64,000 nt of DNA. Origin: an uncultured Prevotella sp. Its GTDB lineage: Bacteria; Bacteroidota; Bacteroidia; Bacteroidales; Bacteroidaceae. The position numbers and the translations under genes were made by a program. Within the stretch, counting starts at the first letter, position 1. The number at the start of each line of letters is the position of its first letter. This document shows, piece after piece, positions 1 to 64,000 of the stretch. Location of the stretch: NCBI GenBank assembly GCA_934202525.1, contig CAKPYB010000004.1, positions 1-64,000 on the forward strand, read 5' to 3'. Below the pieces are notes generated by a model that was not told the DNA's origin, did not search any database, and worked only from the letters and a program-made list of their open reading frames with translations.

Positions 1-59
1 GTTGCTTTTAAAATTATGGTGCAAAGGTAAGAACTTTTACGATAAAGGGCAAGGTATAA

Positions 60-245
60 ATGCGGAGCCGCTTACCACAAATTAGGCAACTACTTGATTC
101 TATGTCACTTACCGAAGAATAATCGAAAATAAGGCGTGGCAATAGGTGGCAATAGGTGACAATAAAAATACGTCTTATTGCCACCCATTTCTTTCTGTGT
201 ATCAATTACTTACAATCTGCGTGGCAGATGTGGCAATAAAATAGA
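60..245. repeat. Dispersed repeat, left copy
   Basis: This non-coding stretch carries repeated GGCAATA/GTGACAATA words and the half-hairpin GCGGAGCCGCTTACCA. Its reverse complement closely matches about 63670-63810: both hold ACATCTGCCAC, then GGTGGCAATAAG, then TATTTTTATTGTCAC, then CCACGCC, then GGTAAGCGGCTCCGC. The two copies are therefore diverged inverted repeats about 63 kb apart. No transposase is associated with either. I see no gene in bases 1-255; a -7 box on the minus strand (rc of 23-30, TACCTTTG) would fire leftward out of the window. Confidence 0.7.
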
Positions 246-255
246 AAAACTTTTT

Positions 256-2469
256 CTATATACGCGATGAAACATAACCATCAATATCGCTAAATGTCGT
301 ATCCAGAAACGTCAGGTCTTTCATTTGCAAGACATCAATCATACGATATTCCTTATACAACTGGCGAGAAAAACGAAGTTCAAAGGCCAAACGCAAATCA
401 TCCATGGCATCAGCACCTTCATCCTGCTTTGCCTCTTTACCCGTTATGGTTCTCATTCTCACAATCTCATACACATCACGAATCCCCTTACCTTTAATAT
501 ATGGCACGAAATAATGAAGATCCTGCAATGCTATGGTTGACGGGAACTTGGCACCCGTATAATATAAGGTGGCAGATTGATTCAAAAAACTCTTTTCGTA
601 CCCACGACGATGACTCGGACGAACCACACCAACCAACACCCGATTATCCACTTCCATTACAGTACCCTTCTGCGGAATCACATGTTGCACAGTATCCTTA
701 GCCTTCGTTTCTATCAATTCCTGTATGAAGTTTTCCAACAGCAACCTGTTTCTCTCATCATTCGGCCGAAGCGGAAAGGCACCGATATTCACTTCCTTGA
801 TAGTTTGGTAGAACTTAGCCATCTCCACATCAATCGGTTTGCCATCACCAGGGAACAGGATATAACCACCTATCACTTCCTTCTTGAGAGGAGCCTCAAC
901 ATAATCACGATAATAAATAGCATCACGATAACGGTGCATTTGGTTGATGGCATCGTCTGGAGGTACATCTACCCCATTGCCCAACTTGCTGGCTATCCGA
1001 TACTTTGCATCGAAAAGATAAGTCATCTTCATATCTTTCTGAAGATCGTTTTTGGTAAGTTGTAATACGATGTCCGGTTTCTGAGGTACGGTTGGTACGA
1101 CGAAGTGAGTCATACCGATGTTATCGTTCACCCATTCCGTATTCTTCGGATTATAAACAAGTTCCGCCAATTCCACCCCATCCTTTCGGAAGAGGATGCG
1201 AGAATTTTCACCCTTACCAAGTTCCCAAGTAAACAAGCCATTCATCTCCATGCGATTGCGATGCTCCACATCATTATCATCCAAATGCAATTGTTGCTTT
1301 ACGATATGGCTCACCTCTATAAAGCACCATATTTCATAGAGCGTGGCGATATCTTTCGACTGCAAGCGATACATACCCTCATTGAACGAATAAGCCTTAC
1401 GAAGCAAATTCCATGTGCGATAAACCAGACTATAGCCAGAAGCTTTCTGCAAAACAAGACTCTCCTGATTCAATCCCTTGAAACGGCCAATGGTACGGAA
1501 GAAAGGATTTCTCCGCAACCTATAGAGGGCAAGAAAGGTATCATCCAGTTCCTTCCTTGTAGTATCAGATACACCCTCCACCTTCAAGATACGCTCCTTC
1601 AACACGGCATACCTATCCGTGATTTGACCCAATGCATATTTCAAGAAACGATTCTCTTGTGTATCATTCGATTGCACTTGCTCCTCCACCCGATAAAGAC
1701 GAGCAGGCTCCCTGCGATGCTCGGCTATCTCATTTTCTAAAGACATAGGTATTCTGCGCAACTTATCAGCACGAAGAAAAGCCTCCCTACCATGCAATCG
1801 ATGGCGAGGACGCTCAATGATATTCTTACAAGCGTTCAAGAACTTCTTTTGTTCAGCCGCAAAGATGCTCCACCAGATAATCTCAGGCGTCTCTCCATTT
1901 GCATCAGGAGAAAAGCTATGGAAGGTTCGCTTCAAGAAATCAAGCGACAACATATGATACTCTTGTTCGATGTCTTCCACTATCTTCTTCCAATGACTAT
2001 GATAATCCAGTTTGGTACTCAACACCTCAAAAGAGAAAGAAAATCTTCGCTTTCCCTTATCTGTATCATATTCGAAGTTGATTTCCGAACGCCCAATCTC
2101 ATTGCCATAGTTGAGAAAGCCAGCGAGCAGTCCTCTTCTAAAGGCAAATCGCTCATTATCACTTTGGCTTACGGAACAGAACTTCGCACCCTTGACATGG
2201 CTATTCTCCTTGAAATCAATCCATATAGGATAGTCTGTGTTATCAAAGAAGATAGCAGGCGCAGGCACATCTTTCAAGATACTTTCTGAAGATTTACCAT
2301 CCTCCAAAAGCCGCTCTACCGACACGACACCCTCCGACCAAGAGTAAGTGGAAGTAAGATGCTCCTCTCCCACATTACCCTTAGCCTTTCTCCATATTGC
2401 ATCAAACTTGGTGCATTCGATGGTCATCATAAAGTCTAGATGCTCCAGCCTCAGCAGTTCCATACGCAA
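256..2469 (-). CDS. DUF2357 McrC-like restriction nuclease (LlaJI R2-type)
   Basis: Probable DNA-cleavage subunit of a LlaJI/McrBC-type restriction system. It has 737 residues. The N-terminal half resembles the DUF2357 region, with the family-typical LYEIWCFIEV stretch near residues 377-386. A PD-(D/E)XK core follows, with Asp466 (QKPDIVL) and the DAKYR motif at 487-491, then the QMHRYRDA helix near 510-517. In LlaJI and McrBC the nuclease is recruited by the AAA+ partner and does not recognise DNA by itself. The partner gene lies immediately upstream with a 49-nt gap, so this is the last gene of the operon. A start two codons downstream (Met3) is also possible. The family assignment is secure; cleavage specificity cannot be read from the sequence. 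Confidence 0.85.
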   Translation of the reverse strand: MRMELLRLEHLDFMMTIECTKFDAIWRKAKGNVGEEHLTSTYSWSEGVVSVERLLEDGKSSESILKDVPAPAIFFDNTDYPIWIDFKENSHVKGAKFCSVSQSDNERFAFRRGLLAGFLNYGNEIGRSEINFEYDTDKGKRRFSFSFEVLSTKLDYHSHWKKIVEDIEQEYHMLSLDFLKRTFHSFSPDANGETPEIIWWSIFAAEQKKFLNACKNIIERPRHRLHGREAFLRADKLRRIPMSLENEIAEHRREPARLYRVEEQVQSNDTQENRFLKYALGQITDRYAVLKERILKVEGVSDTTRKELDDTFLALYRLRRNPFFRTIGRFKGLNQESLVLQKASGYSLVYRTWNLLRKAYSFNEGMYRLQSKDIATLYEIWCFIEVSHIVKQQLHLDDNDVEHRNRMEMNGLFTWELGKGENSRILFRKDGVELAELVYNPKNTEWVNDNIGMTHFVVPTVPQKPDIVLQLTKNDLQKDMKMTYLFDAKYRIASKLGNGVDVPPDDAINQMHRYRDAIYYRDYVEAPLKKEVIGGYILFPGDGKPIDVEMAKFYQTIKEVNIGAFPLRPNDERNRLLLENFIQELIETKAKDTVQHVIPQKGTVMEVDNRVLVGVVRPSHRRGYEKSFLNQSATLYYTGAKFPSTIALQDLHYFVPYIKGKGIRDVYEIVRMRTITGKEAKQDEGADAMDDLRLAFELRFSRQLYKEYRMIDVLQMKDLTFLDTTFSDIDGYVSSRI

Positions 2470-2518
2470 CCTATTTTTATATATACCCTATTATCTCTTC
2501 CCTATCCAAATATTTTGA

Positions 2519-4465
2519 TTAGCTCCAGAAACTGGTAAAGCCCGTTTTACAACGTTCCTTCATTTCTTTCAACTTAGCCAAAGAAACAGATTTCTCATGT
2601 AGTGTCTCAGGCAACATATCAGTCACAACCTGTTCCAATCGAGCAAGAAGTTCTTCCTTTACCTTTTGGTCATCGCCCTCAATGCGAGAGAGAACTTTCA
2701 TCGAAGTAATCTCATCCAAGGCACGAGCCACGACCTCTTCCTCATCCAGTTCATCACCATCCTCATCTTTGCGATAAGGGAGATTGTTTACCACATAGAG
2801 CAAGAACTCGTTGCGTGTACGATAAGCCACCTTAAACGGAGTGCCCTCCAGAACTTCATTAATCTTCTGTAGATATGTGATAGCCTTATCACAAACTTTC
2901 TGATTATCAGAATAGACATCCATGCCTTCTACATTCGTTCCTACTAAGTCATCAAAGTTGAGTTTGCCTATTGTTTCATGCTTCTGGGTCAACCCACCTG
3001 CCAAGTCCACCTCATTCATCTCGATGGTCATAGCTCTATCAAGCACTTTTCGTGAAAAAGAGAAGGTGGTTTCATCCATGTTGACTGTACCGACGACAAT
3101 GAGGTTTTGAGGGATGGAAATACCTTTCTCTATAAATTGACGAAACAATCCAAACTGCTTTTCATCTGGACACTCTACTAAAAGTTCATTTATCAAATTC
3201 TTGTACCACGCTTTTGGAACTCGTTCATCAGTCTTTTCGTCAAGTTCAGCCTCATACTCTGGTTTCAAAATTGGGTCAGTTACAACATCACCTGTCTCTT
3301 CATCTTTTTTACGAGACTCCACAACACTAAGATATTCTGCAAAGTATTGCTCAACAGGAGCCAAGTTCATTTCATCCAAACACAAGAAATATGGAACATG
3401 AGGATTTTCCCAAGCCTTGACAATAAACTTCAAGAAATCTCCTGCTATGAAAGCTGGTTCTTCTCCCAATCTACTAACATACCCTATCAACTCAGAAGAG
3501 TCATGCCAATTAGGTTTCACTTGCACCATCTCATAGTTCTTCGGTTTATGCTCCTTGTAATCAGATGTGCCAACTTCCCAACAAGCACGAGCCAACTCAC
3601 GAACGATTCGGCTCTTACCTGTACCAGATATACCTGCTAGCAAAAGGAATGGCTTCGACTTGATGGCGGTGATGTAGGGGCGATATTTTGAAGCAACAAC
3701 ACTAGCTAAAGTGTTATTCATATATTCAGGAACAACATTGGCATATTTATCAACATTATAGATAGGCAAATTTTGAATCAGAGTTCCATAAGATTCCAAA
3801 ATATTCTTGGGAAGATAAAGTTCTCTTCCATTTTCTTCAAATATCCCTAAATCTTTCAAAAAGCTAATGGGCTTCCAATCCTTATACTTTGCACATGATG
3901 GTTCTATATCCTCTGCATTCACTTCAAACTTCTCGTCTTTAAACTTTCTTATTATCTGAGTATAAGAAAAGCCATGATTCTGAATCATCTGAATAAAATA
4001 CACATACACCAATGAAGTCAACTTATCCAATTCATAACAAGCACGCAGGGCTAAGCATGGAATCTCTATATCAGAATCGCTATCTGGTATACCATTATTA
4101 TTACGACCAAAAATTGTGTGAGATAAAGAATAGAAAACGATTTTATGAACCTCATTCCAATTATCACCTATCCAAGCCTCATAGAATGTTTTACCAATAG
4201 AAGTAATTCTACGTCTGCTCAAATTACTAGCATTTTCCCATTCTATAAAACCATAATAAGTTAAGATCTGCATTTTCTTCGTATAGCTTTGAGGTTCCTT
4301 ATCTCCGCTATCTAAGCCTAAACCTGATAAAACTTTACGAGCCTTGTCAATGTAGACTGAATTTTCCACCCAGTCATTAGCAGCATAATAAATGCCCAAA
4401 ACAGCCTTTAAGGTCTCTCCATCAACACTATGCTTTGGAGTTTTTAAATTCATATCTCTATCCAT
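2519..4465 (-). CDS. McrB-like AAA+ NTPase (LlaJI R1-type)
   Basis: Motor/recognition subunit of the restriction system, 648 residues. Residues 1-250 show no familiar fold by eye and are where a target-recognition domain would sit. The AAA+ module carries Walker A GISGTGKS (278-285), Walker B FLCLDEMN (360-367), a sensor-like GTVNMDET (459-466) and the RKVLDRAM arginine region (472-479). McrB of E. coli uses NTAD at the sensor/guanine-contact position; here it is NMDE, so GTP preference cannot be assumed. The start codon overlaps the stop of the upstream methyltransferase as TAATG, which indicates translational coupling. A second Met at residue 5 is an alternative start. The nuclease partner is immediately downstream. 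Confidence 0.85.
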   Translation of the reverse strand: MDRDMNLKTPKHSVDGETLKAVLGIYYAANDWVENSVYIDKARKVLSGLGLDSGDKEPQSYTKKMQILTYYGFIEWENASNLSRRRITSIGKTFYEAWIGDNWNEVHKIVFYSLSHTIFGRNNNGIPDSDSDIEIPCLALRACYELDKLTSLVYVYFIQMIQNHGFSYTQIIRKFKDEKFEVNAEDIEPSCAKYKDWKPISFLKDLGIFEENGRELYLPKNILESYGTLIQNLPIYNVDKYANVVPEYMNNTLASVVASKYRPYITAIKSKPFLLLAGISGTGKSRIVRELARACWEVGTSDYKEHKPKNYEMVQVKPNWHDSSELIGYVSRLGEEPAFIAGDFLKFIVKAWENPHVPYFLCLDEMNLAPVEQYFAEYLSVVESRKKDEETGDVVTDPILKPEYEAELDEKTDERVPKAWYKNLINELLVECPDEKQFGLFRQFIEKGISIPQNLIVVGTVNMDETTFSFSRKVLDRAMTIEMNEVDLAGGLTQKHETIGKLNFDDLVGTNVEGMDVYSDNQKVCDKAITYLQKINEVLEGTPFKVAYRTRNEFLLYVVNNLPYRKDEDGDELDEEEVVARALDEITSMKVLSRIEGDDQKVKEELLARLEQVVTDMLPETLHEKSVSLAKLKEMKERCKTGFTSFWS

Positions 4466-5607
4466 TATAGTTTAGCCATTAAAGATTCAACAATTTCCTT
4501 TACCAATCTTGAAGGAATACCCTCACCTATCACTTTTCTTATGAAAGTTTCTTCTGCCCAATCAGGAATTGGCCAATCAATAGGTAAAGACGAGACTATC
4601 AACAATTCATATATTGTTAACACTCGCGGATCCGAATACAACATCTCACCGTTTACCTCATACGCTCTGCCTGGATGAACACAAGCCAAAGAAGATATTA
4701 CGCCATTATTCTGTGTTATCGTTCTTGCAGGTTTATCCCAATACATTCTTCTATAATGATTGTGGTGAGCCACAACGTGAACTCCATTTTCCTTTTGAGG
4801 ATAATAAACTGGATTATAAATAGCAGACTTACCTGTTGGTGTATGCATCATCCATTCCACTTGTTTCCATGAATGCTTTGGAGGATAATGCCATTTTGAC
4901 ACGGCAAGTCCTTGATCCTTCTTTTTCAGAAAATCAGGAAACTTTTCCAAAGTAAAATCAAGCCCTTCTCTCAACAAAGGATCCAAACTAGGCAAATATC
5001 CAATAGCTTCTTGCAATGTAATGTGTGGAAGAGGACTAGGAAAAGTCCATTCCAAATCAATATCATTACGTACCAGCAAAAAGATATTGCGTTCTCTCAT
5101 CTGTGGAACTCCATGATCCATCGCCTTCACCAAAGTTTCGTCATTAAAATGATATTCAGCTAAAGAAGAATGCAGATAATCAGGAATAAGCATAATCTCC
5201 CCTCCTACCTTTATTTTAGTTTTAAGGATAGTTGGTACATTCTCTATAAATGCAAATTGCGGCTTTACTCGCTTAATAACATCAACTGCATAATATATAA
5301 GTTGATTACGCACATCAAACTCCTCTCGATTACCAGCCATACTCATACCTTGACAAGGAGGGGTCGCTATTATAAAATCTACATCAACATTTATAGCCGC
5401 ATTAACGATTTGGCTTCTCAAGTCATCATCAGTTATATCCCCAACTATCATTTGGGTATCTTTATATACATCAGCATAGAATCGAGCTCTTTTCTCAATC
5501 AATTCATTTGCTATCAATATATCTACACCAATTTGCTTCAAATAAGCTTCTGCGATGCCTACATTAGCAAACAAAGATAATCCTTTTAGTCTTCTAGAAT
5601 ATGCCAT
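4465..5607 (-). CDS. DNA (cytosine-5-)-methyltransferase, second of pair
   Basis: C5-cytosine DNA methyltransferase that should protect one strand of the site cut by the downstream nuclease. Visible motifs in order: motif I SLFANVGIAEA near residue 11, motif IV with catalytic Cys in ATPPCQGMS, motif VI FIENVP, motif VIII PQMRERN, and motif X IGEGIPSRLV near the C-terminus. At 380 residues the size fits the family, with a compact target-recognition region between motifs VIII and IX. It overlaps the upstream methyltransferase and the downstream McrB-like gene by one base each (TAATG). Two adjacent methyltransferases are the hallmark of LlaJI-type systems with asymmetric sites, where each enzyme modifies one strand. 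Confidence 0.92.
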   Translation of the reverse strand: MAYSRRLKGLSLFANVGIAEAYLKQIGVDILIANELIEKRARFYADVYKDTQMIVGDITDDDLRSQIVNAAINVDVDFIIATPPCQGMSMAGNREEFDVRNQLIYYAVDVIKRVKPQFAFIENVPTILKTKIKVGGEIMLIPDYLHSSLAEYHFNDETLVKAMDHGVPQMRERNIFLLVRNDIDLEWTFPSPLPHITLQEAIGYLPSLDPLLREGLDFTLEKFPDFLKKKDQGLAVSKWHYPPKHSWKQVEWMMHTPTGKSAIYNPVYYPQKENGVHVVAHHNHYRRMYWDKPARTITQNNGVISSLACVHPGRAYEVNGEMLYSDPRVLTIYELLIVSSLPIDWPIPDWAEETFIRKVIGEGIPSRLVKEIVESLMAKL

Positions 5608-6734
5608 TAGCGTATCATTTCAAATAAACGTTTAACAAACAAAGGAGGAATGCCCTCACCTATGATTCTTCGTAAAAAAGCCTCCTGCGTTCCTTTTGGT
5701 ATTGGCCAATCATCAGGAAGACTCATTATACGCATCAATTCATATAAAGTCAATGCTCTTGGATCAGAATAAATATCACCTTCCAACTCATCATGATACA
5801 AAAAACGACCTGGGTGTACATTATTTTGCGAGGATATTTTTCTATTATCCATTGTAACCGTGTATGCAGGTGTATCCCAATTTTGTCTTTTATATGTATT
5901 GTGATATCCTTTTACGTATTCTCCATTCTCTTTTATAGGTTTATATACCTCATTATCAAAAGCTGTACAACCAGTAGGTGTATGCAACATGGCAACAACT
6001 TGCCTATAAACATGGACTGGTGGAATGTTCCATGGAGAAATCGCTAATGCATCCCTCCTTCGTTCTTCATATTTTGGAAACATTCGCTGAAACTCAGTAG
6101 GATCCAAATCCTTTATAAAAGGATCTATCATCGGTAAATTTCCTATGGCATCTCTCATAGTTACAATCCGATTACTCTTTGAAGGAAGTTCCCATACAGG
6201 TTGATCTTTTCTTGAAAGCAATACTATTGCTCTTTCACGAACTTGAGGTACGCCATAATCAGCAGTATCGATTACATTAAAAGATATTTCATATTTATCT
6301 CCCAAAGTATCGCTTATAATATCGGGAATCAGACACAATTGCCCATTATAATCTATGGTCGTTTTCAAATAACCTGGTACATTTTCAAGTACAGCATACT
6401 TTGGCTCCAAATCCTGAATAGAATGCAATGCAGGAATAGTCAAGCTATTGCGCTCATCGCCTTCAATCTGCTGTCCAGCAGTACTAATGCCTTGGCAAGG
6501 AGGAGTAGCCATAATAACATCGACATGACGTTCTCTACTGGTTTTAATAATACTGTCGTAAACCTTTGTATCCAAAATGTTTCCACATATCATTGAAGAA
6601 TTAGGATAAATTCTCTGATACAAAGTTGCCCGTCGCTGCAGTAATTCATTAGCTACTACAACGTCTACGCCATCAACTTCATGCAATCTCGCTTCTGCTA
6701 CGCCAATATTAGCAAATAAAGATAAAATACGCAT
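5607..6734 (-). CDS. DNA (cytosine-5-)-methyltransferase, first of pair
   Basis: C5-cytosine DNA methyltransferase of 375 residues and first gene of the restriction-modification operon. Motif I is LSLFANIGVAEA, motif IV carries the catalytic Cys in ATPPCQGIS, motif VI is VLENVP, motif VIII PQVRERA, and the C-terminal motif is IGEGIPPLFV. It is clearly paralogous to the next gene but diverged between motifs VIII and IX, as expected if the two recognise different strands of an asymmetric site. Methylase genes placed first allow protection to precede nuclease synthesis. No clean TAnnTTTG box lies in the 60 bases before the start. Confidence 0.92.
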   Translation of the reverse strand: MRILSLFANIGVAEARLHEVDGVDVVVANELLQRRATLYQRIYPNSSMICGNILDTKVYDSIIKTSRERHVDVIMATPPCQGISTAGQQIEGDERNSLTIPALHSIQDLEPKYAVLENVPGYLKTTIDYNGQLCLIPDIISDTLGDKYEISFNVIDTADYGVPQVRERAIVLLSRKDQPVWELPSKSNRIVTMRDAIGNLPMIDPFIKDLDPTEFQRMFPKYEERRRDALAISPWNIPPVHVYRQVVAMLHTPTGCTAFDNEVYKPIKENGEYVKGYHNTYKRQNWDTPAYTVTMDNRKISSQNNVHPGRFLYHDELEGDIYSDPRALTLYELMRIMSLPDDWPIPKGTQEAFLRRIIGEGIPPLFVKRLFEMIR

Positions 6735-7128
6735 TTATTCCTTATCATAATTTGAATAATAACTACAATAGAGACAAGGAATGAAATAAAAAAGGTATTT
6801 ACCAGCTAACCCCCGATAGCAAATAGCATAACTATGCTTAAAACTACATCACTTGACATAGATATGAGCATAGCTAACACTAATATGAACTAGTAAAAGT
6901 GAGCATAACCACGGTATAGAGTATAACTTGAACCTACAACAAGTGAAATTAATCACTTTGTAGAGTAATAGATTTTAATGGCATGAGTACTTAAAAATGT
7001 CCCACACCATATACTCTATTCATTACTTTGTCACTATAGCATAATGAGCGTAGAACTTATATTCAGGAAAACGGGCAGCACACAAAAATGCCCAAGAGTA
7101 CAGATAAAAAGAAACGTAGGCTTCCCTC
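6735..7128. other. Gene-free interval with AGCATA repeats
   Basis: No convincing gene is visible. The first part holds several copies of AGCATA, including AGCATA-AC-TATGCT near 6815, GAGCATAGC near 6865, GAGCATAACC near 6902 and TAGCATAATGAGC near 7037. These could be operator half-sites for the methyltransferase operon, whose first start codon is at 6734. A 71-codon rightward frame at 7044-7259 runs into the hairpin described next and has no recognisable sequence, so it is not called. Confidence 0.4.
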
Positions 7129-7257
7129 ATCCGACTCTCAGGCATTTGGCGTGGCCCGCATCTCAGATAAGTTCCGCCTACGCTATAGCGCAGGCGTTCA
7201 CTGAACTTATTCTAAGAGATGCTTCTGTTAATCGCCAAATTTCGAGAGTCTCCGAAT
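7129..7257 (-). repeat. Long imperfect hairpin / possible structured RNA or MITE
   Basis: About 127 bases fold on themselves in nested pairs: GACTCTC with GAGAGTC, ATTTGGCG with CGCCAAAT, CATCTCAGATAAGTTC with GAACTTATTCTAAGAGATG, and a core CGCCTACGCT/AGCGCAGGCG around TATA. The element lies between a leftward promoter at 7394-7424 and the restriction operon. It could be a folded leader or small RNA, or the remnant of a miniature inverted-repeat element. Nested mismatches in the stem suggest structure maintained by compensatory change rather than a simple fresh palindrome. Confidence 0.55.
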
Positions 7258-7393
7258 AATCGTAAACGCTTTGTATATTAATACATTATATGTCTATAAA
7301 ATTGTTCTTTCTGTTTCTTATTTTTCTGTTTTATTTGTTCAACTTATGTTACAAGGGAGCAGCCGCCTGGGGCAACCTTTCCCTTTTCGAGGG

Positions 7394-7424
7394 CAAAGGT
7401 ACAAAAAATAAATGAAAGATGCAA
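7394..7424 (-). promoter_or_regulatory. Leftward Bacteroidota promoter
   Basis: On the minus strand TTGC (7424-7421) lies 19 nt before TACCTTTG (7401-7394), matching the -33/-7 pattern. Transcription would start near 7387 and run through the long hairpin at 7129-7257 towards the methyltransferase genes. The first transcribed bases form a small CCCTCG-AAAA-GGG-like fold. The product may be a long leader (about 650 nt) of the restriction operon or a separate small RNA. Confidence 0.6.
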
Positions 7425-7502
7425 CTTAATACCTCAAAATATCTTTTATCGAGTAAATTTTACTAGAAGCATCAAAGGAGAATCTTTATATTTACAACAT
7501 TA

Positions 7503-8573
7503 TCAGTCCTGCTCTTTATTGACTTGTTGTTGCATAAAAATCTCTTTTTGCCGCTCTATTTCGTGTCGAAGCTGCTCTTCGGTTGGCAGATAAGTCAAAT
7601 ACTTAGCTTGAAACAATTGCTTATTCTCCTTCAAGATAGAATACTTTGCCATATCCTCACTTGTCTTCGAACACAAAATCAAGCCTATCGTCGGATTATC
7701 ACCATCCGTTCTTTTCAATTCATCATACATTCTGACATACATATCCATCTGCCCAACATCTTGATGAGATATCTGGGTAGTCTTCAGGTCAATCAACAAA
7801 AAGCATTTCAAGATATAGTTATAAAACACAAGGTCTATATAGAAATCTCCCATATCAGTATGAATATGCTGTTGGCGAGCAACAAAGGCATAACCTTTAC
7901 CCATTTCCATGATGAACTTCTGAAGATGAGTAATGATACTTCCTTCCAACTGCGACTCTGAAAAATCAGAATTAGGTGCAAGTCCCAAAAATTCTGCCAC
8001 TACTGGATTCTTGATAAATTCCAATTTGTCCTTTTGCATAGGAGCAGTAATTTCTTTCATCTCATTCTCCACTACAATTTTATTCTGCGATTGCAATAGA
8101 CGGTAATAATATTGTGAAGCAATGTTTCGACGAAGCGTTCTCACACTCCAAGTCTCCACAAATGCCTCGTGGGCATACCAATTGCGAGCAGCCTCATCAT
8201 CTATATCCAGAAGCTGACAGTAATGGGTCCAAGAAAGAAGCTCAGATTTTCCAATCGGTGATTGGAAAATGTTTGGGAAAGTCTTATAGAATCTTGTAAA
8301 GTTATATAAATAACTCTTAGTAAATCCCTTACCATATATATTAGTAAGCTCCTTCGAGAGATTCTTTATGACTTCACGCCCATATTCTGCACGATTTTCC
8401 CCCAACAAGATTTCCTCGCTAATACGTTTGCCAAGCAACCAATTGCGTTGAACCATCGTAATATTGATAGAGCGGAAAGCCTCTTGCCGTGCGAAATCTA
8501 TTATGCTTTGAGCATCAGCCAACAGATTGTCACTATTGTTACATAATTTCAAATTCATTTTCTTCATATACAA
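7503..8573 (-). CDS. DUF1016 (YhcG-type) PD-(D/E)XK nuclease
   Basis: Member of the DUF1016/YhcG family, predicted nucleases often found near restriction systems or in defence islands. The 356 residues divide into a helical N-terminal half (VQRNWLLGKRISEE near 41-54, LSWTHYCQLL near 113-122) typical of DUF1016_N, and a C-terminal nuclease core. The core has GDFYIDLVFYN (242-252) and the IDLKT motif (261-265), followed by GQMDMYVRMYD. A -7 box TAAATTTG on the minus strand (8604-8597) lies just upstream. Met3 or Met6 are alternative starts. The gene is separated from the restriction operon by the 770-bp non-coding interval, so it is probably expressed independently. Confidence 0.85.
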   Translation of the reverse strand: MYMKKMNLKLCNNSDNLLADAQSIIDFARQEAFRSINITMVQRNWLLGKRISEEILLGENRAEYGREVIKNLSKELTNIYGKGFTKSYLYNFTRFYKTFPNIFQSPIGKSELLSWTHYCQLLDIDDEAARNWYAHEAFVETWSVRTLRRNIASQYYYRLLQSQNKIVVENEMKEITAPMQKDKLEFIKNPVVAEFLGLAPNSDFSESQLEGSIITHLQKFIMEMGKGYAFVARQQHIHTDMGDFYIDLVFYNYILKCFLLIDLKTTQISHQDVGQMDMYVRMYDELKRTDGDNPTIGLILCSKTSEDMAKYSILKENKQLFQAKYLTYLPTEEQLRHEIERQKEIFMQQQVNKEQD

Positions 8574-8596
8574 AAAATTACATTCTTATATGTGGG

Positions 8597-8604
8597 CAAA
8601 TTTA
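8597..8604 (-). promoter_or_regulatory. -7 box for DUF1016 gene
   Basis: TAAATTTG on the minus strand, 24 bases before the start codon of the DUF1016 gene. No good TTTG is seen at the -33 distance. Confidence 0.45.
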
Positions 8605-8645
8605 CAAAGAAATATCGAGAATACCACATTTTTAATATATAAAAG

Positions 8646-8677
8646 TTTGGAGAATACAAAGAAAACTTGTAATTTTG
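8646..8677 (+). promoter_or_regulatory. Promoter of truncated PARG-like gene
   Basis: TTTG (8646-8649), a 20-nt spacer and TAATTTTG (8670-8677) match the Bacteroidota consensus. Transcription should start near 8684, about 44 nt before the ATG at 8728. Confidence 0.75.
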
Positions 8678-8727
8678 CCTGAAAGAATGGATTTTTAGTG
8701 ACACGAACAAAATAAACAGAAGAAATC

Positions 8728-9042
8728 ATGATAAACGACAGAAGACAACTGGCTGACGTGTATCAGCAAACTATAGATATTGTACTGGAGGGACATTACA
8801 CCTCTGAGAATGGGGAGGAAGTGAAACTGCCCGACAACACGAAGATGCTGAAGGGAAGCAGATTCTATACCAAGCCACTGAATGCTTCAAACATACCTAC
8901 CCTTGCAGAAGGTTCCACCAAGATTATAGTGAAGAATGACGACAGCATACATTGCGGACATCAATTGCAGCAAGAAGGATATAATCCTGTGGTGCTCAAC
9001 CTTGCCAGCCGTCGCAACCCTGGCGGTGGCGTACGGATATAG
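8728..9042 (+). pseudogene. Truncated TIGR02452-family (microbial PARG-like) protein
   Basis: The 104-residue product matches the N-terminal part of the TIGR02452 family, a macrodomain-related group that includes bacterial poly(ADP-ribose) glycohydrolases. It reads through VVLNLASRRNPGGG, which is the family's catalytic loop. It then stops after VRI, exactly where intact members continue with the rest of the macrodomain and its catalytic glutamates. No continuation is visible in any frame downstream, so the 3' end appears deleted rather than frameshifted. The promoter upstream is intact. The product is very unlikely to be catalytic. Its position between a DUF1016 nuclease and housekeeping genes suggests it is the scar at the edge of the accessory segment. 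Confidence 0.8.
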
Positions 9043-9151
9043 ATAGAATTAAAATCATCAAATAATCAATGAAATGAACGAAGCATATTCTGAAAACTTG
9101 TCATTGATTACTGAATATAACATATAACATAAGAAATAAAAAATAAAAAAT

Positions 9152-9538
9152 ATGAAACTTAACAAAATCCATCATGTAGCCGTAATTTGCTCCGACTATG
9201 TGAAATCCAAGCATTTCTACACAGATGCGCTAGGAATGAAGATTATGAGTGAAAACTACCGTAAGGAACGTGATTCCTGGAAAGCTGACTGCTGGCTTGA
9301 TGACAACTATGTCATCGAGTTATTCTCCTTCCCTAACCCACCAGCACGTCCTTCCTATCCGGAAGCTGCCGGACTGCGCCATCTTGCTTTTGAGGTAGAT
9401 GATCTTTCGGATGCAATTGATGAACTTGACAGTAAAGGCATCGCGCATGAGCCTATACGCACGGATGAATATACAGGCAAGCGATTTGTATTCTTCAGTG
9501 ATCCAGATGGTTTGCCGATTGAATTGTATGAAAAATAA
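9152..9538 (+). CDS. VOC-family metalloprotein (YaeR/GloA2-like)
   Basis: A 128-residue vicinal-oxygen-chelate protein of the glyoxalase I-like YaeR group. Candidate metal ligands of the two beta-alpha-beta-beta-beta modules are in the expected places: His8 (KIHHVAV), Glu56 (YVIELF), His77 (LRHLAFEV) and Glu124 (LPIELYE). The SDPDG turn before the last ligand is also typical. YaeR-type proteins are metal-binding, but their physiological substrate is not established, so a lactoylglutathione lyase name would be too specific. The start is preceded by an A-rich stretch (AATAAAAAATAAAAAAT), a common ribosome-loading context in this phylum. It is monocistronic and faces the convergent pectinesterase gene. 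Confidence 0.85.
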   Translation: MKLNKIHHVAVICSDYVKSKHFYTDALGMKIMSENYRKERDSWKADCWLDDNYVIELFSFPNPPARPSYPEAAGLRHLAFEVDDLSDAIDELDSKGIAHEPIRTDEYTGKRFVFFSDPDGLPIELYEK

Positions 9539-9599
9539 AAAATCAAGGGCAAACCATGCTAGATATGTAGGCATCCGGTATTTATATTCATCTCCTTTC

Positions 9600-11084
9600 T
9601 TACCAATTCAGTACCCAACTTGCATTGGAGTATTTTCCGATAGTCTCAGCATCCTTGAGGGCGTCAAGCTGACGGACATGCTTGTTTCTCTTGCTGATAT
9701 CTATGGTTTTACCTTTCCTGTCATGGCTGTTAAATTCCAGGAGATTTGCCGTAGATGCCGACTCATCTATGGGGCCAAAGCCTTCCGAAGGCACACCATC
9801 AAGCGTACAGTTCAGCAGCACGCATTCCGCATCAGGATAATTTCTGCCCTTGTTGTCAGGAAGGCGGACTATCACGGCATCCTTGCCCAATCCCTTGAAG
9901 GTACAGTCATTGAAGATGTTACCATGGTTCTCCCTACTATTTCTAATCCACATGAAAGCACCATAGCTGGAAAGGGTACAGTGATTGAAATAGGATGGAC
10001 CTCTACCCAGCACCGTATCTCCTCCTCCATCAATCACGCAGTTGAGCCAGTAGGCAGAACCATTCACCTGAAGAGCATCACCGTCACCGATGACATGCAC
10101 ATTCTCAGCAAAGTTCCTCTCACCATTGAGCAGGAATCCCTCGGCCTGTCCCTTGCAATCCGTCTTGAAGGTGATATCCTTGAAAATCATGTCGGCACAG
10201 TTGTCTGCTGCCACTGCCGCACGGCGAGAAGGGAATGTTCCTTTCTGCTCATTGGTCTTGATATCAACCGGGTGAGGATTGAACACCTCGTTATTGGGGT
10301 AATGTACCACTACCCCATCCATGGATTCTCCCTGGATAGTTACAAATCGCTTATTGCGGAAATAAACCAACTCTTCATAATCTCCATTCTTCACGAAGAC
10401 CTTTTTCCTGCTGGCTTCAGAAGGCAATGAGTCTGGTATCCAATCCATGGCACCTTGCAGAGTGGAGAAGTCTCCGCTGCCATCAGCTGCCACAACTATA
10501 TGGCGCAAATCTGCAGAAGGGGCGTTTTTCTTAGTCCTAAACGTCCATGACTTCTTGCCATTCCATCCCTCAATCGTACCCTTGCTAATCTTGATTTCAT
10601 ATTCATGTCCACATTCCAGCATATTGTTATGCAGATAAATGGTTGCTTTGTTCCCATGACAGATGACAGGATAGAAGCGAAAGGCATCAGAGAATCCACC
10701 AATGATGGTCTTCTGATACTTGCGCTTGTCTTCCTTGGCAGCACCTGATGGAGTTCCAGGACGGGTATTACGATTGGTTACATTCTCCACCTTATATATA
10801 TAGGGAACGGGAGTATAGACTGCATTTGGATTCTTGGGCTGTCCTTCGGTTGGTCCCGCCGGAATGCTCATGTCGATTCTATCAACCACCTTTCGAGTTG
10901 TCTTGTCCGTAACAGTGATTATGCCCTTGCTGCCAGTCTTTACAGTCTGGTCAAACACGATGACCAGATGTGTATCTATGTTGATGTCCTGGTCATTCTC
11001 CTGAGGATAAAAACTGACTGGAGTTTGTGCCATCAGGTTCATACAAGTGATGATACCTGTCATTGAAATAAAGATTCGCTTCAT
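9600..11084 (-). CDS. Secreted pectin methylesterase (CE8) with N-terminal Big_5-like domain
   Basis: Predicted to remove methyl esters from homogalacturonan. I chose the start at 11084 because it gives a signal peptide (MKRIFISMTG..., cleavage near AQ-TPVSF); the frame remains open upstream to 11195 but that extension is not signal-like. Residues 21-185 form an Ig-like Big_5 region ending with a WTFRT strand. The CE8 beta-helix starts with ADGSGDFSTLQ (200-210). Likely catalytic aspartates are in GDGDALQVNG (333-342) and GGGDTVLGRG (353-362). The canonical LGRPW arginine motif is not obvious, so this is a divergent CE8 branch. It stands apart from the main pectin locus at 41.7-61.5 kb. There is no sorting tail at the C-terminus (ends SWVLNW). 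Confidence 0.85.
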   Translation of the reverse strand: MKRIFISMTGIITCMNLMAQTPVSFYPQENDQDINIDTHLVIVFDQTVKTGSKGIITVTDKTTRKVVDRIDMSIPAGPTEGQPKNPNAVYTPVPYIYKVENVTNRNTRPGTPSGAAKEDKRKYQKTIIGGFSDAFRFYPVICHGNKATIYLHNNMLECGHEYEIKISKGTIEGWNGKKSWTFRTKKNAPSADLRHIVVAADGSGDFSTLQGAMDWIPDSLPSEASRKKVFVKNGDYEELVYFRNKRFVTIQGESMDGVVVHYPNNEVFNPHPVDIKTNEQKGTFPSRRAAVAADNCADMIFKDITFKTDCKGQAEGFLLNGERNFAENVHVIGDGDALQVNGSAYWLNCVIDGGGDTVLGRGPSYFNHCTLSSYGAFMWIRNSRENHGNIFNDCTFKGLGKDAVIVRLPDNKGRNYPDAECVLLNCTLDGVPSEGFGPIDESASTANLLEFNSHDRKGKTIDISKRNKHVRQLDALKDAETIGKYSNASWVLNW

Positions 11085-11236
11085 ATCAATAGTCTTTAAT
11101 GTTATTTTGGGTGCAATATTACGAAAAAATTTCGAAATAACGTATTTTTTTGATGGAAAAATGATTTTTATTTTGGCTGCGTAAAAAGACAGCATCCTTG
11201 TGGCTGGTTGGTGCTATGCATCAGAAAAGCATCCCC

Positions 11237-11524
11237 CTATTTCCAGCAGTAATCAATGCCTCGTTTCTCACACTCTCCTCGCAGGGCGGCAAGGAAGTAA
11301 CTGCGCTCGCTGCCCCAACCACAAACCTTGCGCTCGTGATCCATGGTCTGCTTCAAACGCTCATCGCTGTAAGCGGCAAAACGGGCAGCATACTCTGAAA
11401 TTCTTGACTCGGCATAACCTGCATCAACAGTTGATGACTTGGCATTAGCCGCCATAATTGTTGAAGACTCGGCATTAGCTGCCATTACATTCTCATTGTT
11501 CTTTAAATCTGAATTTGGATTCAT
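11237..11524 (-). CDS. Small orphan protein with internal repeats
   Basis: A 95-residue protein. The N-terminal third is an imperfect repeat (MAANAESSTI, MAANAKSSTV, DAGYAES). The C-terminal half (residues 48-95) resembles a small Bacteroidota family with the pattern ERK.CGW...R..FL..L..EC..RGID, which I recognise as recurrent but cannot give a function. Reality is supported by a canonical promoter at 11675-11644 and a leader of about 110 nt. No partner gene is adjacent. Confidence 0.6.
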   Translation of the reverse strand: MNPNSDLKNNENVMAANAESSTIMAANAKSSTVDAGYAESRISEYAARFAAYSDERLKQTMDHERKVCGWGSERSYFLAALRGECEKRGIDYCWK

Positions 11525-11640
11525 AAAGATAATTATTTTAAGTTGTTAAACACTTACGCATTCTTTTACCACCGTGGTTATCTCTATGCGAAACTCGGTT
11601 GGTGTGCCACAACTGGGCAACTCTTAATGCTTGATTTCGG
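11525..11640 (-). promoter_or_regulatory. Structured 5' leader of small orphan gene
   Basis: The leader between the predicted start of transcription (about 11637) and the ATG at 11524 contains GTTG...CCAAC pairing around a GGCACACC segment and a short ACCAC-G-GTGGT hairpin. This is more structure than the A-rich leaders of the neighbouring genes. It may be a regulatory leader. Confidence 0.3.
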
Positions 11641-11643
11641 TTG

Positions 11644-11675
11644 CAAAAGTACATCATTATTCTGAAACCACCAAA
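11644..11675 (-). promoter_or_regulatory. Promoter of small orphan gene
   Basis: Minus-strand TTTG (11675-11672), 20-nt spacer, TACTTTTG (11651-11644). Confidence 0.75.
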
Positions 11676-11907
11676 TTTTTTCGGGATTATTTTTTCAGAA
11701 GATTTCCCTTCTTCTAAAGAAGAAGATTTTTTAGGGTAGCAGACAACAAGGAAATACCCCTACTTGATTGGAAGAGATAGCCACTTAAATGGTTAAACTT
11801 TCCTATATTTGCATTATAACAGTATTATAATAATAAAATTATAATTACCTTTGTAAATTGACAATCAGAAAGATACAAACAATTGAAATATAAAAACAAA
11901 GAATGAT
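11676..11907. other. Intergenic region before yjbQ
   Basis: Divergent promoter region without a gene. It contains a CTTCTTC-TAAA-GAAGAAG hairpin followed by a T-run near 11712-11735 and two rightward -7 boxes, TATATTTG at 11804-11811 and TACCTTTG at 11846-11853. The second lies 54 bases before the yjbQ ATG and is the better candidate. Confidence 0.5.
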
Positions 11908-12321
11908 ATGATACAGCAAGTAGAATTTTCATTGCGTCCGCTTCCTCGCGGCTTTCACCTCGTAACCAACGAGGTGATGAGGAACCTGCCAGCGCTGCCT
12001 AAGACAGGGATTCTGAATCTCTTCGTAAGACATACCAGTTGCGGATTGTCGCTGAACGAGAACTTCGACCCGGATGTGAGACATGATTTGAAGGGTATCT
12101 TCGAAAGACTGGTTCCGGATGGCGACCCAAGATACCTGCACCAGGATGAAGGACCGACGGATATGTCGGCTCATGCCAAATCGAGCATGGTGGGTGTATC
12201 GCTCACCATTCCCATTACCAACGGCAGATTAAACCTCGGAACATGGCAAGGGATCTACCTCTGTGAATTCAGAGAGGGAGGCGGAAGCCGACACCTCATC
12301 GCAACGATTATCGGGGAATAA
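11908..12321 (+). CDS. yjbQ: YjbQ family protein (UPF0047)
   Basis: A 137-residue single-domain protein of the YjbQ/UPF0047 family. Diagnostic stretches are HTSCGLSLNENFDPDV (near 42-57) and DEGPTDMSAHAKSSM (near 82-96), whose histidines and acidic residues line the presumed metal-binding active site. E. coli YjbQ has been reported to have weak thiamine phosphate synthase activity, but the real role is open. Full length and monocistronic, ending five bases before a strong bidirectional terminator. Confidence 0.88.
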   Translation: MIQQVEFSLRPLPRGFHLVTNEVMRNLPALPKTGILNLFVRHTSCGLSLNENFDPDVRHDLKGIFERLVPDGDPRYLHQDEGPTDMSAHAKSSMVGVSLTIPITNGRLNLGTWQGIYLCEFREGGGSRHLIATIIGE

Positions 12322-12325
12322 AGAT

Positions 12326-12357
12326 AAAAACGAGGATGTGAGAACATCCTCGTTTTT
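12326..12357. terminator. Bidirectional terminator
   Basis: Perfect stem CGAGGATGT / ACATCCTCG with loop GAGA, flanked by A5 on the left and T5 on the right. It serves both yjbQ (stop 12321) and the convergent ampG-like gene (stop 12374). Confidence 0.9.
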
Positions 12358-12373
12358 ACGTTAACATAATCAT

Positions 12374-13699
12374 TTATTCTATCACTTCCATTTCCGCTTC
12401 ATCCTCTTCCTTCTCCTCTTTCTTTCCGAAGTTAGGATCAATCTTCAGGAAGGCGGTAACCAGGAAGGTGATGATGCAGCAGGCCATCACGATGATGAAG
12501 AACATGCGGTAACCTACCATATCCTTCAGATATCCAGAAACCATGCCCGGCAGCATCAATCCGAGATAGGAGATGCCCGTACAGATGGAATAATGGGAGG
12601 TCTTGAACTTGCCCTGACTGTAGAACAACATGTAGAGGGTAAGAACCGTGAAGCCCAGACCATACCCCAACTGCTCGACAAAAAGACAGCTGGAAACCAC
12701 GATGAGGTTGCTGTTGAGCGAGTAGCTCAGATAGATGTAAACCACATCGGGCAAGGTAATGGCGCAAACCAGCGGCCAGAGCCATTTCTTCATTCCGTCC
12801 CTGCTCACCAGGATGCCTCCGAGGATGCCACCCAGCAGCAGACCGATGAGACCCACAGTTCCGTTGGCAAAACCATATTCCTGCGGCGACAAGCCCAGTC
12901 CGCCCTGCGAATTAGGACGGAGGATGAAGGTCTTGGTCATGGTGTTGAGAAGCGCCTCAGGGAACCGGTAGAAAAGGAGGAAGAGCATCACACAGACGGT
13001 TTCACCCAATCCGAACTTCACGAAGAAGGTGCGGAACATGTTCTTCAGTTCATGAGCCACTTCACCCACCGTTCTGTCGGTCTGCACATCATCCTTCGGG
13101 CGCGGCATGAAGCGGCTGTGGTAGAGCCACAAACCGATAAAGATGCCTGCCAGTCCATAGAAGATAAGCGCCCACGAGAAGCGTATCTGGTTGCGGAAGA
13201 GAACCTGCAGCACACCTGCCAGCATCACCAGAAAACCATTTACAAAGATGATGGCAAGGCGGTAGAAGGTATTTCGCAAACCCACAAACTTGGTCTGTGT
13301 ATGCTCATCCAGTTCTATCATGTAGAAACCATCTGCCGAAATGTCGTGGGTGGCACTACAGAAGGCGATGAGGAAGAAGAAGCACATCGTGGCTTGGAAC
13401 CAGAAGGCTGTAGGCAGCGAGAAGGCGATGCCGGCAAGGGCAGCTCCGATGAGTGCCTGCATGGTGAGCACCCACCAGCGCTTAGTCTTCAGCAAATCTA
13501 TGAACGGACTCCACAAGGGCTTGATGACCCAGGGAAGGGCGAGCCATCCGGTATAGAGACCCACCTCGGCATCGGTCAGTCCCAACTGCATGTACATCAC
13601 CACAGAGAGGGCGGTTACGATGACGTTGGGGAGTCCTTCGGCAAAATATAGGGTCGGAATCCATGCCCATGGACTCCGACTGTTTTTCTTTGTTACCAT
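12374..13699 (-). CDS. AmpG-like MFS permease
   Basis: A 441-residue, 12-TM major facilitator protein of the AmpG-like group. The N-terminus has the typical WIPTLYFAEGLPNVIV and TGWLALPWVIKPLWSPFID segments (TM1-TM2 and the following loop). The C-terminus ends in a charged cytoplasmic tail (KKEEKEEDEAEMEVIE). AmpG proteins import anhydromuropeptides for cell-wall recycling. The upstream gene encodes a SpoIID/LytB-type domain, which supports a peptidoglycan substrate here. Both genes point leftward and are separated by about 95 bases containing a long inverted repeat, so they probably form one transcript with a structured junction. Confidence 0.82.
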   Translation of the reverse strand: MVTKKNSRSPWAWIPTLYFAEGLPNVIVTALSVVMYMQLGLTDAEVGLYTGWLALPWVIKPLWSPFIDLLKTKRWWVLTMQALIGAALAGIAFSLPTAFWFQATMCFFFLIAFCSATHDISADGFYMIELDEHTQTKFVGLRNTFYRLAIIFVNGFLVMLAGVLQVLFRNQIRFSWALIFYGLAGIFIGLWLYHSRFMPRPKDDVQTDRTVGEVAHELKNMFRTFFVKFGLGETVCVMLFLLFYRFPEALLNTMTKTFILRPNSQGGLGLSPQEYGFANGTVGLIGLLLGGILGGILVSRDGMKKWLWPLVCAITLPDVVYIYLSYSLNSNLIVVSSCLFVEQLGYGLGFTVLTLYMLFYSQGKFKTSHYSICTGISYLGLMLPGMVSGYLKDMVGYRMFFIIVMACCIITFLVTAFLKIDPNFGKKEEKEEDEAEMEVIE

Positions 13700-13710
13700 T
13701 AGCTATTTTA

Positions 13711-13786
13711 AATGTTAAGTGTTAAATGTTAAGTGTTAAGTTAAGAAGCCTTCAACCAGGCAATTTAACATTTAACACTTAACATT
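13711..13786. repeat. 22-bp inverted repeat between SpoIID fusion and ampG-like gene
   Basis: The arms 13711-13732 and 13765-13786 are perfect reverse complements built from 7-8-base words (GTTAAGT, GTTAAAT). The 32-base loop includes AAGCCTTCAACCAGGC, itself foldable. There is no T-run, so it is not a standard terminator. Confidence 0.75.
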
Positions 13787-13794
13787 CAACATGA

Positions 13795-16700
13795 TTACTT
13801 ATAGAGTTTCTTGATTTCAGCTCCCTGGTAGTAGTGCAGCAGGATGGCATCATAATGATAACCCTGCTCGCCCATTACGGCAGCACCTATCTGGCAGAGG
13901 CCTACTCCGTGACCCCAACCGGCTCCGATGAGTTCGAAACGCTGAGGCACTCCCTGCTCATCCTTATCATACTTATCCACCACGAAGGCTGAACTCAGCA
14001 GATGACTGTCGCTCAGCGTACGACGGATTTCGAGTTCCTTACCGATGGTAAAGGTCTTCTCGGTTCCGATGATCTGGAGCTTGCTGATTCTTCCACTCTT
14101 GCCGCGCTCCACGGCCTTCATGTCAAGGATGGCACCCAGGTCCATCTTCAGTTTGTCAGCGATGAGCTGCTGCAACTTCTCCTGGCTGAGCGTTTCCTTC
14201 CAGCGGTAGAAATTGACGGTTTCCTGATCATAGTCGTTGAGCACTTCTGACAGGATTTTCTTGTCCTGCGTGTTGCAGAAAGCTGGCGGATTGAAGCGGA
14301 TCCATTTCTCAGCCTCCTCCTCATTGGTCAGATTAGGCTGTGTATGTTCTACGCCCAGGGCGATGTCACGAACCGCCGTGAGATAAGTCTTCGGCGTATC
14401 CTCCCAGCAATACTGGAATTCCTCGGTTATTCCGCCGCAGCATTTCGAGAATCTTGCATCGCAGATTTCTTCGCCGTCCATCAGAATCTGTCCCTTGGTC
14501 TGGCGGATGGCTTCAGCTACATGGGGCGATGTTTCCTTGGTGATGCCCTGGTAGCGCTGGCAGTGGTCGTCGGCACATACATCAAAGAGGGTGTGGTCTT
14601 CGCGGTCGTACCAGCGGATGAGCGTATCTTCCTTCTTGGTGAAGGAGAAGAAGTTGTTGCCGCTCTCAGCCACCTCTCGGCGCTTCTTCATCTGTGCCAG
14701 GAGCCATGAACGGGAGATGACGGCGTGCGCCTTCAGGAGTTCGAGACTCGAAGTGGCACTCATCTCACTGCTGATGACGCTCTCCAGATATTTCTCTACA
14801 GGCAACTCATTGATTGCCACAATCTTATCCGATTCTACCACAAAGCGGAGCGTGCCCAGGAAGGTTTGGGTTTCCTTGCGCTCCCAGTGGAAGTTGACAC
14901 CGATGGTTACGTCGCTCAGCGAAAACGAGGCGTCGGCACTCTGCGGATGGAAGGTAAGCTGGCTGTACTGGTTGCCGTTCCAGAGCACACCGCCTTCTGA
15001 GAATTCTACCACCTGTTCGCCCAGCACCTTTTCGCCTTTGGCAAGATAAGGTTTGTTGAGCGAGAAATGAATCTTCTGCGCACTCACGATGCCCACCGTT
15101 ACGTCGGGCTGCTTACCTTTATTATATAAGGTGGAAGAGGCTTCGGCTGCATCCTCGGCATCCTTAGATGCCTTCAGTTTGGCGATGATGGCGTTCATCT
15201 TTTCTTCCGAAACGCCACATTCCTGCAGCAGCGAGAGTGCCTTCTCCTCGGTCAGCTTGCGGAAATCGTCCTCACGAGGAGTGATGATGAGTCCGCTCAT
15301 GTCCAGGGCTCCCGGAGAAACAACAAACTGGGCGTCGCCTTCGGCAAAATAGGCTTCCGGACGGTGCTTTTCTCTCGGAATGACCACACTGATGAATTCC
15401 TCGCCCTTGCGCCAGGAGATGATGTTCATCATCGGTTCGGTTTCGTCGCCACGCTGAGGCATTGCCTTGTAGAGACGGCGGAAGAGAGCCTCATCGCTCT
15501 CGGCACTCTTCGAGATGATGACGAAGGCGGGAACGATGAAGTCGCGAACCACAGAGATTTTCTCCTCATCATTGAGAGAGATGATGTCGGTCAGGTTGCG
15601 GGAGAGACGCTGCCAGTTGGTCTGAAGAGGAAGGATGCCGTTGGTTCCTGCCTGGAAATGAAGATGGTCTGGAGCCGATGCACCACACTTCGGACCGTTG
15701 TAGAACACCATCAGGTCGCTGTGCAGACTGATGAAGCGGTGCATCTCTCCGTAATTCTTGTAGATGAGCTGAGGCTGATGCTTGCGTGCCGGAATGGTGA
15801 AGTGGACTGGCAGAATCGGGAACGGATTCACCAGAAGATGGAATTTCTCGTCTATCTGCTTCGACATCTGTTCCTTAGGACGGTTCTTGTCGCAAAGGAA
15901 ACAAGGGCGCTCGCCCAGGGTTTTCTTATCTATCTTAGCGCCCGTACTTACGATGCGGGCTGGGTTCCACTGCAGTTTCAGCTGGTCGGAGAACTGGCGG
16001 GTTTCTACATGCTTGAGGTCGCGGAAGCGGTGGCGCGCATCGGTCCAAACCTCCAGCTGACGGTTGAAGAAACGCGAGATGCTGCTGTCTTCCATAATGT
16101 CGGCCTTGCCCTGCAGCAGGTGCTGGCGTGCCTTCAGTTCCATGGTGCGCAGGCGGTCCTTATACAGGTTGTTGGCGTTCACCTTCTCTACGCTGAGGGC
16201 TGCATCGCTGTTACCTCCCCAGCGGCGGCAGAGGTAGAGTTCGTCGTAGATTCTGCCGATGCGGTAACGGCGCGAAAATGCCAAGCCGAGCGCATAATCC
16301 TCACCATACGAGGTGTTAGGAAACTGGATCTGTCTGACCAGCGGAGTGAAGAAGGCGCGCGGAGCACCCAATCCGTTGATACGCAGCGCATTGTTGCATC
16401 CGTTTTCATCGGTCCACTCCTTGTGGTCTATCAGTCCCGGTGGCAGGGTGTTGAGGTCGAAGTCGCACATGCGGTACGAGCCGATAATCATGGCTGCCTT
16501 CTGCTTGTAGAAGGCATCTACTATCTTCTGGAGTGTCTTTGGTGAAGAATAGAGGTCGTCGCTGTCTAGCTGGACGGCAAACTTTCCGCAGAATCTGCTG
16601 TTGATGGCTTCGTTCCAGCATCCGCCTATTCCCAGGTCGGTTCTCTCCGGAATAATCTGTATCAGGTTGTCTGCTTTAAGTTCATCCAGGATTTCTCCGG

Positions 16701-17577
16701 TGCGGTCGGTAGAATGGTTGTTCACCACGATGACGTTGAACTTGAAGCTTGCCTTCTGTCCCAGCGCACTCTTCACGGCATCAGCCACGGTCTTTTCGCG
16801 GTTGAAGACGGGGATGATGACAGATGCCTCGTATTCAAATTCCTGCTCACCGAAGTCGGGCTGGCGGTAGAAGGTGGTGTCTATCAGGGCGCCCACCTTG
16901 CCCAGATGCTGGGTGCATGCCTTTTCCATCTCTATCTGCACCTCGCGGTTGCGCGGGTTCACATAGTCAAACTGCTTCTCGCCGCTCTTACGGGTGTCGA
17001 GTTCGGCTTCTGAATAGAGGAATTCGTTGAGATGGAAGATTTCGCCCACACGGCTCAGATAGAGACGGAGGTCGTAGAGGGCGGCAAACTGATACTCTTC
17101 GCGGTCGGGTTGGGCGATGTAGTCGGCCAGCGCCTGTGCCTTGATGCACCAGAGGCTTCCAAAGTCGAAGTCATCTCGCAAAGAACCTGACTGGTAGTCA
17201 ATTACCGGATGTTTCTCCATCTTGCCTTCCACCATCTTGTAATGGTCGGCGTAAACCATGACGGCATCCGTATCATCAGCCACTCTGAGGAATCGCTCCA
17301 GCGTGTTGTTTCCCCATCCTATGGTGGTGTGGCGGGTACAGATCATCACGTAGTCGGCATCTGTATTTTCAGCGATGCTGGCAATGGTGTTACTGCTTTC
17401 CAGGCGGTCGGTAATGACAAACGTGCATCCTTCCGGCACCTGATGATGAGCGGCAAAATCAGCACTCACCAGGAAGTGGATATGCTGTACAGTCTTGTAC
17501 TCATGAAGCACCGACAAGGCATTCTGCGCATCGTCGATGTATTCGCAAGGCAAGAAAAGGTCTATTTTTTCTCTCAT
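13795..17577 (-). CDS. Giant fusion: GT2-like / GT2 / DUF4922 / SpoIID-LytB
   Basis: A 1260-residue cytoplasm-facing protein with no signal peptide. Residues 1-245 look like a degenerate family-2 glycosyltransferase fold. Residues 250-470 are a clear GT2 domain ([13 protein letters not shown] at 252-264, DSDD at 338-341 as DXD, a GED motif at 425-427). Residues 550-815 match DUF4922, with CFLC near 559-562 and the HIT-like [17 protein letters not shown] at 628-644. Residues 820-1260 are a SpoIID/LytB domain with [12 protein letters not shown] (928-939) and [12 protein letters not shown] (1220-1231). SpoIID is a peptidoglycan lytic transglycosylase in sporulating Firmicutes. DUF4922 proteins are HIT-superfamily relatives, and nucleotide phosphorylase or adenylyltransferase chemistry is the natural guess. 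The AmpG-like permease is next. The overall reaction is unknown. Confidence 0.8.
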
Positions 17578-17671
17578 TTTCTTACGTTATTTTTGTTCAT
17601 TTCAGCCCTTTTCGGGGGGCTAAATCTGTGTTTTTTATCTTTATTTTATCTTATTATATTAAAATATGTGG

Positions 17672-17679
17672 CAAAGATA
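17672..17679 (-). promoter_or_regulatory. -7 box for the giant fusion gene
   Basis: Minus-strand TATCTTTG, about 94 nt before the ATG at 17577. It is divergent from the rlmN -7 box 22 bases away. Confidence 0.5.
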
Positions 17680-17701
17680 CTAATTTTTCGCCAAAAAACA
17701 C

Positions 17702-17709
17702 TATCTTTG
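17702..17709 (+). promoter_or_regulatory. -7 box abutting rlmN start
   Basis: TATCTTTG ends only 4 bases before the rlmN ATG (17714). Because Bacteroidota transcription normally begins about 6-8 nt after this box, the mRNA would be leaderless or nearly so. Confidence 0.6.
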
Positions 17710-17713
17710 CAGT

Positions 17714-18781
17714 ATGAATAATGAAAAAAAATATCTTTTGGGCCTTACACTTGGCGAATTGAAGCAGGTGGCAAAGGACTTAGGCATGCCCGCCTTCACC
17801 GGTGGACAGATGGCGAAGTGGCTCTATGAGCAGCATGTGAAGAGCATTGATGAGATGACCAACATCTCGAAGGCGAACCGTGCCAAACTCGCTGCCGAAT
17901 ACGAAATAGGATGCTTCGGATATTCCGATGCACAACATTCGGTGGATGGTACCATCAAGTACCTCTTCCCTACCCGCAGCGGCAAATTTGTCGAGACGGT
18001 TTACATCCCGGATAAGGACCGCGCCACGCTGTGCGTTTCTTCGCAGGTGGGATGCAAGATGAACTGCCTGTTCTGCCAGACCGGCAAGCAGGGGTTTGAG
18101 GGCAGTTTGCCTGCCGGCGACATTCTGAACCAGATTTACTCGCTGCCGGAGGTTGACAAGCTCACCAACATCGTGTTCATGGGTCAGGGCGAACCGATGG
18201 ATAATCTCGACAATGTGCTGCGCGCCACGGAGATTCTCACCGCCGACTACGGCTGGGCATGGAGCCCGAAGCGAATCACGGTAAGTTCGGTGGGTGTGAA
18301 GAACAAGCTGAAGCGGTTCCTCGAAGAGAGCGACTGCCATGTGGCCATCAGCATGCACGACCCTATCCCTTCTGAGCGCGCCGAACTGATGCCTGCCGAA
18401 AGGGGTATGGGCATTGAGCAGGTGGTAGAACTGCTGAGGAATTATGATTTCTCTCATCAGCGCCGCCTGAGTTTCGAGTACATCGTCTTTAAGGGCGTAA
18501 ACGACAGTATGCAGCATGCCAAGGCCATCATCAAACTGGTGAAGGGACTTGACTGCCGCTTCAACCTGATCCGTTTCCATCAGATTCCAGACATCCCTCT
18601 GCAGGGTGTGGATGATGAGAAGATGGAGCAGTTCCGTGATTACCTCACCCAGCATGGTGTCTTCACCACCATCCGTGCCAGCCGCGGCCAAGACATCTAC
18701 GCTGCCTGCGGTCTGCTCAGCACCTCGAAGAAAATCGGAGAAATCCGTGAGCACGAGGATAAAGAGAAGATGAATAAGTAA
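17714..18781 (+). CDS. rlmN: 23S rRNA/tRNA (adenine-C2)-methyltransferase RlmN
   Basis: Radical-SAM enzyme that methylates C2 of A2503 in 23S rRNA and A37 in some tRNAs. The 355-residue protein carries the CxxxCxxC cluster motif as Cys114, Cys118 and Cys121 (GCKMNCLFCQTG), the GQGEPMDNLDN glycine-rich SAM segment after it, and the C-terminal RASRGQDIYAACG, whose Cys forms the covalent RNA intermediate. The N-terminal accessory helical domain (LGMPAFTGGQMAKWLY) is intact. It is followed at 18 bases by the DUF4837 lipoprotein and pdxA on the same strand, which suggests an operon. Confidence 0.95.
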   Translation: MNNEKKYLLGLTLGELKQVAKDLGMPAFTGGQMAKWLYEQHVKSIDEMTNISKANRAKLAAEYEIGCFGYSDAQHSVDGTIKYLFPTRSGKFVETVYIPDKDRATLCVSSQVGCKMNCLFCQTGKQGFEGSLPAGDILNQIYSLPEVDKLTNIVFMGQGEPMDNLDNVLRATEILTADYGWAWSPKRITVSSVGVKNKLKRFLEESDCHVAISMHDPIPSERAELMPAERGMGIEQVVELLRNYDFSHQRRLSFEYIVFKGVNDSMQHAKAIIKLVKGLDCRFNLIRFHQIPDIPLQGVDDEKMEQFRDYLTQHGVFTTIRASRGQDIYAACGLLSTSKKIGEIREHEDKEKMNK

Positions 18782-18798
18782 GGAAAGGTGGGGAAAAA

Positions 18799-19734
18799 AT
18801 GGTTAGAGAATCTTTAAAGATCCTACTTGCCGGCTGTCTTTTATTCCTTTTTCTGGCAAGTTGCAGCCCGGGAGGAGGAAGAAACAGAAAACTGCCCAAG
18901 AGCACAGGACAGCCTTACGAGGTGGTGCTCGAGGGAGATACCGACAGCATCGTTACGAAGATACTGACGGAAGAGGTGCCTGCCCTGCCCCAACCCGAAC
19001 CGCTCTGCCGGCTCATCCAGGTTAAGAAGGGCAAGATCCACGGCAGCTACCTGCTCGTAAGAACTCGCATCGTAGTGAACATCCCGGCAGCGGAATTCTC
19101 AGTCAGGCTGAGCCGCAACGAGAATGCTTCACCGCAGACCGTCATCCGCATCTCTGCCCGCTCGCTGCAGCAACTCAGAGAGAAACTCAACCCCGAGAAA
19201 CTGCGCCAGCTCGTAGATGAGACTGAACTGGAGCACCTCGCCTCCATCATCTCCACCAACCCGAGCAAGCAGAACCGCGAGATGCAGCAACTGGTAAAGA
19301 AGAACTTCGGCATCAGCATGAACATCCCTGCCGAAATGCAGGCAAGCAAGAAGGCCGGAAACTTCATCTGGATTTCAAACAACGCCAGTTCGGGCATGAA
19401 GAACCTCATCCTCATGAAAGTGAAGAGGGAAGAACGAAGAGGGAAAGCCAATTCTGATGCTTTTCCTGCTCAAGAGAAGCAGCAGATTGACAGCATGCTC
19501 CGCACAAACATGCCCGGCGAAACCGACAGCATGTACATGATAATCCCGGTCCTTTCAGAAAAAGGACTCTGGGAGATGAAGGGCGACGCCATGGGAGGCC
19601 CCTACGTGATGAGGCGCATCCGCCTGAGAAAAACGGGGGATGAAATCATCATCATCGGTTTCGTCTATGCGCCCGAAATGAAAAAGAAAATATTAATCAA
19701 GCAGCTAGAAGCTGCGATTTCTACTATAAAATAA
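18799..19734 (+). CDS. DUF4837 family lipoprotein
   Basis: A 311-residue predicted lipoprotein. The signal segment MVRESLKILLAGCLLFLF ends in a LASC lipobox with Cys22 as the lipidated residue. The mature part is a Bacteroidota-restricted DUF4837 domain of unknown function, with a charged region near residues 110-150 and a C-terminal strand-rich half. Its location between rlmN and pdxA with 17- and 8-base gaps indicates co-transcription but says little about function. Confidence 0.8.
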   Translation: MVRESLKILLAGCLLFLFLASCSPGGGRNRKLPKSTGQPYEVVLEGDTDSIVTKILTEEVPALPQPEPLCRLIQVKKGKIHGSYLLVRTRIVVNIPAAEFSVRLSRNENASPQTVIRISARSLQQLREKLNPEKLRQLVDETELEHLASIISTNPSKQNREMQQLVKKNFGISMNIPAEMQASKKAGNFIWISNNASSGMKNLILMKVKREERRGKANSDAFPAQEKQQIDSMLRTNMPGETDSMYMIIPVLSEKGLWEMKGDAMGGPYVMRRIRLRKTGDEIIIIGFVYAPEMKKKILIKQLEAAISTIK

Positions 19735-19742
19735 AACGATAA

Positions 19743-20840
19743 ATGGACAGCAAAAAGATTAGAGTGGCCATCACTCACGGAGATACCAACGGTATCGGAT
19801 ACGAACTCATTTTTAAGGCATTCAGTGAGCCAGAGATGTTGGAGTATTGTACCCCTATCATCTACGGTTCGCCTAAAGTGGCAGCTTATTACCGCAAGGC
19901 GATGAATCTGCCTGCCCAGTTCTCCATCATCCAGAAAGCAGAAGATGCTGAAGACGGAAGAATCAACCTCCTGCCAGCCGTAGACGAGGAGGTAAAGGTT
20001 GACATGGGCATGCCTACTCAGGAATCGGGTACGGCAGCCATCAAGGCACTTGACCGAGCCATGACCGACTACCGCGACGAGCTCTTCGACGTGCTCGTTA
20101 CCGCACCGGTAAACAACCAGAACGCACAATTTGAGGGCTTCCAGTTCAAAGGCCACAAGGAATACATTGAAACTTGCCTGGGCGAAGGTGCCAAGGGCCT
20201 TTCCATCCTCTGCGGCGGCGACCTTCGCATCGCATCCGTAACCGGAAAGACTCCGCTCAAGGACGTGCCGGCAGCTATCACCCAGGAACTCATCATCGAG
20301 AAGGTGAAGCAGATGCACACATCACTGAAGCGAGACTTCATGATTACCAACCCGCGCATCGCCGTGCTCGCCCTGAATCCTAGCAACAACGGTGAGGAGA
20401 GCTGCGGACCAGAGGAAGCCAGCATCATCATCCCAGCCATTGACCAGCTTGCCGAGCAGAAAATACAAGCTTTTGGTCCTTACCCTGCTGACGAGTTCTT
20501 CGGCAACGGCCATTTCGTAGAGTTCGACGGCATCATGGCCATGTATCATGATCAGGCTACTACCCCGTTCCATTCTCTCTACACCGAGGATGGCGTACTC
20601 TTTACTGCCGGTCTGCCACTCGTGCACACCGCCGCCAACACCACTCCTAGCTACAGCATCACGGGCTGCAACGAAGCCGATGCAATCTCCTTCCGCCACG
20701 CCATCTACTTGGCGCTGGATGCCTTCTGCAACCGCGAAGACTATGATGAGGCCTACGAGAATCCACTGCCTAAACTCTACCACGAGAAGCGTGACGAGAG
20801 CGAGAAGGTAAGATTCTCCATCCCTAAGAAAAAGGGATAA
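19743..20840 (+). CDS. pdxA: 4-hydroxythreonine-4-phosphate dehydrogenase PdxA
   Basis: Oxidises 4-phosphohydroxy-L-threonine in pyridoxal 5'-phosphate synthesis by the DXP-dependent route. Characteristic segments are ITHGDTNGIGYELI (residues 10-23), TAPVNNQN with the conserved substrate loop, FKGHKEYIE with a metal-binding His, and MYHDQATTPF with the second His-Asp pair. At 365 residues it is slightly longer than the usual 330 because of insertions in the N-terminal half. It is the last gene of the rlmN run. A hairpin without T-run follows at 20893-20924. Confidence 0.93.
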   Translation: MDSKKIRVAITHGDTNGIGYELIFKAFSEPEMLEYCTPIIYGSPKVAAYYRKAMNLPAQFSIIQKAEDAEDGRINLLPAVDEEVKVDMGMPTQESGTAAIKALDRAMTDYRDELFDVLVTAPVNNQNAQFEGFQFKGHKEYIETCLGEGAKGLSILCGGDLRIASVTGKTPLKDVPAAITQELIIEKVKQMHTSLKRDFMITNPRIAVLALNPSNNGEESCGPEEASIIIPAIDQLAEQKIQAFGPYPADEFFGNGHFVEFDGIMAMYHDQATTPFHSLYTEDGVLFTAGLPLVHTAANTTPSYSITGCNEADAISFRHAIYLALDAFCNREDYDEAYENPLPKLYHEKRDESEKVRFSIPKKKG

Positions 20841-20892
20841 GAGAAAGATTCCCTATTCCCGAGAAAAAGCGGAATAAAGAAAGATTCGGGAG

Positions 20893-20924
20893 GGCAGATG
20901 ACGCAAAAAAGGCAAATCTGCCCT
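20893..20924 (+). repeat. Hairpin after pdxA
   Basis: GGGCAGAT and ATCTGCCC form an 8-bp stem around an A-rich loop. The absence of a following T-run argues against an intrinsic terminator. It may stabilise the mRNA 3' end. Confidence 0.5.
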
Positions 20925-20985
20925 GTAATCAGACCTTCCGAACGTTAAAATTAAAAAAAAATGCAGATAATTCAGAAAAAATGAG

Positions 20986-20993
20986 TAATTTTG
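20986..20993 (+). promoter_or_regulatory. -7 box abutting sigma-54 activator start
   Basis: TAATTTTG ends 8 bases before the ATG at 21002, so the predicted transcript has essentially no 5' leader. Confidence 0.6.
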
Positions 20994-21001
20994 GCAGCTA
21001 A

Positions 21002-22366
21002 ATGGATACTTCCGAACTACAAAAGATAAAACAACGCTACAATATCGTCGGTAACAGCGACGGATTGAACCATGCGCTCGACGTAGCCCTACAGGTAGCG
21101 CCGACCGATCTCTCCGTGCTCATCATCGGCGAGAGCGGTGTGGGTAAGGAAATCATTCCAAGGGTGATTCACGACAATTCGCCACGCCGCAGAGAGAAAT
21201 ATTTCGCCATCAACTGTGGAAGCATTCCGGAGGGAACCATTGACAGCGAACTCTTCGGACATGAGAAGGGTTCCTTCACTGGAGCCATAGGCGAAAGCGA
21301 AGGATACTTCGGTATTGCCAACAAGGGTACCATCTTCCTCGACGAGGTGGGCGAACTCCCGATACAGACGCAGGCAAGACTGCTGCGCGTGCTCGAAACG
21401 GGAGAATACATCCGCGTGGGTGGAACTGAGATAAGGAAAACGGATGTTCGCATTGTGGCAGCCACCAACGTAAACATGCGCAAGGCTGTGAGTGAAGGCC
21501 GCTTTCGCGAGGACCTCTACTACCGCCTCAACACCATCCCGATACAGATGCCTGCATTGAGAGAGCGTGGCGACGACATTCTCCTGCTCTTCCGCCTCTT
21601 CGCCATGCAGATGGCCGAAAAATACCGTCTGCCTAAGATTTCACTCTCAGATGAGGCCAAGCAGATCATGCTGAAATACAAGTGGCCGGGAAATGTGAGA
21701 CAGCTCAAGAACATCACCGAACAGATGTCAGTGCTAAGCCGAGAAAGAGAAATCGATGCACAGACCCTCACCCAGTTTATTCCGAGAGATGAGGAGTCTA
21801 CACAGCTCGCCACCATACAGAAGGATGGCAAGGACGACCATAGCTACGCCAGCGAGCGCGAACTGCTATACAAGATTCTCTACGAACTGAGGGGCAACGT
21901 GAGCGACCTGAGACGTGAGATGAACAGCCTGCGCAAGCAACTCGATGAGGCACGCCAGTTGGGCGGTACAGGCGGATATGTTTCTCCGGTTCAGCCGAAT
22001 ACCCAGGTAGCTCCAGTATCATCTGTATCTCCGGTTTCATCGGTTTCTCCGGTTCCGTCCTTATCATCCGTTCCATCGGTTTCTCCGGTATCGTCCGTAC
22101 CTCCGATTACCGATCTCGACGAGCTACAACACATCCGTCAGGAAATAGCTACAGGAGGCATTAGGGACACTTACAAACCCGAAGCCGAGGATGCTGAGAT
22201 TGAGGAGATCAAGGAAGAAAACGAGAATCTGAACCTCAGCGACCTTAGCAAGCAGATGATAGAAAAGGCACTGGAGAGAAACAACGGAAACCGCAAGAAA
22301 GCGGCAGAAGAACTGGGAATCTCCGACAGAACTCTGTACAGAAAGATTAACAAATATAAGTTATGA
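21002..22366 (+). CDS. Sigma-54-dependent transcriptional activator without receiver domain
   Basis: A 454-residue bacterial enhancer-binding protein. It begins directly with the sigma-54 interaction AAA+ module: Walker A GESGVGKE (43-50), the sigma-54 contact loop GSFTGA (90-95, Ser replacing Ala of GAFTGA) and Walker B IFLDEV (111-116). There is no N-terminal receiver, PAS or GAF domain, so control may be by a partner protein or by abundance. After the AAA+ module comes a coiled region (EMNSLRKQLDEARQL), then a Ser/Val/Pro-rich linker of about 45 residues built from VSSVSP-like units. A Fis-type helix-turn-helix closes the protein (KKAAEELGISDRTLYRKI). The stop overlaps the LptE-like start by four bases. 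Confidence 0.9.
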   Translation: MDTSELQKIKQRYNIVGNSDGLNHALDVALQVAPTDLSVLIIGESGVGKEIIPRVIHDNSPRRREKYFAINCGSIPEGTIDSELFGHEKGSFTGAIGESEGYFGIANKGTIFLDEVGELPIQTQARLLRVLETGEYIRVGGTEIRKTDVRIVAATNVNMRKAVSEGRFREDLYYRLNTIPIQMPALRERGDDILLLFRLFAMQMAEKYRLPKISLSDEAKQIMLKYKWPGNVRQLKNITEQMSVLSREREIDAQTLTQFIPRDEESTQLATIQKDGKDDHSYASERELLYKILYELRGNVSDLRREMNSLRKQLDEARQLGGTGGYVSPVQPNTQVAPVSSVSPVSSVSPVPSLSSVPSVSPVSSVPPITDLDELQHIRQEIATGGIRDTYKPEAEDAEIEEIKEENENLNLSDLSKQMIEKALERNNGNRKKAAEELGISDRTLYRKINKYKL

Positions 22367-22884
22367 AGCATATACGCGCGTACCTATATATTATAGGAGT
22401 CACACTGATGGTGGCGGTCATGGCAGCATGCTCCGTGAGCTACAAGTTCAACGGTGCCAGCATCGACTACACCAAAACCAAGACCATACAGATAGCCGAC
22501 TTCCCTATCAGAAGTTCGTATGTGTGGGGGCCGATGGGTCCGATGTTCAACAACGAACTCAAGGATAAGTTTGCCAGCAACACCCAGCTCATCCAGGTGT
22601 CACGCAACGGAGACCTGAAGATAGAGGGCGAAATCACCCAATATTCTCAGCGCAACAAGTCGGTTAGTTCTGAGGGATACTCAGCACAGACTGAGCTCAG
22701 TATCACCGTAAACGTACGTTTCACCAACACCAAGAACCATGCCGAGGACTTTGAAAAGCAGTTTACATCTGCCAAGACCTACGACACCACTCAGAGCCTT
22801 GCCTCGGTGCAGGAAGAACTGGTAACCCAGATTATCAAAGACCTGGTAGACCAGATATTCAACGCTACGGTAGCTAACTGGTAA
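22363..22884 (+). CDS. lptE: LptE-like LPS-assembly lipoprotein
   Basis: A 173-residue lipoprotein of the Bacteroidota LptE family, the outer-membrane partner and plug of LptD in lipopolysaccharide export. The signal segment ends in AAC with Cys23. The mature protein begins SVSYKFNGASI, the usual start for this group. The start overlaps the sigma-54 activator stop (ATGA), so the two are translationally coupled, as often seen in the phylum. It heads a short run with the TPR-like gene and secG, all envelope or export related. Confidence 0.85.
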   Translation: MKHIRAYLYIIGVTLMVAVMAACSVSYKFNGASIDYTKTKTIQIADFPIRSSYVWGPMGPMFNNELKDKFASNTQLIQVSRNGDLKIEGEITQYSQRNKSVSSEGYSAQTELSITVNVRFTNTKNHAEDFEKQFTSAKTYDTTQSLASVQEELVTQIIKDLVDQIFNATVANW

Positions 22885-22996
22885 AGTAAGTGAAGAACGA
22901 AAAGTGAAGAGTGAAGAATTCAACGGCTTTACTCATCATAAAGTTCAAAACTCAATGTTCAAAGTTCAAAGTAAAATAAAGTAAAGTAAAAATATC
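22885..22996. repeat. Heptamer-repeat spacer, shares 25 bp with 26297-26321
   Basis: This spacer consists of GTGAAGA and GTTCAAA-type words. Bases 22906-22930 recur in reverse complement at 26297-26321, including GAATTCAACGGCTTT. No gene is present. Confidence 0.7.
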
Positions 22997-23776
22997 GTGG
23001 AATTAAGCAGATTGATACAACACCCGGAGGAAATGAACCGAGAGACGCTCTACGACTTGCGCGCCCTCTTGGCCTTATATCCGTATTATCAGACGGCACG
23101 CCTGCTGATGTTGAAGAATCTGTACCTGCTCCACGACCCGAGTTTCGACGAAGAACTGCGCCGTGCAGCCATCTACATCACCGACCGTAAGATTATCTTC
23201 GAGATGGTAGAGGCAGCTCACTATCAGATAAAAAACGCCCCTGAAGAGGCTGAATCCAACAAGCAGCAAGGGGTAAGAGGAATAGGAGCAGAAAAACACG
23301 GAGACCGTACTAGCGACCTCATCGACCACTTCTTGGGATCCATTCCTATGGAAGAAGACGAAGAAGAGAAGAAGGAGAAACGTAAGCCTACACCTGCTGA
23401 CGCGGCTGTAGACTATGTGGCTTATCTCATGGAGACCGAAGACCAGCAGGAGCCAGAAGATACTTCGCGCACCATAAGTCTCATCGACGACTTTATGGAG
23501 GATGGCGGTTTCAAACTGCCTAAAATCCAGCAGGACGAAGATTACAAACCAGAATTTACTCCCGAACTTCAGACCGATTCCGGCAAGGATGGCGAAGAGG
23601 AAAACAGTGGTGTATTCACCGAAACCCTCGCCCGCATCTACATCAAGCAGGGCAAGTATCAGAGGGCTTACGAAATCATCAGCCGCCTGCATCAGCAGCA
23701 TCCTGACAAGAACGGATATTATGTTGACCAGCTCAGATTCCTTGAGAAACTGATGCTGAACAGCAAGAAGAAATAA
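22997..23776 (+). CDS. TPR-like protein of unknown function
   Basis: A 259-residue soluble protein beginning at GTG (GTGGAATTAAGC; no ATG alternative lies nearby in frame). The N-terminal 90 residues are helical with YPYYQTARLLMLKNL, the middle (120-190) is acidic and probably disordered, and the C-terminal 50 residues contain one TPR-like hairpin (TLARIYIKQGKYQRAYEII). The family is conserved in Bacteroidota between lptE and secG and has no assigned function. A role as a scaffold in envelope biogenesis would be inference from context only. Confidence 0.75.
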   Translation: MELSRLIQHPEEMNRETLYDLRALLALYPYYQTARLLMLKNLYLLHDPSFDEELRRAAIYITDRKIIFEMVEAAHYQIKNAPEEAESNKQQGVRGIGAEKHGDRTSDLIDHFLGSIPMEEDEEEKKEKRKPTPADAAVDYVAYLMETEDQQEPEDTSRTISLIDDFMEDGGFKLPKIQQDEDYKPEFTPELQTDSGKDGEEENSGVFTETLARIYIKQGKYQRAYEIISRLHQQHPDKNGYYVDQLRFLEKLMLNSKKK

Positions 23777-23812
23777 AGAAGAATAATAAATAAATAAAAC
23801 TAGTTTTAAAAA

Positions 23813-24208
23813 ATGGCTTACACATTATTAGTAGTATTAATCGTCCTGGTAGCTATCCTGATGATTTTCATCGTGCTCATCCAGGAATCAAAGGGAGGTG
23901 GACTTGCAAGTAACTTCTCTTCAACCAACTCAATCATGGGTGTTCGCAAGACCACTGACATTGTTGAGAAATTAACATGGGGCCTCGCTGTAGCCTTGGT
24001 TGTCATCAGCGTGGCATGTGCTTATGTAGCCCCTCAGGCAGCTGGCGAAAACAGTGTTTTGGAGGGAGCCACTCAGGAGCAGACCGCTCTTCCTGCTATG
24101 CCAGGTGCTAGCAAGGATGCAGCAGCAGGTGCTCAGAAGGCTGTTCCTGCAGCTGGTGCAGATGCCCAGAAGGCAGCTCCAGTTGTTCCAACAAGCCCTG
24201 CAAAATAA
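23813..24208 (+). CDS. secG: Preprotein translocase subunit SecG
   Basis: Accessory membrane subunit of the SecYEG channel. The 131-residue protein has two transmembrane helices (residues 4-22 and 55-73), joined by the conserved ESKGGGLASNFSS loop. The remaining 55 residues form an Ala/Gln/Pro-rich cytoplasmic or periplasmic tail (AGAQKAVPAAG), common in this phylum but absent from the short Proteobacterial SecG. It follows the TPR-like gene by 36 bases. Confidence 0.93.
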   Translation: MAYTLLVVLIVLVAILMIFIVLIQESKGGGLASNFSSTNSIMGVRKTTDIVEKLTWGLAVALVVISVACAYVAPQAAGENSVLEGATQEQTALPAMPGASKDAAAGAQKAVPAAGADAQKAAPVVPTSPAK

Positions 24209-24234
24209 AAAATAAGAAAAAAGGTACGAAAAAA

Positions 24235-24266
24235 TTTGGTAGAACCATTTTTTTTTCGTACCTTTG
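24235..24266 (+). promoter_or_regulatory. tRNA-His promoter
   Basis: TTTG (24235-24238), 20-nt spacer, TACCTTTG (24259-24266): a textbook Bacteroidota promoter 20 bases before the tRNA. Confidence 0.85.
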
Positions 24267-24286
24267 CACCCGCTTAACAAGAATAT

Positions 24287-24361
24287 GGTGGACGTAGTTC
24301 AGTTGGTTAGAGCGTCAGATTGTGGTTCTGAATGTCGTGGGTTCGAGTCCCACCTTCCACC
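24287..24361 (+). tRNA. tRNA-His (GTG)
   Basis: Cloverleaf by eye. The acceptor strand GTGGACG pairs with CTTCCAC (one C/T mismatch). The anticodon stem TCAGA/TCTGA holds the anticodon GTG at 24322-24324. The T stem is GTGGG/CCCAC around TTCGAGT. An extra G at 24287 opposite C at 24361 is the His-specific G-1:C73 identity pair. CA follows C73 in the genome (CCA reads through it). Confidence 0.93.
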
Positions 24362-24367
24362 CAAGAT

Positions 24368-24402
24368 AAACCCTGCAAGAATCATTTCTTGCAGGGTTTC
24401 TT
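24368..24402 (+). terminator. Terminator of tRNA-His
   Basis: A 14-bp perfect stem AAACCCTGCAAGAA / TTCTTGCAGGGTTT with loop TCAT, followed by TTTCTTGTT. Confidence 0.88.
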
Positions 24403-24494
24403 GTTATATATCCGTATTGAGCGGAAAAATTCTTTTTGTCATATAAACGAATTGCAATAGTACTTCCTTAAGTATATTATAGACTGAAAACATA

Positions 24495-24537
24495 CAAAAA
24501 AGCCTGCTAAGGGAAGAAAATATCCCTCTAGCAGGCA
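24495..24537 (-). terminator. Terminator of the tsaC transcript
   Basis: Minus-strand stem GCCTGCTA / TAGCAGGC with an inner AGGGA/TCCCT pairing, followed on the minus strand by TTTTTTG. Confidence 0.88.
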
Positions 24538-24561
24538 TTCTTATAAGGATGAATTGAAAAC

Positions 24562-25134
24562 TTATCTGATTACTTTCACTTCACCATCCTTAGCAATCTT
24601 AACGATGCTGGAAGGCTGATGGGGTTTATGCTCCTGACGGCGGCTCCAGCAAACATAATCTACAGCATTGAGGATTTCCTCGGAGATGTCGCGATAATTC
24701 TGTGCAGCAGGCTCACCACTCACATTAGCACTTGTACTTACAATAGGCTTCTGAAAACGATAACAGAGTTGTTTGGAGAAAGGCTCATAGGTTATACGCA
24801 TCGCCAGACTTCCATCCTCTGCTACCAAATTATTAGCCACTCCACTCGCATCATCAAGAATAACCGTAGTAGGCTTTACAGGCATGGCAGCATCGATGAA
24901 ATCCCATGCTACCTGTGGCACATTGCGGAAATAACGCGCCATGCGGTCAGCAGAATCTATCAGGCAGATAAGCGCCTTAGAATCGTCACGTTTCTTTATT
25001 TCATAAACTTTCTTTACCGCTTCAGGGTTGGTGGCGTCGCATCCTATGCCCCATACGGTATCTGTAGGATAGAGTATCACTCCACCCTTTCGCATGCACT
25101 CTATAGCACGCTTGATGTCTTCTTCTACAGTCAT
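24562..25134 (-). CDS. tsaC: L-threonylcarbamoyladenylate synthase (TsaC/YrdC/Sua5 family)
   Basis: Makes threonylcarbamoyl-AMP from threonine, bicarbonate and ATP for the t6A37 tRNA modification. The 190-residue single-domain protein shows GGVILYPTDTVWGIGCDA near the N-terminus, KKRDDSKALICLI in the middle and the STSANVSGEP motif near residues 142-151. There is no C-terminal Sua5 domain, so it is the short TsaC form. It is the last gene of a leftward block behind fmt (37-base gap). Confidence 0.92.
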   Translation of the reverse strand: MTVEEDIKRAIECMRKGGVILYPTDTVWGIGCDATNPEAVKKVYEIKKRDDSKALICLIDSADRMARYFRNVPQVAWDFIDAAMPVKPTTVILDDASGVANNLVAEDGSLAMRITYEPFSKQLCYRFQKPIVSTSANVSGEPAAQNYRDISEEILNAVDYVCWSRRQEHKPHQPSSIVKIAKDGEVKVIR

Positions 25135-25171
25135 AATACTATAAAACTAAAAATCAAAAATCTTTTGAATC

Positions 25172-26266
25172 TTAAAAATCGTCACTAACATCTTTCTTCA
25201 AACACTCATAATAAGCTATGTCCTTCATACCATTGAGAAAAGCAGAAGCATCCATGCGTTTCTTGCCACTGAGCTGCAACTCCTGAATAATGAGCCATTC
25301 GTCAAGGCAGGCTACTTGTAACGACTTCCCCTCAACGCGGAGCGATCCCACAGGCGCATCACCACGCTTCATACATGAAAGACGGGTAGAAAATATCTTA
25401 AGTACCTGAATTTTCTGTGTACTCTGCTTATGGGATGGATGAGTTGTAGGCTCAGGGAACCTCACGTAATCATCATCTCCCTTAGGATCGTCAAAGAATA
25501 CTACTGTCTCCTTCTTCTTAATTTCAGTCCATGCACCAGGGTATGGAGAAAGACCGCGGATGAAATCATACACCTGTTTGGCAGGCTTGTGGAAGTCGAT
25601 GTGGCAGGTATCCTTGAAGATTTTCGGAGCCGGCTTGAGTTCGGCACCCTGTCCTATCATTTCGCTCTGAGGAATGGAACCGATATTACCATCGGCAGCG
25701 ATGAGCGCATCAATGGTTTCCAGCGCCAATTCAGCACCAAGATGCATCAACCCATCGTAAACATACTCCACATTTGCCGTCTCAGGAATAGGAAAACGTT
25801 TCTGCAGGATGATGCGACCGGTATCAATATCGTGGTCAAGGAAGAAGGTGGTAACACCCGTCTCCTTCTCGCCATTAATCACTGCCCAGTTGATAGGCGC
25901 CGCACCGCGATACTGCGGAAGGAGGGCTGCATGTACATTAAAAGTACCATATTTCGGCATCGCCCAAACCACCTCTGGCAGCATGCGGAAAGCAACTACC
26001 ACCTGCAAGTCAGCCTGATAAGAACGCAACTGCTCCACAAACTCAGGGTCCTTCATCTTTACAGGCTGCAGCACCGGTAAACCATGCTCTACGGCATACT
26101 GCTTAACCTGCGAAGGTTGCAGCGTATCCTGATGTCTGCCCACCGGTTTATCAGGCTGCGTAACCACAGCCACCACGTTGTAACCGCCCTCTACCAGGCG
26201 CTTGAGGGATTCCACCGCAAACTCCGGTGTTCCCATGAAAACAATTCTCAAATCCTTCTTCTCCAT
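25172..26266 (-). CDS. fmt: Methionyl-tRNA formyltransferase
   Basis: Formylates initiator Met-tRNA using 10-formyltetrahydrofolate. The N-terminal formyltransferase domain has RIVFMGTPEFAV at the start and the signature NVHAALLPQYRGAAPINW, whose His together with a downstream Asp forms the catalytic site. The C-terminal oligonucleotide-binding domain follows from about residue 210 (FIRGLSPYPGAWTEI). At 364 residues it is somewhat longer than E. coli Fmt because of an insert near 270-290 (EPTTHPSHKQSTQK), which is polar and probably a surface loop. Confidence 0.94.
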   Translation of the reverse strand: MEKKDLRIVFMGTPEFAVESLKRLVEGGYNVVAVVTQPDKPVGRHQDTLQPSQVKQYAVEHGLPVLQPVKMKDPEFVEQLRSYQADLQVVVAFRMLPEVVWAMPKYGTFNVHAALLPQYRGAAPINWAVINGEKETGVTTFFLDHDIDTGRIILQKRFPIPETANVEYVYDGLMHLGAELALETIDALIAADGNIGSIPQSEMIGQGAELKPAPKIFKDTCHIDFHKPAKQVYDFIRGLSPYPGAWTEIKKKETVVFFDDPKGDDDYVRFPEPTTHPSHKQSTQKIQVLKIFSTRLSCMKRGDAPVGSLRVEGKSLQVACLDEWLIIQELQLSGKKRMDASAFLNGMKDIAYYECLKKDVSDDF

Positions 26267-26277
26267 AAAACACTAAT

Positions 26278-26340
26278 ATTTTAAAATAAAACCAGCAAAG
26301 CCGTTGAATTCTTCACTCTTCGTTCTTCACTCTTCACTTA
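26278..26340. repeat. Heptamer-repeat spacer, reverse copy
   Basis: Contains CTTCACTCTTC words. Its bases 26297-26321 are the exact reverse complement of 22906-22930. Confidence 0.7.
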
Positions 26341-26346
26341 AAACTC

Positions 26347-28161
26347 CTACTCTGCCGACATATCCGCTACAATCTGCCTGTACATGGAATAGATTCTAGT
26401 ACGGCTGATGTAACCCTTCAGTACGCCTGCCACATCAACCACAGGCAGTTGGGCGGTATCGGTTTTATCAAATTTCTGCATCACCTCGTCCATACTGTCA
26501 TGTTCGGTAAGAACTGCAGAAGGCTGCATCATCAGCTGACGCACGGTGAAATGCTGATACAATTCGGTGCGGAAGATGATGTGGCGAATCTTCGTAATAT
26601 CTATTACTCCCAACAGCACACCCGCCTGATCCAAAACAGGCAGAAAGTTGTTGTTGCTGCGACTTATCTCACTCACCAGCTTGCTCATCGGCAGATCCGG
26701 ACCTACCGGATGATAATCTTTCTCAATGACATCCTGCATGCCCAGCAGGGTGAGCGCAGCCTTGTCAATATGGTGGGTGAGCAGCTTGCCCTCTCTAGCC
26801 AGACGCAGGGCGTAGATGCTGTGACTCTCGAAGATGCTGATGGTGAGCAGCGAAGAGATGCACACTATCATCAGCGGCATGAAGAGCTGGTAGCCGCCCG
26901 TGAGTTCGGCGATGAGGAAGATGCCCGTAAGCGGTGCATGCATCACGCCCGTAATGAGGCCCGCCATACCCATCAGTGTAAAGTTCTGCTCAGGAACATA
27001 GACACCTACCTGATTCACATTCCAAAGGCGCGCAAAGAGGAAACCGGCAAAACCTCCGATAATGAGCGAAGGAGCAAAGGTACCACCGCATCCGCCACTA
27101 CCATTGGTGGCCGAGGTGGCAAAAACCTTGGTAAAGGTTACCAAGGCGATGTAGAGGATGAGCAGCTGGTTGTGCCCGTAGAAGAGCGAACGGCTCATCA
27201 CCTGCCCCCAGTCTTCCACATTCTGTCCCTTCAGCAGCACGTTGACTGCCGAATAGCCCTCGCCATAGAGCGAAGGGAAGAGGAAGATGAGCGAACTCAG
27301 AATCAGTCCGCCAAACAGCAGCTTTACGTATGGATAAGGCGAAAGCTTGGCAAAGAAGCCCTCACACGCCGACATGGTGCGCATAAAATAAAGGCTCACC
27401 AAGCCGCAGAAAATGCCCAGCAAAAGGCAGGCTGGCACGCGGTCGAGCGCCCACGGACTGGTAAGCGTAAAATCGAAAAGACTCTTGGAGCCCATCAGGA
27501 TGTAGGTAAAGCAAGTGGCTGTTACACAACTGATAAGAATAGGCAGCAAGGAAGCCATGCTCAAGTCTACCATCAGCACCTCAAGCGTAAATACGAGTCC
27601 GGCAATAGGCGCCTTAAAGATTCCAGCAATGGCTGCAGAGGCACCACAGCCCACCAGCAGAATCATGGTTTTCTTGTCCATACGGAAGATTTGTCCCAGG
27701 TTTGAGCCGATGGCCGAACCCGTGAGCACAATAGGAGCCTCGGCTCCTACGGAACCACCGAAACCGATGGTGATGCCTGATGCCACCACCGACGACCAAC
27801 AGTTGTGGGCCTTGAGTTTGGAATTTTTTGTAGAGATGGCGTAAAGCACACGGGTAATACCATGGGAAATGTTATCTCTAACCACATATTTAATAAAGAG
27901 CATGGTGAGATAGATGCCCACAATCGGGAAGAGCAAGAAGAGCAGGTTGTAGGTGCCCTTGTTGAAACCCGAAGTGAGCAGCAACTGAATTTCATGCACG
28001 ATGCCGTGCAGAAAATATCCCGCCACCGACGCCAAAACGCCGATAACAAAAGCCAGGATAAGGGTCATCTGGCGGTCAGAAATATGTTTTTTCTGCCAAT
28101 CCACCATCTTACTGACCCATCCCTCTTTCTGCTCGTTGTAATCTAGAATTTCTTCATCCAT
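26347..28161 (-). CDS. ClC-family chloride channel/antiporter with CBS pair
   Basis: A 604-residue integral membrane protein. The membrane domain (about 30-440) holds the GSVGAEAPIVLTG motif, in which Glu corresponds to the gating glutamate of GREGP-type ClC proteins, and GCGGTFAPSL, the GxFxP filter segment. The first GSGIP-type motif is not recognisable. Two CBS domains occupy about residues 470-590 and would sense nucleotides or regulate gating. It probably exchanges or conducts chloride. The upstream prfC gene ends 15 bases before the start. Confidence 0.88.
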   Translation of the reverse strand: MDEEILDYNEQKEGWVSKMVDWQKKHISDRQMTLILAFVIGVLASVAGYFLHGIVHEIQLLLTSGFNKGTYNLLFLLFPIVGIYLTMLFIKYVVRDNISHGITRVLYAISTKNSKLKAHNCWSSVVASGITIGFGGSVGAEAPIVLTGSAIGSNLGQIFRMDKKTMILLVGCGASAAIAGIFKAPIAGLVFTLEVLMVDLSMASLLPILISCVTATCFTYILMGSKSLFDFTLTSPWALDRVPACLLLGIFCGLVSLYFMRTMSACEGFFAKLSPYPYVKLLFGGLILSSLIFLFPSLYGEGYSAVNVLLKGQNVEDWGQVMSRSLFYGHNQLLILYIALVTFTKVFATSATNGSGGCGGTFAPSLIIGGFAGFLFARLWNVNQVGVYVPEQNFTLMGMAGLITGVMHAPLTGIFLIAELTGGYQLFMPLMIVCISSLLTISIFESHSIYALRLAREGKLLTHHIDKAALTLLGMQDVIEKDYHPVGPDLPMSKLVSEISRSNNNFLPVLDQAGVLLGVIDITKIRHIIFRTELYQHFTVRQLMMQPSAVLTEHDSMDEVMQKFDKTDTAQLPVVDVAGVLKGYISRTRIYSMYRQIVADMSAE

Positions 28162-28176
28162 CTTTTTTACATTGAT

Positions 28177-29763
28177 TTAGAATTCCGATGTGAAATGGAA
28201 CTTGATGTGTTCAAAATCCTGCTGCGCCATGCTCAACACGTAGCCCGAATCGGCAAGAAAGACATCGCGCCCCTCAATATCCTTGGCCATGTACTGGTAC
28301 TTGCGCTTCTTGAAGTTCTCGAGTTCCTTCTCGTCATCTGCCTCTATCCAGCAAGCCTTGTGAAGATGCACGGGCTCCCAGCGGCACTTGGCGTTGTACT
28401 CGTTCTCCAGGCGGTACTGGATAACCTCGAACTGCAGCTGACCCACGGTGCCCACGATGCGGCGGCCGTTGAACTGGTTGACGAAGAGCTGCGCCACACC
28501 CTCGTTCATGAGCTGCTCCAATCCCTTCTGGAACTGCTTGCTCTTCATCGGGTCATCATTCTCGATGTACTTGAAAAGGAGTGGAGAGAAGCTTGGCAAA
28601 CCGCGAAAATGCATCTTCTCTCCCTCCGTCAACGTATCTCCTATCTTGAAAATACCGTTGTCTGGCAAACCTACAATGTCACCCGGATAAGCCTCGTCAA
28701 TGGTACTCTTGCGCTGTGCCATGAACTGGGTAGGCGAAGAGAAACGTACGTTCTTATCCAAGCGCACGTGGTAATATGGCTGATTTCTCACAAACTTGCC
28801 CGAGCATATCTTACAGAAAGCGATGCAGGAGCGGTGGTTTGGATCAATATTGGCTGTAATCTTGAAGATGAAACCACTGAACTTAGGTTCTTCAGGCTTC
28901 ACCAGTCGCTCCTCTGCCTGGGTGGGTCTAGGAGATGGAGCAATATGAACAAAACAGTCGAGGAGTTCCTGAACACCAAAATTGTTCAGTGCCGAACCGA
29001 AGAACACAGGTGCTACCTCGGCCGAACGGTAGGTTTCTTCCTCAAACTCAGGGTAAACACCATCTACCAGTTCCAGTTCCTCACGCAGTTGTGCAGCCTC
29101 ACGTTCACCAACCCGCTCGTCGAGTTCTGAACTTTGGATGTCTACCTCTACCTTCTCGGTAACTCGCTGTTTGTTAGGGGTAAAGAGGTTCAGCTGATGC
29201 TCGTAGATGTTGTAAACGCCCTTGAAACGGGCACCCTGACCGATAGGCCAGCTCAGCGGGCGAACCTTGATTTTGAGCTCTGCTTCCAACTCGTCGAGCA
29301 CATCAAACGGGTCGCGTCCCTCACGGTCCATCTTGTTGATGAAGATGATTACCGGGGTATTTCTCATGCGGCACACCTCCATGAGTTTGCGGGTCTGTGC
29401 CTCCACACCCTTGGCAGAGTCAACCACGATGATGGCTGAATCTACGGCTGTAAGTGTGCGGTAGGTATCCTCGCAGAAGTCCTGGTGACCTGGAGTATCC
29501 AGGATATTCACCTTATAAGGTTCTCCCTCCTGTCCGGCAGGGAGATAATCAAATTCCATTACAGATGTAGATACCGAGATACCACGCTGTTTCTCAATAT
29601 CCATCCAGTCAGAAGTCGCAGTTTTGCGAATCTTGTTATTTTTTACGGCACCTGCCACCTGAATCTGTCCACCGAAAAGCAGAAACTTCTCGGTCAATGT
29701 TGTCTTACCAGCATCCGGGTGAGAGATAATGGCAAATGTTCTTCTTCTTTCTATTTCGTTCAT
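28177..29763 (-). CDS. prfC: Peptide chain release factor 3
   Basis: Class II release factor GTPase that removes RF1/RF2 from the ribosome after termination. The 528-residue protein shows the G1 loop [12 protein letters not shown] (14-25), the G2 region with [13 protein letters not shown]3 DTPGHQDF, and G4 [10 protein letters not shown]. The C-terminal RF3 domain ([13 protein letters not shown]) is complete. Normal length. Tightly linked to the ClC gene. Confidence 0.95.
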
Positions 29764-29823
29764 CCTGTTGTATATATATATAATGATGTATATTCTTAAA
29801 AAGTAATCACTAATAACTAATCA

Positions 29824-30378
29824 CTACATGTCGTCATCATCAAACTTGAGTCCCTCGGTTCGGTCTTTGATGTAATAATCGCTGAGCAGACCTATGAAGA
29901 CGGTAATCTCCTTGATGGCCCTTTCGGTTTCGGGCGTAATTTCCTTCTTCTGCAGGCGCAGCATCATCACACCATAGAGGGCATCGAGGCAGGTTTCAAT
30001 CTCGTTGAGATCCTTGTCGCCCCGCTGGCGCAGCTCTACGATGAAAGGCAGCACCTTGTAATATTCGGCATTGTAGATAGGAAACTTGGTGCTCTGCAGC
30101 AGCATGCCGTGCAGGTCAATGACGTCCTTGAGTATCACCTTATTAATATTAAGGTGTCCTCCCTCGCGCTTTCCCTCCTCGTTCATCATGCGAATCAGGT
30201 TGCCAAACCAGTCGAGTTCTTCCTCGCGCTGCTCGGGTGTAAAGTCGAACCGGTCTACATAATTTTTCTTGATGACAGGCAGCGAGCATCCGTAAGCTCG
30301 GATGATGTCCTCAATCTGCCACATATATAATAAGTATTCTGCGATACTTTTCTTTCTTAATTCTTGTGCTACAAACAT
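29824..30378 (-). CDS. DUF4924 family protein
   Basis: A 184-residue soluble, largely helical protein restricted to Bacteroidota. It begins MFVAQELRKKSIAEYLLYMWQIEDIIRAY, a typical DUF4924 start, and ends with an acidic tail (KFDDDDM). Function unknown. It is separated from prfC by 60 bases of direct-repeat spacer and could be first in the prfC-ClC-fmt-tsaC block. Confidence 0.78.
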   Translation of the reverse strand: MFVAQELRKKSIAEYLLYMWQIEDIIRAYGCSLPVIKKNYVDRFDFTPEQREEELDWFGNLIRMMNEEGKREGGHLNINKVILKDVIDLHGMLLQSTKFPIYNAEYYKVLPFIVELRQRGDKDLNEIETCLDALYGVMMLRLQKKEITPETERAIKEITVFIGLLSDYYIKDRTEGLKFDDDDM

Positions 30379-30460
30379 AAACTTTGAACTGTTAACTTTT
30401 GAACTTTATGCTTTGCCTTCTTCTGATTGAAGGAGTGTTTAAAGACCTGTTTAAGGACTT

Positions 30461-31138
30461 TTAAAATTCCGGCAGATGATACAGATTGAAAATCGTGCCG
30501 AAGAGAGCGATCATGGAGAAGATGATGACCACGCTGCCTATTACCTTATTGATAATGACGATGCCGTTGGTATCAAACTTGTTCCTAATCTTGTCGACGA
30601 GCCAGGTAAGTCCGAACCACCACAGCAGGGCTCCGAAGACGATGCTGAGATACCCTACTCCCATTTCTACCGGCATATCCGGTACGACGAAAGCAAACTG
30701 CGCGAAGGTGGCCATGAAGAGGAACACGATGAGCGGATTGGAGAGTGTTACGAGGAACGCCGTGATGCCGTTGTGCATCAGGGTACCCTGCTTGTTGCTC
30801 GACTTGTGCATGTTCTTCATCGGGTCGCTTTTGAAGCAGTAGATTCCGAACACGAGGAGCATCAGACTGCCGAAAATCTGAAGATAGAACTTGTTCTCGG
30901 AGTTGCTCACAAAATCCATCACAAAACTCATGCCCAAGCCTGTAAACAGAGCATATACAATGTCGCTGCATGCGGCACCCACACCTGTTACAAACCCATA
31001 CCAGCGACCCTTGTTGAGTGTACGCTGGATGCAAAGGATGCCTACCGGACCCATAGGGGCTGAGGCAAGAACACCGATGACAATTCCTTTGAATATGAAG
31101 TCAAGGATGTTTATCTCAATTGGAAATGCTAAATTCAT
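30461..31138 (-). CDS. LysE-family amino-acid exporter
   Basis: A 225-residue, six-TM LysE/RhtB-type protein likely to export amino acids or related small molecules. I start at Met 31138 (MNLAFPIEI) rather than 31198: the upstream extension has no membrane character, and a -7 box (TAACTTTG at 31176-31169) lies inside it, so transcription would begin after it. The hallmark GVLASAPMGPVGILCIQRTL follows the first helix, and the last two helices end at the C-terminus. Substrate cannot be inferred. Confidence 0.85.
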   Translation of the reverse strand: MNLAFPIEINILDFIFKGIVIGVLASAPMGPVGILCIQRTLNKGRWYGFVTGVGAACSDIVYALFTGLGMSFVMDFVSNSENKFYLQIFGSLMLLVFGIYCFKSDPMKNMHKSSNKQGTLMHNGITAFLVTLSNPLIVFLFMATFAQFAFVVPDMPVEMGVGYLSIVFGALLWWFGLTWLVDKIRNKFDTNGIVIINKVIGSVVIIFSMIALFGTIFNLYHLPEF

Positions 31139-31168
31139 CTTAGTATCGTTACAATTTCTAACAGTCGG

Positions 31169-31176
31169 CAAAGTTA
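31169..31176 (-). promoter_or_regulatory. -7 box of LysE gene
   Basis: Minus-strand TAACTTTG 30 bases before the chosen ATG; a weak TTGT sits about 20 nt upstream. Confidence 0.5.
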
Positions 31177-31401
31177 CAAAATTTCGGGCACAAAGCACAA
31201 TTTTTTCGCCTAAAAGTTCATTTTATATCCGTTTTTTATATTTTCGGGCACGGATTACACGGATTATGCGGATGTTCTGCATGAATATAAACAGGATTTA
31301 GGGCAACAGAGAAACTTCGGACAGCAAATCGTCTGGCAGAAAAAAAAAAGGAAATTAAAATTTTTTATATTTAAAAATAAACGAGATTCAAAAGTTTTCA
31401 G

Positions 31402-31409
31402 TATCTTTG
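31402..31409 (+). promoter_or_regulatory. -7 box of ROK kinase gene
   Basis: TATCTTTG 41 bases before the ATG. The preceding 31199-31400 is gene-free, A/T-rich, and contains a degenerate GCACGGATTACACGGATTATGCGG direct repeat. Confidence 0.55.
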
Positions 31410-31450
31410 CCGAGAAATAAAATAATTCTAACTAATTTTAAATAATTAAC

Positions 31451-32431
31451 ATGACAGATAATACACTTAAACCGTACGTAATAGGCCTTGACCTCGGCGG
31501 TACAAATTCAGTTTTCGGCATCGTAGATGCTCGCGGAGAGATCAAAGCTACAACTGCCATCAAGACAGGCGGTTACGAAAAAGTTGAAGACTATGTGAAG
31601 GCAGCCGTAGAAGCTCTCCAGCCTATCATTGATACGGTAGGCGGCATTGACAAGATTAAGGCAATGGGTATCGGTGCGCCAAACGCAAACTATTATAATG
31701 GAACCATTGAATTCGCTCCAAATCTTCCTTGGGCACACGACGGAGTGGTACCATTGGCCGACTTGTTCAGCAAAGCCCTCGGCGGCTTGCCTGTAGGTAT
31801 GACCAATGATGCTAACGCTGCTGCGCTCGGCGAGATGACATATGGTGTAGCAAGAGGCATGAAAAACTTCATCGACGTTACACTCGGTACAGGCGTAGGT
31901 TCTGGTATTGTTATCAACGGACAGATGGTTTACGGCTGCGACGGATTCGCAGGCGAATTGGGTCACGTTACCATGGTACGTGGCAAAGAGGGCCGTACCT
32001 GCGGATGCGGCCGTACAGGATGTCTCGAAGCTTACTGCTCTGCCACTGGTGTGGCTCGCACAGCACGCGAGTTCCTCGAGAAGAGCGATGAGCCTTCATT
32101 GCTCCGCGAGATGAACCCTGAGGATATTACATCTTATGATGTGAGCGTTGCTGCAGGCAAGGGCGACAAGCTGGCACTGCGTGTATACGAGTTTACCGGC
32201 AAGATGCTCGGTGAGGCTTGTGCTGATTTCGCAGCCTTCTCTTCACCAGAGGCTTTCGTCTTCTTCGGTGGTCTGACCAAGGCTGGCGACCTCATCATGA
32301 AACCTATCCAGAAGGCTTATGATGAGCACGTGCTCCGCACCTTCAAGGGTAAGGCTAAATTCCTTGTTTCTACCCTTGATGGCAGTTCTGCTGCCGTACT
32401 CGGTGCGAGTGCTGTGGCTTGGGATATGTAA
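31451..32431 (+). CDS. ROK-family sugar kinase (glucokinase-like)
   Basis: A 326-residue ROK kinase that should phosphorylate glucose or a related hexose at C6. Residues 12-19 (GLDLGGTN) are the phosphate-binding loop. The substrate-binding region contains TNDANAAALGE with the catalytic Asp, and the zinc-binding GRTCGCGRTGCLEAY motif is present. No N-terminal helix-turn-helix is present, so it is a kinase and not a ROK repressor. Glucokinase is the usual role for this branch in Bacteroidota; N-acetyl sugars are an alternative. Confidence 0.88.
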   Translation: MTDNTLKPYVIGLDLGGTNSVFGIVDARGEIKATTAIKTGGYEKVEDYVKAAVEALQPIIDTVGGIDKIKAMGIGAPNANYYNGTIEFAPNLPWAHDGVVPLADLFSKALGGLPVGMTNDANAAALGEMTYGVARGMKNFIDVTLGTGVGSGIVINGQMVYGCDGFAGELGHVTMVRGKEGRTCGCGRTGCLEAYCSATGVARTAREFLEKSDEPSLLREMNPEDITSYDVSVAAGKGDKLALRVYEFTGKMLGEACADFAAFSSPEAFVFFGGLTKAGDLIMKPIQKAYDEHVLRTFKGKAKFLVSTLDGSSAAVLGASAVAWDM

Positions 32432-32546
32432 AAGGATTGATTGTAAAAATAAAAAGATTTAATTTTCCATTTTTGGAAAAATCAGTTTAGGTAATATGCT
32501 TCGCGAAACTCGTGAGAGGATTGTAGCGAGGGTTAAGATTGTTAGG

Positions 32547-32587
32547 AAAAGCCTGGCACTCGAGAGAGCGTCAGGCTTTGCTTTTTC
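32547..32587 (+). terminator. Terminator downstream of ROK kinase
   Basis: Stem AAAGCCTG / CAGGCTTT with inner CTC/GAG pairing, followed by GCTTTTTC. It lies about 115 bases after the stop; the intervening stretch holds no gene. Confidence 0.8.
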
Positions 32588-32660
32588 TTATCATAAACAA
32601 AAACCTCAACAACCACCATGCGGTCATGGTGGTCATTAAGGTCATTGGTCATTAAGGTCA

Positions 32661-33227
32661 TTAAGCTTTTTCCAACCAGTTTCTCACCATCTTCTTGCCG
32701 TCTGGCGTCAGCACGCTTTCCGGATGAAACTGGATACCATGAATATCATAGTTCTTATGCTTCAGACCCATGATGCAACCATCATCGCTCACTGCCGTAA
32801 CGTCCAGGCAGTCGGGGAATCCCGAGCGGTCTACTACCCAAGAGTGGTATCTGCCAATCTCTATGCGCTTGTCCAACCCGTCGAAAATAACATCGTTGCC
32901 AAACTGGGTGCAAGGGGTTGCCACTCCATGATACACCTCAGAAAGATTGGTAAGCTTGGCTCCAAACGCCTCGCCTATAGCCTGATGACCCAGGCATACG
33001 CCCAGCATCGGCTTGCGGCCTGCATACTTGCGGATAACATCCATCAGCAGTCCCGCCTCCGACGGAATGCCCGGACCCGGACTCAGAATGATCTTGTCGA
33101 AGCGTTCCAGCTCCGGCAACTGGAACTGGTCGTTGCGGAACACCGTAACGTCAGCTCCCAACTCCTTTACCAGATGGGCCAGATTATAGGTAAAGGAATC
33201 GTAATTATCTATGATTACTACTTTCAT
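32661..33227 (-). CDS. trpG: Anthranilate synthase glutamine amidotransferase TrpG
   Basis: Class I glutamine amidotransferase subunit that delivers ammonia to TrpE. The 188-residue protein starts MKVVIIDNYDSFTYNLAHLV. It has the oxyanion segment LSPGPGIPSE (48-57), the nucleophile Cys78 in GVCLGHQA, and the His/Glu pair in GIQFHPES near the C-terminus. It is the last gene of the trp operon. The 81-base gap to trpE contains a 15-bp inverted repeat. A PabA role is possible for such proteins, but location makes TrpG clear. Confidence 0.93.
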   Translation of the reverse strand: MKVVIIDNYDSFTYNLAHLVKELGADVTVFRNDQFQLPELERFDKIILSPGPGIPSEAGLLMDVIRKYAGRKPMLGVCLGHQAIGEAFGAKLTNLSEVYHGVATPCTQFGNDVIFDGLDKRIEIGRYHSWVVDRSGFPDCLDVTAVSDDGCIMGLKHKNYDIHGIQFHPESVLTPDGKKMVRNWLEKA

Positions 33228-33246
33228 CTTTTGTTATTTATTATTG

Positions 33247-33296
33247 ATTAGTGATTAGTGAGTACAATCAGCGAGAAATAATCACTAATCACTAAT
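33247..33296. repeat. 15-bp inverted repeat between trpE and trpG
   Basis: Arms ATTAGTGATTAGTGA (33247-33261) and TCACTAATCACTAAT (33282-33296) are perfect complements around a 20-base loop. There is no T-run on either side, so it is probably not a terminator. It may tune trpG expression. Confidence 0.75.
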
Positions 33297-33308
33297 AATT
33301 AATCACTA

Positions 33309-34745
33309 TTACAACTCTTCAGCAATGTGAATCGCCTTGGTCAGCGCACCGAGCTTGTTGTTACACTCTTCTAGCTCATACTCATCATTGCTCTTTGCCA
33401 CTACTCCACTACCCGCCTGGAACCAGAGTTCGCCGTTTCGGCTAATGAAGGTACGTATCACGATGGCCTGATTCAGGTCGCCGTTCAGACCGATGAAGCC
33501 GATACAGCCTCCGTAGGCACCGCGGTTGTGAGGCTCCAGCTCTGAGATAATCTGCATCGCTCTCACCTTAGGCGCACCGCTCAGCGTGCCGGCAGGGAAG
33601 GTATCAATAAACTCCTTGATGTGGTCGGCATGCTCATCCAACTCTCCGCTCACACGGCTCACGAGATGGATAACATGACTGTAGAACTGCATGTCCTTGT
33701 AGAAATCTACTTTCACCCCATGACAGTTGCGGCTCAGATCATTGCGCGCCAGGTCTACTAGCATCACGTGCTCGGCATTCTCCTTCGGGTCGTTGCGCAG
33801 GAATTCGGCAGCCTTGCGGTCCTGCTCCATATCTCCTGTGCGTCGGGTGGTTCCGGCAATCGGGTCAATGAACGCCTTATTGCCAACGATGCGGTTGTGG
33901 GTTTCAGGCGAAGAACCGAAGATGCGGAATCCGCCGAAGTCGAAATAGAAGAGATAAGGCGAAGGGTTGATGCTGCGCAGCGCACGGTAGAGTTTGAAAT
34001 CATCGCCCTCATATTTCTGTACGAAGCGGCGGCTCACCACAATCTGGAATACATCTCCGCGCAGGCAGTGCTGAATGCAGCGGCGTATGTTTGCCTTGTG
34101 CTCCTCATCGGTGAGCGTAGAGATAGTTTCGCCCACCGGGTGGAAATCATAAGGTTTCACATTTGCCTTGTTCACCGCCTTGAGCAGTTCGTCGAGCTCT
34201 GGAAGTGAAGAGTGAGAATCTTCACTTTCCTGGAGCACAATGAGCTCCATGGTGTTGTTGAAATGATCGAAAACGATGATATCCTTATACATAATGTAAT
34301 AGATGTCGGGCGCATCATTCTTCTCCATGGTGGTATCCTTAACCGGGATATTCTCGAAATATCTCACCGCATTGAAGGTGGTGAAACCATAGAGTCCGCA
34401 AAACTCCTTGCTCTCGCCCTCAACATGGAAGGAAGAGATAAAATCGTTGATACTCTTTGAGATGGCGAGCTTGCACTCCTCGCCCTTACCTGCACCGAAG
34501 GCAGGAAGCTGCTCTTTCTCTACACTTCCGTCGGGATAGGTCTTGATAACCTCACCATGACTTACGGCGATGCTTGCCAGCGGATGCACACCGATGAAGG
34601 AGCGCGAATTCTCGGAGCCATGATAGTCGGAACTCTCCATCAGAGCCGACTGCGGATAAATATCTCTCAGTCGCATGTAGACTCCCACCGGCGTATAGAG
34701 GTCAGCGAGAATCTTGCGGGTAACTGTCTTGTAACTAAACTTCAT
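33309..34745 (-). CDS. trpE: Anthranilate synthase component I TrpE
   Basis: Converts chorismate plus ammonia to anthranilate. At 478 residues it is a full-length TrpE, not fused to TrpG. The N-terminal regulatory half carries ALMESSDYHGSENSRSFIG, the equivalent of the LLES tryptophan-feedback element, so allosteric inhibition by Trp is likely. The chorismate-binding half has PIAGTRRTGD, DLARNDLSRN, FPAGTLSGAPKVRAM and the terminal FQAGSGVVAKS region. The order trpB-trpE-trpG in the transcript places it sixth of seven. Confidence 0.95.
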   Translation of the reverse strand: MKFSYKTVTRKILADLYTPVGVYMRLRDIYPQSALMESSDYHGSENSRSFIGVHPLASIAVSHGEVIKTYPDGSVEKEQLPAFGAGKGEECKLAISKSINDFISSFHVEGESKEFCGLYGFTTFNAVRYFENIPVKDTTMEKNDAPDIYYIMYKDIIVFDHFNNTMELIVLQESEDSHSSLPELDELLKAVNKANVKPYDFHPVGETISTLTDEEHKANIRRCIQHCLRGDVFQIVVSRRFVQKYEGDDFKLYRALRSINPSPYLFYFDFGGFRIFGSSPETHNRIVGNKAFIDPIAGTTRRTGDMEQDRKAAEFLRNDPKENAEHVMLVDLARNDLSRNCHGVKVDFYKDMQFYSHVIHLVSRVSGELDEHADHIKEFIDTFPAGTLSGAPKVRAMQIISELEPHNRGAYGGCIGFIGLNGDLNQAIVIRTFISRNGELWFQAGSGVVAKSNDEYELEECNNKLGALTKAIHIAEEL

Positions 34746-34766
34746 TTAATTTATGATTTACTGTAT

Positions 34767-34848
34767 ATAGTTTACAGTTTATAGCATGAACCGCTTTGAC
34801 AATCGTGCTCAACGGCGCAGCCTCTGCTAACTATAAACTATTAACTAT
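34767..34848. repeat. Imperfect inverted repeat between trpB and trpE
   Basis: Arms 34767-34784 (ATAGTTTACAGTTTATAG) and 34831-34848 (CTATAAACTATTAACTAT) pair at 16 of 18 positions. They flank a GC-richer loop. Confidence 0.6.
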
Positions 34849-36048
34849 TTAAAAATTGCCGTATTCTCCTGCCATTTCCTTATGGCTCAAATATGTTTCT
34901 ACATCCTTGTCGCCACGGCCTGATACGGTGAGCACCACCACATCATCCTTCTTGAACTTCATCTTCTTCAGGGCTGCCACGGCGTGCGCACTCTCAATAG
35001 CCGGAATGATGCCTTCCATGCGGGTGAGCTCGTAACCGGCGTAGATGGCCTCATCATCCTTGATGGCGAGCACATGACTTCTGCCAGATGTGGCAAGGTC
35101 GGCGTGCATAGGTCCGATGCCCGGATAGTCGAGACCGGCACTGATGGTGAAGGCTTCCTCTATCTGTCCGTCCTCGGTCTGCATCACGAGAGTGCGGGCT
35201 CCGTGGATAATGCCCTCTGTGCCGCAGTGCATGGTGGCAGCGGTGTAATCGGTATCTATTCCGTGTCCGGCAGCCTCAGCCAGATAAATCTTTACGCGGT
35301 CATCATCAATGTAGTGGTAGATGGTTCCGGCAGCGTTGCTTCCGCCACCCACGCAGGCGATGAGGTAATCAGGATAGTCGCGGCCAATCTTCTCCTCCAA
35401 CTGCCATTTCAGTTCCTCGGAGATGACGCTCTGCATCTTGGCAACAATGTCTGGATAAGGGTGCGGACCCATGGTAGAACCTACAATGTAGAAGGTATCC
35501 TGTGGGTGGCAGCACCAGTCGCGTATGGCCTCAGAGCAGGCATCGCTCAGCGTCATGTTGCCGGTGCGCACAGGGTTCACCTTGGCTCCCAGCATCTTCA
35601 TACGCTCTACGTTGGTATGCTGGCGTTCCACATCGGTGGCACCCATGAAAATCTCACACTTCATGTTCATCAGGGCGCATACCGTAGCGGTAGCCACACC
35701 GTGCTGTCCGGCTCCGGTTTCGGCAATGATGCGGGTCTTGCCCATTTTCTTTGCCATGAGAATCTGACCGATGGTGTTATTGATTTTGTGTGCACCGGTA
35801 TGGTTCAGGTCCTCGCGCTTCAGGTAGAGCTGGCATCCGTACTTCTCGCTCATGCGCTTGGCATAATAAAGAGGTGAAGGACGGCCCACATAATCTTTCA
35901 GCAGCGCGCGGTATTCCTTCTTGAACTCCTCGCTTTCAATGATTGGCTTGTAAGCCTGCTGCAACTCGGTTACACATTTATATAATATCTCAGGAACATA
36001 CGCTCCTCCGAATTTTCCAAAAAATCCTTTTTCGTCAACTTGATACAT
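34849..36048 (-). CDS. trpB: Tryptophan synthase beta chain TrpB
   Basis: PLP enzyme that joins indole and serine. The 399-residue protein is TrpB1-type, with the PLP lysine Lys88 in NHTGAHKINNTIG, the catalytic Glu in AETGAGQHG, and the phosphate-binding loop CVGGGSNAAG. The N-terminal KFGGAYVPE segment that contacts TrpA is intact, and trpA lies immediately upstream in the transcript, so substrate channelling through an alpha2beta2 complex is expected. Confidence 0.96.
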   Translation of the reverse strand: MYQVDEKGFFGKFGGAYVPEILYKCVTELQQAYKPIIESEEFKKEYRALLKDYVGRPSPLYYAKRMSEKYGCQLYLKREDLNHTGAHKINNTIGQILMAKKMGKTRIIAETGAGQHGVATATVCALMNMKCEIFMGATDVERQHTNVERMKMLGAKVNPVRTGNMTLSDACSEAIRDWCCHPQDTFYIVGSTMGPHPYPDIVAKMQSVISEELKWQLEEKIGRDYPDYLIACVGGGSNAAGTIYHYIDDDRVKIYLAEAAGHGIDTDYTAATMHCGTEGIIHGARTLVMQTEDGQIEEAFTISAGLDYPGIGPMHADLATSGRSHVLAIKDDEAIYAGYELTRMEGIIPAIESAHAVAALKKMKFKKDDVVVLTVSGRGDKDVETYLSHKEMAGEYGNF

Positions 36049-36131
36049 AATACTTAGTTTATAATTTATAATTTATAGTTTATAGGGCAAGCCTGCTATA
36101 GGCTAAGCCGCTGTTAACTATTAACTATCAA
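36049..36131. repeat. AT-rich repeat spacer between trpA and trpB
   Basis: Composed of TTATAATTTATAGTT and TTAACTATTAACTAT words that are partly complementary. It is similar in style to the trpB-trpE spacer. No gene. Confidence 0.5.
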
Positions 36132-36908
36132 CTACTTTTTGAGGCACTCAAAAAGCCTATCTAATGCCTGATCCGGATCACCGGTTTCATTGAGCAGGGT
36201 TACAAACTTGCTGCCGATGATGGCTCCCGCCGCATTATCCTGAGCACTGGTAAGGGTCTGCTTGTTGCTGATGCCGAAACCTATCATGCGTGGGTTGCGC
36301 AGATTCATGCCGTTGATGTGGTTGAAATAAGCCAACTTGGCATCACCGAAACTGCTCTGGGCACCCGTGATGCTCGCCGAACTGACCATATAGATGAAAC
36401 CATCGGTATGCTCATCGATGAAACGGATGCGCTCCTCGCTGGTTTCCGGCGTAATCATCATGATGACACGGATGTCATACTTGTCGGCTATGGGTTTTAC
36501 CACCTTCAGATAATCATCAAAGGGAAGGTCTGGGATGATGGAACCGCTCACTCCGCTCTCTACGCAGCTCTTGAAGAAAGCCTCAATGCCGTAGTGCATG
36601 ATAGGGTTCAGATAACCCATCAGCACGAGTGGAAGCTGCACTTCATCCTTGATTTCCTTCAGCTGGGCGAAGAGTTTCTTCACTGTCATTCCGTTCTTCA
36701 AGGCCTTGGTTCCGGCACTCTGGATAACCGGTCCGTCGGCAAGTGGATCGCTGAAAGGGATTCCTACCTCAATCATGTCGATGCCCTTGCGTTCCATCGC
36801 CTTAATTACATCGCCGGTACCTTCCAAAGTTGGGCATCCGGCGCAGAAATACAAGCTCAAAAGCTTGCGGTCTTTATTGTTTGCAAATAATGCATTTATC
36901 TTGTTCAT
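36132..36908 (-). CDS. trpA: Tryptophan synthase alpha chain TrpA
   Basis: Cleaves indole-3-glycerol phosphate to indole and glyceraldehyde 3-phosphate. The 258-residue TIM barrel has the catalytic Glu47 (MIEVGIPFSD) and Asp58 (PLADGPVIQ), matching E. coli Glu49 and Asp60. The VLMGYLNPI strand and the phosphate-binding GFGISNKQ and AIIGSKFV loops are present. It lies between trpF and trpB in the operon. Confidence 0.95.
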   Translation of the reverse strand: MNKINALFANNKDRKLLSLYFCAGCPTLEGTGDVIKAMERKGIDMIEVGIPFSDPLADGPVIQSAGTKALKNGMTVKKLFAQLKEIKDEVQLPLVLMGYLNPIMHYGIEAFFKSCVESGVSGSIIPDLPFDDYLKVVKPIADKYDIRVIMMITPETSEERIRFIDEHTDGFIYMVSSASITGAQSSFGDAKLAYFNHINGMNLRNPRMIGFGISNKQTLTSAQDNAAGAIIGSKFVTLLNETGDPDQALDRLFECLKK

Positions 36909-36934
36909 CTTTTGTTTTTTACTTTTTTACCTTT

Positions 36935-37555
36935 TTACTTTTTTACCTTTAAAAGGAATTCCTTGAGTTTCTCTACATCCTTCAGTCCCGGTTCTGTCTC
37001 AAACCTGGAGTTGAGGTCGATTCCTACACATCGGGGATGATGGAAAGACAGGATGCGGGAAGCATCTTCCGAACCGATGCCGCCACTCAACAAGAATGGA
37101 ACATCGCCATCATATTCATCCAGGACCTGCCAATCAAACTGCTGACCACTTCCGCCCACCGTCTTACATTTGGTGTCGAAAAGAAAGTAGTCAACAGCGC
37201 CTACATACTCCTTATATTTCTGAATATCCCCGGCAGTGGAAACACTGATGGCTTTGATTATCTTCATATTCCCCTTTGCTGCACGCAGCTGCTCACACAG
37301 TTGCCTGCTCTCGTTTCCATGCATCTGTACCGCATTCAGGGAGAAGGAATGAATCTTATCCAACATATTGGGGATGGAATCATTCACGAAGACTCCCACT
37401 CGGCACACGTTGCGGTCAGCATCAGAGCGAGCCACCACATGACTGGCATACCGAGGAGACTTAGGATAGAAGATGAATCCCATCATATCTACGCCGAGTT
37501 GCGCAACCTGCTTTACATTATCAGGTTCACGCATTCCACAAACCTTTACTAACAT
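36935..37555 (-). CDS. trpF: Phosphoribosylanthranilate isomerase TrpF
   Basis: Catalyses the Amadori rearrangement to CdRP. A 206-residue stand-alone TIM barrel with the general-base Cys in KVCGMREPDNV (Cys7), the FIFYPKSPRYAS phosphate region, and LLSGGIGSED near the C-terminal end of the barrel. Separate from TrpC here (not the E. coli TrpCF fusion). Four bases separate it from trpC. The frame ends in a KVKK tail inside a pyrimidine-repeat spacer. Confidence 0.94.
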   Translation of the reverse strand: MLVKVCGMREPDNVKQVAQLGVDMMGFIFYPKSPRYASHVVARSDADRNVCRVGVFVNDSIPNMLDKIHSFSLNAVQMHGNESRQLCEQLRAAKGNMKIIKAISVSTAGDIQKYKEYVGAVDYFLFDTKCKTVGGSGQQFDWQVLDEYDGDVPFLLSGGIGSEDASRILSFHHPRCVGIDLNSRFETEPGLKDVEKLKEFLLKVKK

Positions 37556-37559
37556 ATTC

Positions 37560-38372
37560 TTATTGTTTCAACTGCTTAATAAACTCTTGAAGTGCTACGC
37601 CCGGGTCTGCCTGTTTCATGAACTGTTCGCCCATCAGGAAACCTCTGAAGCTGCCCTCTTCTCTTAACCGGAGCACCATCTGCGGGTTGGAGATGCCACT
37701 CTCGCTCACCCTGCACACATCCTTCGGAAGTTTCTCTGCCAATCTGAAGCTGTTCTCCACATCCGTAAAGAAGGTACCGAGATTGCGGTTGTTGATACCG
37801 TACATATCCGGTTCCAGTTCCGCATACTCGAAGTCGCGCTCATTATGCATCTCGAGCAGCACCTCCATGCCCAACTGATGGGCCATGTTCATGAGCTGCT
37901 TACACTCCTCCTTGGTCAGACATGCCGCAATGAGCAGCACGGCAGAAGCTCCGCAGTATCTCGCCTGCAGCAGCTGGTATTCCTCTACCACGAAGTTCTT
38001 ATATAAGATAGGTAGAGTAACACCCACGTGGCGCGCCTCCTGAATATACTCATCATATCCTCCGAAATAATCAATATCGGTGAGGATGCTGAGCGCCGAG
38101 GCTCCGTTCTGCTGGTAGGCAAGCGGGATAACGCTCGGCTTACCTTCCTGCTTGATCCAGCCCTTGGAAGGCGATTTGCGCTTAAATTCAGCGATGATAC
38201 CCGTCTCTGAGTTCATCAGCGCCTCCTTCATACTTCCGCCCAGCACCTTTCCCCCATCCTCCTGCATCTTCTGCTCGGTGAGGGTTATCATCTGCCGTGG
38301 CTGGATAAAGCGCTTGCGCTGCTCTATCTCTATCTTTTTATGAGCAACAATTTCCTCTAAAATATCAGCCAT
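37560..38372 (-). CDS. trpC: Indole-3-glycerol phosphate synthase TrpC
   Basis: Closes the indole ring from CdRP. The 270-residue TIM barrel has the catalytic lysine motif EFKRKSPSKG near residue 62, VLLIAACLTKEE, the GINNRNLGTF strand and the phosphate loop SESGISNPQ. N-terminal extension of about 45 residues (helix alpha-0) is normal for the family. It follows trpD after 122 bases. Confidence 0.95.
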   Translation of the reverse strand: MADILEEIVAHKKIEIEQRKRFIQPRQMITLTEQKMQEDGGKVLGGSMKEALMNSETGIIAEFKRKSPSKGWIKQEGKPSVIPLAYQQNGASALSILTDIDYFGGYDEYIQEARHVGVTLPILYKNFVVEEYQLLQARYCGASAVLLIAACLTKEECKQLMNMAHQLGMEVLLEMHNERDFEYAELEPDMYGINNRNLGTFFTDVENSFRLAEKLPKDVCRVSESGISNPQMVLRLREEGSFRGFLMGEQFMKQADPGVALQEFIKQLKQ

Positions 38373-38494
38373 TTTTTTTACCTTTTTCTTTTTTTACTTT
38401 TATTAGGGGACCAGCGATGGAATCGCTGGGAACGGGGGCGCAAAGGGGGACAAAGGGGTTAAGGCTCTTTTTACCTTTTTACCCTTTTACCTTT
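38373..38494. other. Polypyrimidine-repeat spacer between trpD and trpC
   Basis: Repeated TTTTTACC/TTTTTACTTT words on the plus strand flank a short GC-rich palindromic block (CCAGCGATGGAATCGCTGG, which folds as a hairpin). No gene. Possible processing or pausing site in the long trp transcript. Confidence 0.5.
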
Positions 38495-39502
38495 TTACCT
38501 TTTATTAATCTCTACGAATTTCTTGAAGGTAGCGAGTGCCTTACCCGAGTCGATGCTCTCTCTTGCAATCTCCACACATTCCTCAATGCTCTTCTGACCC
38601 TTCTCCATCACCTGGATACCGAAGGCTGCATTGGCGAGAACGATGTTCTTCTGGGCTGGGAGAGCACGGTTTTCAAGCACCGCATCAAAGATGTCCTTTG
38701 CCTCTTCCTCGGTAGCTCCGCCTCTCACCTCTTCAGGTTTGGCAATCTCGAAACCGAGATCCTGAGGTTTGAAAATCTTCTCATAGTTGTTGGTGGTTAC
38801 CTTGAAGTCGCCGGTGAGTGAAATCTCATCATATCCGTCGATGCTGTTCACTATGCCGAAATCAATGCCCAACTTCTGGTAAACCTGATTGTAGAGGCGC
38901 ATCTGGTCTAGATTGGCTACACCCAGCAACTGACATTTAGGCTGACTAGGATTAACAAGAGGACCTAACAGGTTGAACACGGTAGGGAACTGCAAAGCCT
39001 TGCGGATAGGACCCACAAACTTCATTGCCTTGGCGAAGAGCTGGGCATGAAGATAAACGATGCCTGCCTCGTTGATGCTGCGGTTCAGCTTATCCATATC
39101 ATCGGTAAACTGAACACCATGGTTCTTGATCACGTTGCTGGCACCGCTCACCGAAGTAGCCGCATAGTTGCCGTGCTTTGCCACCTTGTAACCCGCACCC
39201 GCAATAACGAAGCAGGAAGTGGTAGAAATGTTAAAGGTGTTCTTGCGGTCGCCACCGGTTCCCACCACGTCAATATAGCGGTCGCAATCCAGGATGGCTG
39301 GCACGCCTGTTGCAAGAATACCATCACGGAAACCGAGCAGTTCATCTACCGTTACGCCTCTCATCTGCAGTCCGGTGAGCAGGGCTGTAATCTGCTCCTC
39401 TGGAAATTCACTCTTGGTGATTCCTACAATGATGTCTCTGGTTTCCTCACGAGTCAGTTCCTCGTGGTTCAACATTCTGTTCAAAATGTCCTTCATTTCC
39501 AT
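38495..39502 (-). CDS. trpD: Anthranilate phosphoribosyltransferase TrpD
   Basis: Adds phosphoribose to anthranilate. The 335-residue protein has the PRPP-binding VVGTGGDRKNTFNIST segment near residues 79-94, KHGNYAATSVSGASNV after it, and the second metal-binding VNSIDGYDEIS. It is the first structural gene of the operon and begins 39 bases after the attenuator terminator stem, so read-through of that terminator controls all seven genes. Confidence 0.95.
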   Translation of the reverse strand: MEMKDILNRMLNHEELTREETRDIIVGITKSEFPEEQITALLTGLQMRGVTVDELLGFRDGILATGVPAILDCDRYIDVVGTGGDRKNTFNISTTSCFVIAGAGYKVAKHGNYAATSVSGASNVIKNHGVQFTDDMDKLNRSINEAGIVYLHAQLFAKAMKFVGPIRKALQFPTVFNLLGPLVNPSQPKCQLLGVANLDQMRLYNQVYQKLGIDFGIVNSIDGYDEISLTGDFKVTTNNYEKIFKPQDLGFEIAKPEEVRGGATEEEAKDIFDAVLENRALPAQKNIVLANAAFGIQVMEKGQKSIEECVEIARESIDSGKALATFKKFVEINKR

Positions 39503-39540
39503 AGTTAATATCTCCTATATTTTTGTTTTTATTTTGCTGT

Positions 39541-39579
39541 AAAAGAAAAGGGGCCTGTCGTTAGTTACGGCAGGCCCCT
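39541..39579 (-). terminator. trp attenuator terminator
   Basis: On the minus strand AGGGGCCTG (39579-39571) pairs with CAGGCCCCT (39557-39549). A one-base mismatch and an inner CGT/ACG pairing lie around a five-base loop, then TTTCTTTT follows. It sits between the leader peptide and trpD, so it must be read through for operon expression. Confidence 0.9.
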
Positions 39580-39648
39580 AGTATATTATGTTGTTCACAT
39601 CCACATACGGCGTCTCGACTCACGACTTTTGGAATCTTGAGTTACGCC
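39557..39648 (-). promoter_or_regulatory. trp attenuator alternative folds
   Basis: A pause stem is formed by GGCGT (39648-39644) with ACGCC (39613-39609) and ACTCA (39642-39638) with TGAGT (39622-39618). A competing pairing joins GTCGTGAGT (39626-39618) with ACTAACGAC (39565-39557), 8 of 9 positions, and would dismantle the upper and 3' part of the terminator. The two folds exclude each other because both use TGAGT. Confidence 0.6.
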
Positions 39649-39679
39649 ACCACCATGATGTAGATACGAATGTATTCAT
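39620..39679 (-). CDS. trp leader peptide with three consecutive Trp codons
   Basis: A 19-residue open frame, MNTFVSTSWWWRNSRFQKS, with TGG-TGG-TGG at 39655-39647 (minus strand) and stop TGA at 39622-39620. It lies about 84 nt after the predicted transcription start and is followed by the terminator. Ribosome stalling at the Trp codons when tryptophanyl-tRNA is scarce should switch the downstream RNA fold. Three adjacent Trp codons in 19 by chance, exactly upstream of a trp operon, is very unlikely. The 5' context is A-rich (AAAAGAAAAAGCAAT), without a Shine-Dalgarno sequence, as usual here. Confidence 0.88.
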   Translation of the reverse strand: MNTFVSTSWWWRNSRFQKS

Positions 39680-39769
39680 ATTGCTTTTTCTTTTAATTGT
39701 TTGTTACTAAAACGAGGCGTTTCTTTCTTTTTAACGAAAAGATTCTCCTTCGTTCTTCATTTTCTACTG

Positions 39770-39800
39770 CAAAAGTACAGTTTTTCTTTTAAACTACAAA
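39770..39800 (-). promoter_or_regulatory. trp operon promoter
   Basis: Minus-strand TTTG (39800-39797), 19-nt spacer, TACTTTTG (39777-39770). Predicted start near 39763, giving a leader of about 260 nt before trpD. The rest of 39801-40073 is AT-rich and gene-free. Confidence 0.82.
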
Positions 39801-40073
39801 CTTTTTGTCGAGAAATTTTAAGATTTAACACAATTTTATCATCTAAAATAGCTTTTTCCTCACTTTTCCCCTTCCTTCTTCCCCCTATACCTTATTATAT
39901 ATAGAGAGAAAGAAAAAGAAAAAATATTTCGACGGAATGTAATAAATTGCCAGAGACGCCGTTATTAATTTAGAGAACAGGTTAAGAAAAGAGGGAAACT
40001 CACCTCAAGACAAGCCCGTTCTGAAATCAACAAATAATAAGTAGTATTCATTTAAACAAAAAGATTCACGCCT

Positions 40074-40202
40074 ATGAAGCAAGTTTTTACACCAAAGAAA
40101 ATGAGACCTTCGGCTCAAACCATCTACTTCATCAAGCAGATAGCCTATTCCTATCATACCATGGTGCAAAATGGTAAGCTTAAGGTGTGCTATCCTAACT
40201 AA
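40074..40202 (+). CDS. Small 42-residue protein upstream of rpe
   Basis: The frame reads MKQVFTPKKMRPSAQTIYFI... and ends ...KVCYPN, basic and probably helical in the middle (TIYFIKQIAYSYHTMV). It stops 13 bases before the rpe ATG, so it would be the first cistron of that transcript. Supported by sensible composition, ATG start and close spacing; I cannot name it. A regulatory upstream peptide is an alternative to a stable protein. Confidence 0.55.
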   Translation: MKQVFTPKKMRPSAQTIYFIKQIAYSYHTMVQNGKLKVCYPN

Positions 40203-40215
40203 CAGAAGAAGAAAG

Positions 40216-40869
40216 ATGAAAACAATGATATCCCCTTCATTGCTCTCAGCCAACTTTATTGACCTGAAGAGTGATATAGAGATGATAAACAAGAGTGAAG
40301 CCGACTGGCTCCACCTCGACGTGATGGATGGCGTCTTTGTGCCCAACATCTCGTTCGGATTCCCTGTGATTGAAGCCGTGAGCAAGGTATGCACCAAGCC
40401 CCTCGACGTCCACTTCATGATTCAGCATCCGGAAAACTACATAGAACAGACTGCCAAGCTCGGTGCCATGATGATGAACGTGCACTACGAGGCCTGCACC
40501 CATCTGCACCGCACCATCCAGCAGATTCACGCAGCAGGCATGAAGGCAGGAGTTACCCTCAACCCTTCTACCCCGGTATGTGTGCTCGAAGACATCATCT
40601 GCGATGTAGACATGGTACTGCTGATGAGCGTAAACCCAGGGTTCGGAGGACAGAAGTTCATCGAGAACACCATCAAGAAAGTAGGCCGTCTGCGCCAGCT
40701 CATCAAGGAGAGCGGCAGCCAGGCACTCATCGAGGTAGATGGTGGCGTGCAGGCAGAAACCGCCCCAAGACTGGTGAAAGCCGGAGTAAACGTGCTGGTA
40801 AGCGGAAGTTATGTATTCAAGAGCACAGATCCTTATGCTACCATCCATGCTCTGAAAGAACTCCACTAA
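40216..40869 (+). CDS. rpe: Ribulose-phosphate 3-epimerase
   Basis: Interconverts ribulose 5-phosphate and xylulose 5-phosphate in the pentose phosphate pathway. I start at ATG 40216 (MKTMISPSLLSANF), the canonical family start; an in-frame ATG 15 codons earlier lies inside the upstream small ORF and would add a non-homologous tail. The TIM barrel has WLHLDVMDGVFVPN with catalytic Asp and His, MSVNPGFGGQKF, and the second Asp in IEVDGGV. 217 residues, complete. Its stop overlaps the stop of the convergent sigma factor gene by four bases. Confidence 0.95.
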   Translation: MKTMISPSLLSANFIDLKSDIEMINKSEADWLHLDVMDGVFVPNISFGFPVIEAVSKVCTKPLDVHFMIQHPENYIEQTAKLGAMMMNVHYEACTHLHRTIQQIHAAGMKAGVTLNPSTPVCVLEDIICDVDMVLLMSVNPGFGGQKFIENTIKKVGRLRQLIKESGSQALIEVDGGVQAETAPRLVKAGVNVLVSGSYVFKSTDPYATIHALKELH

Positions 40870-41462
40870 TCAAGATTCAGATAGATATTGTGCTCCTTAG
40901 CCATCTTGCGGAGGTTAAGGAGCGCATAACGCATTCTTCCCAGACTCGTATTGATGCTCACATTGGTACACTCAGCAATTTCCTTGAAAGACATTTCCTG
41001 ATAATAACGCATATAAACCACCTCGCGTTGTGGAGCCGGCAGAAAGTCTACCAGTTTCTTCACATCACGGAGCACCTGTTTGCGCACAATCTCCTGCTCA
41101 GCACAGTCTGCCTGGAATTCCTCACCGCGCAGACGGGAAAGATCATTATCGTTCCCCTGTTCTACCATGCGGAATACACACTGACTGCGATAACCATCTA
41201 TGATGACATTATGCGCTATACGCATTAACCACGAAATAAATTTGCCCGAACTGGAATACTGGCCAGCATGCAAACGACTGATTGCTTTTACGAATGTCTC
41301 CTGGAAGATATCATTCGCCAAATCCTCATCGTGAACCACGAAAAGGATATAAGAGAACAGTTTCACCTCGTTGCGTGAAAGCAAGAGGTCAAAGGCTCTG
41401 TTGTCGCCCCCGACATAAGCCAAGGCCAACTCTTCGTCTGTCATTTCATTGAGTTTACTCAT
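40866..41462 (-). CDS. ECF-type RNA polymerase sigma factor
   Basis: A 198-residue sigma-70 family member with region 2 (NDIFQETFVKAISRL, near 70-84, and WLMRIAHNVIIDGYR for -10 recognition) and region 4 helix-turn-helix (YYQEMSFKEIAECTNVSINT). No anti-sigma factor lies next to it. It is divergent from the GH28-GH105 gene that opens the pectin locus, but nothing in the sequence proves control of that locus. The stop overlaps rpe in convergent orientation. Confidence 0.88.
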   Translation of the reverse strand: MSKLNEMTDEELALAYVGGDNRAFDLLLSRNEVKLFSYILFVVHDEDLANDIFQETFVKAISRLHAGQYSSSGKFISWLMRIAHNVIIDGYRSQCVFRMVEQGNDNDLSRLRGEEFQADCAEQEIVRKQVLRDVKKLVDFLPAPQREVVYMRYYQEMSFKEIAECTNVSINTSLGRMRYALLNLRKMAKEHNIYLNLD

Positions 41463-41549
41463 TTTCTTAATTTTGTTTTATTTATTAAGTAAATGTCTAT
41501 TCAATAGGCTACCCAGTATTTATTGCATTAATAATGTTAATTATCGTTG

Positions 41550-41581
41550 CAAAGGTAACATTTTATTTTCAAAACACCAAA
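41550..41581 (-). promoter_or_regulatory. ECF sigma gene promoter
   Basis: Minus-strand TTTG (41581-41578), 20-nt spacer, TACCTTTG (41557-41550). The leader is about 80 nt. Confidence 0.78.
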
Positions 41582-41641
41582 CTTTTTTCCAAAAACATTT
41601 AATTTTAACATTAGCAGCACCTCTATTACAAATAAAATTCG

Positions 41642-41649
41642 TATCTTTG
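41642..41649 (+). promoter_or_regulatory. -7 box of GH28-GH105 gene
   Basis: TATCTTTG about 96 bases before the ATG; no good -33 box is visible, which may mean activator dependence. Confidence 0.5.
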
Positions 41650-41745
41650 CACCGATGTGTTAAACGTCAGAAACGACAAACGAACAAACAGATCAATACA
41701 AACAAATAAATAAATACAAATCATCATAAAACTAGAACAAAGACA

Positions 41746-44370
41746 ATGAAGAAATTCTTTAAGACCTTACTCGTTGCTCTGCTCCTCATCCCTGCCTGCG
41801 CTTGGGCCGACGGATGGAACGATGCTGAATATCAGCGCATTGAACAGAGCATACAGTTGCCTAGCATCAAGCAGGCAGCTAAGAAGTATGTTATTTCTGC
41901 CTATGGAGCCAAGCAGAACGCTTCGGCTGCACAGAACCAGAAGGCAATCAACAAGCTCATCGCCCTCGTTTCTAAGAAAGGTGGCGGTACCGTAGTCATC
42001 CCGAAGGGTACCTGGCGCACAGGAGCCATCGAGATGAAGAGTTCCGTAGAACTGAATCTCGAAGAGGGTGCCGTACTGCAGTTTGCCTTCGAGCCGAAAC
42101 TCTATCCGCTGGTACGCACCTCATGGGAGGGCATCGCATGCTGGAACTATTCTCCATGCATCTATGCCTACAAGGTTACCGACATCGCCATCACTGGTAA
42201 AGGTACCATCGATGGAGGTGGTAACAACGATACATGGTGGCCAATGAACGGTAATGCCAGATTCGGATATAAGGAGGGCGTAACCAAGGAACACCAGAAG
42301 ATGGAATCACGTGCCAGACTGCTGAAGATGGCTGAAGACGGTGTGCCTTTTGACGAACGCAAGTTCGGCATGGGACAGGGTCTCCGCCCTCAGCTCGTCA
42401 ACTTCGTACGTTCTGAGCGCATCCTCATCAAGGACGTCAAGATGATCAACTCACCTTTCTGGGTAATGCACCCGCTGCTCTGCAAGAACATCACAGTAGA
42501 CGGCGTAACCGTATGGAACGAAGGACCTAACGGAGACGGATGCGACCCTGAAGCATGCGAGAATGTACTCATCCAGAACTGTATCTTCCACACCGGCGAC
42601 GACTGTATCGCCATCAAGAGCGGAAGAAACAACGACGGACGTCTCTGGAACCAGCCTTCCAGAAACATCATCATCCGCAACTGTAAGATGGAAGATGGAC
42701 ATGGTGGCGTAGTCATCGGTTCTGAGATTTCAGGCGGATGCGAGAATGTATACGCCGAGAACTGCGAGATGGATTCTCCTCATTTGGACCGCATCCTCCG
42801 CATCAAGACCAACAACTGCCGCGGCGGACTCATCCAGAACATCCACATGCGCAAGGTTACCGTAGGTCAGTGTAAGGAAGCCGTACTCAAGATCAACCTC
42901 GACTATGAGCCAAAAGAGGCTTGCTACCGCGGATTTGAACCTACCGTGCGCAACGTGAGCATGGAAGATGTTACCTGCCAGAAGAGTAACTACGGTGTGC
43001 TCATCATCGGCGGAAACAAGGTAGAAAACGTATACGATATCCACGTAAAGAACTGTAAGTTCAATGGCGTCATCAAGCAGCCAGTCAAGATAACCGGCAA
43101 GACCCGCGATGTGAAGTTCGACAACCTCATCATCAACGGTTCCCTGGTTCTCAACAAGGAAGACCGTCCTTACCAGACCTATTCAGAGTGGCTCACCCAC
43201 AGCGAGATGCAGCGCACTCCACACCCATACAACCTCGACTTCAGTCCGAAGAAACCTCGCTGGAGCTATGTAATGGGTATTGAGATGGAAGGCATGCTCG
43301 ACACCTATCTCCACTATAAAGATGGAAAGAGCACCTTCAAGGGAGCTGATGCCGAAGCCAACAACGAGGCCATCATCAACTACCTGAAAGAATATCCTGC
43401 CAAGATGATTGACGAAAAGGGAAACATCACAGGCTACAAATATGAGGACTTCAACCTCGACAATGTGCGCACAGCGAAGTTCATCCTCCGCATGCACAAC
43501 CTCTTCCCTAGCAAGAGCAGCGAACTGGCGCTGAAGACTCTCTTCAAGCAGTTGCAGAACCAGCCTCGCACCAAGGAAGGCGTTTACTGGCACAAGGCTA
43601 TCTACGCCAACCAGGTATGGCTCGATGGTATCTTCATGGGTCTGCCTTTCTACTGCAACTACGCCGTTCAGAACCTCAAGCCTAAGAAGGCTAAGAAGAT
43701 TCTCGACGATGCGGTAGACCAGATTGTGAAAACCGACCTGCGTACCTACGATGAGAAGACCCAGCTCTGGAAGCATGCATGGGACGAAACCCACAGCCAG
43801 TTCTGGGCAAACAAGGAAGACGGAAAGAGCCAGCATACCTGGGCAAGAGCCCTCGGATGGTACGTCATGGCGATGACCGAATGCCTCGATGCCATGCCTG
43901 AAGATTATGCCCGCCGCGGCGAAATCATCACCTTATTAAATAAGGCAATGAAGAGCGTGGTGAAATATCAGGATAAGAAGACGGGTGTTTGGTACGACGT
44001 GATGGACGTAAAGGATCCTCGCAACTACCTCGAGAGTACCGCTTCAAGCATGTTTGCCTATGTTCTCCTCAAGGGTTACCGCAAGGGATACCTCGGCAAG
44101 GAATATCAGGAAGCAGGTATCAAGGCTTATGAGGGAATCCTGAACAACTTCATCCAGGTAAATCCTGACAAGACCATCAGCCTCACCCGCTGCTGTGCTG
44201 TCAGCGGCCTCGGTCCTGGCCCTGGTCCATACGTAAAGAAGCCAAACTTCAAGCGCGACGGCAGCTTCGATTATTACATGAGCGAGCCTATCCGCGACAA
44301 TGATGCCAAGGGCGTAGGTCCTTTCATCTGGGCTAGTCTGGAAATGGAAATGCAGGGACTGAATAAGTAA
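41746..44370 (+). CDS. GH28 polygalacturonase - GH105 unsaturated galacturonyl hydrolase fusion
   Basis: Secreted 874-residue bifunctional pectinase. Signal peptide MKKFFKTLLVALLLIPACAWA. Residues about 45-465 are a GH28 beta-helix with NGDG at 262-265 (Asn-Gly in place of the usual Asn-Thr), the catalytic pair GDD at 284-286, GHG at 318-320 and RIK at 352-354. Residues about 475-874 are a GH105 (alpha/alpha)6 barrel with ANQVWLDGIFMG (621-632, general-acid Asp627) and HTWARALGWYVM. The first domain hydrolyses saturated (rhamno)galacturonan; the second removes the unsaturated uronic acid that lyases leave at the non-reducing end. No sorting tail, so probably periplasmic. The PL1 gene follows after 31 bases. 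Confidence 0.92.
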   Translation: MKKFFKTLLVALLLIPACAWADGWNDAEYQRIEQSIQLPSIKQAAKKYVISAYGAKQNASAAQNQKAINKLIALVSKKGGGTVVIPKGTWRTGAIEMKSSVELNLEEGAVLQFAFEPKLYPLVRTSWEGIACWNYSPCIYAYKVTDIAITGKGTIDGGGNNDTWWPMNGNARFGYKEGVTKEHQKMESRARLLKMAEDGVPFDERKFGMGQGLRPQLVNFVRSERILIKDVKMINSPFWVMHPLLCKNITVDGVTVWNEGPNGDGCDPEACENVLIQNCIFHTGDDCIAIKSGRNNDGRLWNQPSRNIIIRNCKMEDGHGGVVIGSEISGGCENVYAENCEMDSPHLDRILRIKTNNCRGGLIQNIHMRKVTVGQCKEAVLKINLDYEPKEACYRGFEPTVRNVSMEDVTCQKSNYGVLIIGGNKVENVYDIHVKNCKFNGVIKQPVKITGKTRDVKFDNLIINGSLVLNKEDRPYQTYSEWLTHSEMQRTPHPYNLDFSPKKPRWSYVMGIEMEGMLDTYLHYKDGKSTFKGADAEANNEAIINYLKEYPAKMIDEKGNITGYKYEDFNLDNVRTAKFILRMHNLFPSKSSELALKTLFKQLQNQPRTKEGVYWHKAIYANQVWLDGIFMGLPFYCNYAVQNLKPKKAKKILDDAVDQIVKTDLRTYDEKTQLWKHAWDETHSQFWANKEDGKSQHTWARALGWYVMAMTECLDAMPEDYARRGEIITLLNKAMKSVVKYQDKKTGVWYDVMDVKDPRNYLESTASSMFAYVLLKGYRKGYLGKEYQEAGIKAYEGILNNFIQVNPDKTISLTRCCAVSGLGPGPGPYVKKPNFKRDGSFDYYMSEPIRDNDAKGVGPFIWASLEMEMQGLNK

Positions 44371-44401
44371 ACTGCTAAGATTTGAATACCTCATTTTTAA
44401 A

Positions 44402-46222
44402 ATGAATAACAAGAAGATATTAACAAGTATGGCAGCAGCGCTTATGAGTGCTGCTGCTTTGGCACAAGCTCCAGCCTTTCCGGGCGCAGAAGGTCACGGA
44501 AGATACGTAACGGGCGGAAGAGACGGAAAAGTAGTACACGTAACTAATCTCAATGACAGCGGAACGGGTTCTTTCAGAGAGGCAGTCAAGTCTGGTAAGA
44601 GAATCATCGTCTTCGATGTGGCTGGCGTCATCGCCCTGAAGTCTGATCTCAAGATAGCTGACAACATCACCATCCTCGGACAGACGGCTCCATCTCCGGG
44701 CATCACCCTCAGATATTACACCGTCCAACCGGGCAGCAACAACATCATCCGTTTCCTCCGCATACGCCGCGGAGAGGAAAAGAACATCAATGACGGTGCG
44801 GATGCTACCTGGCAGCGCAACAAGACCGGCATCATTTTCGACCACTGTTCCTTCAGTTGGAGCATCGACGAGGTGGCTTCTTTCTACGACAACAACAATT
44901 TCACCATGCAGTGGTGTACCGTTGCCGAGAGTCTCACCAATCCGGGTCACTCTAAGGGAGCACATGGTTACGGAGGTATCTGGGGCGGTAAGCTCGCCAG
45001 CTTCCACCACAACTTCGTAGGTCATCTCATGAACCGCGGTCCACGTTTTAATGGTGCAAGATACGGATGGACAGGCTACACCAGCAACAAGGATTACGAT
45101 ACTTATCAATGGAAGAATACCGTACAGGCAGAAAACGTAGACTTCCGCAACTGCGTAATGTACAACGCACAGGGTACCTGCTACGGAGGGCCGGGCGGCG
45201 GACAAATCAACATCGTGAACAATTACTACAAGGCTGGTCCAAGCCAGGGACTTAAAGAAACTACTCTGAATGGGCTCAAGGTAGATGTAAGCACCGGCAA
45301 GGAACGTGGCAGCCAGGACCGCATCACTCTGGTTACCTTATCTACCAGCAGTAATTCCGACAAGAGTCATCCTGAGTTCTTCGACATGACCAGCCGCTAC
45401 TTCATCAACGGCAACACCACCGAAACCACCAAGGGTTCTGTTACCCAAAACAAGGATTGGAAAGGTATCAGCTACGACAAAGGCATTCCAAGCCAGAACG
45501 GAGAATACTACAGTCCAGATGCCAAGAACTTCTATGGCGACGCTGTAGCTCATACCACCATCAGCGGCAAGTCTTGTGTCAAGATCAAGATGGACGCTCC
45601 TGCTCCAACAGGAGAGGTTACCACCCACTCTGCTGCCGAAGCATTCAGTAAAGTTCTGGCATACAGCGGCGCCTCGCTCTACCGCGATGAGATTGATGCG
45701 CGCTACATGGAAGAGGCAAAGACTGGTACTGCCAAGTACAAGGGAAGTATCACCAAATCGCCTGGCATCATCGACAAGGTATCAGATGTAAACGGCTACA
45801 CCGAGGCAAACTTCGGAAAAGGCTCTCGCCCTGCCGACTTCGATACCGATAAGGACGGTATCCCAGATGCATGGGAGACTGCCAACGGCTTAAATCCAAA
45901 CGATGCCTCTGATGCCCTCACCTACTCGCTTGACAGCAAGGGTTACTACACCAACCTTGAGGTTTACGCCAATTCGCTGGTTGAGGACATCATGAAGCAA
46001 GGCAATGCCGATGCAGAGAGCAAGGTAGATGAATACTATCCTGCATGTAAGAATCCTACAGGCATCTCGCAGATCATCACCTCCAATCCCAGTGAATTAG
46101 TCGAAGTAAAGTATTACAGCCTCAACGGCACCCTCCTTTCTGCTCCTCAAAAAGGAATCAACATCCGCAAGATGTTGTTTCAGAACGGAAAGACCGTAGT
46201 GGATAAGGTAATAAAGGAATAA
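44402..46222 (+). CDS. Secreted pectate lyase (PL1) with sorting tail
   Basis: Cleaves de-esterified homogalacturonan by beta-elimination. 606 residues. Signal peptide ends near ALAQA-PAFPG. The PL1 parallel beta-helix occupies about 24-300, with DHCSFSWSIDE (147-157, calcium site) and HLMNRGPRFNG (208-218), whose arginine is the expected catalytic base. A thrombospondin type-3-like calcium loop DTDKDGIPDAWE lies near residue 480. The last 35 residues (YYSLNGTLLSAPQKGINI...VIKE) look like a T9SS-type tail shared with other genes here. It supplies substrates for GH105. Confidence 0.9.
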   Translation: MNNKKILTSMAAALMSAAALAQAPAFPGAEGHGRYVTGGRDGKVVHVTNLNDSGTGSFREAVKSGKRIIVFDVAGVIALKSDLKIADNITILGQTAPSPGITLRYYTVQPGSNNIIRFLRIRRGEEKNINDGADATWQRNKTGIIFDHCSFSWSIDEVASFYDNNNFTMQWCTVAESLTNPGHSKGAHGYGGIWGGKLASFHHNFVGHLMNRGPRFNGARYGWTGYTSNKDYDTYQWKNTVQAENVDFRNCVMYNAQGTCYGGPGGGQINIVNNYYKAGPSQGLKETTLNGLKVDVSTGKERGSQDRITLVTLSTSSNSDKSHPEFFDMTSRYFINGNTTETTKGSVTQNKDWKGISYDKGIPSQNGEYYSPDAKNFYGDAVAHTTISGKSCVKIKMDAPAPTGEVTTHSAAEAFSKVLAYSGASLYRDEIDARYMEEAKTGTAKYKGSITKSPGIIDKVSDVNGYTEANFGKGSRPADFDTDKDGIPDAWETANGLNPNDASDALTYSLDSKGYYTNLEVYANSLVEDIMKQGNADAESKVDEYYPACKNPTGISQIITSNPSELVEVKYYSLNGTLLSAPQKGINIRKMLFQNGKTVVDKVIKE

Positions 46223-46242
46223 AACAAAACTTCTTATAAAAC

Positions 46243-46276
46243 AAAAGGGCATCCCCTCGTTTGGGAATGCCCTTTT
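46243..46276. terminator. Bidirectional terminator after PL1 gene
   Basis: AAAAGGGCAT pairs with ATGCCCTTTT, with CCC/GGG inside and a bulged A. Shared by the converging PL1 gene and the secreted protein at 46300. Confidence 0.88.
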
Positions 46277-46299
46277 GTTTTATATGTTAATACGTTCTG

Positions 46300-47001
46300 T
46301 TACTTTACATACTTCTTACCGTTCTTGATAACAATACCCTTGGCAGAAGAAGAAACCTCCTGACCTGCCATGTTATAGGTTTTACCATCCTTCTTCGCTG
46401 CTGCAGCGTTTACTGAAGAGATGCCTGTACCCGTACCTATCGTATACTTAAAGCCAAAGAAACCCAGCCTTGTACCTGCAGCAAGCACATAGTATGTACC
46501 ACCAGCAGCAACGTTGAAGGTTACTATACCATTAGACTTTGCGGCAATAATATTTTCATTTTTCTCGTTCAGTGTGAATTTCTGAGATTCACCATCCTTG
46601 GCACTTGGCAAATTGCAAGAAGCAGGAGCTACCTCAGCAAATTCTGCATCCAGGATATGGAAGCCCTTGGTACCACCCAACTGAATACCTACAGTTACAG
46701 AACCAGCCTTTGCTGTCTCGAACTTATAAACGCAACCAGTTGGCTCTGCTCCTTTAACCAACTTACCATTGTTCTTACCACATACGTAAGCAGTAAAATC
46801 ACCATCAGCCCAATTATCGGTAGCCTTACCATCTGCAAAAGCAGTACCAGCATTCTCCATATAAGTCAAAGTGACATTTTTTACTGACGTAATCTTATCA
46901 CCAGCATTTACCTTGTCACCTACCTGCACAGCATAAGTTCCCTGAGCATTAACACTTGCAGCCAAAGCTACGGCTGCGATAAGAGTAAAGAATTTCTTCA
47001 T
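46300..47001 (-). CDS. Small secreted protein with sorting tail
   Basis: 233 residues. Signal peptide MKKFFTLIAAVALAASVNA-Q. The mature part is beta-rich, with no named domain that I recognise (a jelly-roll-like carbohydrate-binding fold is possible). The C-terminus YNMAGQEVSSSAKGIVIKNG followed by KKYVK is the short Por/T9SS-like tail. It is opposite in orientation to the PL1 gene. A role in surface glycan binding is inference from context. Confidence 0.75.
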   Translation of the reverse strand: MKKFFTLIAAVALAASVNAQGTYAVQVGDKVNAGDKITSVKNVTLTYMENAGTAFADGKATDNWADGDFTAYVCGKNNGKLVKGAEPTGCVYKFETAKAGSVTVGIQLGGTKGFHILDAEFAEVAPASCNLPSAKDGESQKFTLNEKNENIIAAKSNGIVTFNVAAGGTYYVLAAGTRLGFFGFKYTIGTGTGISSVNAAAAKKDGKTYNMAGQEVSSSAKGIVIKNGKKYVK

Positions 47002-47089
47002 AATCGTTTTATTTTAAGTTTATATATTATTAATTAGTTGATGAATAACTTTATTTTAGTTTGATTCATTTACCAGTTTGTTTCGTTGG

Positions 47090-47097
47090 CAAATTTA
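47090..47097 (-). promoter_or_regulatory. -7 box of secreted protein gene
   Basis: Minus-strand TAAATTTG, about 89 nt before the ATG at 47001. Confidence 0.4.
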
Positions 47098-47218
47098 GCA
47101 AATCATTTTGAGAATCTCGGAAAAATGTGAACCAAAATGAACAAAAACTACGAAAACGATTACGTAAATCCAAACGTCAAGTATCAGAATATAAGAGAGT
47201 TTTAGCTAGCAGACACCA

Positions 47219-47254
47219 AACGGGCTGAAGAGACAGCAGCCCCTTCAGCCCGTT
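47219..47254. repeat. Inverted repeat CGGGCTGAAG
   Basis: CGGGCTGAAG (47221-47230) and CTTCAGCCCG (47243-47252) form a 10-bp stem or more, downstream of the 47283 gene. CCCCTTCAGCCCGTT recurs at 63030-63044. The T-run is weak. Confidence 0.65.
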
Positions 47255-47282
47255 GTAGAACTATATACTAAAGTGCAGTATT

Positions 47283-48848
47283 TTATCCTTCCTTTATCTT
47301 CCAATCACTAATTGTCCGCTGATTACTATCGTAATTAACACCAATTTTGAACAAGCGTTTACCTTCAGCAGAATAAGGAATCAGATACCCCTTTTCATCT
47401 ATCTGTTTGATTGCTTCTTCGGCAGAACCATCATACTTCAACTCGAAAACAAACACAGCATCAGGCATATACACCACTGCATCAGCCCTGCCTATCGCAC
47501 TATCCTCCTCTACCCTCATATAGGCACCCATCAGATTGAAGATAAGATAGAACACAGTCTGGAAATCCCGTTCGTTCTTATTACTCAAACGGTTAGAGAT
47601 GCTGGCAAGATACGCTTTCAACCGAATCATTGCTCCCTCTACATCTCCATCATAAAGCATTTCCAGGAAATCACCCACCAGACTATTATTATCCAAAGAT
47701 ATCGGTGAAAGATAGTTAGGTGCAAGACTCTTGAGCATACCTATCTTTACCTCCCTGTTAGGATATTCCAAAGTATAGCGATGTAGCATCGGATTATACT
47801 TCTTGATGGTGAGATAACCGCTCTGATAGAGCAGCGGAAGCGCAGAAGTCATCATTTCCGGTGAAACATCAAAGTCATCCACATCACATGATTTCTTCTC
47901 AATATCCATCACATTGACGTGATACTTCTGCAATGTCTTGATGAGATAAGTCGGCGTACCTGAGCCAAACCAGTAAGGAGCAATCTTGCGTGCATTCAGC
48001 GCCTTTACCAGGCTGAATGGATTGAAGATATCTTCTGATTTTTCACTGAAATGATAACCGTCGTAGAATCTTGTCAGCTCTGCCAGGCATTCCTCATAGG
48101 TCATGCCAAGGGCTTCGCCCAATGACTCAATATCCGGTTTCATCTGCGTGGTAAGTTCCTTCTTGCTGATACCGCAGATTGCCGAGTACTGGTCGAACAT
48201 GCTGATATTGTCAAGGTTATTCAGCTCGCTGAAGATGCTGAGCTGCGAGAACTTGGTGATACCCGTGATGAAGGTGAACTCCAGGTATGGGTCGAGCATC
48301 TTCAGCGGACTGTAGAAGTTCTGCATGATGCGACGGAGGGGCTGCAGGTTCTCCTTTTCATGCACCACATCCAGCAAAGGAGCATCGTATTCATCGATGA
48401 TGACTACCACCTTTTCGCCAGTCTTTTCATAAGCTCGCTTTACAATACCAGCCAGTCTTTCGTTAGGATAGTTTTCACCTTCTCCCTTACCATAAAGTTC
48501 TTCGTAGGGCAAAAGTCGTAGATTCAGATAACTGTTCAGGGCATCAACATCAAAATGTTTGGCACCGCTCAGGTCGAAATGAAGCACAGGGTGCTTCACC
48601 CAATCCTTCTCATAATCAGCTATTGCCAATCCCTCGAAGAGTTCCTTTCTTCCCTCAAAATAAGCTTGGAGAGTAGAGGCAAAGAGCGACTTTCCGAATC
48701 GTCTTGGACGACTCAGAAAGACATACTTCATACCTTTTTCTCTGAAATCCACGATATATTTGGTCTTATCTATATAGAGATAACTTTTCTCGCGAATTTC
48801 GTCAAAAGTCTGCATTCCTACAGGATATTTATTTACTATTTTTGCCAT
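47283..48848 (-). CDS. AAA-ATPase-like / PD-(D/E)XK protein (DUF1703 type)
   Basis: 521-residue member of the AAA-ATPase-like plus DUF1703 family, abundant and multi-copy in Prevotella-like genomes. N-terminal ATPase: conserved YLYIDKT, Walker A-like RPRRFGKS (47-54), Walker [13 protein letters not shown]-terminal nuclease-like domain: [11 protein letters not shown] (453-463) and FELKYDG (468-474), giving the D...ExK signature. Function is unproven; mobile-element or stress roles have been suggested for the family. It interrupts the pectin locus and probably inserted there. Confidence 0.85.
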
Positions 48849-48980
48849 ATTCCTTCATGCTTTACGTTTTGCGCGGCTAAGATACAAAGAAAATCTGAAT
48901 TAGCCAAAGAAAAAATCAAATAACTGAACTTTCGCTTATCAAAAAAAGAAAGGAGATAAGGAAGTACCGTAAAGATAGCA

Positions 48981-49013
48981 AGAGGGTGCGCCATAACTTA
49001 TGACGCACCCTCT
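48981..49013 (-). terminator. Hairpin after 53-residue peptide gene
   Basis: AGAGGGTGCG / CGCACCCTCT plus an inner CATAA/TTATG, 15 paired positions. A sister hairpin at 63079-63119 has the same AGAGGGTG...GTCATAAGT sequence. The T-run here is poor. Confidence 0.6.
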
Positions 49014-49042
49014 ATATACCTTATAATGAAAAATGAGGAGAA

Positions 49043-49204
49043 TTAATCCCAAAGACTGCCGCTGCTTGGACGGGCAAGAATTTCCGTATCATCTTTAATG
49101 AGTTCATCAGATGTCGTAGTACTTGGAGTTGTTCCACTACCTGCCAAGATAACACCAACCTCAACTTCTGTAACTTCCATAACTGGCTTAATATATTTTT
49201 TCAT
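49043..49204 (-). CDS. 53-residue MKKYIKP-type small peptide
   Basis: Frame MKKYIKPVMEVTEVEVGVIL followed by AGSGTTPS and ending SSGSLWD. Bacteroidota carry many short proteins that begin MKK.YIKP.MEV and contain an LAGSG motif about 20 residues in. They look like precursor peptides cleaved after the Gly-rich site. I recognise the pattern but not a function. ATG is preceded by A-rich sequence. It lies 66 bases downstream of the secreted protein gene on the same strand and may be co-transcribed. Confidence 0.65.
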   Translation of the reverse strand: MKKYIKPVMEVTEVEVGVILAGSGTTPSTTTSDELIKDDTEILARPSSGSLWD

Positions 49205-49270
49205 CTTTATTTTCTTTTAAAATTCAACGTGTTTGTTATAATAGTAAAGTTTAGTAAATAGCAAAGACGA

Positions 49271-50383
49271 TTACTTCTTGATCATCTTCTTTCCGTTGCA
49301 GATAACAATGCCCTTGTAGTCCTTGCCTACTCGCTGTCCAGAAAGAGAGTACATGATGCCGTCAGCCTTCACGCTATTCTGCTGGATTGCCTGAATACCG
49401 GTAGTGTTTCCACCAATACCGATTGAGTAATACTTAGCAGAGGTTGATGCATTAATCTCCAAATATGCCTTGTTTGCAGGAATTGTAACACCAGATTTAA
49501 CCTGATAGAAACCTACACCATTAGAGGTCTTGTTAGCCAAGCAGTAAATATTTGATGCACCAGTCTTTGTTCCATCAGAAGTCTCCATACCTGTCTCAGT
49601 AACAGTAGCTGTTTCTGTACTAGCCTCCAATATGTAATCACCTTTTCCTTTCAAGATAACAGCCTTACCTGCTTCAACTACACCTTCAATCTTTGTATAA
49701 GTAAGCTCTTTAGAAGAAGAGTTGTAACTTACAGAATAAGCCTCCAAGCCATCAGTTCTGTTTGAGTAATCTACAGCAAATTTAGAAGCATGAGTTGCGA
49801 AACCGGCTTCGCTGATAGTAACTTTTTCTGATGTAGAAGTAGCTGGGGTAACTTTAATATGATAAAGATTGATTCCACTATTACTAGAATAGATTAAAAT
49901 TTTGGCAGTTTTTGTTCCTGTATATTTCACTGTTGAAGAAATAGGATTTCCATAATTATATGATATCCTTTGAAGTTCCGTAAGAGAAGCAAAATTATTG
50001 TCAGCATAGCTTGCTATTACCAAATCTCTACTAGCATCTGTGGATTTACCTGCATGTGCTGCAACTATATAAATATCACTTGATCCTGTAACTTCAAAAG
50101 AAATAACACGACTCAAACTTGATTCATTTGCAACATTACCGGTTCCAGAAAATTTAAGACGTTGTGTATATTTAACACCATCAACAGTTTTATTACTACC
50201 ATCTATTGCCATCTTCCTGTCAGCAGTAGCATATACAGACAAGCCATCAATAGTCTTATTCTCTGTTAAATCGCCTGCAGTCCAATTAGAGAAATTCCAC
50301 TCTTTGACAGTTTCTGTTTCTGCCTGTGCATACACACTCGTCGCCATAAACAATGCGACAATAAAAGTAAATAAGTTCTTCAT
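49271..50383 (-). CDS. Secreted protein of unknown function with sorting tail
   Basis: 370 residues. Signal peptide MKNLFTFIVALFMATSVYA-Q. The mature N-terminal part (EWNFSNWTAG...) resembles carbohydrate-binding or beta-sandwich regions seen on secreted pectinases, followed by further beta-rich sequence and the tail MYSLSGQRVGKDYKGIVICN plus GKKMIKK. No catalytic motif is visible. Promoter at 50477-50447. Divergent from the large CE8 gene, so probably induced with it. Confidence 0.72.
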   Translation of the reverse strand: MKNLFTFIVALFMATSVYAQAETETVKEWNFSNWTAGDLTENKTIDGLSVYATADRKMAIDGSNKTVDGVKYTQRLKFSGTGNVANESSLSRVISFEVTGSSDIYIVAAHAGKSTDASRDLVIASYADNNFASLTELQRISYNYGNPISSTVKYTGTKTAKILIYSSNSGINLYHIKVTPATSTSEKVTISEAGFATHASKFAVDYSNRTDGLEAYSVSYNSSSKELTYTKIEGVVEAGKAVILKGKGDYILEASTETATVTETGMETSDGTKTGASNIYCLANKTSNGVGFYQVKSGVTIPANKAYLEINASTSAKYYSIGIGGNTTGIQAIQQNSVKADGIMYSLSGQRVGKDYKGIVICNGKKMIKK

Positions 50384-50446
50384 TTTTTAAAAGTTTTAAT
50401 TGATTTATTAATATAATTTGGTTTAAAATTCATTTGTTTTCGCCTG

Positions 50447-50477
50447 CAAAAGTACTACATTATTCTCATTTGGCAAA
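50447..50477 (-). promoter_or_regulatory. Promoter of secreted protein gene
   Basis: Minus-strand TTTG (50477-50474), 19-nt spacer, TACTTTTG (50454-50447). Confidence 0.75.
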
Positions 50478-50574
50478 AGGAAAACGAGACAAAAAGGCGA
50501 AAATATACGAAAACGATTGCGTAGCTTTTACAACAAAATTGAAACAAAAAGTTCTTAAATAGAAATAATAAGTG

Positions 50575-50582
50575 TAATTTTG
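50575..50582 (+). promoter_or_regulatory. -7 box of large CE8 gene
   Basis: TAATTTTG, 61 bases before the ATG; -33 box weak. Confidence 0.5.
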
Positions 50583-50643
50583 CAACAATAAACTTAATTA
50601 TGTAAACAATAAAATAAAGTATAACAACCTAAAAGGCAAACAA

Positions 50644-53600
50644 ATGAAAAAGAATCTACTAAGATTTGGGCTTTTACTCATAGCCCTGTTTGTGATGGTA
50701 GTGGCAAATGCGCAAACCTACCAGAACGAAGAAGCTAGCGTTTCATGGCCGTTTAATAACGACAACTACGCTACGCAGTACACAAAATCACCAGAAAATG
50801 GTTTCAGTCTGGTTTCCGTAAACACCGGTGACTTGAAGTATACTCTCAAGCCATCACAGACTACAAAAGACAAAGACGGAAGCTATATGGTCATGGCTGG
50901 TTTCGGTCCTGTTGGTACAACAAAAGCCGTAGAATGGACCGTTAAACCAAGCAAAGGTCTTACGTTCACCCCAACCTCTATCAGTACCTACGTAAACCGA
51001 TTCGGTACAGATGCAGAAAATGGAGTAACCGTAACCGCCAAACTTAGCGACGGAACTCCTGTAGAGTTGGGTAAATTCACAGCTTTAAGAGAAAACAAAA
51101 CTACAGAAACAGACAAGTATTCGAAAAACGAAAACCTGACCAACCACATCGTCATCCAGCTCACTGCCGAGCAGCAAGCCCAACTGACATCTGCTGAAGG
51201 TTTCACCCTGAGTTGCACCGTCGGTGTTGGCTCAAACAAGCAGCAAGGCTTTGCCGATGTTCACATCAACGGTCTCTTGAACGGAACTATTCAAAAGGTA
51301 GAACAGTATACCCTGTCGGCTGTAGTATCAACAGTAGGAGCAGGAACCATCAAGGTATCTCCTGCAGGAACCGTATTTGATGCAGAAACACCAATCACCG
51401 TAACTGCAACAAAGAATTTCGGCTACAAATTTGTCAACTGGACAGATGCCAACAACAAGGTAGTATCTACAGACGAAGAATATACCTTCTCTATCACTGC
51501 CAACACAGCATTGAAGGCAAACTTTGAGAAGATTAACACCTATGCCTTAGATTATAAGGTAGAAGGTGGTGCCAACGACTACATGGTGAGCGCATCTCCT
51601 GCCCCAACCATTGTTGACGGCAAAAATATGTACGAAGAGGGAACAGAAGTAGCCCTTACAGCCAGCAGCAACGACATCCTCACCTTCACCAACTGGAATG
51701 ACGGTGAGACTAGCGCAGAACGCAAAATAAACATGAATGCCGACCAGTCATTCACTGCAGCATATTCCGCAATAGACTTCATCGCAGGCTGGGACTTCTA
51801 TAAGTCAGCAAGAGAAGGCCGTACAGCAGACTTCGCAGCAGAAGACAACGATGTAGACCAGCTCATCCTGCGCGATGCTGACGGAAACACATACGGCTGG
51901 CTCGACAAGAGCAACAGCGCTGGTGGCTATGAAGGAAAGAATGCAGCCGTAAACTGGACCAAGACTAGTACCAAGGCTCTGGGCGAGACCTACTGGCAGA
52001 CCAAGGTCAACGCAACAGCCTTTACCAACATCAAGGTAAAGAGCAGCATGCTCTACAATTATAATGCATACGAAACATATAATGTAGAATACTCTCTCAA
52101 CGGCACCGACTGGACCAAAGTAGGCGCCATCAAGATGCCAGGAGCCAAAGCCTGGACAGACGGGGAGTTCACTCTCCCAGCCGATGCAAACAACAAGGCA
52201 GAAGTATACATCCGCTGGATTGCCGACAAGACTTCTTCCATCAAGGGAGCAACAGGCACCAACGATGGAATCTCAATCACAGATATCTACATCACAGGTA
52301 CCGCCCAGCTCGTAAACGACGGCAAAGCACCTGTACTCGTAAGCACCGTACCAGCAGAAGGCGCAACCAACGCATCTGCCAACGGCAAGATTGTGCTGAC
52401 TTTCGATGAGAAGGTAAAACTCACCGACAACGCAACCGCTACACTCGGCACACAAAAGATAGAAGGAGCCGTATCCGGCAAGACCATCACCTTTGCATAC
52501 AAAGGTTTGAACTACGCCACAGCTTATACCTTCACGCTCGCTGCAGGTTCGGTAGCCGATCTGACAGACAATGCCACAGACCAGGCAATCGTTCTGAACT
52601 TTACTACCAAGACCAAGCCAGCTGTAACCAAGGCACTCTACGACTTCATCGTCCCAACCGACGGCGACTTCAAGGCAGCACTTGCAGCAGCAGCTAAGCG
52701 TACAGATACCAGCAAGCGTTTCCGCATCTTCATCAAGCAGGGCGACTACAAGATTCCTGCTGACGAAAGCAGCAAGGTTACAGGTAGCGACGGCAATAGT
52801 TACGCCAACCCTACCACCTATATAAATACACCAAACGTATCCATCATCGGCGAGGGAATGGACAACACCTCTCTGACCAACACCGTTCCTAACTCAGGTC
52901 AAGCAGCCAACGTATTGGAAGGTATCGGCAAGGGCGACGTACTCTGCCTGCAGAAGGAAGCTACAAATACTTATTTCCAGGATTTGAAGATGTACAGCAG
53001 CATGGGAGATGCCAAGGGTCGCGACATCGTACTCAACGACCAGAGCAACAAGACCATCTGCAAGAACGTAAACCTCTGGGCTTATCAGGATACCTACGTA
53101 TCAAACAACCAGAACGGTAAATTCTACTTCGAAGACGGCATCCTCCGCGGTCGCACCGACTTCCTCTGCGGTAAGGGTGATGTATATTATAATAATGTAG
53201 AACTCTGGATGTGCGAAAAGGGAGGCTATCTCGCAGTTCCTTCTCAGCCTAAGAAGTATGGCTACATCTTCAAAGACTGTACCATCAAGGATGCTACTGA
53301 GGCAAAAGACCTGAATGGCAACTACACCTTAGGTCGTCCATGGGGCAAGGGCACACCTATCGCTCTCTACATTGACACCAAGATGGAAGCCATCCCATCA
53401 GCAGCAGGTTGGAGCGAGATGAGTGGCGGTTACCCTAAGCGTTTCGCTGAATACAACTCAAACACATCAACAGGTAGCGTAGTAGACCTCAAGGACAGAA
53501 AGAAAGTATATGATGCCTACGACTCAAAGGATGGCGACAATTATGTAAACCGCCGCAATGAAACAACAGAAAGCCCAATCCTCACAGCAGAGGAAGCAGC

Positions 53601-54045
53601 GTTCTTCACTGTTGAAAACATAATGGGTCAGGATGATGACTGGGATCCTACAGCAGCCACAGAGCAGGCTTCAGCACCAACAAACGTTAAGCTGAACGGC
53701 ACAACCCTCGCTTGGGACAACAACGACTACGCTCTTCTCTGGGCAGTATGCAAAAACGGCAAGGTAGTAAACTTCACCATCACTCCTAGCTACATAGTAG
53801 ATGATGCCTCAGCAACATGGGGTGTACGTGCAGCCAACGAGATGGGCGGTTTGAGCGAAGCTACAACAATAGGTCAAGGCACCGGCATCCGCGACATCAC
53901 CTCAACTACAGAAGCAGCAGTCATCAAGACCGCTATCTATGCAGCCGACGGCACCCAGCTCTCAAACCTTCAGAAGGGTATCAACATCATTGTGAAGACC
54001 CTGGCAGATGGCAGCAAGAAAACAAGCAAAGTCATCGTAAAGTAA
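50644..54045 (+). CDS. Multidomain secreted pectin methylesterase (CE8)
   Basis: 1133 residues. Signal peptide MKKNLLRFGLLLIALFVMVVANA-Q. N-terminal beta domain to about 215; two InlB B-repeat/Listeria-Bacteroides repeats (about 222-297 and 300-374, each with a FxNW core); a carbohydrate-binding-like region 378-555; a Big_5 domain 560-656. The CE8 catalytic beta-helix spans about 664-1000 with AYQDTYVSN (Asp816), GRTDFLCGKG (Asp839) and LGRPWGKG (Arg898, Trp900), all intact. A fibronectin-III-like segment and a sorting tail ending KVIVK close it. It should sit on the cell surface and de-esterify pectin before PL1 attack. It is followed by a terminator and then SusC. Confidence 0.9.
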   Translation: MKKNLLRFGLLLIALFVMVVANAQTYQNEEASVSWPFNNDNYATQYTKSPENGFSLVSVNTGDLKYTLKPSQTTKDKDGSYMVMAGFGPVGTTKAVEWTVKPSKGLTFTPTSISTYVNRFGTDAENGVTVTAKLSDGTPVELGKFTALRENKTTETDKYSKNENLTNHIVIQLTAEQQAQLTSAEGFTLSCTVGVGSNKQQGFADVHINGLLNGTIQKVEQYTLSAVVSTVGAGTIKVSPAGTVFDAETPITVTATKNFGYKFVNWTDANNKVVSTDEEYTFSITANTALKANFEKINTYALDYKVEGGANDYMVSASPAPTIVDGKNMYEEGTEVALTASSNDILTFTNWNDGETSAERKINMNADQSFTAAYSAIDFIAGWDFYKSAREGRTADFAAEDNDVDQLILRDADGNTYGWLDKSNSAGGYEGKNAAVNWTKTSTKALGETYWQTKVNATAFTNIKVKSSMLYNYNAYETYNVEYSLNGTDWTKVGAIKMPGAKAWTDGEFTLPADANNKAEVYIRWIADKTSSIKGATGTNDGISITDIYITGTAQLVNDGKAPVLVSTVPAEGATNASANGKIVLTFDEKVKLTDNATATLGTQKIEGAVSGKTITFAYKGLNYATAYTFTLAAGSVADLTDNATDQAIVLNFTTKTKPAVTKALYDFIVPTDGDFKAALAAAAKRTDTSKRFRIFIKQGDYKIPADESSKVTGSDGNSYANPTTYINTPNVSIIGEGMDNTSLTNTVPNSGQAANVLEGIGKGDVLCLQKEATNTYFQDLKMYSSMGDAKGRDIVLNDQSNKTICKNVNLWAYQDTYVSNNQNGKFYFEDGILRGRTDFLCGKGDVYYNNVELWMCEKGGYLAVPSQPKKYGYIFKDCTIKDATEAKDLNGNYTLGRPWGKGTPIALYIDTKMEAIPSAAGWSEMSGGYPKRFAEYNSNTSTGSVVDLKDRKKVYDAYDSKDGDNYVNRRNETTESPILTAEEAAFFTVENIMGQDDDWDPTAATEQASAPTNVKLNGTTLAWDNNDYALLWAVCKNGKVVNFTITPSYIVDDASATWGVRAANEMGGLSEATTIGQGTGIRDITSTTEAAVIKTAIYAADGTQLSNLQKGINIIVKTLADGSKKTSKVIVK

Positions 54046-54084
54046 CAGAGACATTAAGTAAATTGATTGACAGATAACATTCGG

Positions 54085-54138
54085 AGTGCAATATCCCCAC
54101 CCTCATTCAGAAGGGTGCTGGATATTGCACTTTTTCTT
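54085..54138 (+). terminator. Terminator after CE8 gene
   Basis: AGTGCAATATCC / GGATATTGCACT with inner ACCCT/AGGGT pairing, then TTTTTC. 40 bases after the stop. Confidence 0.88.
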
Positions 54139-54282
54139 TGTTCTCATAAAATATGTGAAAGCCACCGAAAGATATGAAAGAATAAAGGAAACATATAAAA
54201 AAACAGAGTATTTACGCAAAAATCTGTAAACGTTTACGTAAATTTTTACCTCAAATATATCTCTATTCTCATATTTTTTATC

Positions 54283-54290
54283 TAATTTTG
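54283..54290 (+). promoter_or_regulatory. -7 box of susC-susD transcript
   Basis: TAATTTTG, predicted start near 54297; no good -33. Confidence 0.5.
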
Positions 54291-54296
54291 CAGCAA

Positions 54297-54472
54297 GAAA
54301 ACCAAGACTTAGCTAACGCTATGCATCAAGGTTGCCCTACACGGAGCCTTCGGGAGCCAAGAGGAACAGCCATGATAAAGCAACTGCTCAGGACTGGGAT
54401 TCTACTTAAAAACATTTCAAAAACATTAGAAAATTAGTAATTTAGAATAAGTTTTATCTAAACCTAAAGTGT
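54297..54472 (+). promoter_or_regulatory. Long structured leader upstream of SusC
   Basis: A 175-nt leader whose first 110 bases are GC-richer than surrounding spacers and contain complementary pieces such as GGTTGC with GCAACT and a repeated GGAGCC...GGGAGCC. The last 60 bases are A-rich up to the ATG. It could be a regulatory leader. Confidence 0.35.
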
Positions 54473-57400
54473 ATGTCTGGTAATTTTAGAAAAAAGAAAA
54501 TTGCTTTGGCAGGCGCACTGATGTTCGTAGTAACAAGTGTATCTGCACAAACAGTAAAAGGCGTTGTTACTGACAATACGGGCGAGCCAATCATCGGCGC
54601 ATCTGTCATGGAGGTAGGTGTAGCTGGCAATGGTGGCGTGACCGACATTGACGGTAACTTCACAGTAAACTTAAAAGGCAAAAGCAAGAAACTGAAGATT
54701 TCATACATTGGTATGAAAGCTAAGGAAGTAAGCGTTGCAGGTAAAGAATCAATCGATGTAAAGCTTGAGGATGACAACACCACCCTCAACGATGTCGTAG
54801 TAATCGGTTATGGTACTGTTAGAAAGAAGGACCTCACTGGTTCTGTATCTTCTATCAGTGACAAGCAGATTGCCAACATTCCTGTATCTAACGTGAGCGA
54901 GGCGATGACCGGTAAGATGGCGGGTGTGAACATCACCACCACTGAAGGTTCACCTGATGCTGACGTGAAGATCCGTGTGCGTGGTGGTGGTTCTCTTTCA
55001 CAGGACAACTCACCTCTCTACATCGTAGATGGTTTCCCAGTTAGCTCAATCAGCGACATCGCTCCTAGCGAGATTCAGAGCATCGACGTATTGAAGGATG
55101 CTTCTTCAACAGCTATCTATGGTGCCCGTGGTGCCAATGGTGTTATCATCGTAACAACCAAGAGCGGTTCTGAGGGCAAGACTCAGGTAAACTTCAATGC
55201 ATCTCTCGGCTGGAAGAAAAACGTCAAGGAAATTGAGGTTCTCAATCCTTACGAATATGTTCTCTACCAGTATGAGACTGCAAGTGCAAGTAACAACCTT
55301 AACAACCTGGGTGGTACCAACTATGGTAACTACGCTGACTATGATATTTGGAAATCAAGAACAGGTCACAACTTCCAGGATGAGGTATTCGGCCGCACAG
55401 GTACACAGGCTATCTACAATGCCAACGTTAGTGGTGGTAGCAAAGACTTCAAGTACAATGTAAGCTATGCCCATAATCAGGAGAACAGCATTATGGAGAA
55501 GTCTGGTTACAACAAGGACAACATCGGTGCCAAGTTGCAGGCTAAGCTTAACAAGTGGCTGACCTTCGACTTCAATGCACGTATGGCATATCAGAAGATT
55601 AAGGGTCTTAGCGGTGGTGCTGACACCAACGACAGCAATGCAGCCAACTCAACAGTAGCTCAAACCATCACCTTCGCTCCTATTCAAGAATTGGTATCTT
55701 CTGATGAAGATGAGGATAACTCAACATCTTCTCGCCGCTCACCTATGGAGCGTTTGGATGGCACATACAAATTGCAGACACGTTTCCAGCAGAACTATAA
55801 TGCTGCCCTTACATGGAAACCATTCAAGCACTGGACAGGCAAGACTGAGTTTGGCTATGGCTGGAAATACAACGATACAGACCAGGCATGGACAGCCTTG
55901 GCTGTAAATAACTCTAAGTTTGGTCACAATGGTCGTCCTCAGGCTCAGTTTGTTCGCGACACATACAAATCTTGGCGCAATGCAAACACTTTAACTTATG
56001 ACAACAACAAGCTCTTCGGAGGTCGTGATCACCTGAACGTATTGATTGGTCATGAGTGGAGTTCTGATATGCAGACTACACGTACCAGCACATCAGTAGA
56101 TTTCCCTGTAGATTTCACCATCGACCAAGTCCTTTCTTTCACCAATACGGCAGAAAGTACATTGGGCAACGAGGTTGACATCAAGGCTAAGGAGAACATG
56201 CTTTCTTTCTTCGGTCGTGTCAACTACACTTTGGCAGACAAGTATTTAATGACCTTCACTCTCCGTGAGGATGGTTCTTCCAAGTTTGGCAATGGCAATC
56301 GATGGGGATTGTTCCCATCAGCAGCATTGGCTTGGCGTATGTCTGACGAGAAATTCATGAAGAGTGCCGACAAGTGGCTCTCTAACTTGAAACTTCGTCT
56401 CTCTTTGGGTACAGCAGGTAACAACCGTATTCCTTCAGGTATGCTTTCTCCAACCTATGGCGTAGCAGACGCTGCGGGCAAACATCCTGGTTTCAATGAG
56501 GTGAATACAGGTATGCTCGAGAGCTATAAGGCTAACGGCAAGACTGTTCTCTACAATCCAAACTTGAAGTGGGAAACAACAACAACCCGAAACTTCGGTA
56601 TCGATTACGGATTCCTCCGTGGCCGCATCTATGGTACTTTGGATTTCTATTGGAATACAACCAAGAACTTGTTGATGCTTCAGACCTTGCCTTCTGCAAC
56701 TGGTTATGAGCGTCAGTACCAGAACGTAGGTACCACATCTAACAAGGGTATCGAGTGGGCACTGAACGCAGCTATCGTAGACAGCAAGAAGTTTAACCTC
56801 AACTTCAACTTCAACATTTCTTATAACAAGAACAAGATTGACAAGTTGGAAGGTGGTGAGCACTTTGAGACATCAAGCTGGGGTGGTACAAAGGTAACCA
56901 AGGGTAATGGTGACTTCCTACTCGAGGAAGGCGGTCGCTTAGGTGAGCTTTGGGGCTACAAGCAGCAAGGTTTCTATACCGTATTCAACCCTGCAACAGG
57001 TACTGGCGACCTCATTTACGATGGTGCAAAGTGGCGTTTGGCTACAGAGGCTGACGGTCATGTCGGTGGTGACGTTAACAACAACTCATATAAAAAATTC
57101 GGTGGTACACTGTATCCTGGTGGTGCCAAGGTAGAATGTGATGAGGAAGGCGAAGCTCTTTTCCAGCGCTTAGGCAATACTGTTCCTGAGGTAACTGGTG
57201 GTTTCGGATTCGATGGTATGTGGAAGACCAACTTCGGTAACTTCGACTTCAACATCTTCTGCAACTACTCTTTGGGCAACAAGATTTACAATGCCACAGC
57301 ACAGGGAGCATCTTTCTATAGCGGTACACAAGCAGGCTGGAACATCATCAATGATTACAACTCAAGCAACCGCTTCACATGGGTTGACCCTGCAAATGGT

Positions 57401-57802
57401 CTGAACCTCGGTCGTCCTTCAAGTTCTACAGTAACAGCCTATGGCGGTGCAGAAGGCTTGATGAGCCGTCTGAACGAGATTAACGCCAATGCTTCTGTAT
57501 GGAACCCAGCAGCCAACAGCAATATGGTAATCCTTGATACCTATCTGGAGGATGCTTCTTTCTTGCGTATCAACAACATCACCATTGGTTACACATTACC
57601 AAAGAATTGGGTAAAAAAGGCTTGGCTTGAGAGCGTACGTGTATACTTCACAGCTTACAACGTATACTGCTTCACCAACTATAGTGGTTACGACCCAGAG
57701 GTGGACACATCTTCAAAGGGTAATCCTATGACACCAGGTATCGACTACGCAGCTTATCCAAAAAGCCGTTCATTCGTAGCTGGTATTAACGTGACATTCT
57801 AA
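54473..57802 (+). CDS. SusC/RagA-family TonB-dependent outer-membrane transporter
   Basis: 1109-residue transporter for oligosaccharides, here presumably pectic. Signal segment MSGNFRKKKIALAGALMFVV... cleaved near SAQ26. CarboxypepD_reg-like domain 27-100 with VVTDNTGEPIIGASV; TonB box DVVVIGYG at 107-114; plug domain about 115-240 (LYIVDGFPV, DVLKDASSTAIYGARGANGV); then a large beta-barrel to the C-terminal aromatic strand (SFVAGINVTF). Works with the SusD lipoprotein 25 bases downstream as a lid-and-barrel complex. Substrate assignment is by neighbourhood only. Confidence 0.95.
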   Translation: MSGNFRKKKIALAGALMFVVTSVSAQTVKGVVTDNTGEPIIGASVMEVGVAGNGGVTDIDGNFTVNLKGKSKKLKISYIGMKAKEVSVAGKESIDVKLEDDNTTLNDVVVIGYGTVRKKDLTGSVSSISDKQIANIPVSNVSEAMTGKMAGVNITTTEGSPDADVKIRVRGGGSLSQDNSPLYIVDGFPVSSISDIAPSEIQSIDVLKDASSTAIYGARGANGVIIVTTKSGSEGKTQVNFNASLGWKKNVKEIEVLNPYEYVLYQYETASASNNLNNLGGTNYGNYADYDIWKSRTGHNFQDEVFGRTGTQAIYNANVSGGSKDFKYNVSYAHNQENSIMEKSGYNKDNIGAKLQAKLNKWLTFDFNARMAYQKIKGLSGGADTNDSNAANSTVAQTITFAPIQELVSSDEDEDNSTSSRRSPMERLDGTYKLQTRFQQNYNAALTWKPFKHWTGKTEFGYGWKYNDTDQAWTALAVNNSKFGHNGRPQAQFVRDTYKSWRNANTLTYDNNKLFGGRDHLNVLIGHEWSSDMQTTRTSTSVDFPVDFTIDQVLSFTNTAESTLGNEVDIKAKENMLSFFGRVNYTLADKYLMTFTLREDGSSKFGNGNRWGLFPSAALAWRMSDEKFMKSADKWLSNLKLRLSLGTAGNNRIPSGMLSPTYGVADAAGKHPGFNEVNTGMLESYKANGKTVLYNPNLKWETTTTRNFGIDYGFLRGRIYGTLDFYWNTTKNLLMLQTLPSATGYERQYQNVGTTSNKGIEWALNAAIVDSKKFNLNFNFNISYNKNKIDKLEGGEHFETSSWGGTKVTKGNGDFLLEEGGRLGELWGYKQQGFYTVFNPATGTGDLIYDGAKWRLATEADGHVGGDVNNNSYKKFGGTLYPGGAKVECDEEGEALFQRLGNTVPEVTGGFGFDGMWKTNFGNFDFNIFCNYSLGNKIYNATAQGASFYSGTQAGWNIINDYNSSNRFTWVDPANGLNLGRPSSSTVTAYGGAEGLMSRLNEINANASVWNPAANSNMVILDTYLEDASFLRINNITIGYTLPKNWVKKAWLESVRVYFTAYNVYCFTNYSGYDPEVDTSSKGNPMTPGIDYAAYPKSRSFVAGINVTF

Positions 57803-57827
57803 TTTTAGATAAAGGAGAAAACAAAAT

Positions 57828-59804
57828 ATGAAAAAGATATTAGGAATAGCAGCACTCTCTATGGGTGTCATGCTGACAAGTTGCTCCGACTTCCTTGACC
57901 AGAAAGCAGATTCGGCTTTGGACCAGGAGAATGTGTTCAACTCAAGCTATTTCACAGGTCTTGAAATCAACAAGATTTATGGTGATTTCGGACAAGATAA
58001 TATGTATGCCAATCGTATGACCATCTCATACGGCGCCAACACAGATACCGAGTTAATTGATGGTTTGGGTTCTACCTCAACATCTTCTAACGAGCGTGGT
58101 TACATGAACTATAATGGTACTGCTGATGGCTGGGCAAACTTGGGTACCTCATGGACCAACGTCTATGGGTGTATCGAGTATTGCAATAAAGCCATTGAGG
58201 GTATCCGCAACAGCTCTATAGCTGGAGAAACAGACATGAAGCGCTATTTGGGCGAAGTACTGACACTTCGTGCCATGCTGTACCTCGACTTGGTTCGTCT
58301 TTGGGGTGATGTGCCTTACAAGACTGCAGCTACCAAGCCAGACTTGAGCGATGCCTACGAGGGTAAGACCGACCGCGATGTAATTCTCGATGGTCTTCTC
58401 GTAGATTTGGAAGAGGCTTCCAACCTGCTCCCATGGGCAGGCATAGGCAACTATACTACAGAGCATGCTACCAAGGGTTATGCTGATGCTCTCTATGCAC
58501 AGGTAGCCTTGACACGTGCTGGCTATGCCATCCGTGAAAATGCCAAGGAAGGTTATGAGACTCTACCTGAGTACTCTGATCCTACTTATCCTACACAGCG
58601 TCCTGATGAGGCAACCCGTAAAGCATATTACGAGAAAGCTTTGGCTAAGTTGTCTGAGATTATCAAGAGTGGCAAACACAGCATGAACCCAAGTTTCAAG
58701 AACGAGTGGCAACTTCTCTGTGCCCGTCAACTCGACCAGACTTACAGAGAGAACATCTTTGAACTTCCTATGCTGTTGAACGTTTCTGGTGAAATTGGTT
58801 ATACAGTGGGTAAGCGTATCAAAGGTTCTACAACAGAGTTTGGTAAGAAAGGTAACTCTACTGGTAAGCTGAACACAACTGCTACCCTCCTCTACTCTTA
58901 CGAGAAGGATGACACTCGCCGCAACGTAACTTGCTGCCCTGTACAATATGGAGAATATAAAGGCCAAACTGTAGAAGGTATGGGAGATGTAAACCCAACC
59001 AAGCAGTCTGTTAAGCCTTTCGGCATCACTATCGGTAAGTGGCGTCCAGAGTGGATGGGAGAAGAGTGGAAAGCTGCAGCAAAGGCTTCTGCAGATAAAG
59101 TTTGTACAGGTGTCAACGTAGTAAAGATGCGTTACTCACAGGTTCTGTTGATGTATGCAGAGGTAATGAACGAGTTGGCTGGTGCAAATGGCAACTACCA
59201 GGGCGATGCAGGCATGACAGCACTTCAGGCGTTGGCCATGGTTCATAACCGTGGTGTGAAGGAAAGCAACAATGATACATCTATCGATGGTGACTTCCTA
59301 CAGGCTGCTGCCACACACAACAAGGAGCAGTTCTTGAACGATATCGCTCAGGAGAATGCTTGGGAGTTGACTGGTGAGAATGCACGTAAATGGGATCTCG
59401 TACGCTGGGGTATGCTGGCAAGCAAGATTGCAGAAGCTAAGGCTGAGTATGCTCAGAAATGTATGGAGTGGCCTACCACTATCTACTTCAACTATACCGA
59501 TGCCACCAAGACTCGCATCGACGAGAGTTCTATCGCTTGGTATGGTTTAGAGAATGGCAAGACCGAGAATGACTATGATAACAAAGCTACTGGTTGCGGT
59601 TACAAGGACGAGGCAGCAAGAGACAAGTCTGACTCTGAATATACCAAAAACTTGAAGACCATCAGTGCAGGTCTTGTAGGTACAAGCATCGACGGAACTG
59701 TAGCTACACCAGACCATGGTGTGAAGAACCGTTACATTCTTCCTATCTACACCAAGACTATAGCTGACTCAAGAAACGCTTTGGCAAACTCTTATGGTTT
59801 CTAA
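57828..59804 (+). CDS. SusD/RagB-family surface glycan-binding lipoprotein
   Basis: 658-residue SusD-like protein. Signal MKKILGIAALSMGVMLTSC with lipidated Cys19. N-terminal SusD-like helical region (EINKIYGDFGQ, AIEGIRN), TPR-like helices, and the C-terminal RagB/SusD region (ENAWELTGENARKWDLVRWGML, near 515-537). Longer than archetypal SusD (about 550) owing to loops in the second half, common for pectic-glycan versions. Follows SusC closely and precedes the DUF5123 lipoprotein by 19 bases. Confidence 0.95.
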   Translation: MKKILGIAALSMGVMLTSCSDFLDQKADSALDQENVFNSSYFTGLEINKIYGDFGQDNMYANRMTISYGANTDTELIDGLGSTSTSSNERGYMNYNGTADGWANLGTSWTNVYGCIEYCNKAIEGIRNSSIAGETDMKRYLGEVLTLRAMLYLDLVRLWGDVPYKTAATKPDLSDAYEGKTDRDVILDGLLVDLEEASNLLPWAGIGNYTTEHATKGYADALYAQVALTRAGYAIRENAKEGYETLPEYSDPTYPTQRPDEATRKAYYEKALAKLSEIIKSGKHSMNPSFKNEWQLLCARQLDQTYRENIFELPMLLNVSGEIGYTVGKRIKGSTTEFGKKGNSTGKLNTTATLLYSYEKDDTRRNVTCCPVQYGEYKGQTVEGMGDVNPTKQSVKPFGITIGKWRPEWMGEEWKAAAKASADKVCTGVNVVKMRYSQVLLMYAEVMNELAGANGNYQGDAGMTALQALAMVHNRGVKESNNDTSIDGDFLQAAATHNKEQFLNDIAQENAWELTGENARKWDLVRWGMLASKIAEAKAEYAQKCMEWPTTIYFNYTDATKTRIDESSIAWYGLENGKTENDYDNKATGCGYKDEAARDKSDSEYTKNLKTISAGLVGTSIDGTVATPDHGVKNRYILPIYTKTIADSRNALANSYGF

Positions 59805-59823
59805 TCATTAACAAAAGACTACA

Positions 59824-61473
59824 ATGAAAACATTAAAATATTCAGTTTGGGCCATCATGTTGCTCGCTGCAACATTGGTCTCTTGTACTGACAAGATGGA
59901 CTGGGACATCGACCCAACCCTAGACCGTTGCTTTAGCGCAACATCTCTGTCAGTAGATCCATCAGACACTGAGGCTGAAGTTACATTCGATGCTGGCATG
60001 ATGAAGGCAAATGGTGCAGAGAAATTTGAGATTCAGGTTACTACTGCTACATTAGCTGATGACGAGGCATGGGACAACTCTGACGAGGTACTTACTTTCG
60101 AGACTGAAGACAGCCCTTATACTATCACTGGACTTATCGGTGATACAGAGTACTCACTCCGTATGCGTGCACTCTCTACTCAAAAGACTGCTAGCCATTG
60201 GGTACACTATGCTTCAAGCACAAAGACAACCTTCAAGACCAAGGCTGAACAGATTATGAAAGCTGTAGCCAATGCTGATCGTGGCGAGGACTTCATAACC
60301 GTATCTTGGGATGCAAGCAAGGCTGTTACCAAGTTGACTGTATCAGAGGGTAAAGAAGAGGAAGGTCAGGAGCCACGCACCATCGAATTGGATGACGAGG
60401 CAAAGACAGCTGGTCGCTATACGATTACAGGCTTGACACCTTCTACTAATTACACCATTGCTATCTATTATAATGATACAAAGCGTGGTTCAGTTAGCGC
60501 AAGCACATCTGCAGCAATGCCTGCTGGTGACGAGAAGGTTGAGTTGAATCCATCTATCTCTACTATCAACAACGACGTGATTGCCGAAATCGTAAAAGCA
60601 GCACAGGAGAAGACTGGCAAGACCAATGTAGCTATTACTATTGGTTTGCAGGCAGGCAAGGAATATACTATGGTTTCTACTGCTGAGGATGGTACTGATG
60701 CCAACGTTAAGATTCCTGAGGGTGCCTCTGTTACATTCTTCGGTTTGGCTGGCGAAAGTAAACCTATTATGAATTGGAAGAAGTGCTTAGACATCGCAGG
60801 CTCTCACGCTTTCATCCGTTTCCAGAACGTAAGCATGAAGGATACTGGTTGCCAGTACCTCATCAACCAGGACAAGGATGCTGCTGTAGGTGAGTTGTCA
60901 TTCACAGATTGTACTTTCTCTGGCTTCGAGAGCTCTGTATTCCGTACAAAGGGTGGTGTAGTAAGTGTTGACAAGATTACTGTTGACAACTGCGTAATGA
61001 CAGACATGTCTACTGGTGGTGGTTATCCTGTATTCTATATCGGTACAGCCACTACAACTATTGGTCAGTTGGAGTTGAAGAATTCAACATTCGATACAAC
61101 AAGTCACAACTTCATCCAGTTGAAGGCTGCTATCTCTGGCGGTGTGACTATCAGCGACTGTACCTTCTACAACAACGTTGCCGGTAGTAAGTATTTCATG
61201 GATTCCAACAAGTTGAGCACCGACCTGACAATCATCAGAACTGTTCTTGGCAAATCTATGGATGCAGCTGCAAGAGGTGTCCGCACTACAGGTTCTATTG
61301 TTATCAACGAATCAATGCGTGCAAAGGATTGTGTATATGACTCTAACGACATCAAGGAGTTCGCTGTGGGCAGCTTGACATCAGATGAAATCTTCACAGA
61401 TCCTGCAAACCACAACTTCACAATGAAGATTGGCGATCGTATCGGTGACCCACGCTGGTACAAAGCTGAATAA
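59824..61473 (+). CDS. Surface lipoprotein with FN3 and DUF4957/DUF5123 regions
   Basis: 549 residues. Lipobox LVSC with Cys21. Two fibronectin-III-like domains (about 40-135 and 140-225), then a right-handed beta-helix-like part matching DUF4957/DUF5123, found in surface proteins of pectin loci. Motifs such as LIRFQNVSMKD-type turns (seen here as FIRFQNVSMKDTG, near 333-345) support a beta-helix. Probably a glycan-binding SusE/SGBP equivalent or divergent lyase-like protein; no catalytic residues are evident. Last gene of the susC-susD transcript. Confidence 0.82.
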   Translation: MKTLKYSVWAIMLLAATLVSCTDKMDWDIDPTLDRCFSATSLSVDPSDTEAEVTFDAGMMKANGAEKFEIQVTTATLADDEAWDNSDEVLTFETEDSPYTITGLIGDTEYSLRMRALSTQKTASHWVHYASSTKTTFKTKAEQIMKAVANADRGEDFITVSWDASKAVTKLTVSEGKEEEGQEPRTIELDDEAKTAGRYTITGLTPSTNYTIAIYYNDTKRGSVSASTSAAMPAGDEKVELNPSISTINNDVIAEIVKAAQEKTGKTNVAITIGLQAGKEYTMVSTAEDGTDANVKIPEGASVTFFGLAGESKPIMNWKKCLDIAGSHAFIRFQNVSMKDTGCQYLINQDKDAAVGELSFTDCTFSGFESSVFRTKGGVVSVDKITVDNCVMTDMSTGGGYPVFYIGTATTTIGQLELKNSTFDTTSHNFIQLKAAISGGVTISDCTFYNNVAGSKYFMDSNKLSTDLTIIRTVLGKSMDAAARGVRTTGSIVINESMRAKDCVYDSNDIKEFAVGSLTSDEIFTDPANHNFTMKIGDRIGDPRWYKAE

Positions 61474-61522
61474 GTAAATAGCAAGCATCCACAAGATGCT
61501 TCACTATAACAAACTATAAATG

Positions 61523-61559
61523 AAGTGCAATGCCCCCATCGGGCATTGCACTTTTTTTT
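61523..61559 (+). terminator. Terminator of susC-susD transcript
   Basis: Perfect 13-bp stem AAGTGCAATGCCC / GGGCATTGCACTT, loop CCATC, then T-run and G. Confidence 0.93.
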
Positions 61560-61611
61560 GTTTCTCTCCCTCTCCCTTACCACTCACACAAAAACTTTTT
61601 TAGTTAATTTC

Positions 61612-61642
61612 TTGGAAGTTACGAAAGAAAAGCGTATCTTTG
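61612..61642 (+). promoter_or_regulatory. Promoter of Rpn-like gene
   Basis: TTGG (61612-61615), 19-nt spacer, TATCTTTG (61635-61642). Start near 61649, leader about 20 nt. Confidence 0.65.
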
Positions 61643-61668
61643 CAGCGAGAACATAAAATCGCAAAGAT

Positions 61669-62637
61669 ATGGCAAGATACATCAACCCATTCTCAGACTG
61701 GTCGTTCAAAAGAATCTTCGGCCAGGAATACAGCAAAGACTTGCTGATTGAGTTCTTGAACCAGCTCCTCCTGGGAGAGCAGCACATCACGGATGTAAAG
61801 TTTAAGGACAAGGAGATGTTGCCAGAAACAAAAGACCAGAGAGGTATCATCTACGACGTCTTTTGCGAAACTGACACAGGTGAGCACATTATCGTTGAAA
61901 TGCAAAACAGAAGCCAGTCCTATTTCATCGACCGGTCTCTCTACTATGCATCGAAAACGATAGTAGACCAAGGCGTAAAAGGAAAATGGGATTATCATCT
62001 CACACCCGTTTATGTTATCTGTTTCATGAACTTTGATGTAGATGAAAATACACCCAAGAAGTTCAGGACAGACGTTGTGCTGGCAGACAAGGATAGCGGA
62101 GAGGTTTACTCTAACAAGATCCGCTTCATCTACTTGGTAATGCCTCTTTTCAAGAAGAAAGAGGAAGAGTGTACTACGTTTTTAGATTGTTGGATTTATA
62201 ATTTGAAGCATATGGAGACTTTGGAAAAAATGCCTTTCGAGGCTCAGCATAAGATATTCAAGAGATTGGCAGAAATCGCCGACTCCAAGAGCCTGACCAA
62301 AGAGGAACAGGAGAAATACGATAACAGCATGATGGTCATGTGGGACAATTATGCGGTATATAAGCATGCTGAGGAGAAAGGTATAGAGAAAGGTATAGAG
62401 AAAGGTAGGAAAGAAGGCAAGGAAGAAGGTAGAAAAGAAGGCAAGGAAGAAGGTAGAAAAGAAGGTAAAGAAGAAGGCAGAAAAGAAGGAATAGAAGAAG
62501 GTATTGTAAAAGGCGTGAAAAAAAGTAGAAAAGAGCTTGCAATGAAGTTGTTAGCGCGCAATACTCCATTAGATGATATTGCCGATCTTACCGACTTATC
62601 TATAGAAGAGATTAAGAAATTAGAACAATATAATTAA
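61669..62637 (+). CDS. Rpn/PD-(D/E)XK nuclease-family protein with Lys-Glu-Gly repeats
   Basis: 322-residue member of the Rpn (recombination-promoting nuclease)/PD-(D/E)XK transposase-like family. Core motifs: NPFSDWSFKRIFGQE (6-20), Asp63 in IIYDVFCE, and Glu77/Gln79 in HIIVEMQNR. A KEGRKEGKEEG array occupies about 236-278, a hypermutable feature of this family, followed by the conserved 44-residue tail (LAMKLLARNTPLDDIADL). E. coli Rpn proteins cut DNA and promote recA-independent recombination; here the activity is inferred. A partial second copy follows. Confidence 0.88.
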   Translation: MARYINPFSDWSFKRIFGQEYSKDLLIEFLNQLLLGEQHITDVKFKDKEMLPETKDQRGIIYDVFCETDTGEHIIVEMQNRSQSYFIDRSLYYASKTIVDQGVKGKWDYHLTPVYVICFMNFDVDENTPKKFRTDVVLADKDSGEVYSNKIRFIYLVMPLFKKKEEECTTFLDCWIYNLKHMETLEKMPFEAQHKIFKRLAEIADSKSLTKEEQEKYDNSMMVMWDNYAVYKHAEEKGIEKGIEKGRKEGKEEGRKEGKEEGRKEGKEEGRKEGIEEGIVKGVKKSRKELAMKLLARNTPLDDIADLTDLSIEEIKKLEQYN

Positions 62638-62650
62638 GGTGTTCTAAACG

Positions 62651-63010
62651 TGTACTACGTTTTCAGTTTGTTGGATTTATAAATTGAAATATATGGAGAT
62701 AGTAGAACAATTCCCTTGCGAAGCTCTTGATAAGATATTCAAGAAATTGGCAGAATACGCCGACTCCAAGTCCCTGTCCAAAGAGGAACAGGAGAAATAC
62801 GATAACAGCATGATGGTCATGTGGGACAATTATGCGGTATATAAGCATGCTGTGGAGAAAGCCTATAAAAAAGGATACGAAGAAGGGAAGAGAAAAGCCA
62901 GCAAAAAGTTTGCTTTGAAGTTGTTGGCGCACAACTTTCCATTAGATGAAATTGCCGATCTTACCGACTTATCTATTGATGAGATTAAGAAATTGGAACA
63001 ATATAATTAA
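62651..63010 (+). pseudogene. Partial second copy of Rpn-like gene
   Basis: Begins at TGTACTACG exactly where bases 62170 onward of the first copy can be aligned, and ends with the same tail (LDEIADLTDLSIDEIKKLEQ). The N-terminal nuclease core is missing and the KEG repeat array is reduced to KAYKKGYEEGKRKA. An internal start at 62684 gives a 108-residue product lacking Asp63 and Glu77. About 70 bases (around 62780-62855) are identical to the first copy while the flanks are diverged, which suggests gene conversion. Possibly a translated C-terminal regulator, more likely a remnant. Confidence 0.8.
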
Positions 63011-63078
63011 CAAAACTTTCGCAAGTTTTGCCCCTTCAGCCCGTTCTTAAACCACTTGCGAAAGTTCAGTAGAATAAT

Positions 63079-63119
63079 AGAGGGTGTGTCATAAGTACGA
63101 TGACATGCCCTCTTTTTTT
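63079..63119 (+). terminator. Terminator after the Rpn remnant
   Basis: AGAGGGTGTGTCAT / ATGACATGCCCTCT (two G-T pairs), then T-run TTTTTTTC. Sister of the hairpin at 48981. Confidence 0.88.
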
Positions 63120-63132
63120 CGCTACTTCAACC

Positions 63133-63509
63133 ACTTCAGTCATCTAATTCAGCTACTTCTGTCAACAAACTCAGTCACTTCTGTCAACAAACTCAGTCAC
63201 TTCTGTCAACTAACTCAGTCACTTCTGTCAACTAACTCAGTCACTTCTGTCAACTAACTCAGCCACTTCAGTCAGCTAACTCAGTCACTTCAGTCAGTTA
63301 ATTCAGCCACTTCATTCAGCCAACGCAGCCGCTACATTCTATCAAATCAAGTGCCTCATTCGAGCTACGAATACACCTCTTCAAGCCAACGCAGTCGAAT
63401 CTTCAAGTCAGCGCAGTCATATCTTCAAGTCAGCGCAGTCATATCTTCAAGTCAGCGCAGTAATATCTTCGAGCTAGCGCAGTAATATCTTCGAGCCAGC
63501 AGAAACCTC
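63133..63509. repeat. 22-bp tandem repeat array (about 15 units)
   Basis: ACTTCTGTCAAC or close variants start at 63133, 63155, 63177, 63199, 63221, 63243, 63265, 63287 and 63309, exactly 22 bp apart. A second subfamily, TCTTCAAGTCAGCGCAGTCA and variants, starts at 63378, 63400, 63422, 63444, 63466 and 63488, again 22 bp apart. Bases 63331-63377 are degenerate. The period is not a multiple of three, and no open frame fits, so this is non-coding. Confidence 0.92.
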
Positions 63510-63588
63510 TGACTTTTTTATAAAACCAAGGCTAAAAACCTCTGACTTTTTTATGTTTTGACACCAAAAAACCTCTGACTTTTTAAAA
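63503..63588. repeat. Three 33-bp repeats of AACCTCTGACTTTTT
   Basis: AAACCTCTGACTTTTT occurs at 63503, 63536 and 63569, 33 bp apart, directly after the 22-bp array. On the minus strand it could encode a repeat of KKSEV with 11-residue period, but no start or signal supports a gene. Confidence 0.8.
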
Positions 63589-63669
63589 ATAACTGATTAG
63601 TCAACCCTCTTTATGCTATTTCTAACTTGTTTTCTTGTGGTGAAAGACTTCTGTAGGAGTTTTTTCTTC

Positions 63670-63810
63670 GATTTTGTTGTCACATCTGCCACTCGTGATA
63701 TAACTATCTGATAATGAAAGTATAACGGGTGGCAATAAGCGGTATTTTTATTGTCACTTATTGTCACCTATTACCACGCCCCCTGGTAAGCGGCTCCGCT
63801 TACCAGGGGC
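63670..63810. repeat. Dispersed repeat, right copy, and 14-bp hairpin
   Basis: Inverted partner of 60-245 (see there). It ends in a perfect hairpin CCCCTGGTAAGCGG / CCGCTTACCAGGGG (63780-63793 with 63796-63809), loop CT. Confidence 0.75.
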
Positions 63811-63820
63811 TGCTGAAATT

Positions 63821-63908
63821 ACGTCACGACGTAGCATTTGCTGCGTCCCGACGTAATAACCGGTGCGTCGCGACGCAGCAACAGATACGTCGCGACGTAA
63901 TTCCGGCT
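63821..63908. repeat. Four 22-bp-spaced 12-bp palindromes
   Basis: ACGTCACGACGT (63821), GCGTCCCGACGT (63843), GCGTCGCGACGC (63865), ACGTCGCGACGT (63887), consensus RCGTCNCGACGY, all exactly 22 bp apart with 10-bp spacers. Their GC content is far above that of the surrounding DNA. No gene is visible from 63909 to the window end. Confidence 0.9.
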
Positions 63909-64000
63909 ACCTCCTGCCCCATCAAATAAGCCTCACTTGCATGCCAGAATCAACACCATTAAAGGCTATATTGTAAAACCAACACTTGCGAAAACGTTTA

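Follow-up and report, generated by a model that had tools for sequence, protein, structure and literature searches.

The window, a stretch of 64,000 nucleotides from an uncultured Prevotella sp., carries a trp operon on its minus strand with the gene order trpD-C-F-A-B-E-G (trpDCFABEG), starting from the trpD start at 39502. In the direction of transcription, a Bacteroidota-type promoter is followed by a leader ORF of 19 codons, an intrinsic terminator, and trpD. The first-pass annotation had claimed a promoter, a leader with TGG-TGG-TGG, a terminator, and trpD in that order, and we find each part where it had been placed. The features are listed here with the basis for each in parentheses.

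39797..39800, minus strand: promoter -33 element, TTTG (two-box pattern shared with related leaders)
39770..39777, minus strand: promoter -7 element, TACTTTTG, of the form TAnnTTTG (sequence pattern)
39620..39679, minus strand: leader peptide ORF, MNTFVSTSWWWRNSRFQKS and stop, 19 codons (like leaders in relatives)
39647..39655, minus strand: three consecutive Trp codons (TGG-TGG-TGG), the regulatory codons (sequence)
39594..39670, minus strand: long leader hairpin of the ribosome-free RNA (single-sequence prediction; resembles the hairpin drawn in RF01692)
39634..39641, minus strand: segment 1, CUCAAGAU, directly 3' of the Trp codons, partner of segment 2 (covariation)
39619..39626, minus strand: segment 2, GUCGUGAG, overlapping the leader stop codon, partner of segment 1 or 3
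39557..39564, minus strand: segment 3, CUAACGAC, spanning the apical loop of the terminator and the uppermost bases of its 3' arm, the antiterminator target
39550..39578, minus strand: intrinsic terminator hairpin, GGGGCCUGCCGU-AACUA-ACGACAGGCCCC (fold and covariation)
39541..39549, minus strand: T-rich run of the terminator, TTTTCTTTT (sequence)
38495..39502, minus strand: trpD, first structural gene (TIGR01245, 299.1 bits, cut-off 199)
37560..38372, minus strand: trpC (NF001377, 276.7 bits, cut-off 260)
36935..37555, minus strand: trpF (best family NF002298, phosphoribosylanthranilate isomerase, E 4.1e-49, under the family cut-off)
36132..36908, minus strand: trpA (TIGR00262, 218.4 bits, cut-off 102)
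34849..36048, minus strand: trpB (TIGR00263, 573.1 bits, cut-off 392)
33309..34745, minus strand: trpE (best family TIGR00564, anthranilate synthase component I, E 4.7e-123, under the family cut-off)
32661..33227, minus strand: trpG (TIGR00566, 194 bits, cut-off 121)

Next to the operon, rpe (40207-40869, plus strand) is divergent from the trp leader and convergent with a gene for an ECF-type sigma factor (40866-41462, minus strand); the 3' ends of these two genes share 4 bases. The window also holds a SAM-I/IV riboswitch aptamer at 11524-11635 on the minus strand (51.3 bits).

The two promoter boxes, TTTG and TACTTTTG, are spaced by 19 nt. The pattern TTG-N17-23-TAnnTTTG lies 5' of 135 of 159 leaders of this type, whereas simply shuffled versions of these stretches contain it in 12 of 795 cases, and the boxes in the window are probably used as a promoter. 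No Shine-Dalgarno sequence adjoins the leader ATG, just as had been claimed; Shine-Dalgarno initiation is rarely used in Bacteroidota. The 260-nt stretch that contains these elements folds at -72.1 kcal/mol, compared to a mean of -48.9 kcal/mol for dinucleotide shuffles (z -5.7), and none of 200 shuffles folds as well. In the predicted long leader hairpin, 39670-39658 pairs with 39606-39594 and 39650-39644 with 39613-39607.

A first DNA search with window positions 39300-39720 gave a match in 28 of 60 relatives, and the nearest of the genomes searched (G001) is 95% identical over 417 query bases. Among the matches listed, the best to the trp region of the window is in Segatella paludivivens (L132), followed by L207, with three Prevotella records (L150, L128, and L162) also near the top. 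A pattern scan of named genomes gave at least 118 loci; several of the 80 that were listed are chance matches in other phyla, and the leader scan kept 84 of the 118, with exact duplicates of earlier loci dropped. Scanning yielded 205 raw leaders, reduced to 181 by a filter on energy and distance and to 160 by de-duplication.

The first-pass annotation had proposed a covariance model of orthologous leaders as a check. We built two, R1 from 26 leaders (alignment A1) and R2 from 94 leaders (alignment A3), and with them like leaders are recovered across the genus, family, order, and phylum. In the family, R1 has matches in 200 of 301 genomes, which represent 28 of 30 genera. The raw tallies of 115 of 247 genomes of the order (R1) and 138 of 296 genomes of the phylum (R2) overstate the number of true leaders, because many of the weak matches are partial, cover only the terminator, or lie opposite a true leader on the other strand. 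Some of the searched genomes supplied sequences to the models, and both models include the window, so that their own match to it proves nothing. A further hit at window positions 48905-49016 (plus strand) was rejected; it is a hairpin resembling a terminator, and the 200 bases examined contain no TGG-TGG.

The leader travels with the trp genes. In the genus of the window, a full-length match at E of 4e-14 or below is found in 45 of 60 genomes; of the 15 genomes with no strong full-length match, 14 also lack a TrpD match, and the other one, G068, carries a diverged TrpD and no leader match. When 15 of the 45 leader-bearing genomes were sampled, TrpD was present in 14; in the exception (G013, no TrpD match) the leader precedes trpF and trpB. 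A trp gene comes next in all 30 loci of the best phylum-wide matches, 28 of which lie outside the family of the window. Across the 160 non-redundant leaders, the next gene is trpB in 82, trpD in 37, a TrpB2-like gene in 21, trpE in 12, and trpF in one, so that 153 are followed by a trp or TrpB2-like gene. Four of the remaining seven loci are too short, and three (L113, L196, and L104) have no trp gene within 600 nt, with L196 followed by a TrpB2-like gene on a separate look at its gene context. The operon appears to have been rearranged behind a constant leader that precedes whichever trp gene is first.

We regard the leader at L113 as a chance hit. It is counted among the 160, including in the gene-context counts and in the arm test and all-pairs scan below, and the folding sets were not screened for it; it was left out of alignment A3, for which 95 of the 160 leaders had been chosen and 94 remained, and out of the tree-based test on 183 sequences.

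Several arrangements of such leaders stand out. The TrpB2-like gene behind a Trp leader in 21 of 160 loci (e.g., L063, L067, L073, L077, L227-L229, L233, L234, and L236) belongs to TIGR01415/NF009057 in L063, the one locus tested. Tandem Trp leaders, each with its own terminator, occur in L098, L239, and L240, with trpE following in L098 and L239. In L241, L242, and L243 there are two Trp leaders per trp cluster, one before trpB-E-G and one about 4.9-6.6 kb further on before trpD. Leaders with runs of His codons and terminators precede hisG in 9 of 25 hisG loci (L286, L288, L289, L291, L292, L300, L301, L302, and L309), all in other families of the order; the scan found no His-run leader in the 15 hisG loci of the window's genus.

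Within the leaders, the Trp codons and the RNA segments downstream of them keep a fixed arrangement. The longest Trp run is three codons in 136 of the 160 leaders, two in 23, and four in one. Segment 2 could be located by its motif in 152 of the 160; in every one of these it sits 16-21 nt past the Trp run, and in 117 it contains the stop codon.

To follow the pairings, we aligned 94 leaders (A3) and compared each helix with slid controls, with 500 shuffles, and with 100 null alignments, simulated along a tree whose 183 sequences include 24 from distant loci (L246-L273). The terminator stem is paired in 94.8% of cells, compared to at most 52.8% for the slid controls, and 11 of its 12 pairs show double changes. 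On the tree, its paired fraction is 0.963 compared to a null maximum of 0.799, and compensatory events on the same branch number 68 compared to a null maximum of 9.

The first-pass annotation had also proposed an antiterminator between 39626-39618 and 39565-39557. These arms, GUCGUGAGU and ACUAACGAC, form five pairs, one G-A mismatch, and three further pairs, at -7.0 kcal/mol. In the window alone this duplex is no better than chance, since 20 of 60 shuffles equal it; the support that it has is comparative. The 2:3 pairing is formed in 94.3% of cells in the 94 leaders, compared to at most 39.5% for slid controls; five of eight pairs show double changes, with 32 double-change cells compared to a shuffled mean of 2.6. 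Its paired fraction on the tree, 0.940, lies above all 100 nulls (maximum 0.880), and there are eight double changes on the same branch compared to a null maximum of three. The pair 39621:39562, whose loop position is outside the 5' arm of the terminator, is GC in 35, GU in 35, and AU in 23 of the 94 leaders. On the other side, the pair 39626:39557 is unpaired in 29 of 93 sequences, and the number of further pair types in 2:3 is not beyond shuffles (107 of 500 are as high). The G-A at 39621:39562 is unique to the window among 183 aligned leaders; it is made by a substitution at 39562, where the close relative L001 has T.

The claimed pause stem corresponds to the 1:2 hairpin, which is paired in 82.2% of cells (slid controls at most 43.9%) with double changes in four of eight pairs; on the tree its paired fraction is 0.835 compared to a null maximum of 0.729. 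This bears out the hairpin, with same-branch double changes (four, equal to the null maximum of four) not beyond the tree-based null. Nor does 1:2 exceed shuffles in the number of pairs with double changes (90 of 500) or in further pair types (268 of 500), and of its pairs, 39637:39623 fails to form in 56 of the 94 leaders and 39636:39624 in 37. For all three helices, the paired percentage and the number of double-change cells were reached in none of the 500 shuffles, a test that ignores the relatedness of the leaders. An all-pairs covariation scan against a tree-based null placed no 2:3 pair among the top 40; E was below 1 for two terminator pairs only, and the best 1:2 pair had an E of about 4. 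In these alignments the terminator stem and 2:3 covary, and 1:2 does so more weakly. The leader has mutually exclusive 1:2, 2:3, and terminator pairings, of which 1:2 is the weakest.

These features indicate that the leader is very probably a ribosome-mediated transcription attenuator of the trp operon, turning it off when tryptophan is plentiful. We infer ribosome stalling, termination, the response to tryptophan, and the kinetic nature of the switch as follows. A ribosome would begin the 19-codon leader while RNA polymerase transcribes on. If charged tRNA-Trp is scarce, it would stall on the three Trp codons and cover segment 1, leaving segment 2 (GUCGUGAG, at the stop codon) free to capture segment 3 as it emerges; this 2:3 capture would block nucleation of the terminator hairpin within the short window for termination, giving read-through into trpDCFABEG. 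If tryptophan is plentiful, the ribosome would reach the stop codon and cover segment 2, and the terminator would form. With no ribosome on the RNA, segment 2 would be locked in the leader hairpin, and the terminator would form as well.

We modeled these states by folding the growing RNA at equilibrium with assumed edges for the ribosome footprint, which is not a kinetic simulation, and took as P(2:3) the highest pair probability that joins segment 2 to the loop and 3' arm. When 5 nt of the 3' arm have emerged, P(2:3) is predicted to exceed 0.5 in 99% of 152 leaders with a stalled ribosome, in 1% with the ribosome at the stop codon, and in 12% of ribosome-free leaders. Scrambling segment 2 lowers the stalled figure to 33% of 760. 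From 11 nt of emerged 3' arm onward, the terminator is favored in at least 87% of leaders, even with the ribosome stalled. Given that the terminator wins at full-length equilibrium despite a stalled ribosome, antitermination would have to act by timing, that is, kinetically.

The first-pass annotation had described the locus as having the architecture of E. coli trpL. The order of parts and the logic do agree: trpL (RF00513) likewise has Trp codons, a stop codon over or near segment 2, competing hairpins, and a terminator ahead of the first gene. Unlike trpL, the window has a Bacteroidota promoter and no Shine-Dalgarno sequence adjoining the start. The larger difference lies in which arm of the terminator is sequestered. 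The E. coli trpL antiterminator pairs with the 5' arm; in the lineage of the window, segment 2 appears to take the apical loop and the uppermost part of the 3' arm as its partner.

This difference emerges from an arm test, in which we asked how well the RNA lying between the Trp codons and the terminator can form a duplex with either the 5' arm or the loop plus 3' arm. The mean energy for the 5' arm is -8.03 kcal/mol (null -8.21), and for the loop and 3' arm -12.82 kcal/mol (null -10.16). Leaders that beat 95% of their own 60 shuffles number 4 of 160 for the 5' arm and 52 of 160 for the loop and 3' arm, the leaders being related and not independent trials. More distant leaders of the phylum, for which 28 loci out of L244-L273 (30 loci) were tested, give 1 of 28 and 21 of 28, respectively. 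The sole control, the single sequence of E. coli trpL, gives the reverse: p is 0.026 for the 5' arm (0.06 if four bases are added upstream) and 0.998 for the loop plus 3' arm.

Could the leaders nevertheless be of the E. coli type proper, with segment 2 sequestering the 5' arm and its fit to the loop and 3' arm no more than a by-product of its resemblance to that 5' arm? The arm test can detect a 5'-arm duplex, as trpL shows, and the nine hisG leaders of the order show no uniform side, four favoring the 5' arm and three the loop and 3' arm. The trp leaders, near and distant, point the other way in the counts above, and the covariation of segment 2 extends to loop positions that the 5' arm does not include, as in 39621:39562. 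We consider this reading unlikely; sequestration of the 5' arm is not what we find in these leaders. We lean slightly towards the view that the trp attenuators of Bacteroidota form a distinct topological class, in which the antiterminator copies the top of the terminator's 5' arm at the leader stop codon and captures the loop and 3' arm, with regulation that would be purely kinetic and block hairpin nucleation. Regulation would be purely kinetic, and not the textbook balanced choice between 2:3 and 3:4, because the complete terminator is nearly always more stable.

A constitutive or protein-regulated leader, in which the terminator acts alone or with another factor and the ORF is incidental or encodes a working peptide, is very unlikely. 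There is precedent for the last of these in Sinorhizobium, where the trp leader peptide is described as having a role in trans (PMC7298713). In our leaders, the N-terminal half of the peptide varies, and what is conserved is the Trp run, the downstream RNA segments, and the choice of codons. The segment-2 motif is retained even in the 21 of 152 leaders whose ORF stops upstream of it and in the 14 whose ORF ends elsewhere. The peptide motif WWxxS[RG] occurs in 94 of the 160 leaders, and 89 of these encode its Ser by TCA, a preference that matches the requirement of segment 1. This pattern of conservation favors a function of the RNA over one of the peptide. Translation-level or tRNA-sensing control of trpD, by a T-box or riboswitch, is extremely improbable: normal and permissive Rfam searches of the leader gave no match to a T-box, a riboswitch, or the RF00513 Trp_leader model, identities that we rejected on this basis, and the terminator ends 38 nt 5' of the trpD ATG, which stays uncovered.

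An attenuator that captures the loop and 3' arm of its terminator is our preferred reading, and the lineage of the element is already catalogued. Rfam lists RF01692 as 'Bacteroidete tryptophan peptide leader RNA', and it has a row in Table 1 of a survey from 2010 (PMC2864571), under RNA and cis-regulatory with taxon Bacteroidetes. The normal Rfam search did not report it for the window. In a permissive search, the whole RF01692 model (Bacteroid-trp, 1-131) aligned to 39702-39569 at 35.8 bits; this is below the gathering cut-off of 49, which is why annotation misses the window leader. Two relatives pass the cut-off, L002 at 59.1 bits and L007 at 56.4 bits, and both match nearly the whole query in the DNA search with window positions 39300-39720 (L002 76%, E 4.9e-74; L007 70%, E 1.2e-37), which ties the window by common descent to accepted members. 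The trait that presumably gave the family its name, a run of Trp codons in a leader ORF ahead of trp genes, is present in the window, and the phylum is the same. At the cut-off, RF01692 recognizes 2 of 20 leader loci from the genus of the window, 8 of 20 in a mixed set picked for having a leader or the search pattern, and all 20 of the phylum-wide loci L246-L265. Judged by these sequence matches, the window leader is a sub-threshold homologue of RF01692. The attenuator is not new in kind; the Rfam model stops inside the 5' arm of the terminator and has neither the full terminator nor the 2:3 antiterminator, and the antiterminator on the loop and 3' arm is the main point beyond it.

The first-pass annotation knew of no well-characterized trp attenuator in the phylum. 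That stands in so far as we found no experimental study of one in the open-access literature, but not as regards computation, where RF01692 had been catalogued. A comparative study of attenuators from 2004 is also said to mention Bacteroidetes. For Flavobacterium psychrophilum, of the same phylum, leader-peptide attenuation upstream of amino-acid operons has been called likely, suspected from transcript maps, in a paper whose main text contains neither 'trp' nor 'tryptophan' (PMC9723704).

Our analysis proposes a concrete, testable mechanism for a leader already on record in a dominant gut phylum, and it adds to the family many genomes of the Prevotella type that escape the Rfam model. Trp leaders ahead of TrpB2-like genes tie this paralogue to the supply of tryptophan. 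The leaders suggest that ribosome-mediated attenuation operates in a phylum that rarely uses Shine-Dalgarno initiation, and, if confirmed, an antiterminator that captures the 3' arm would add a second topology to textbook attenuation.
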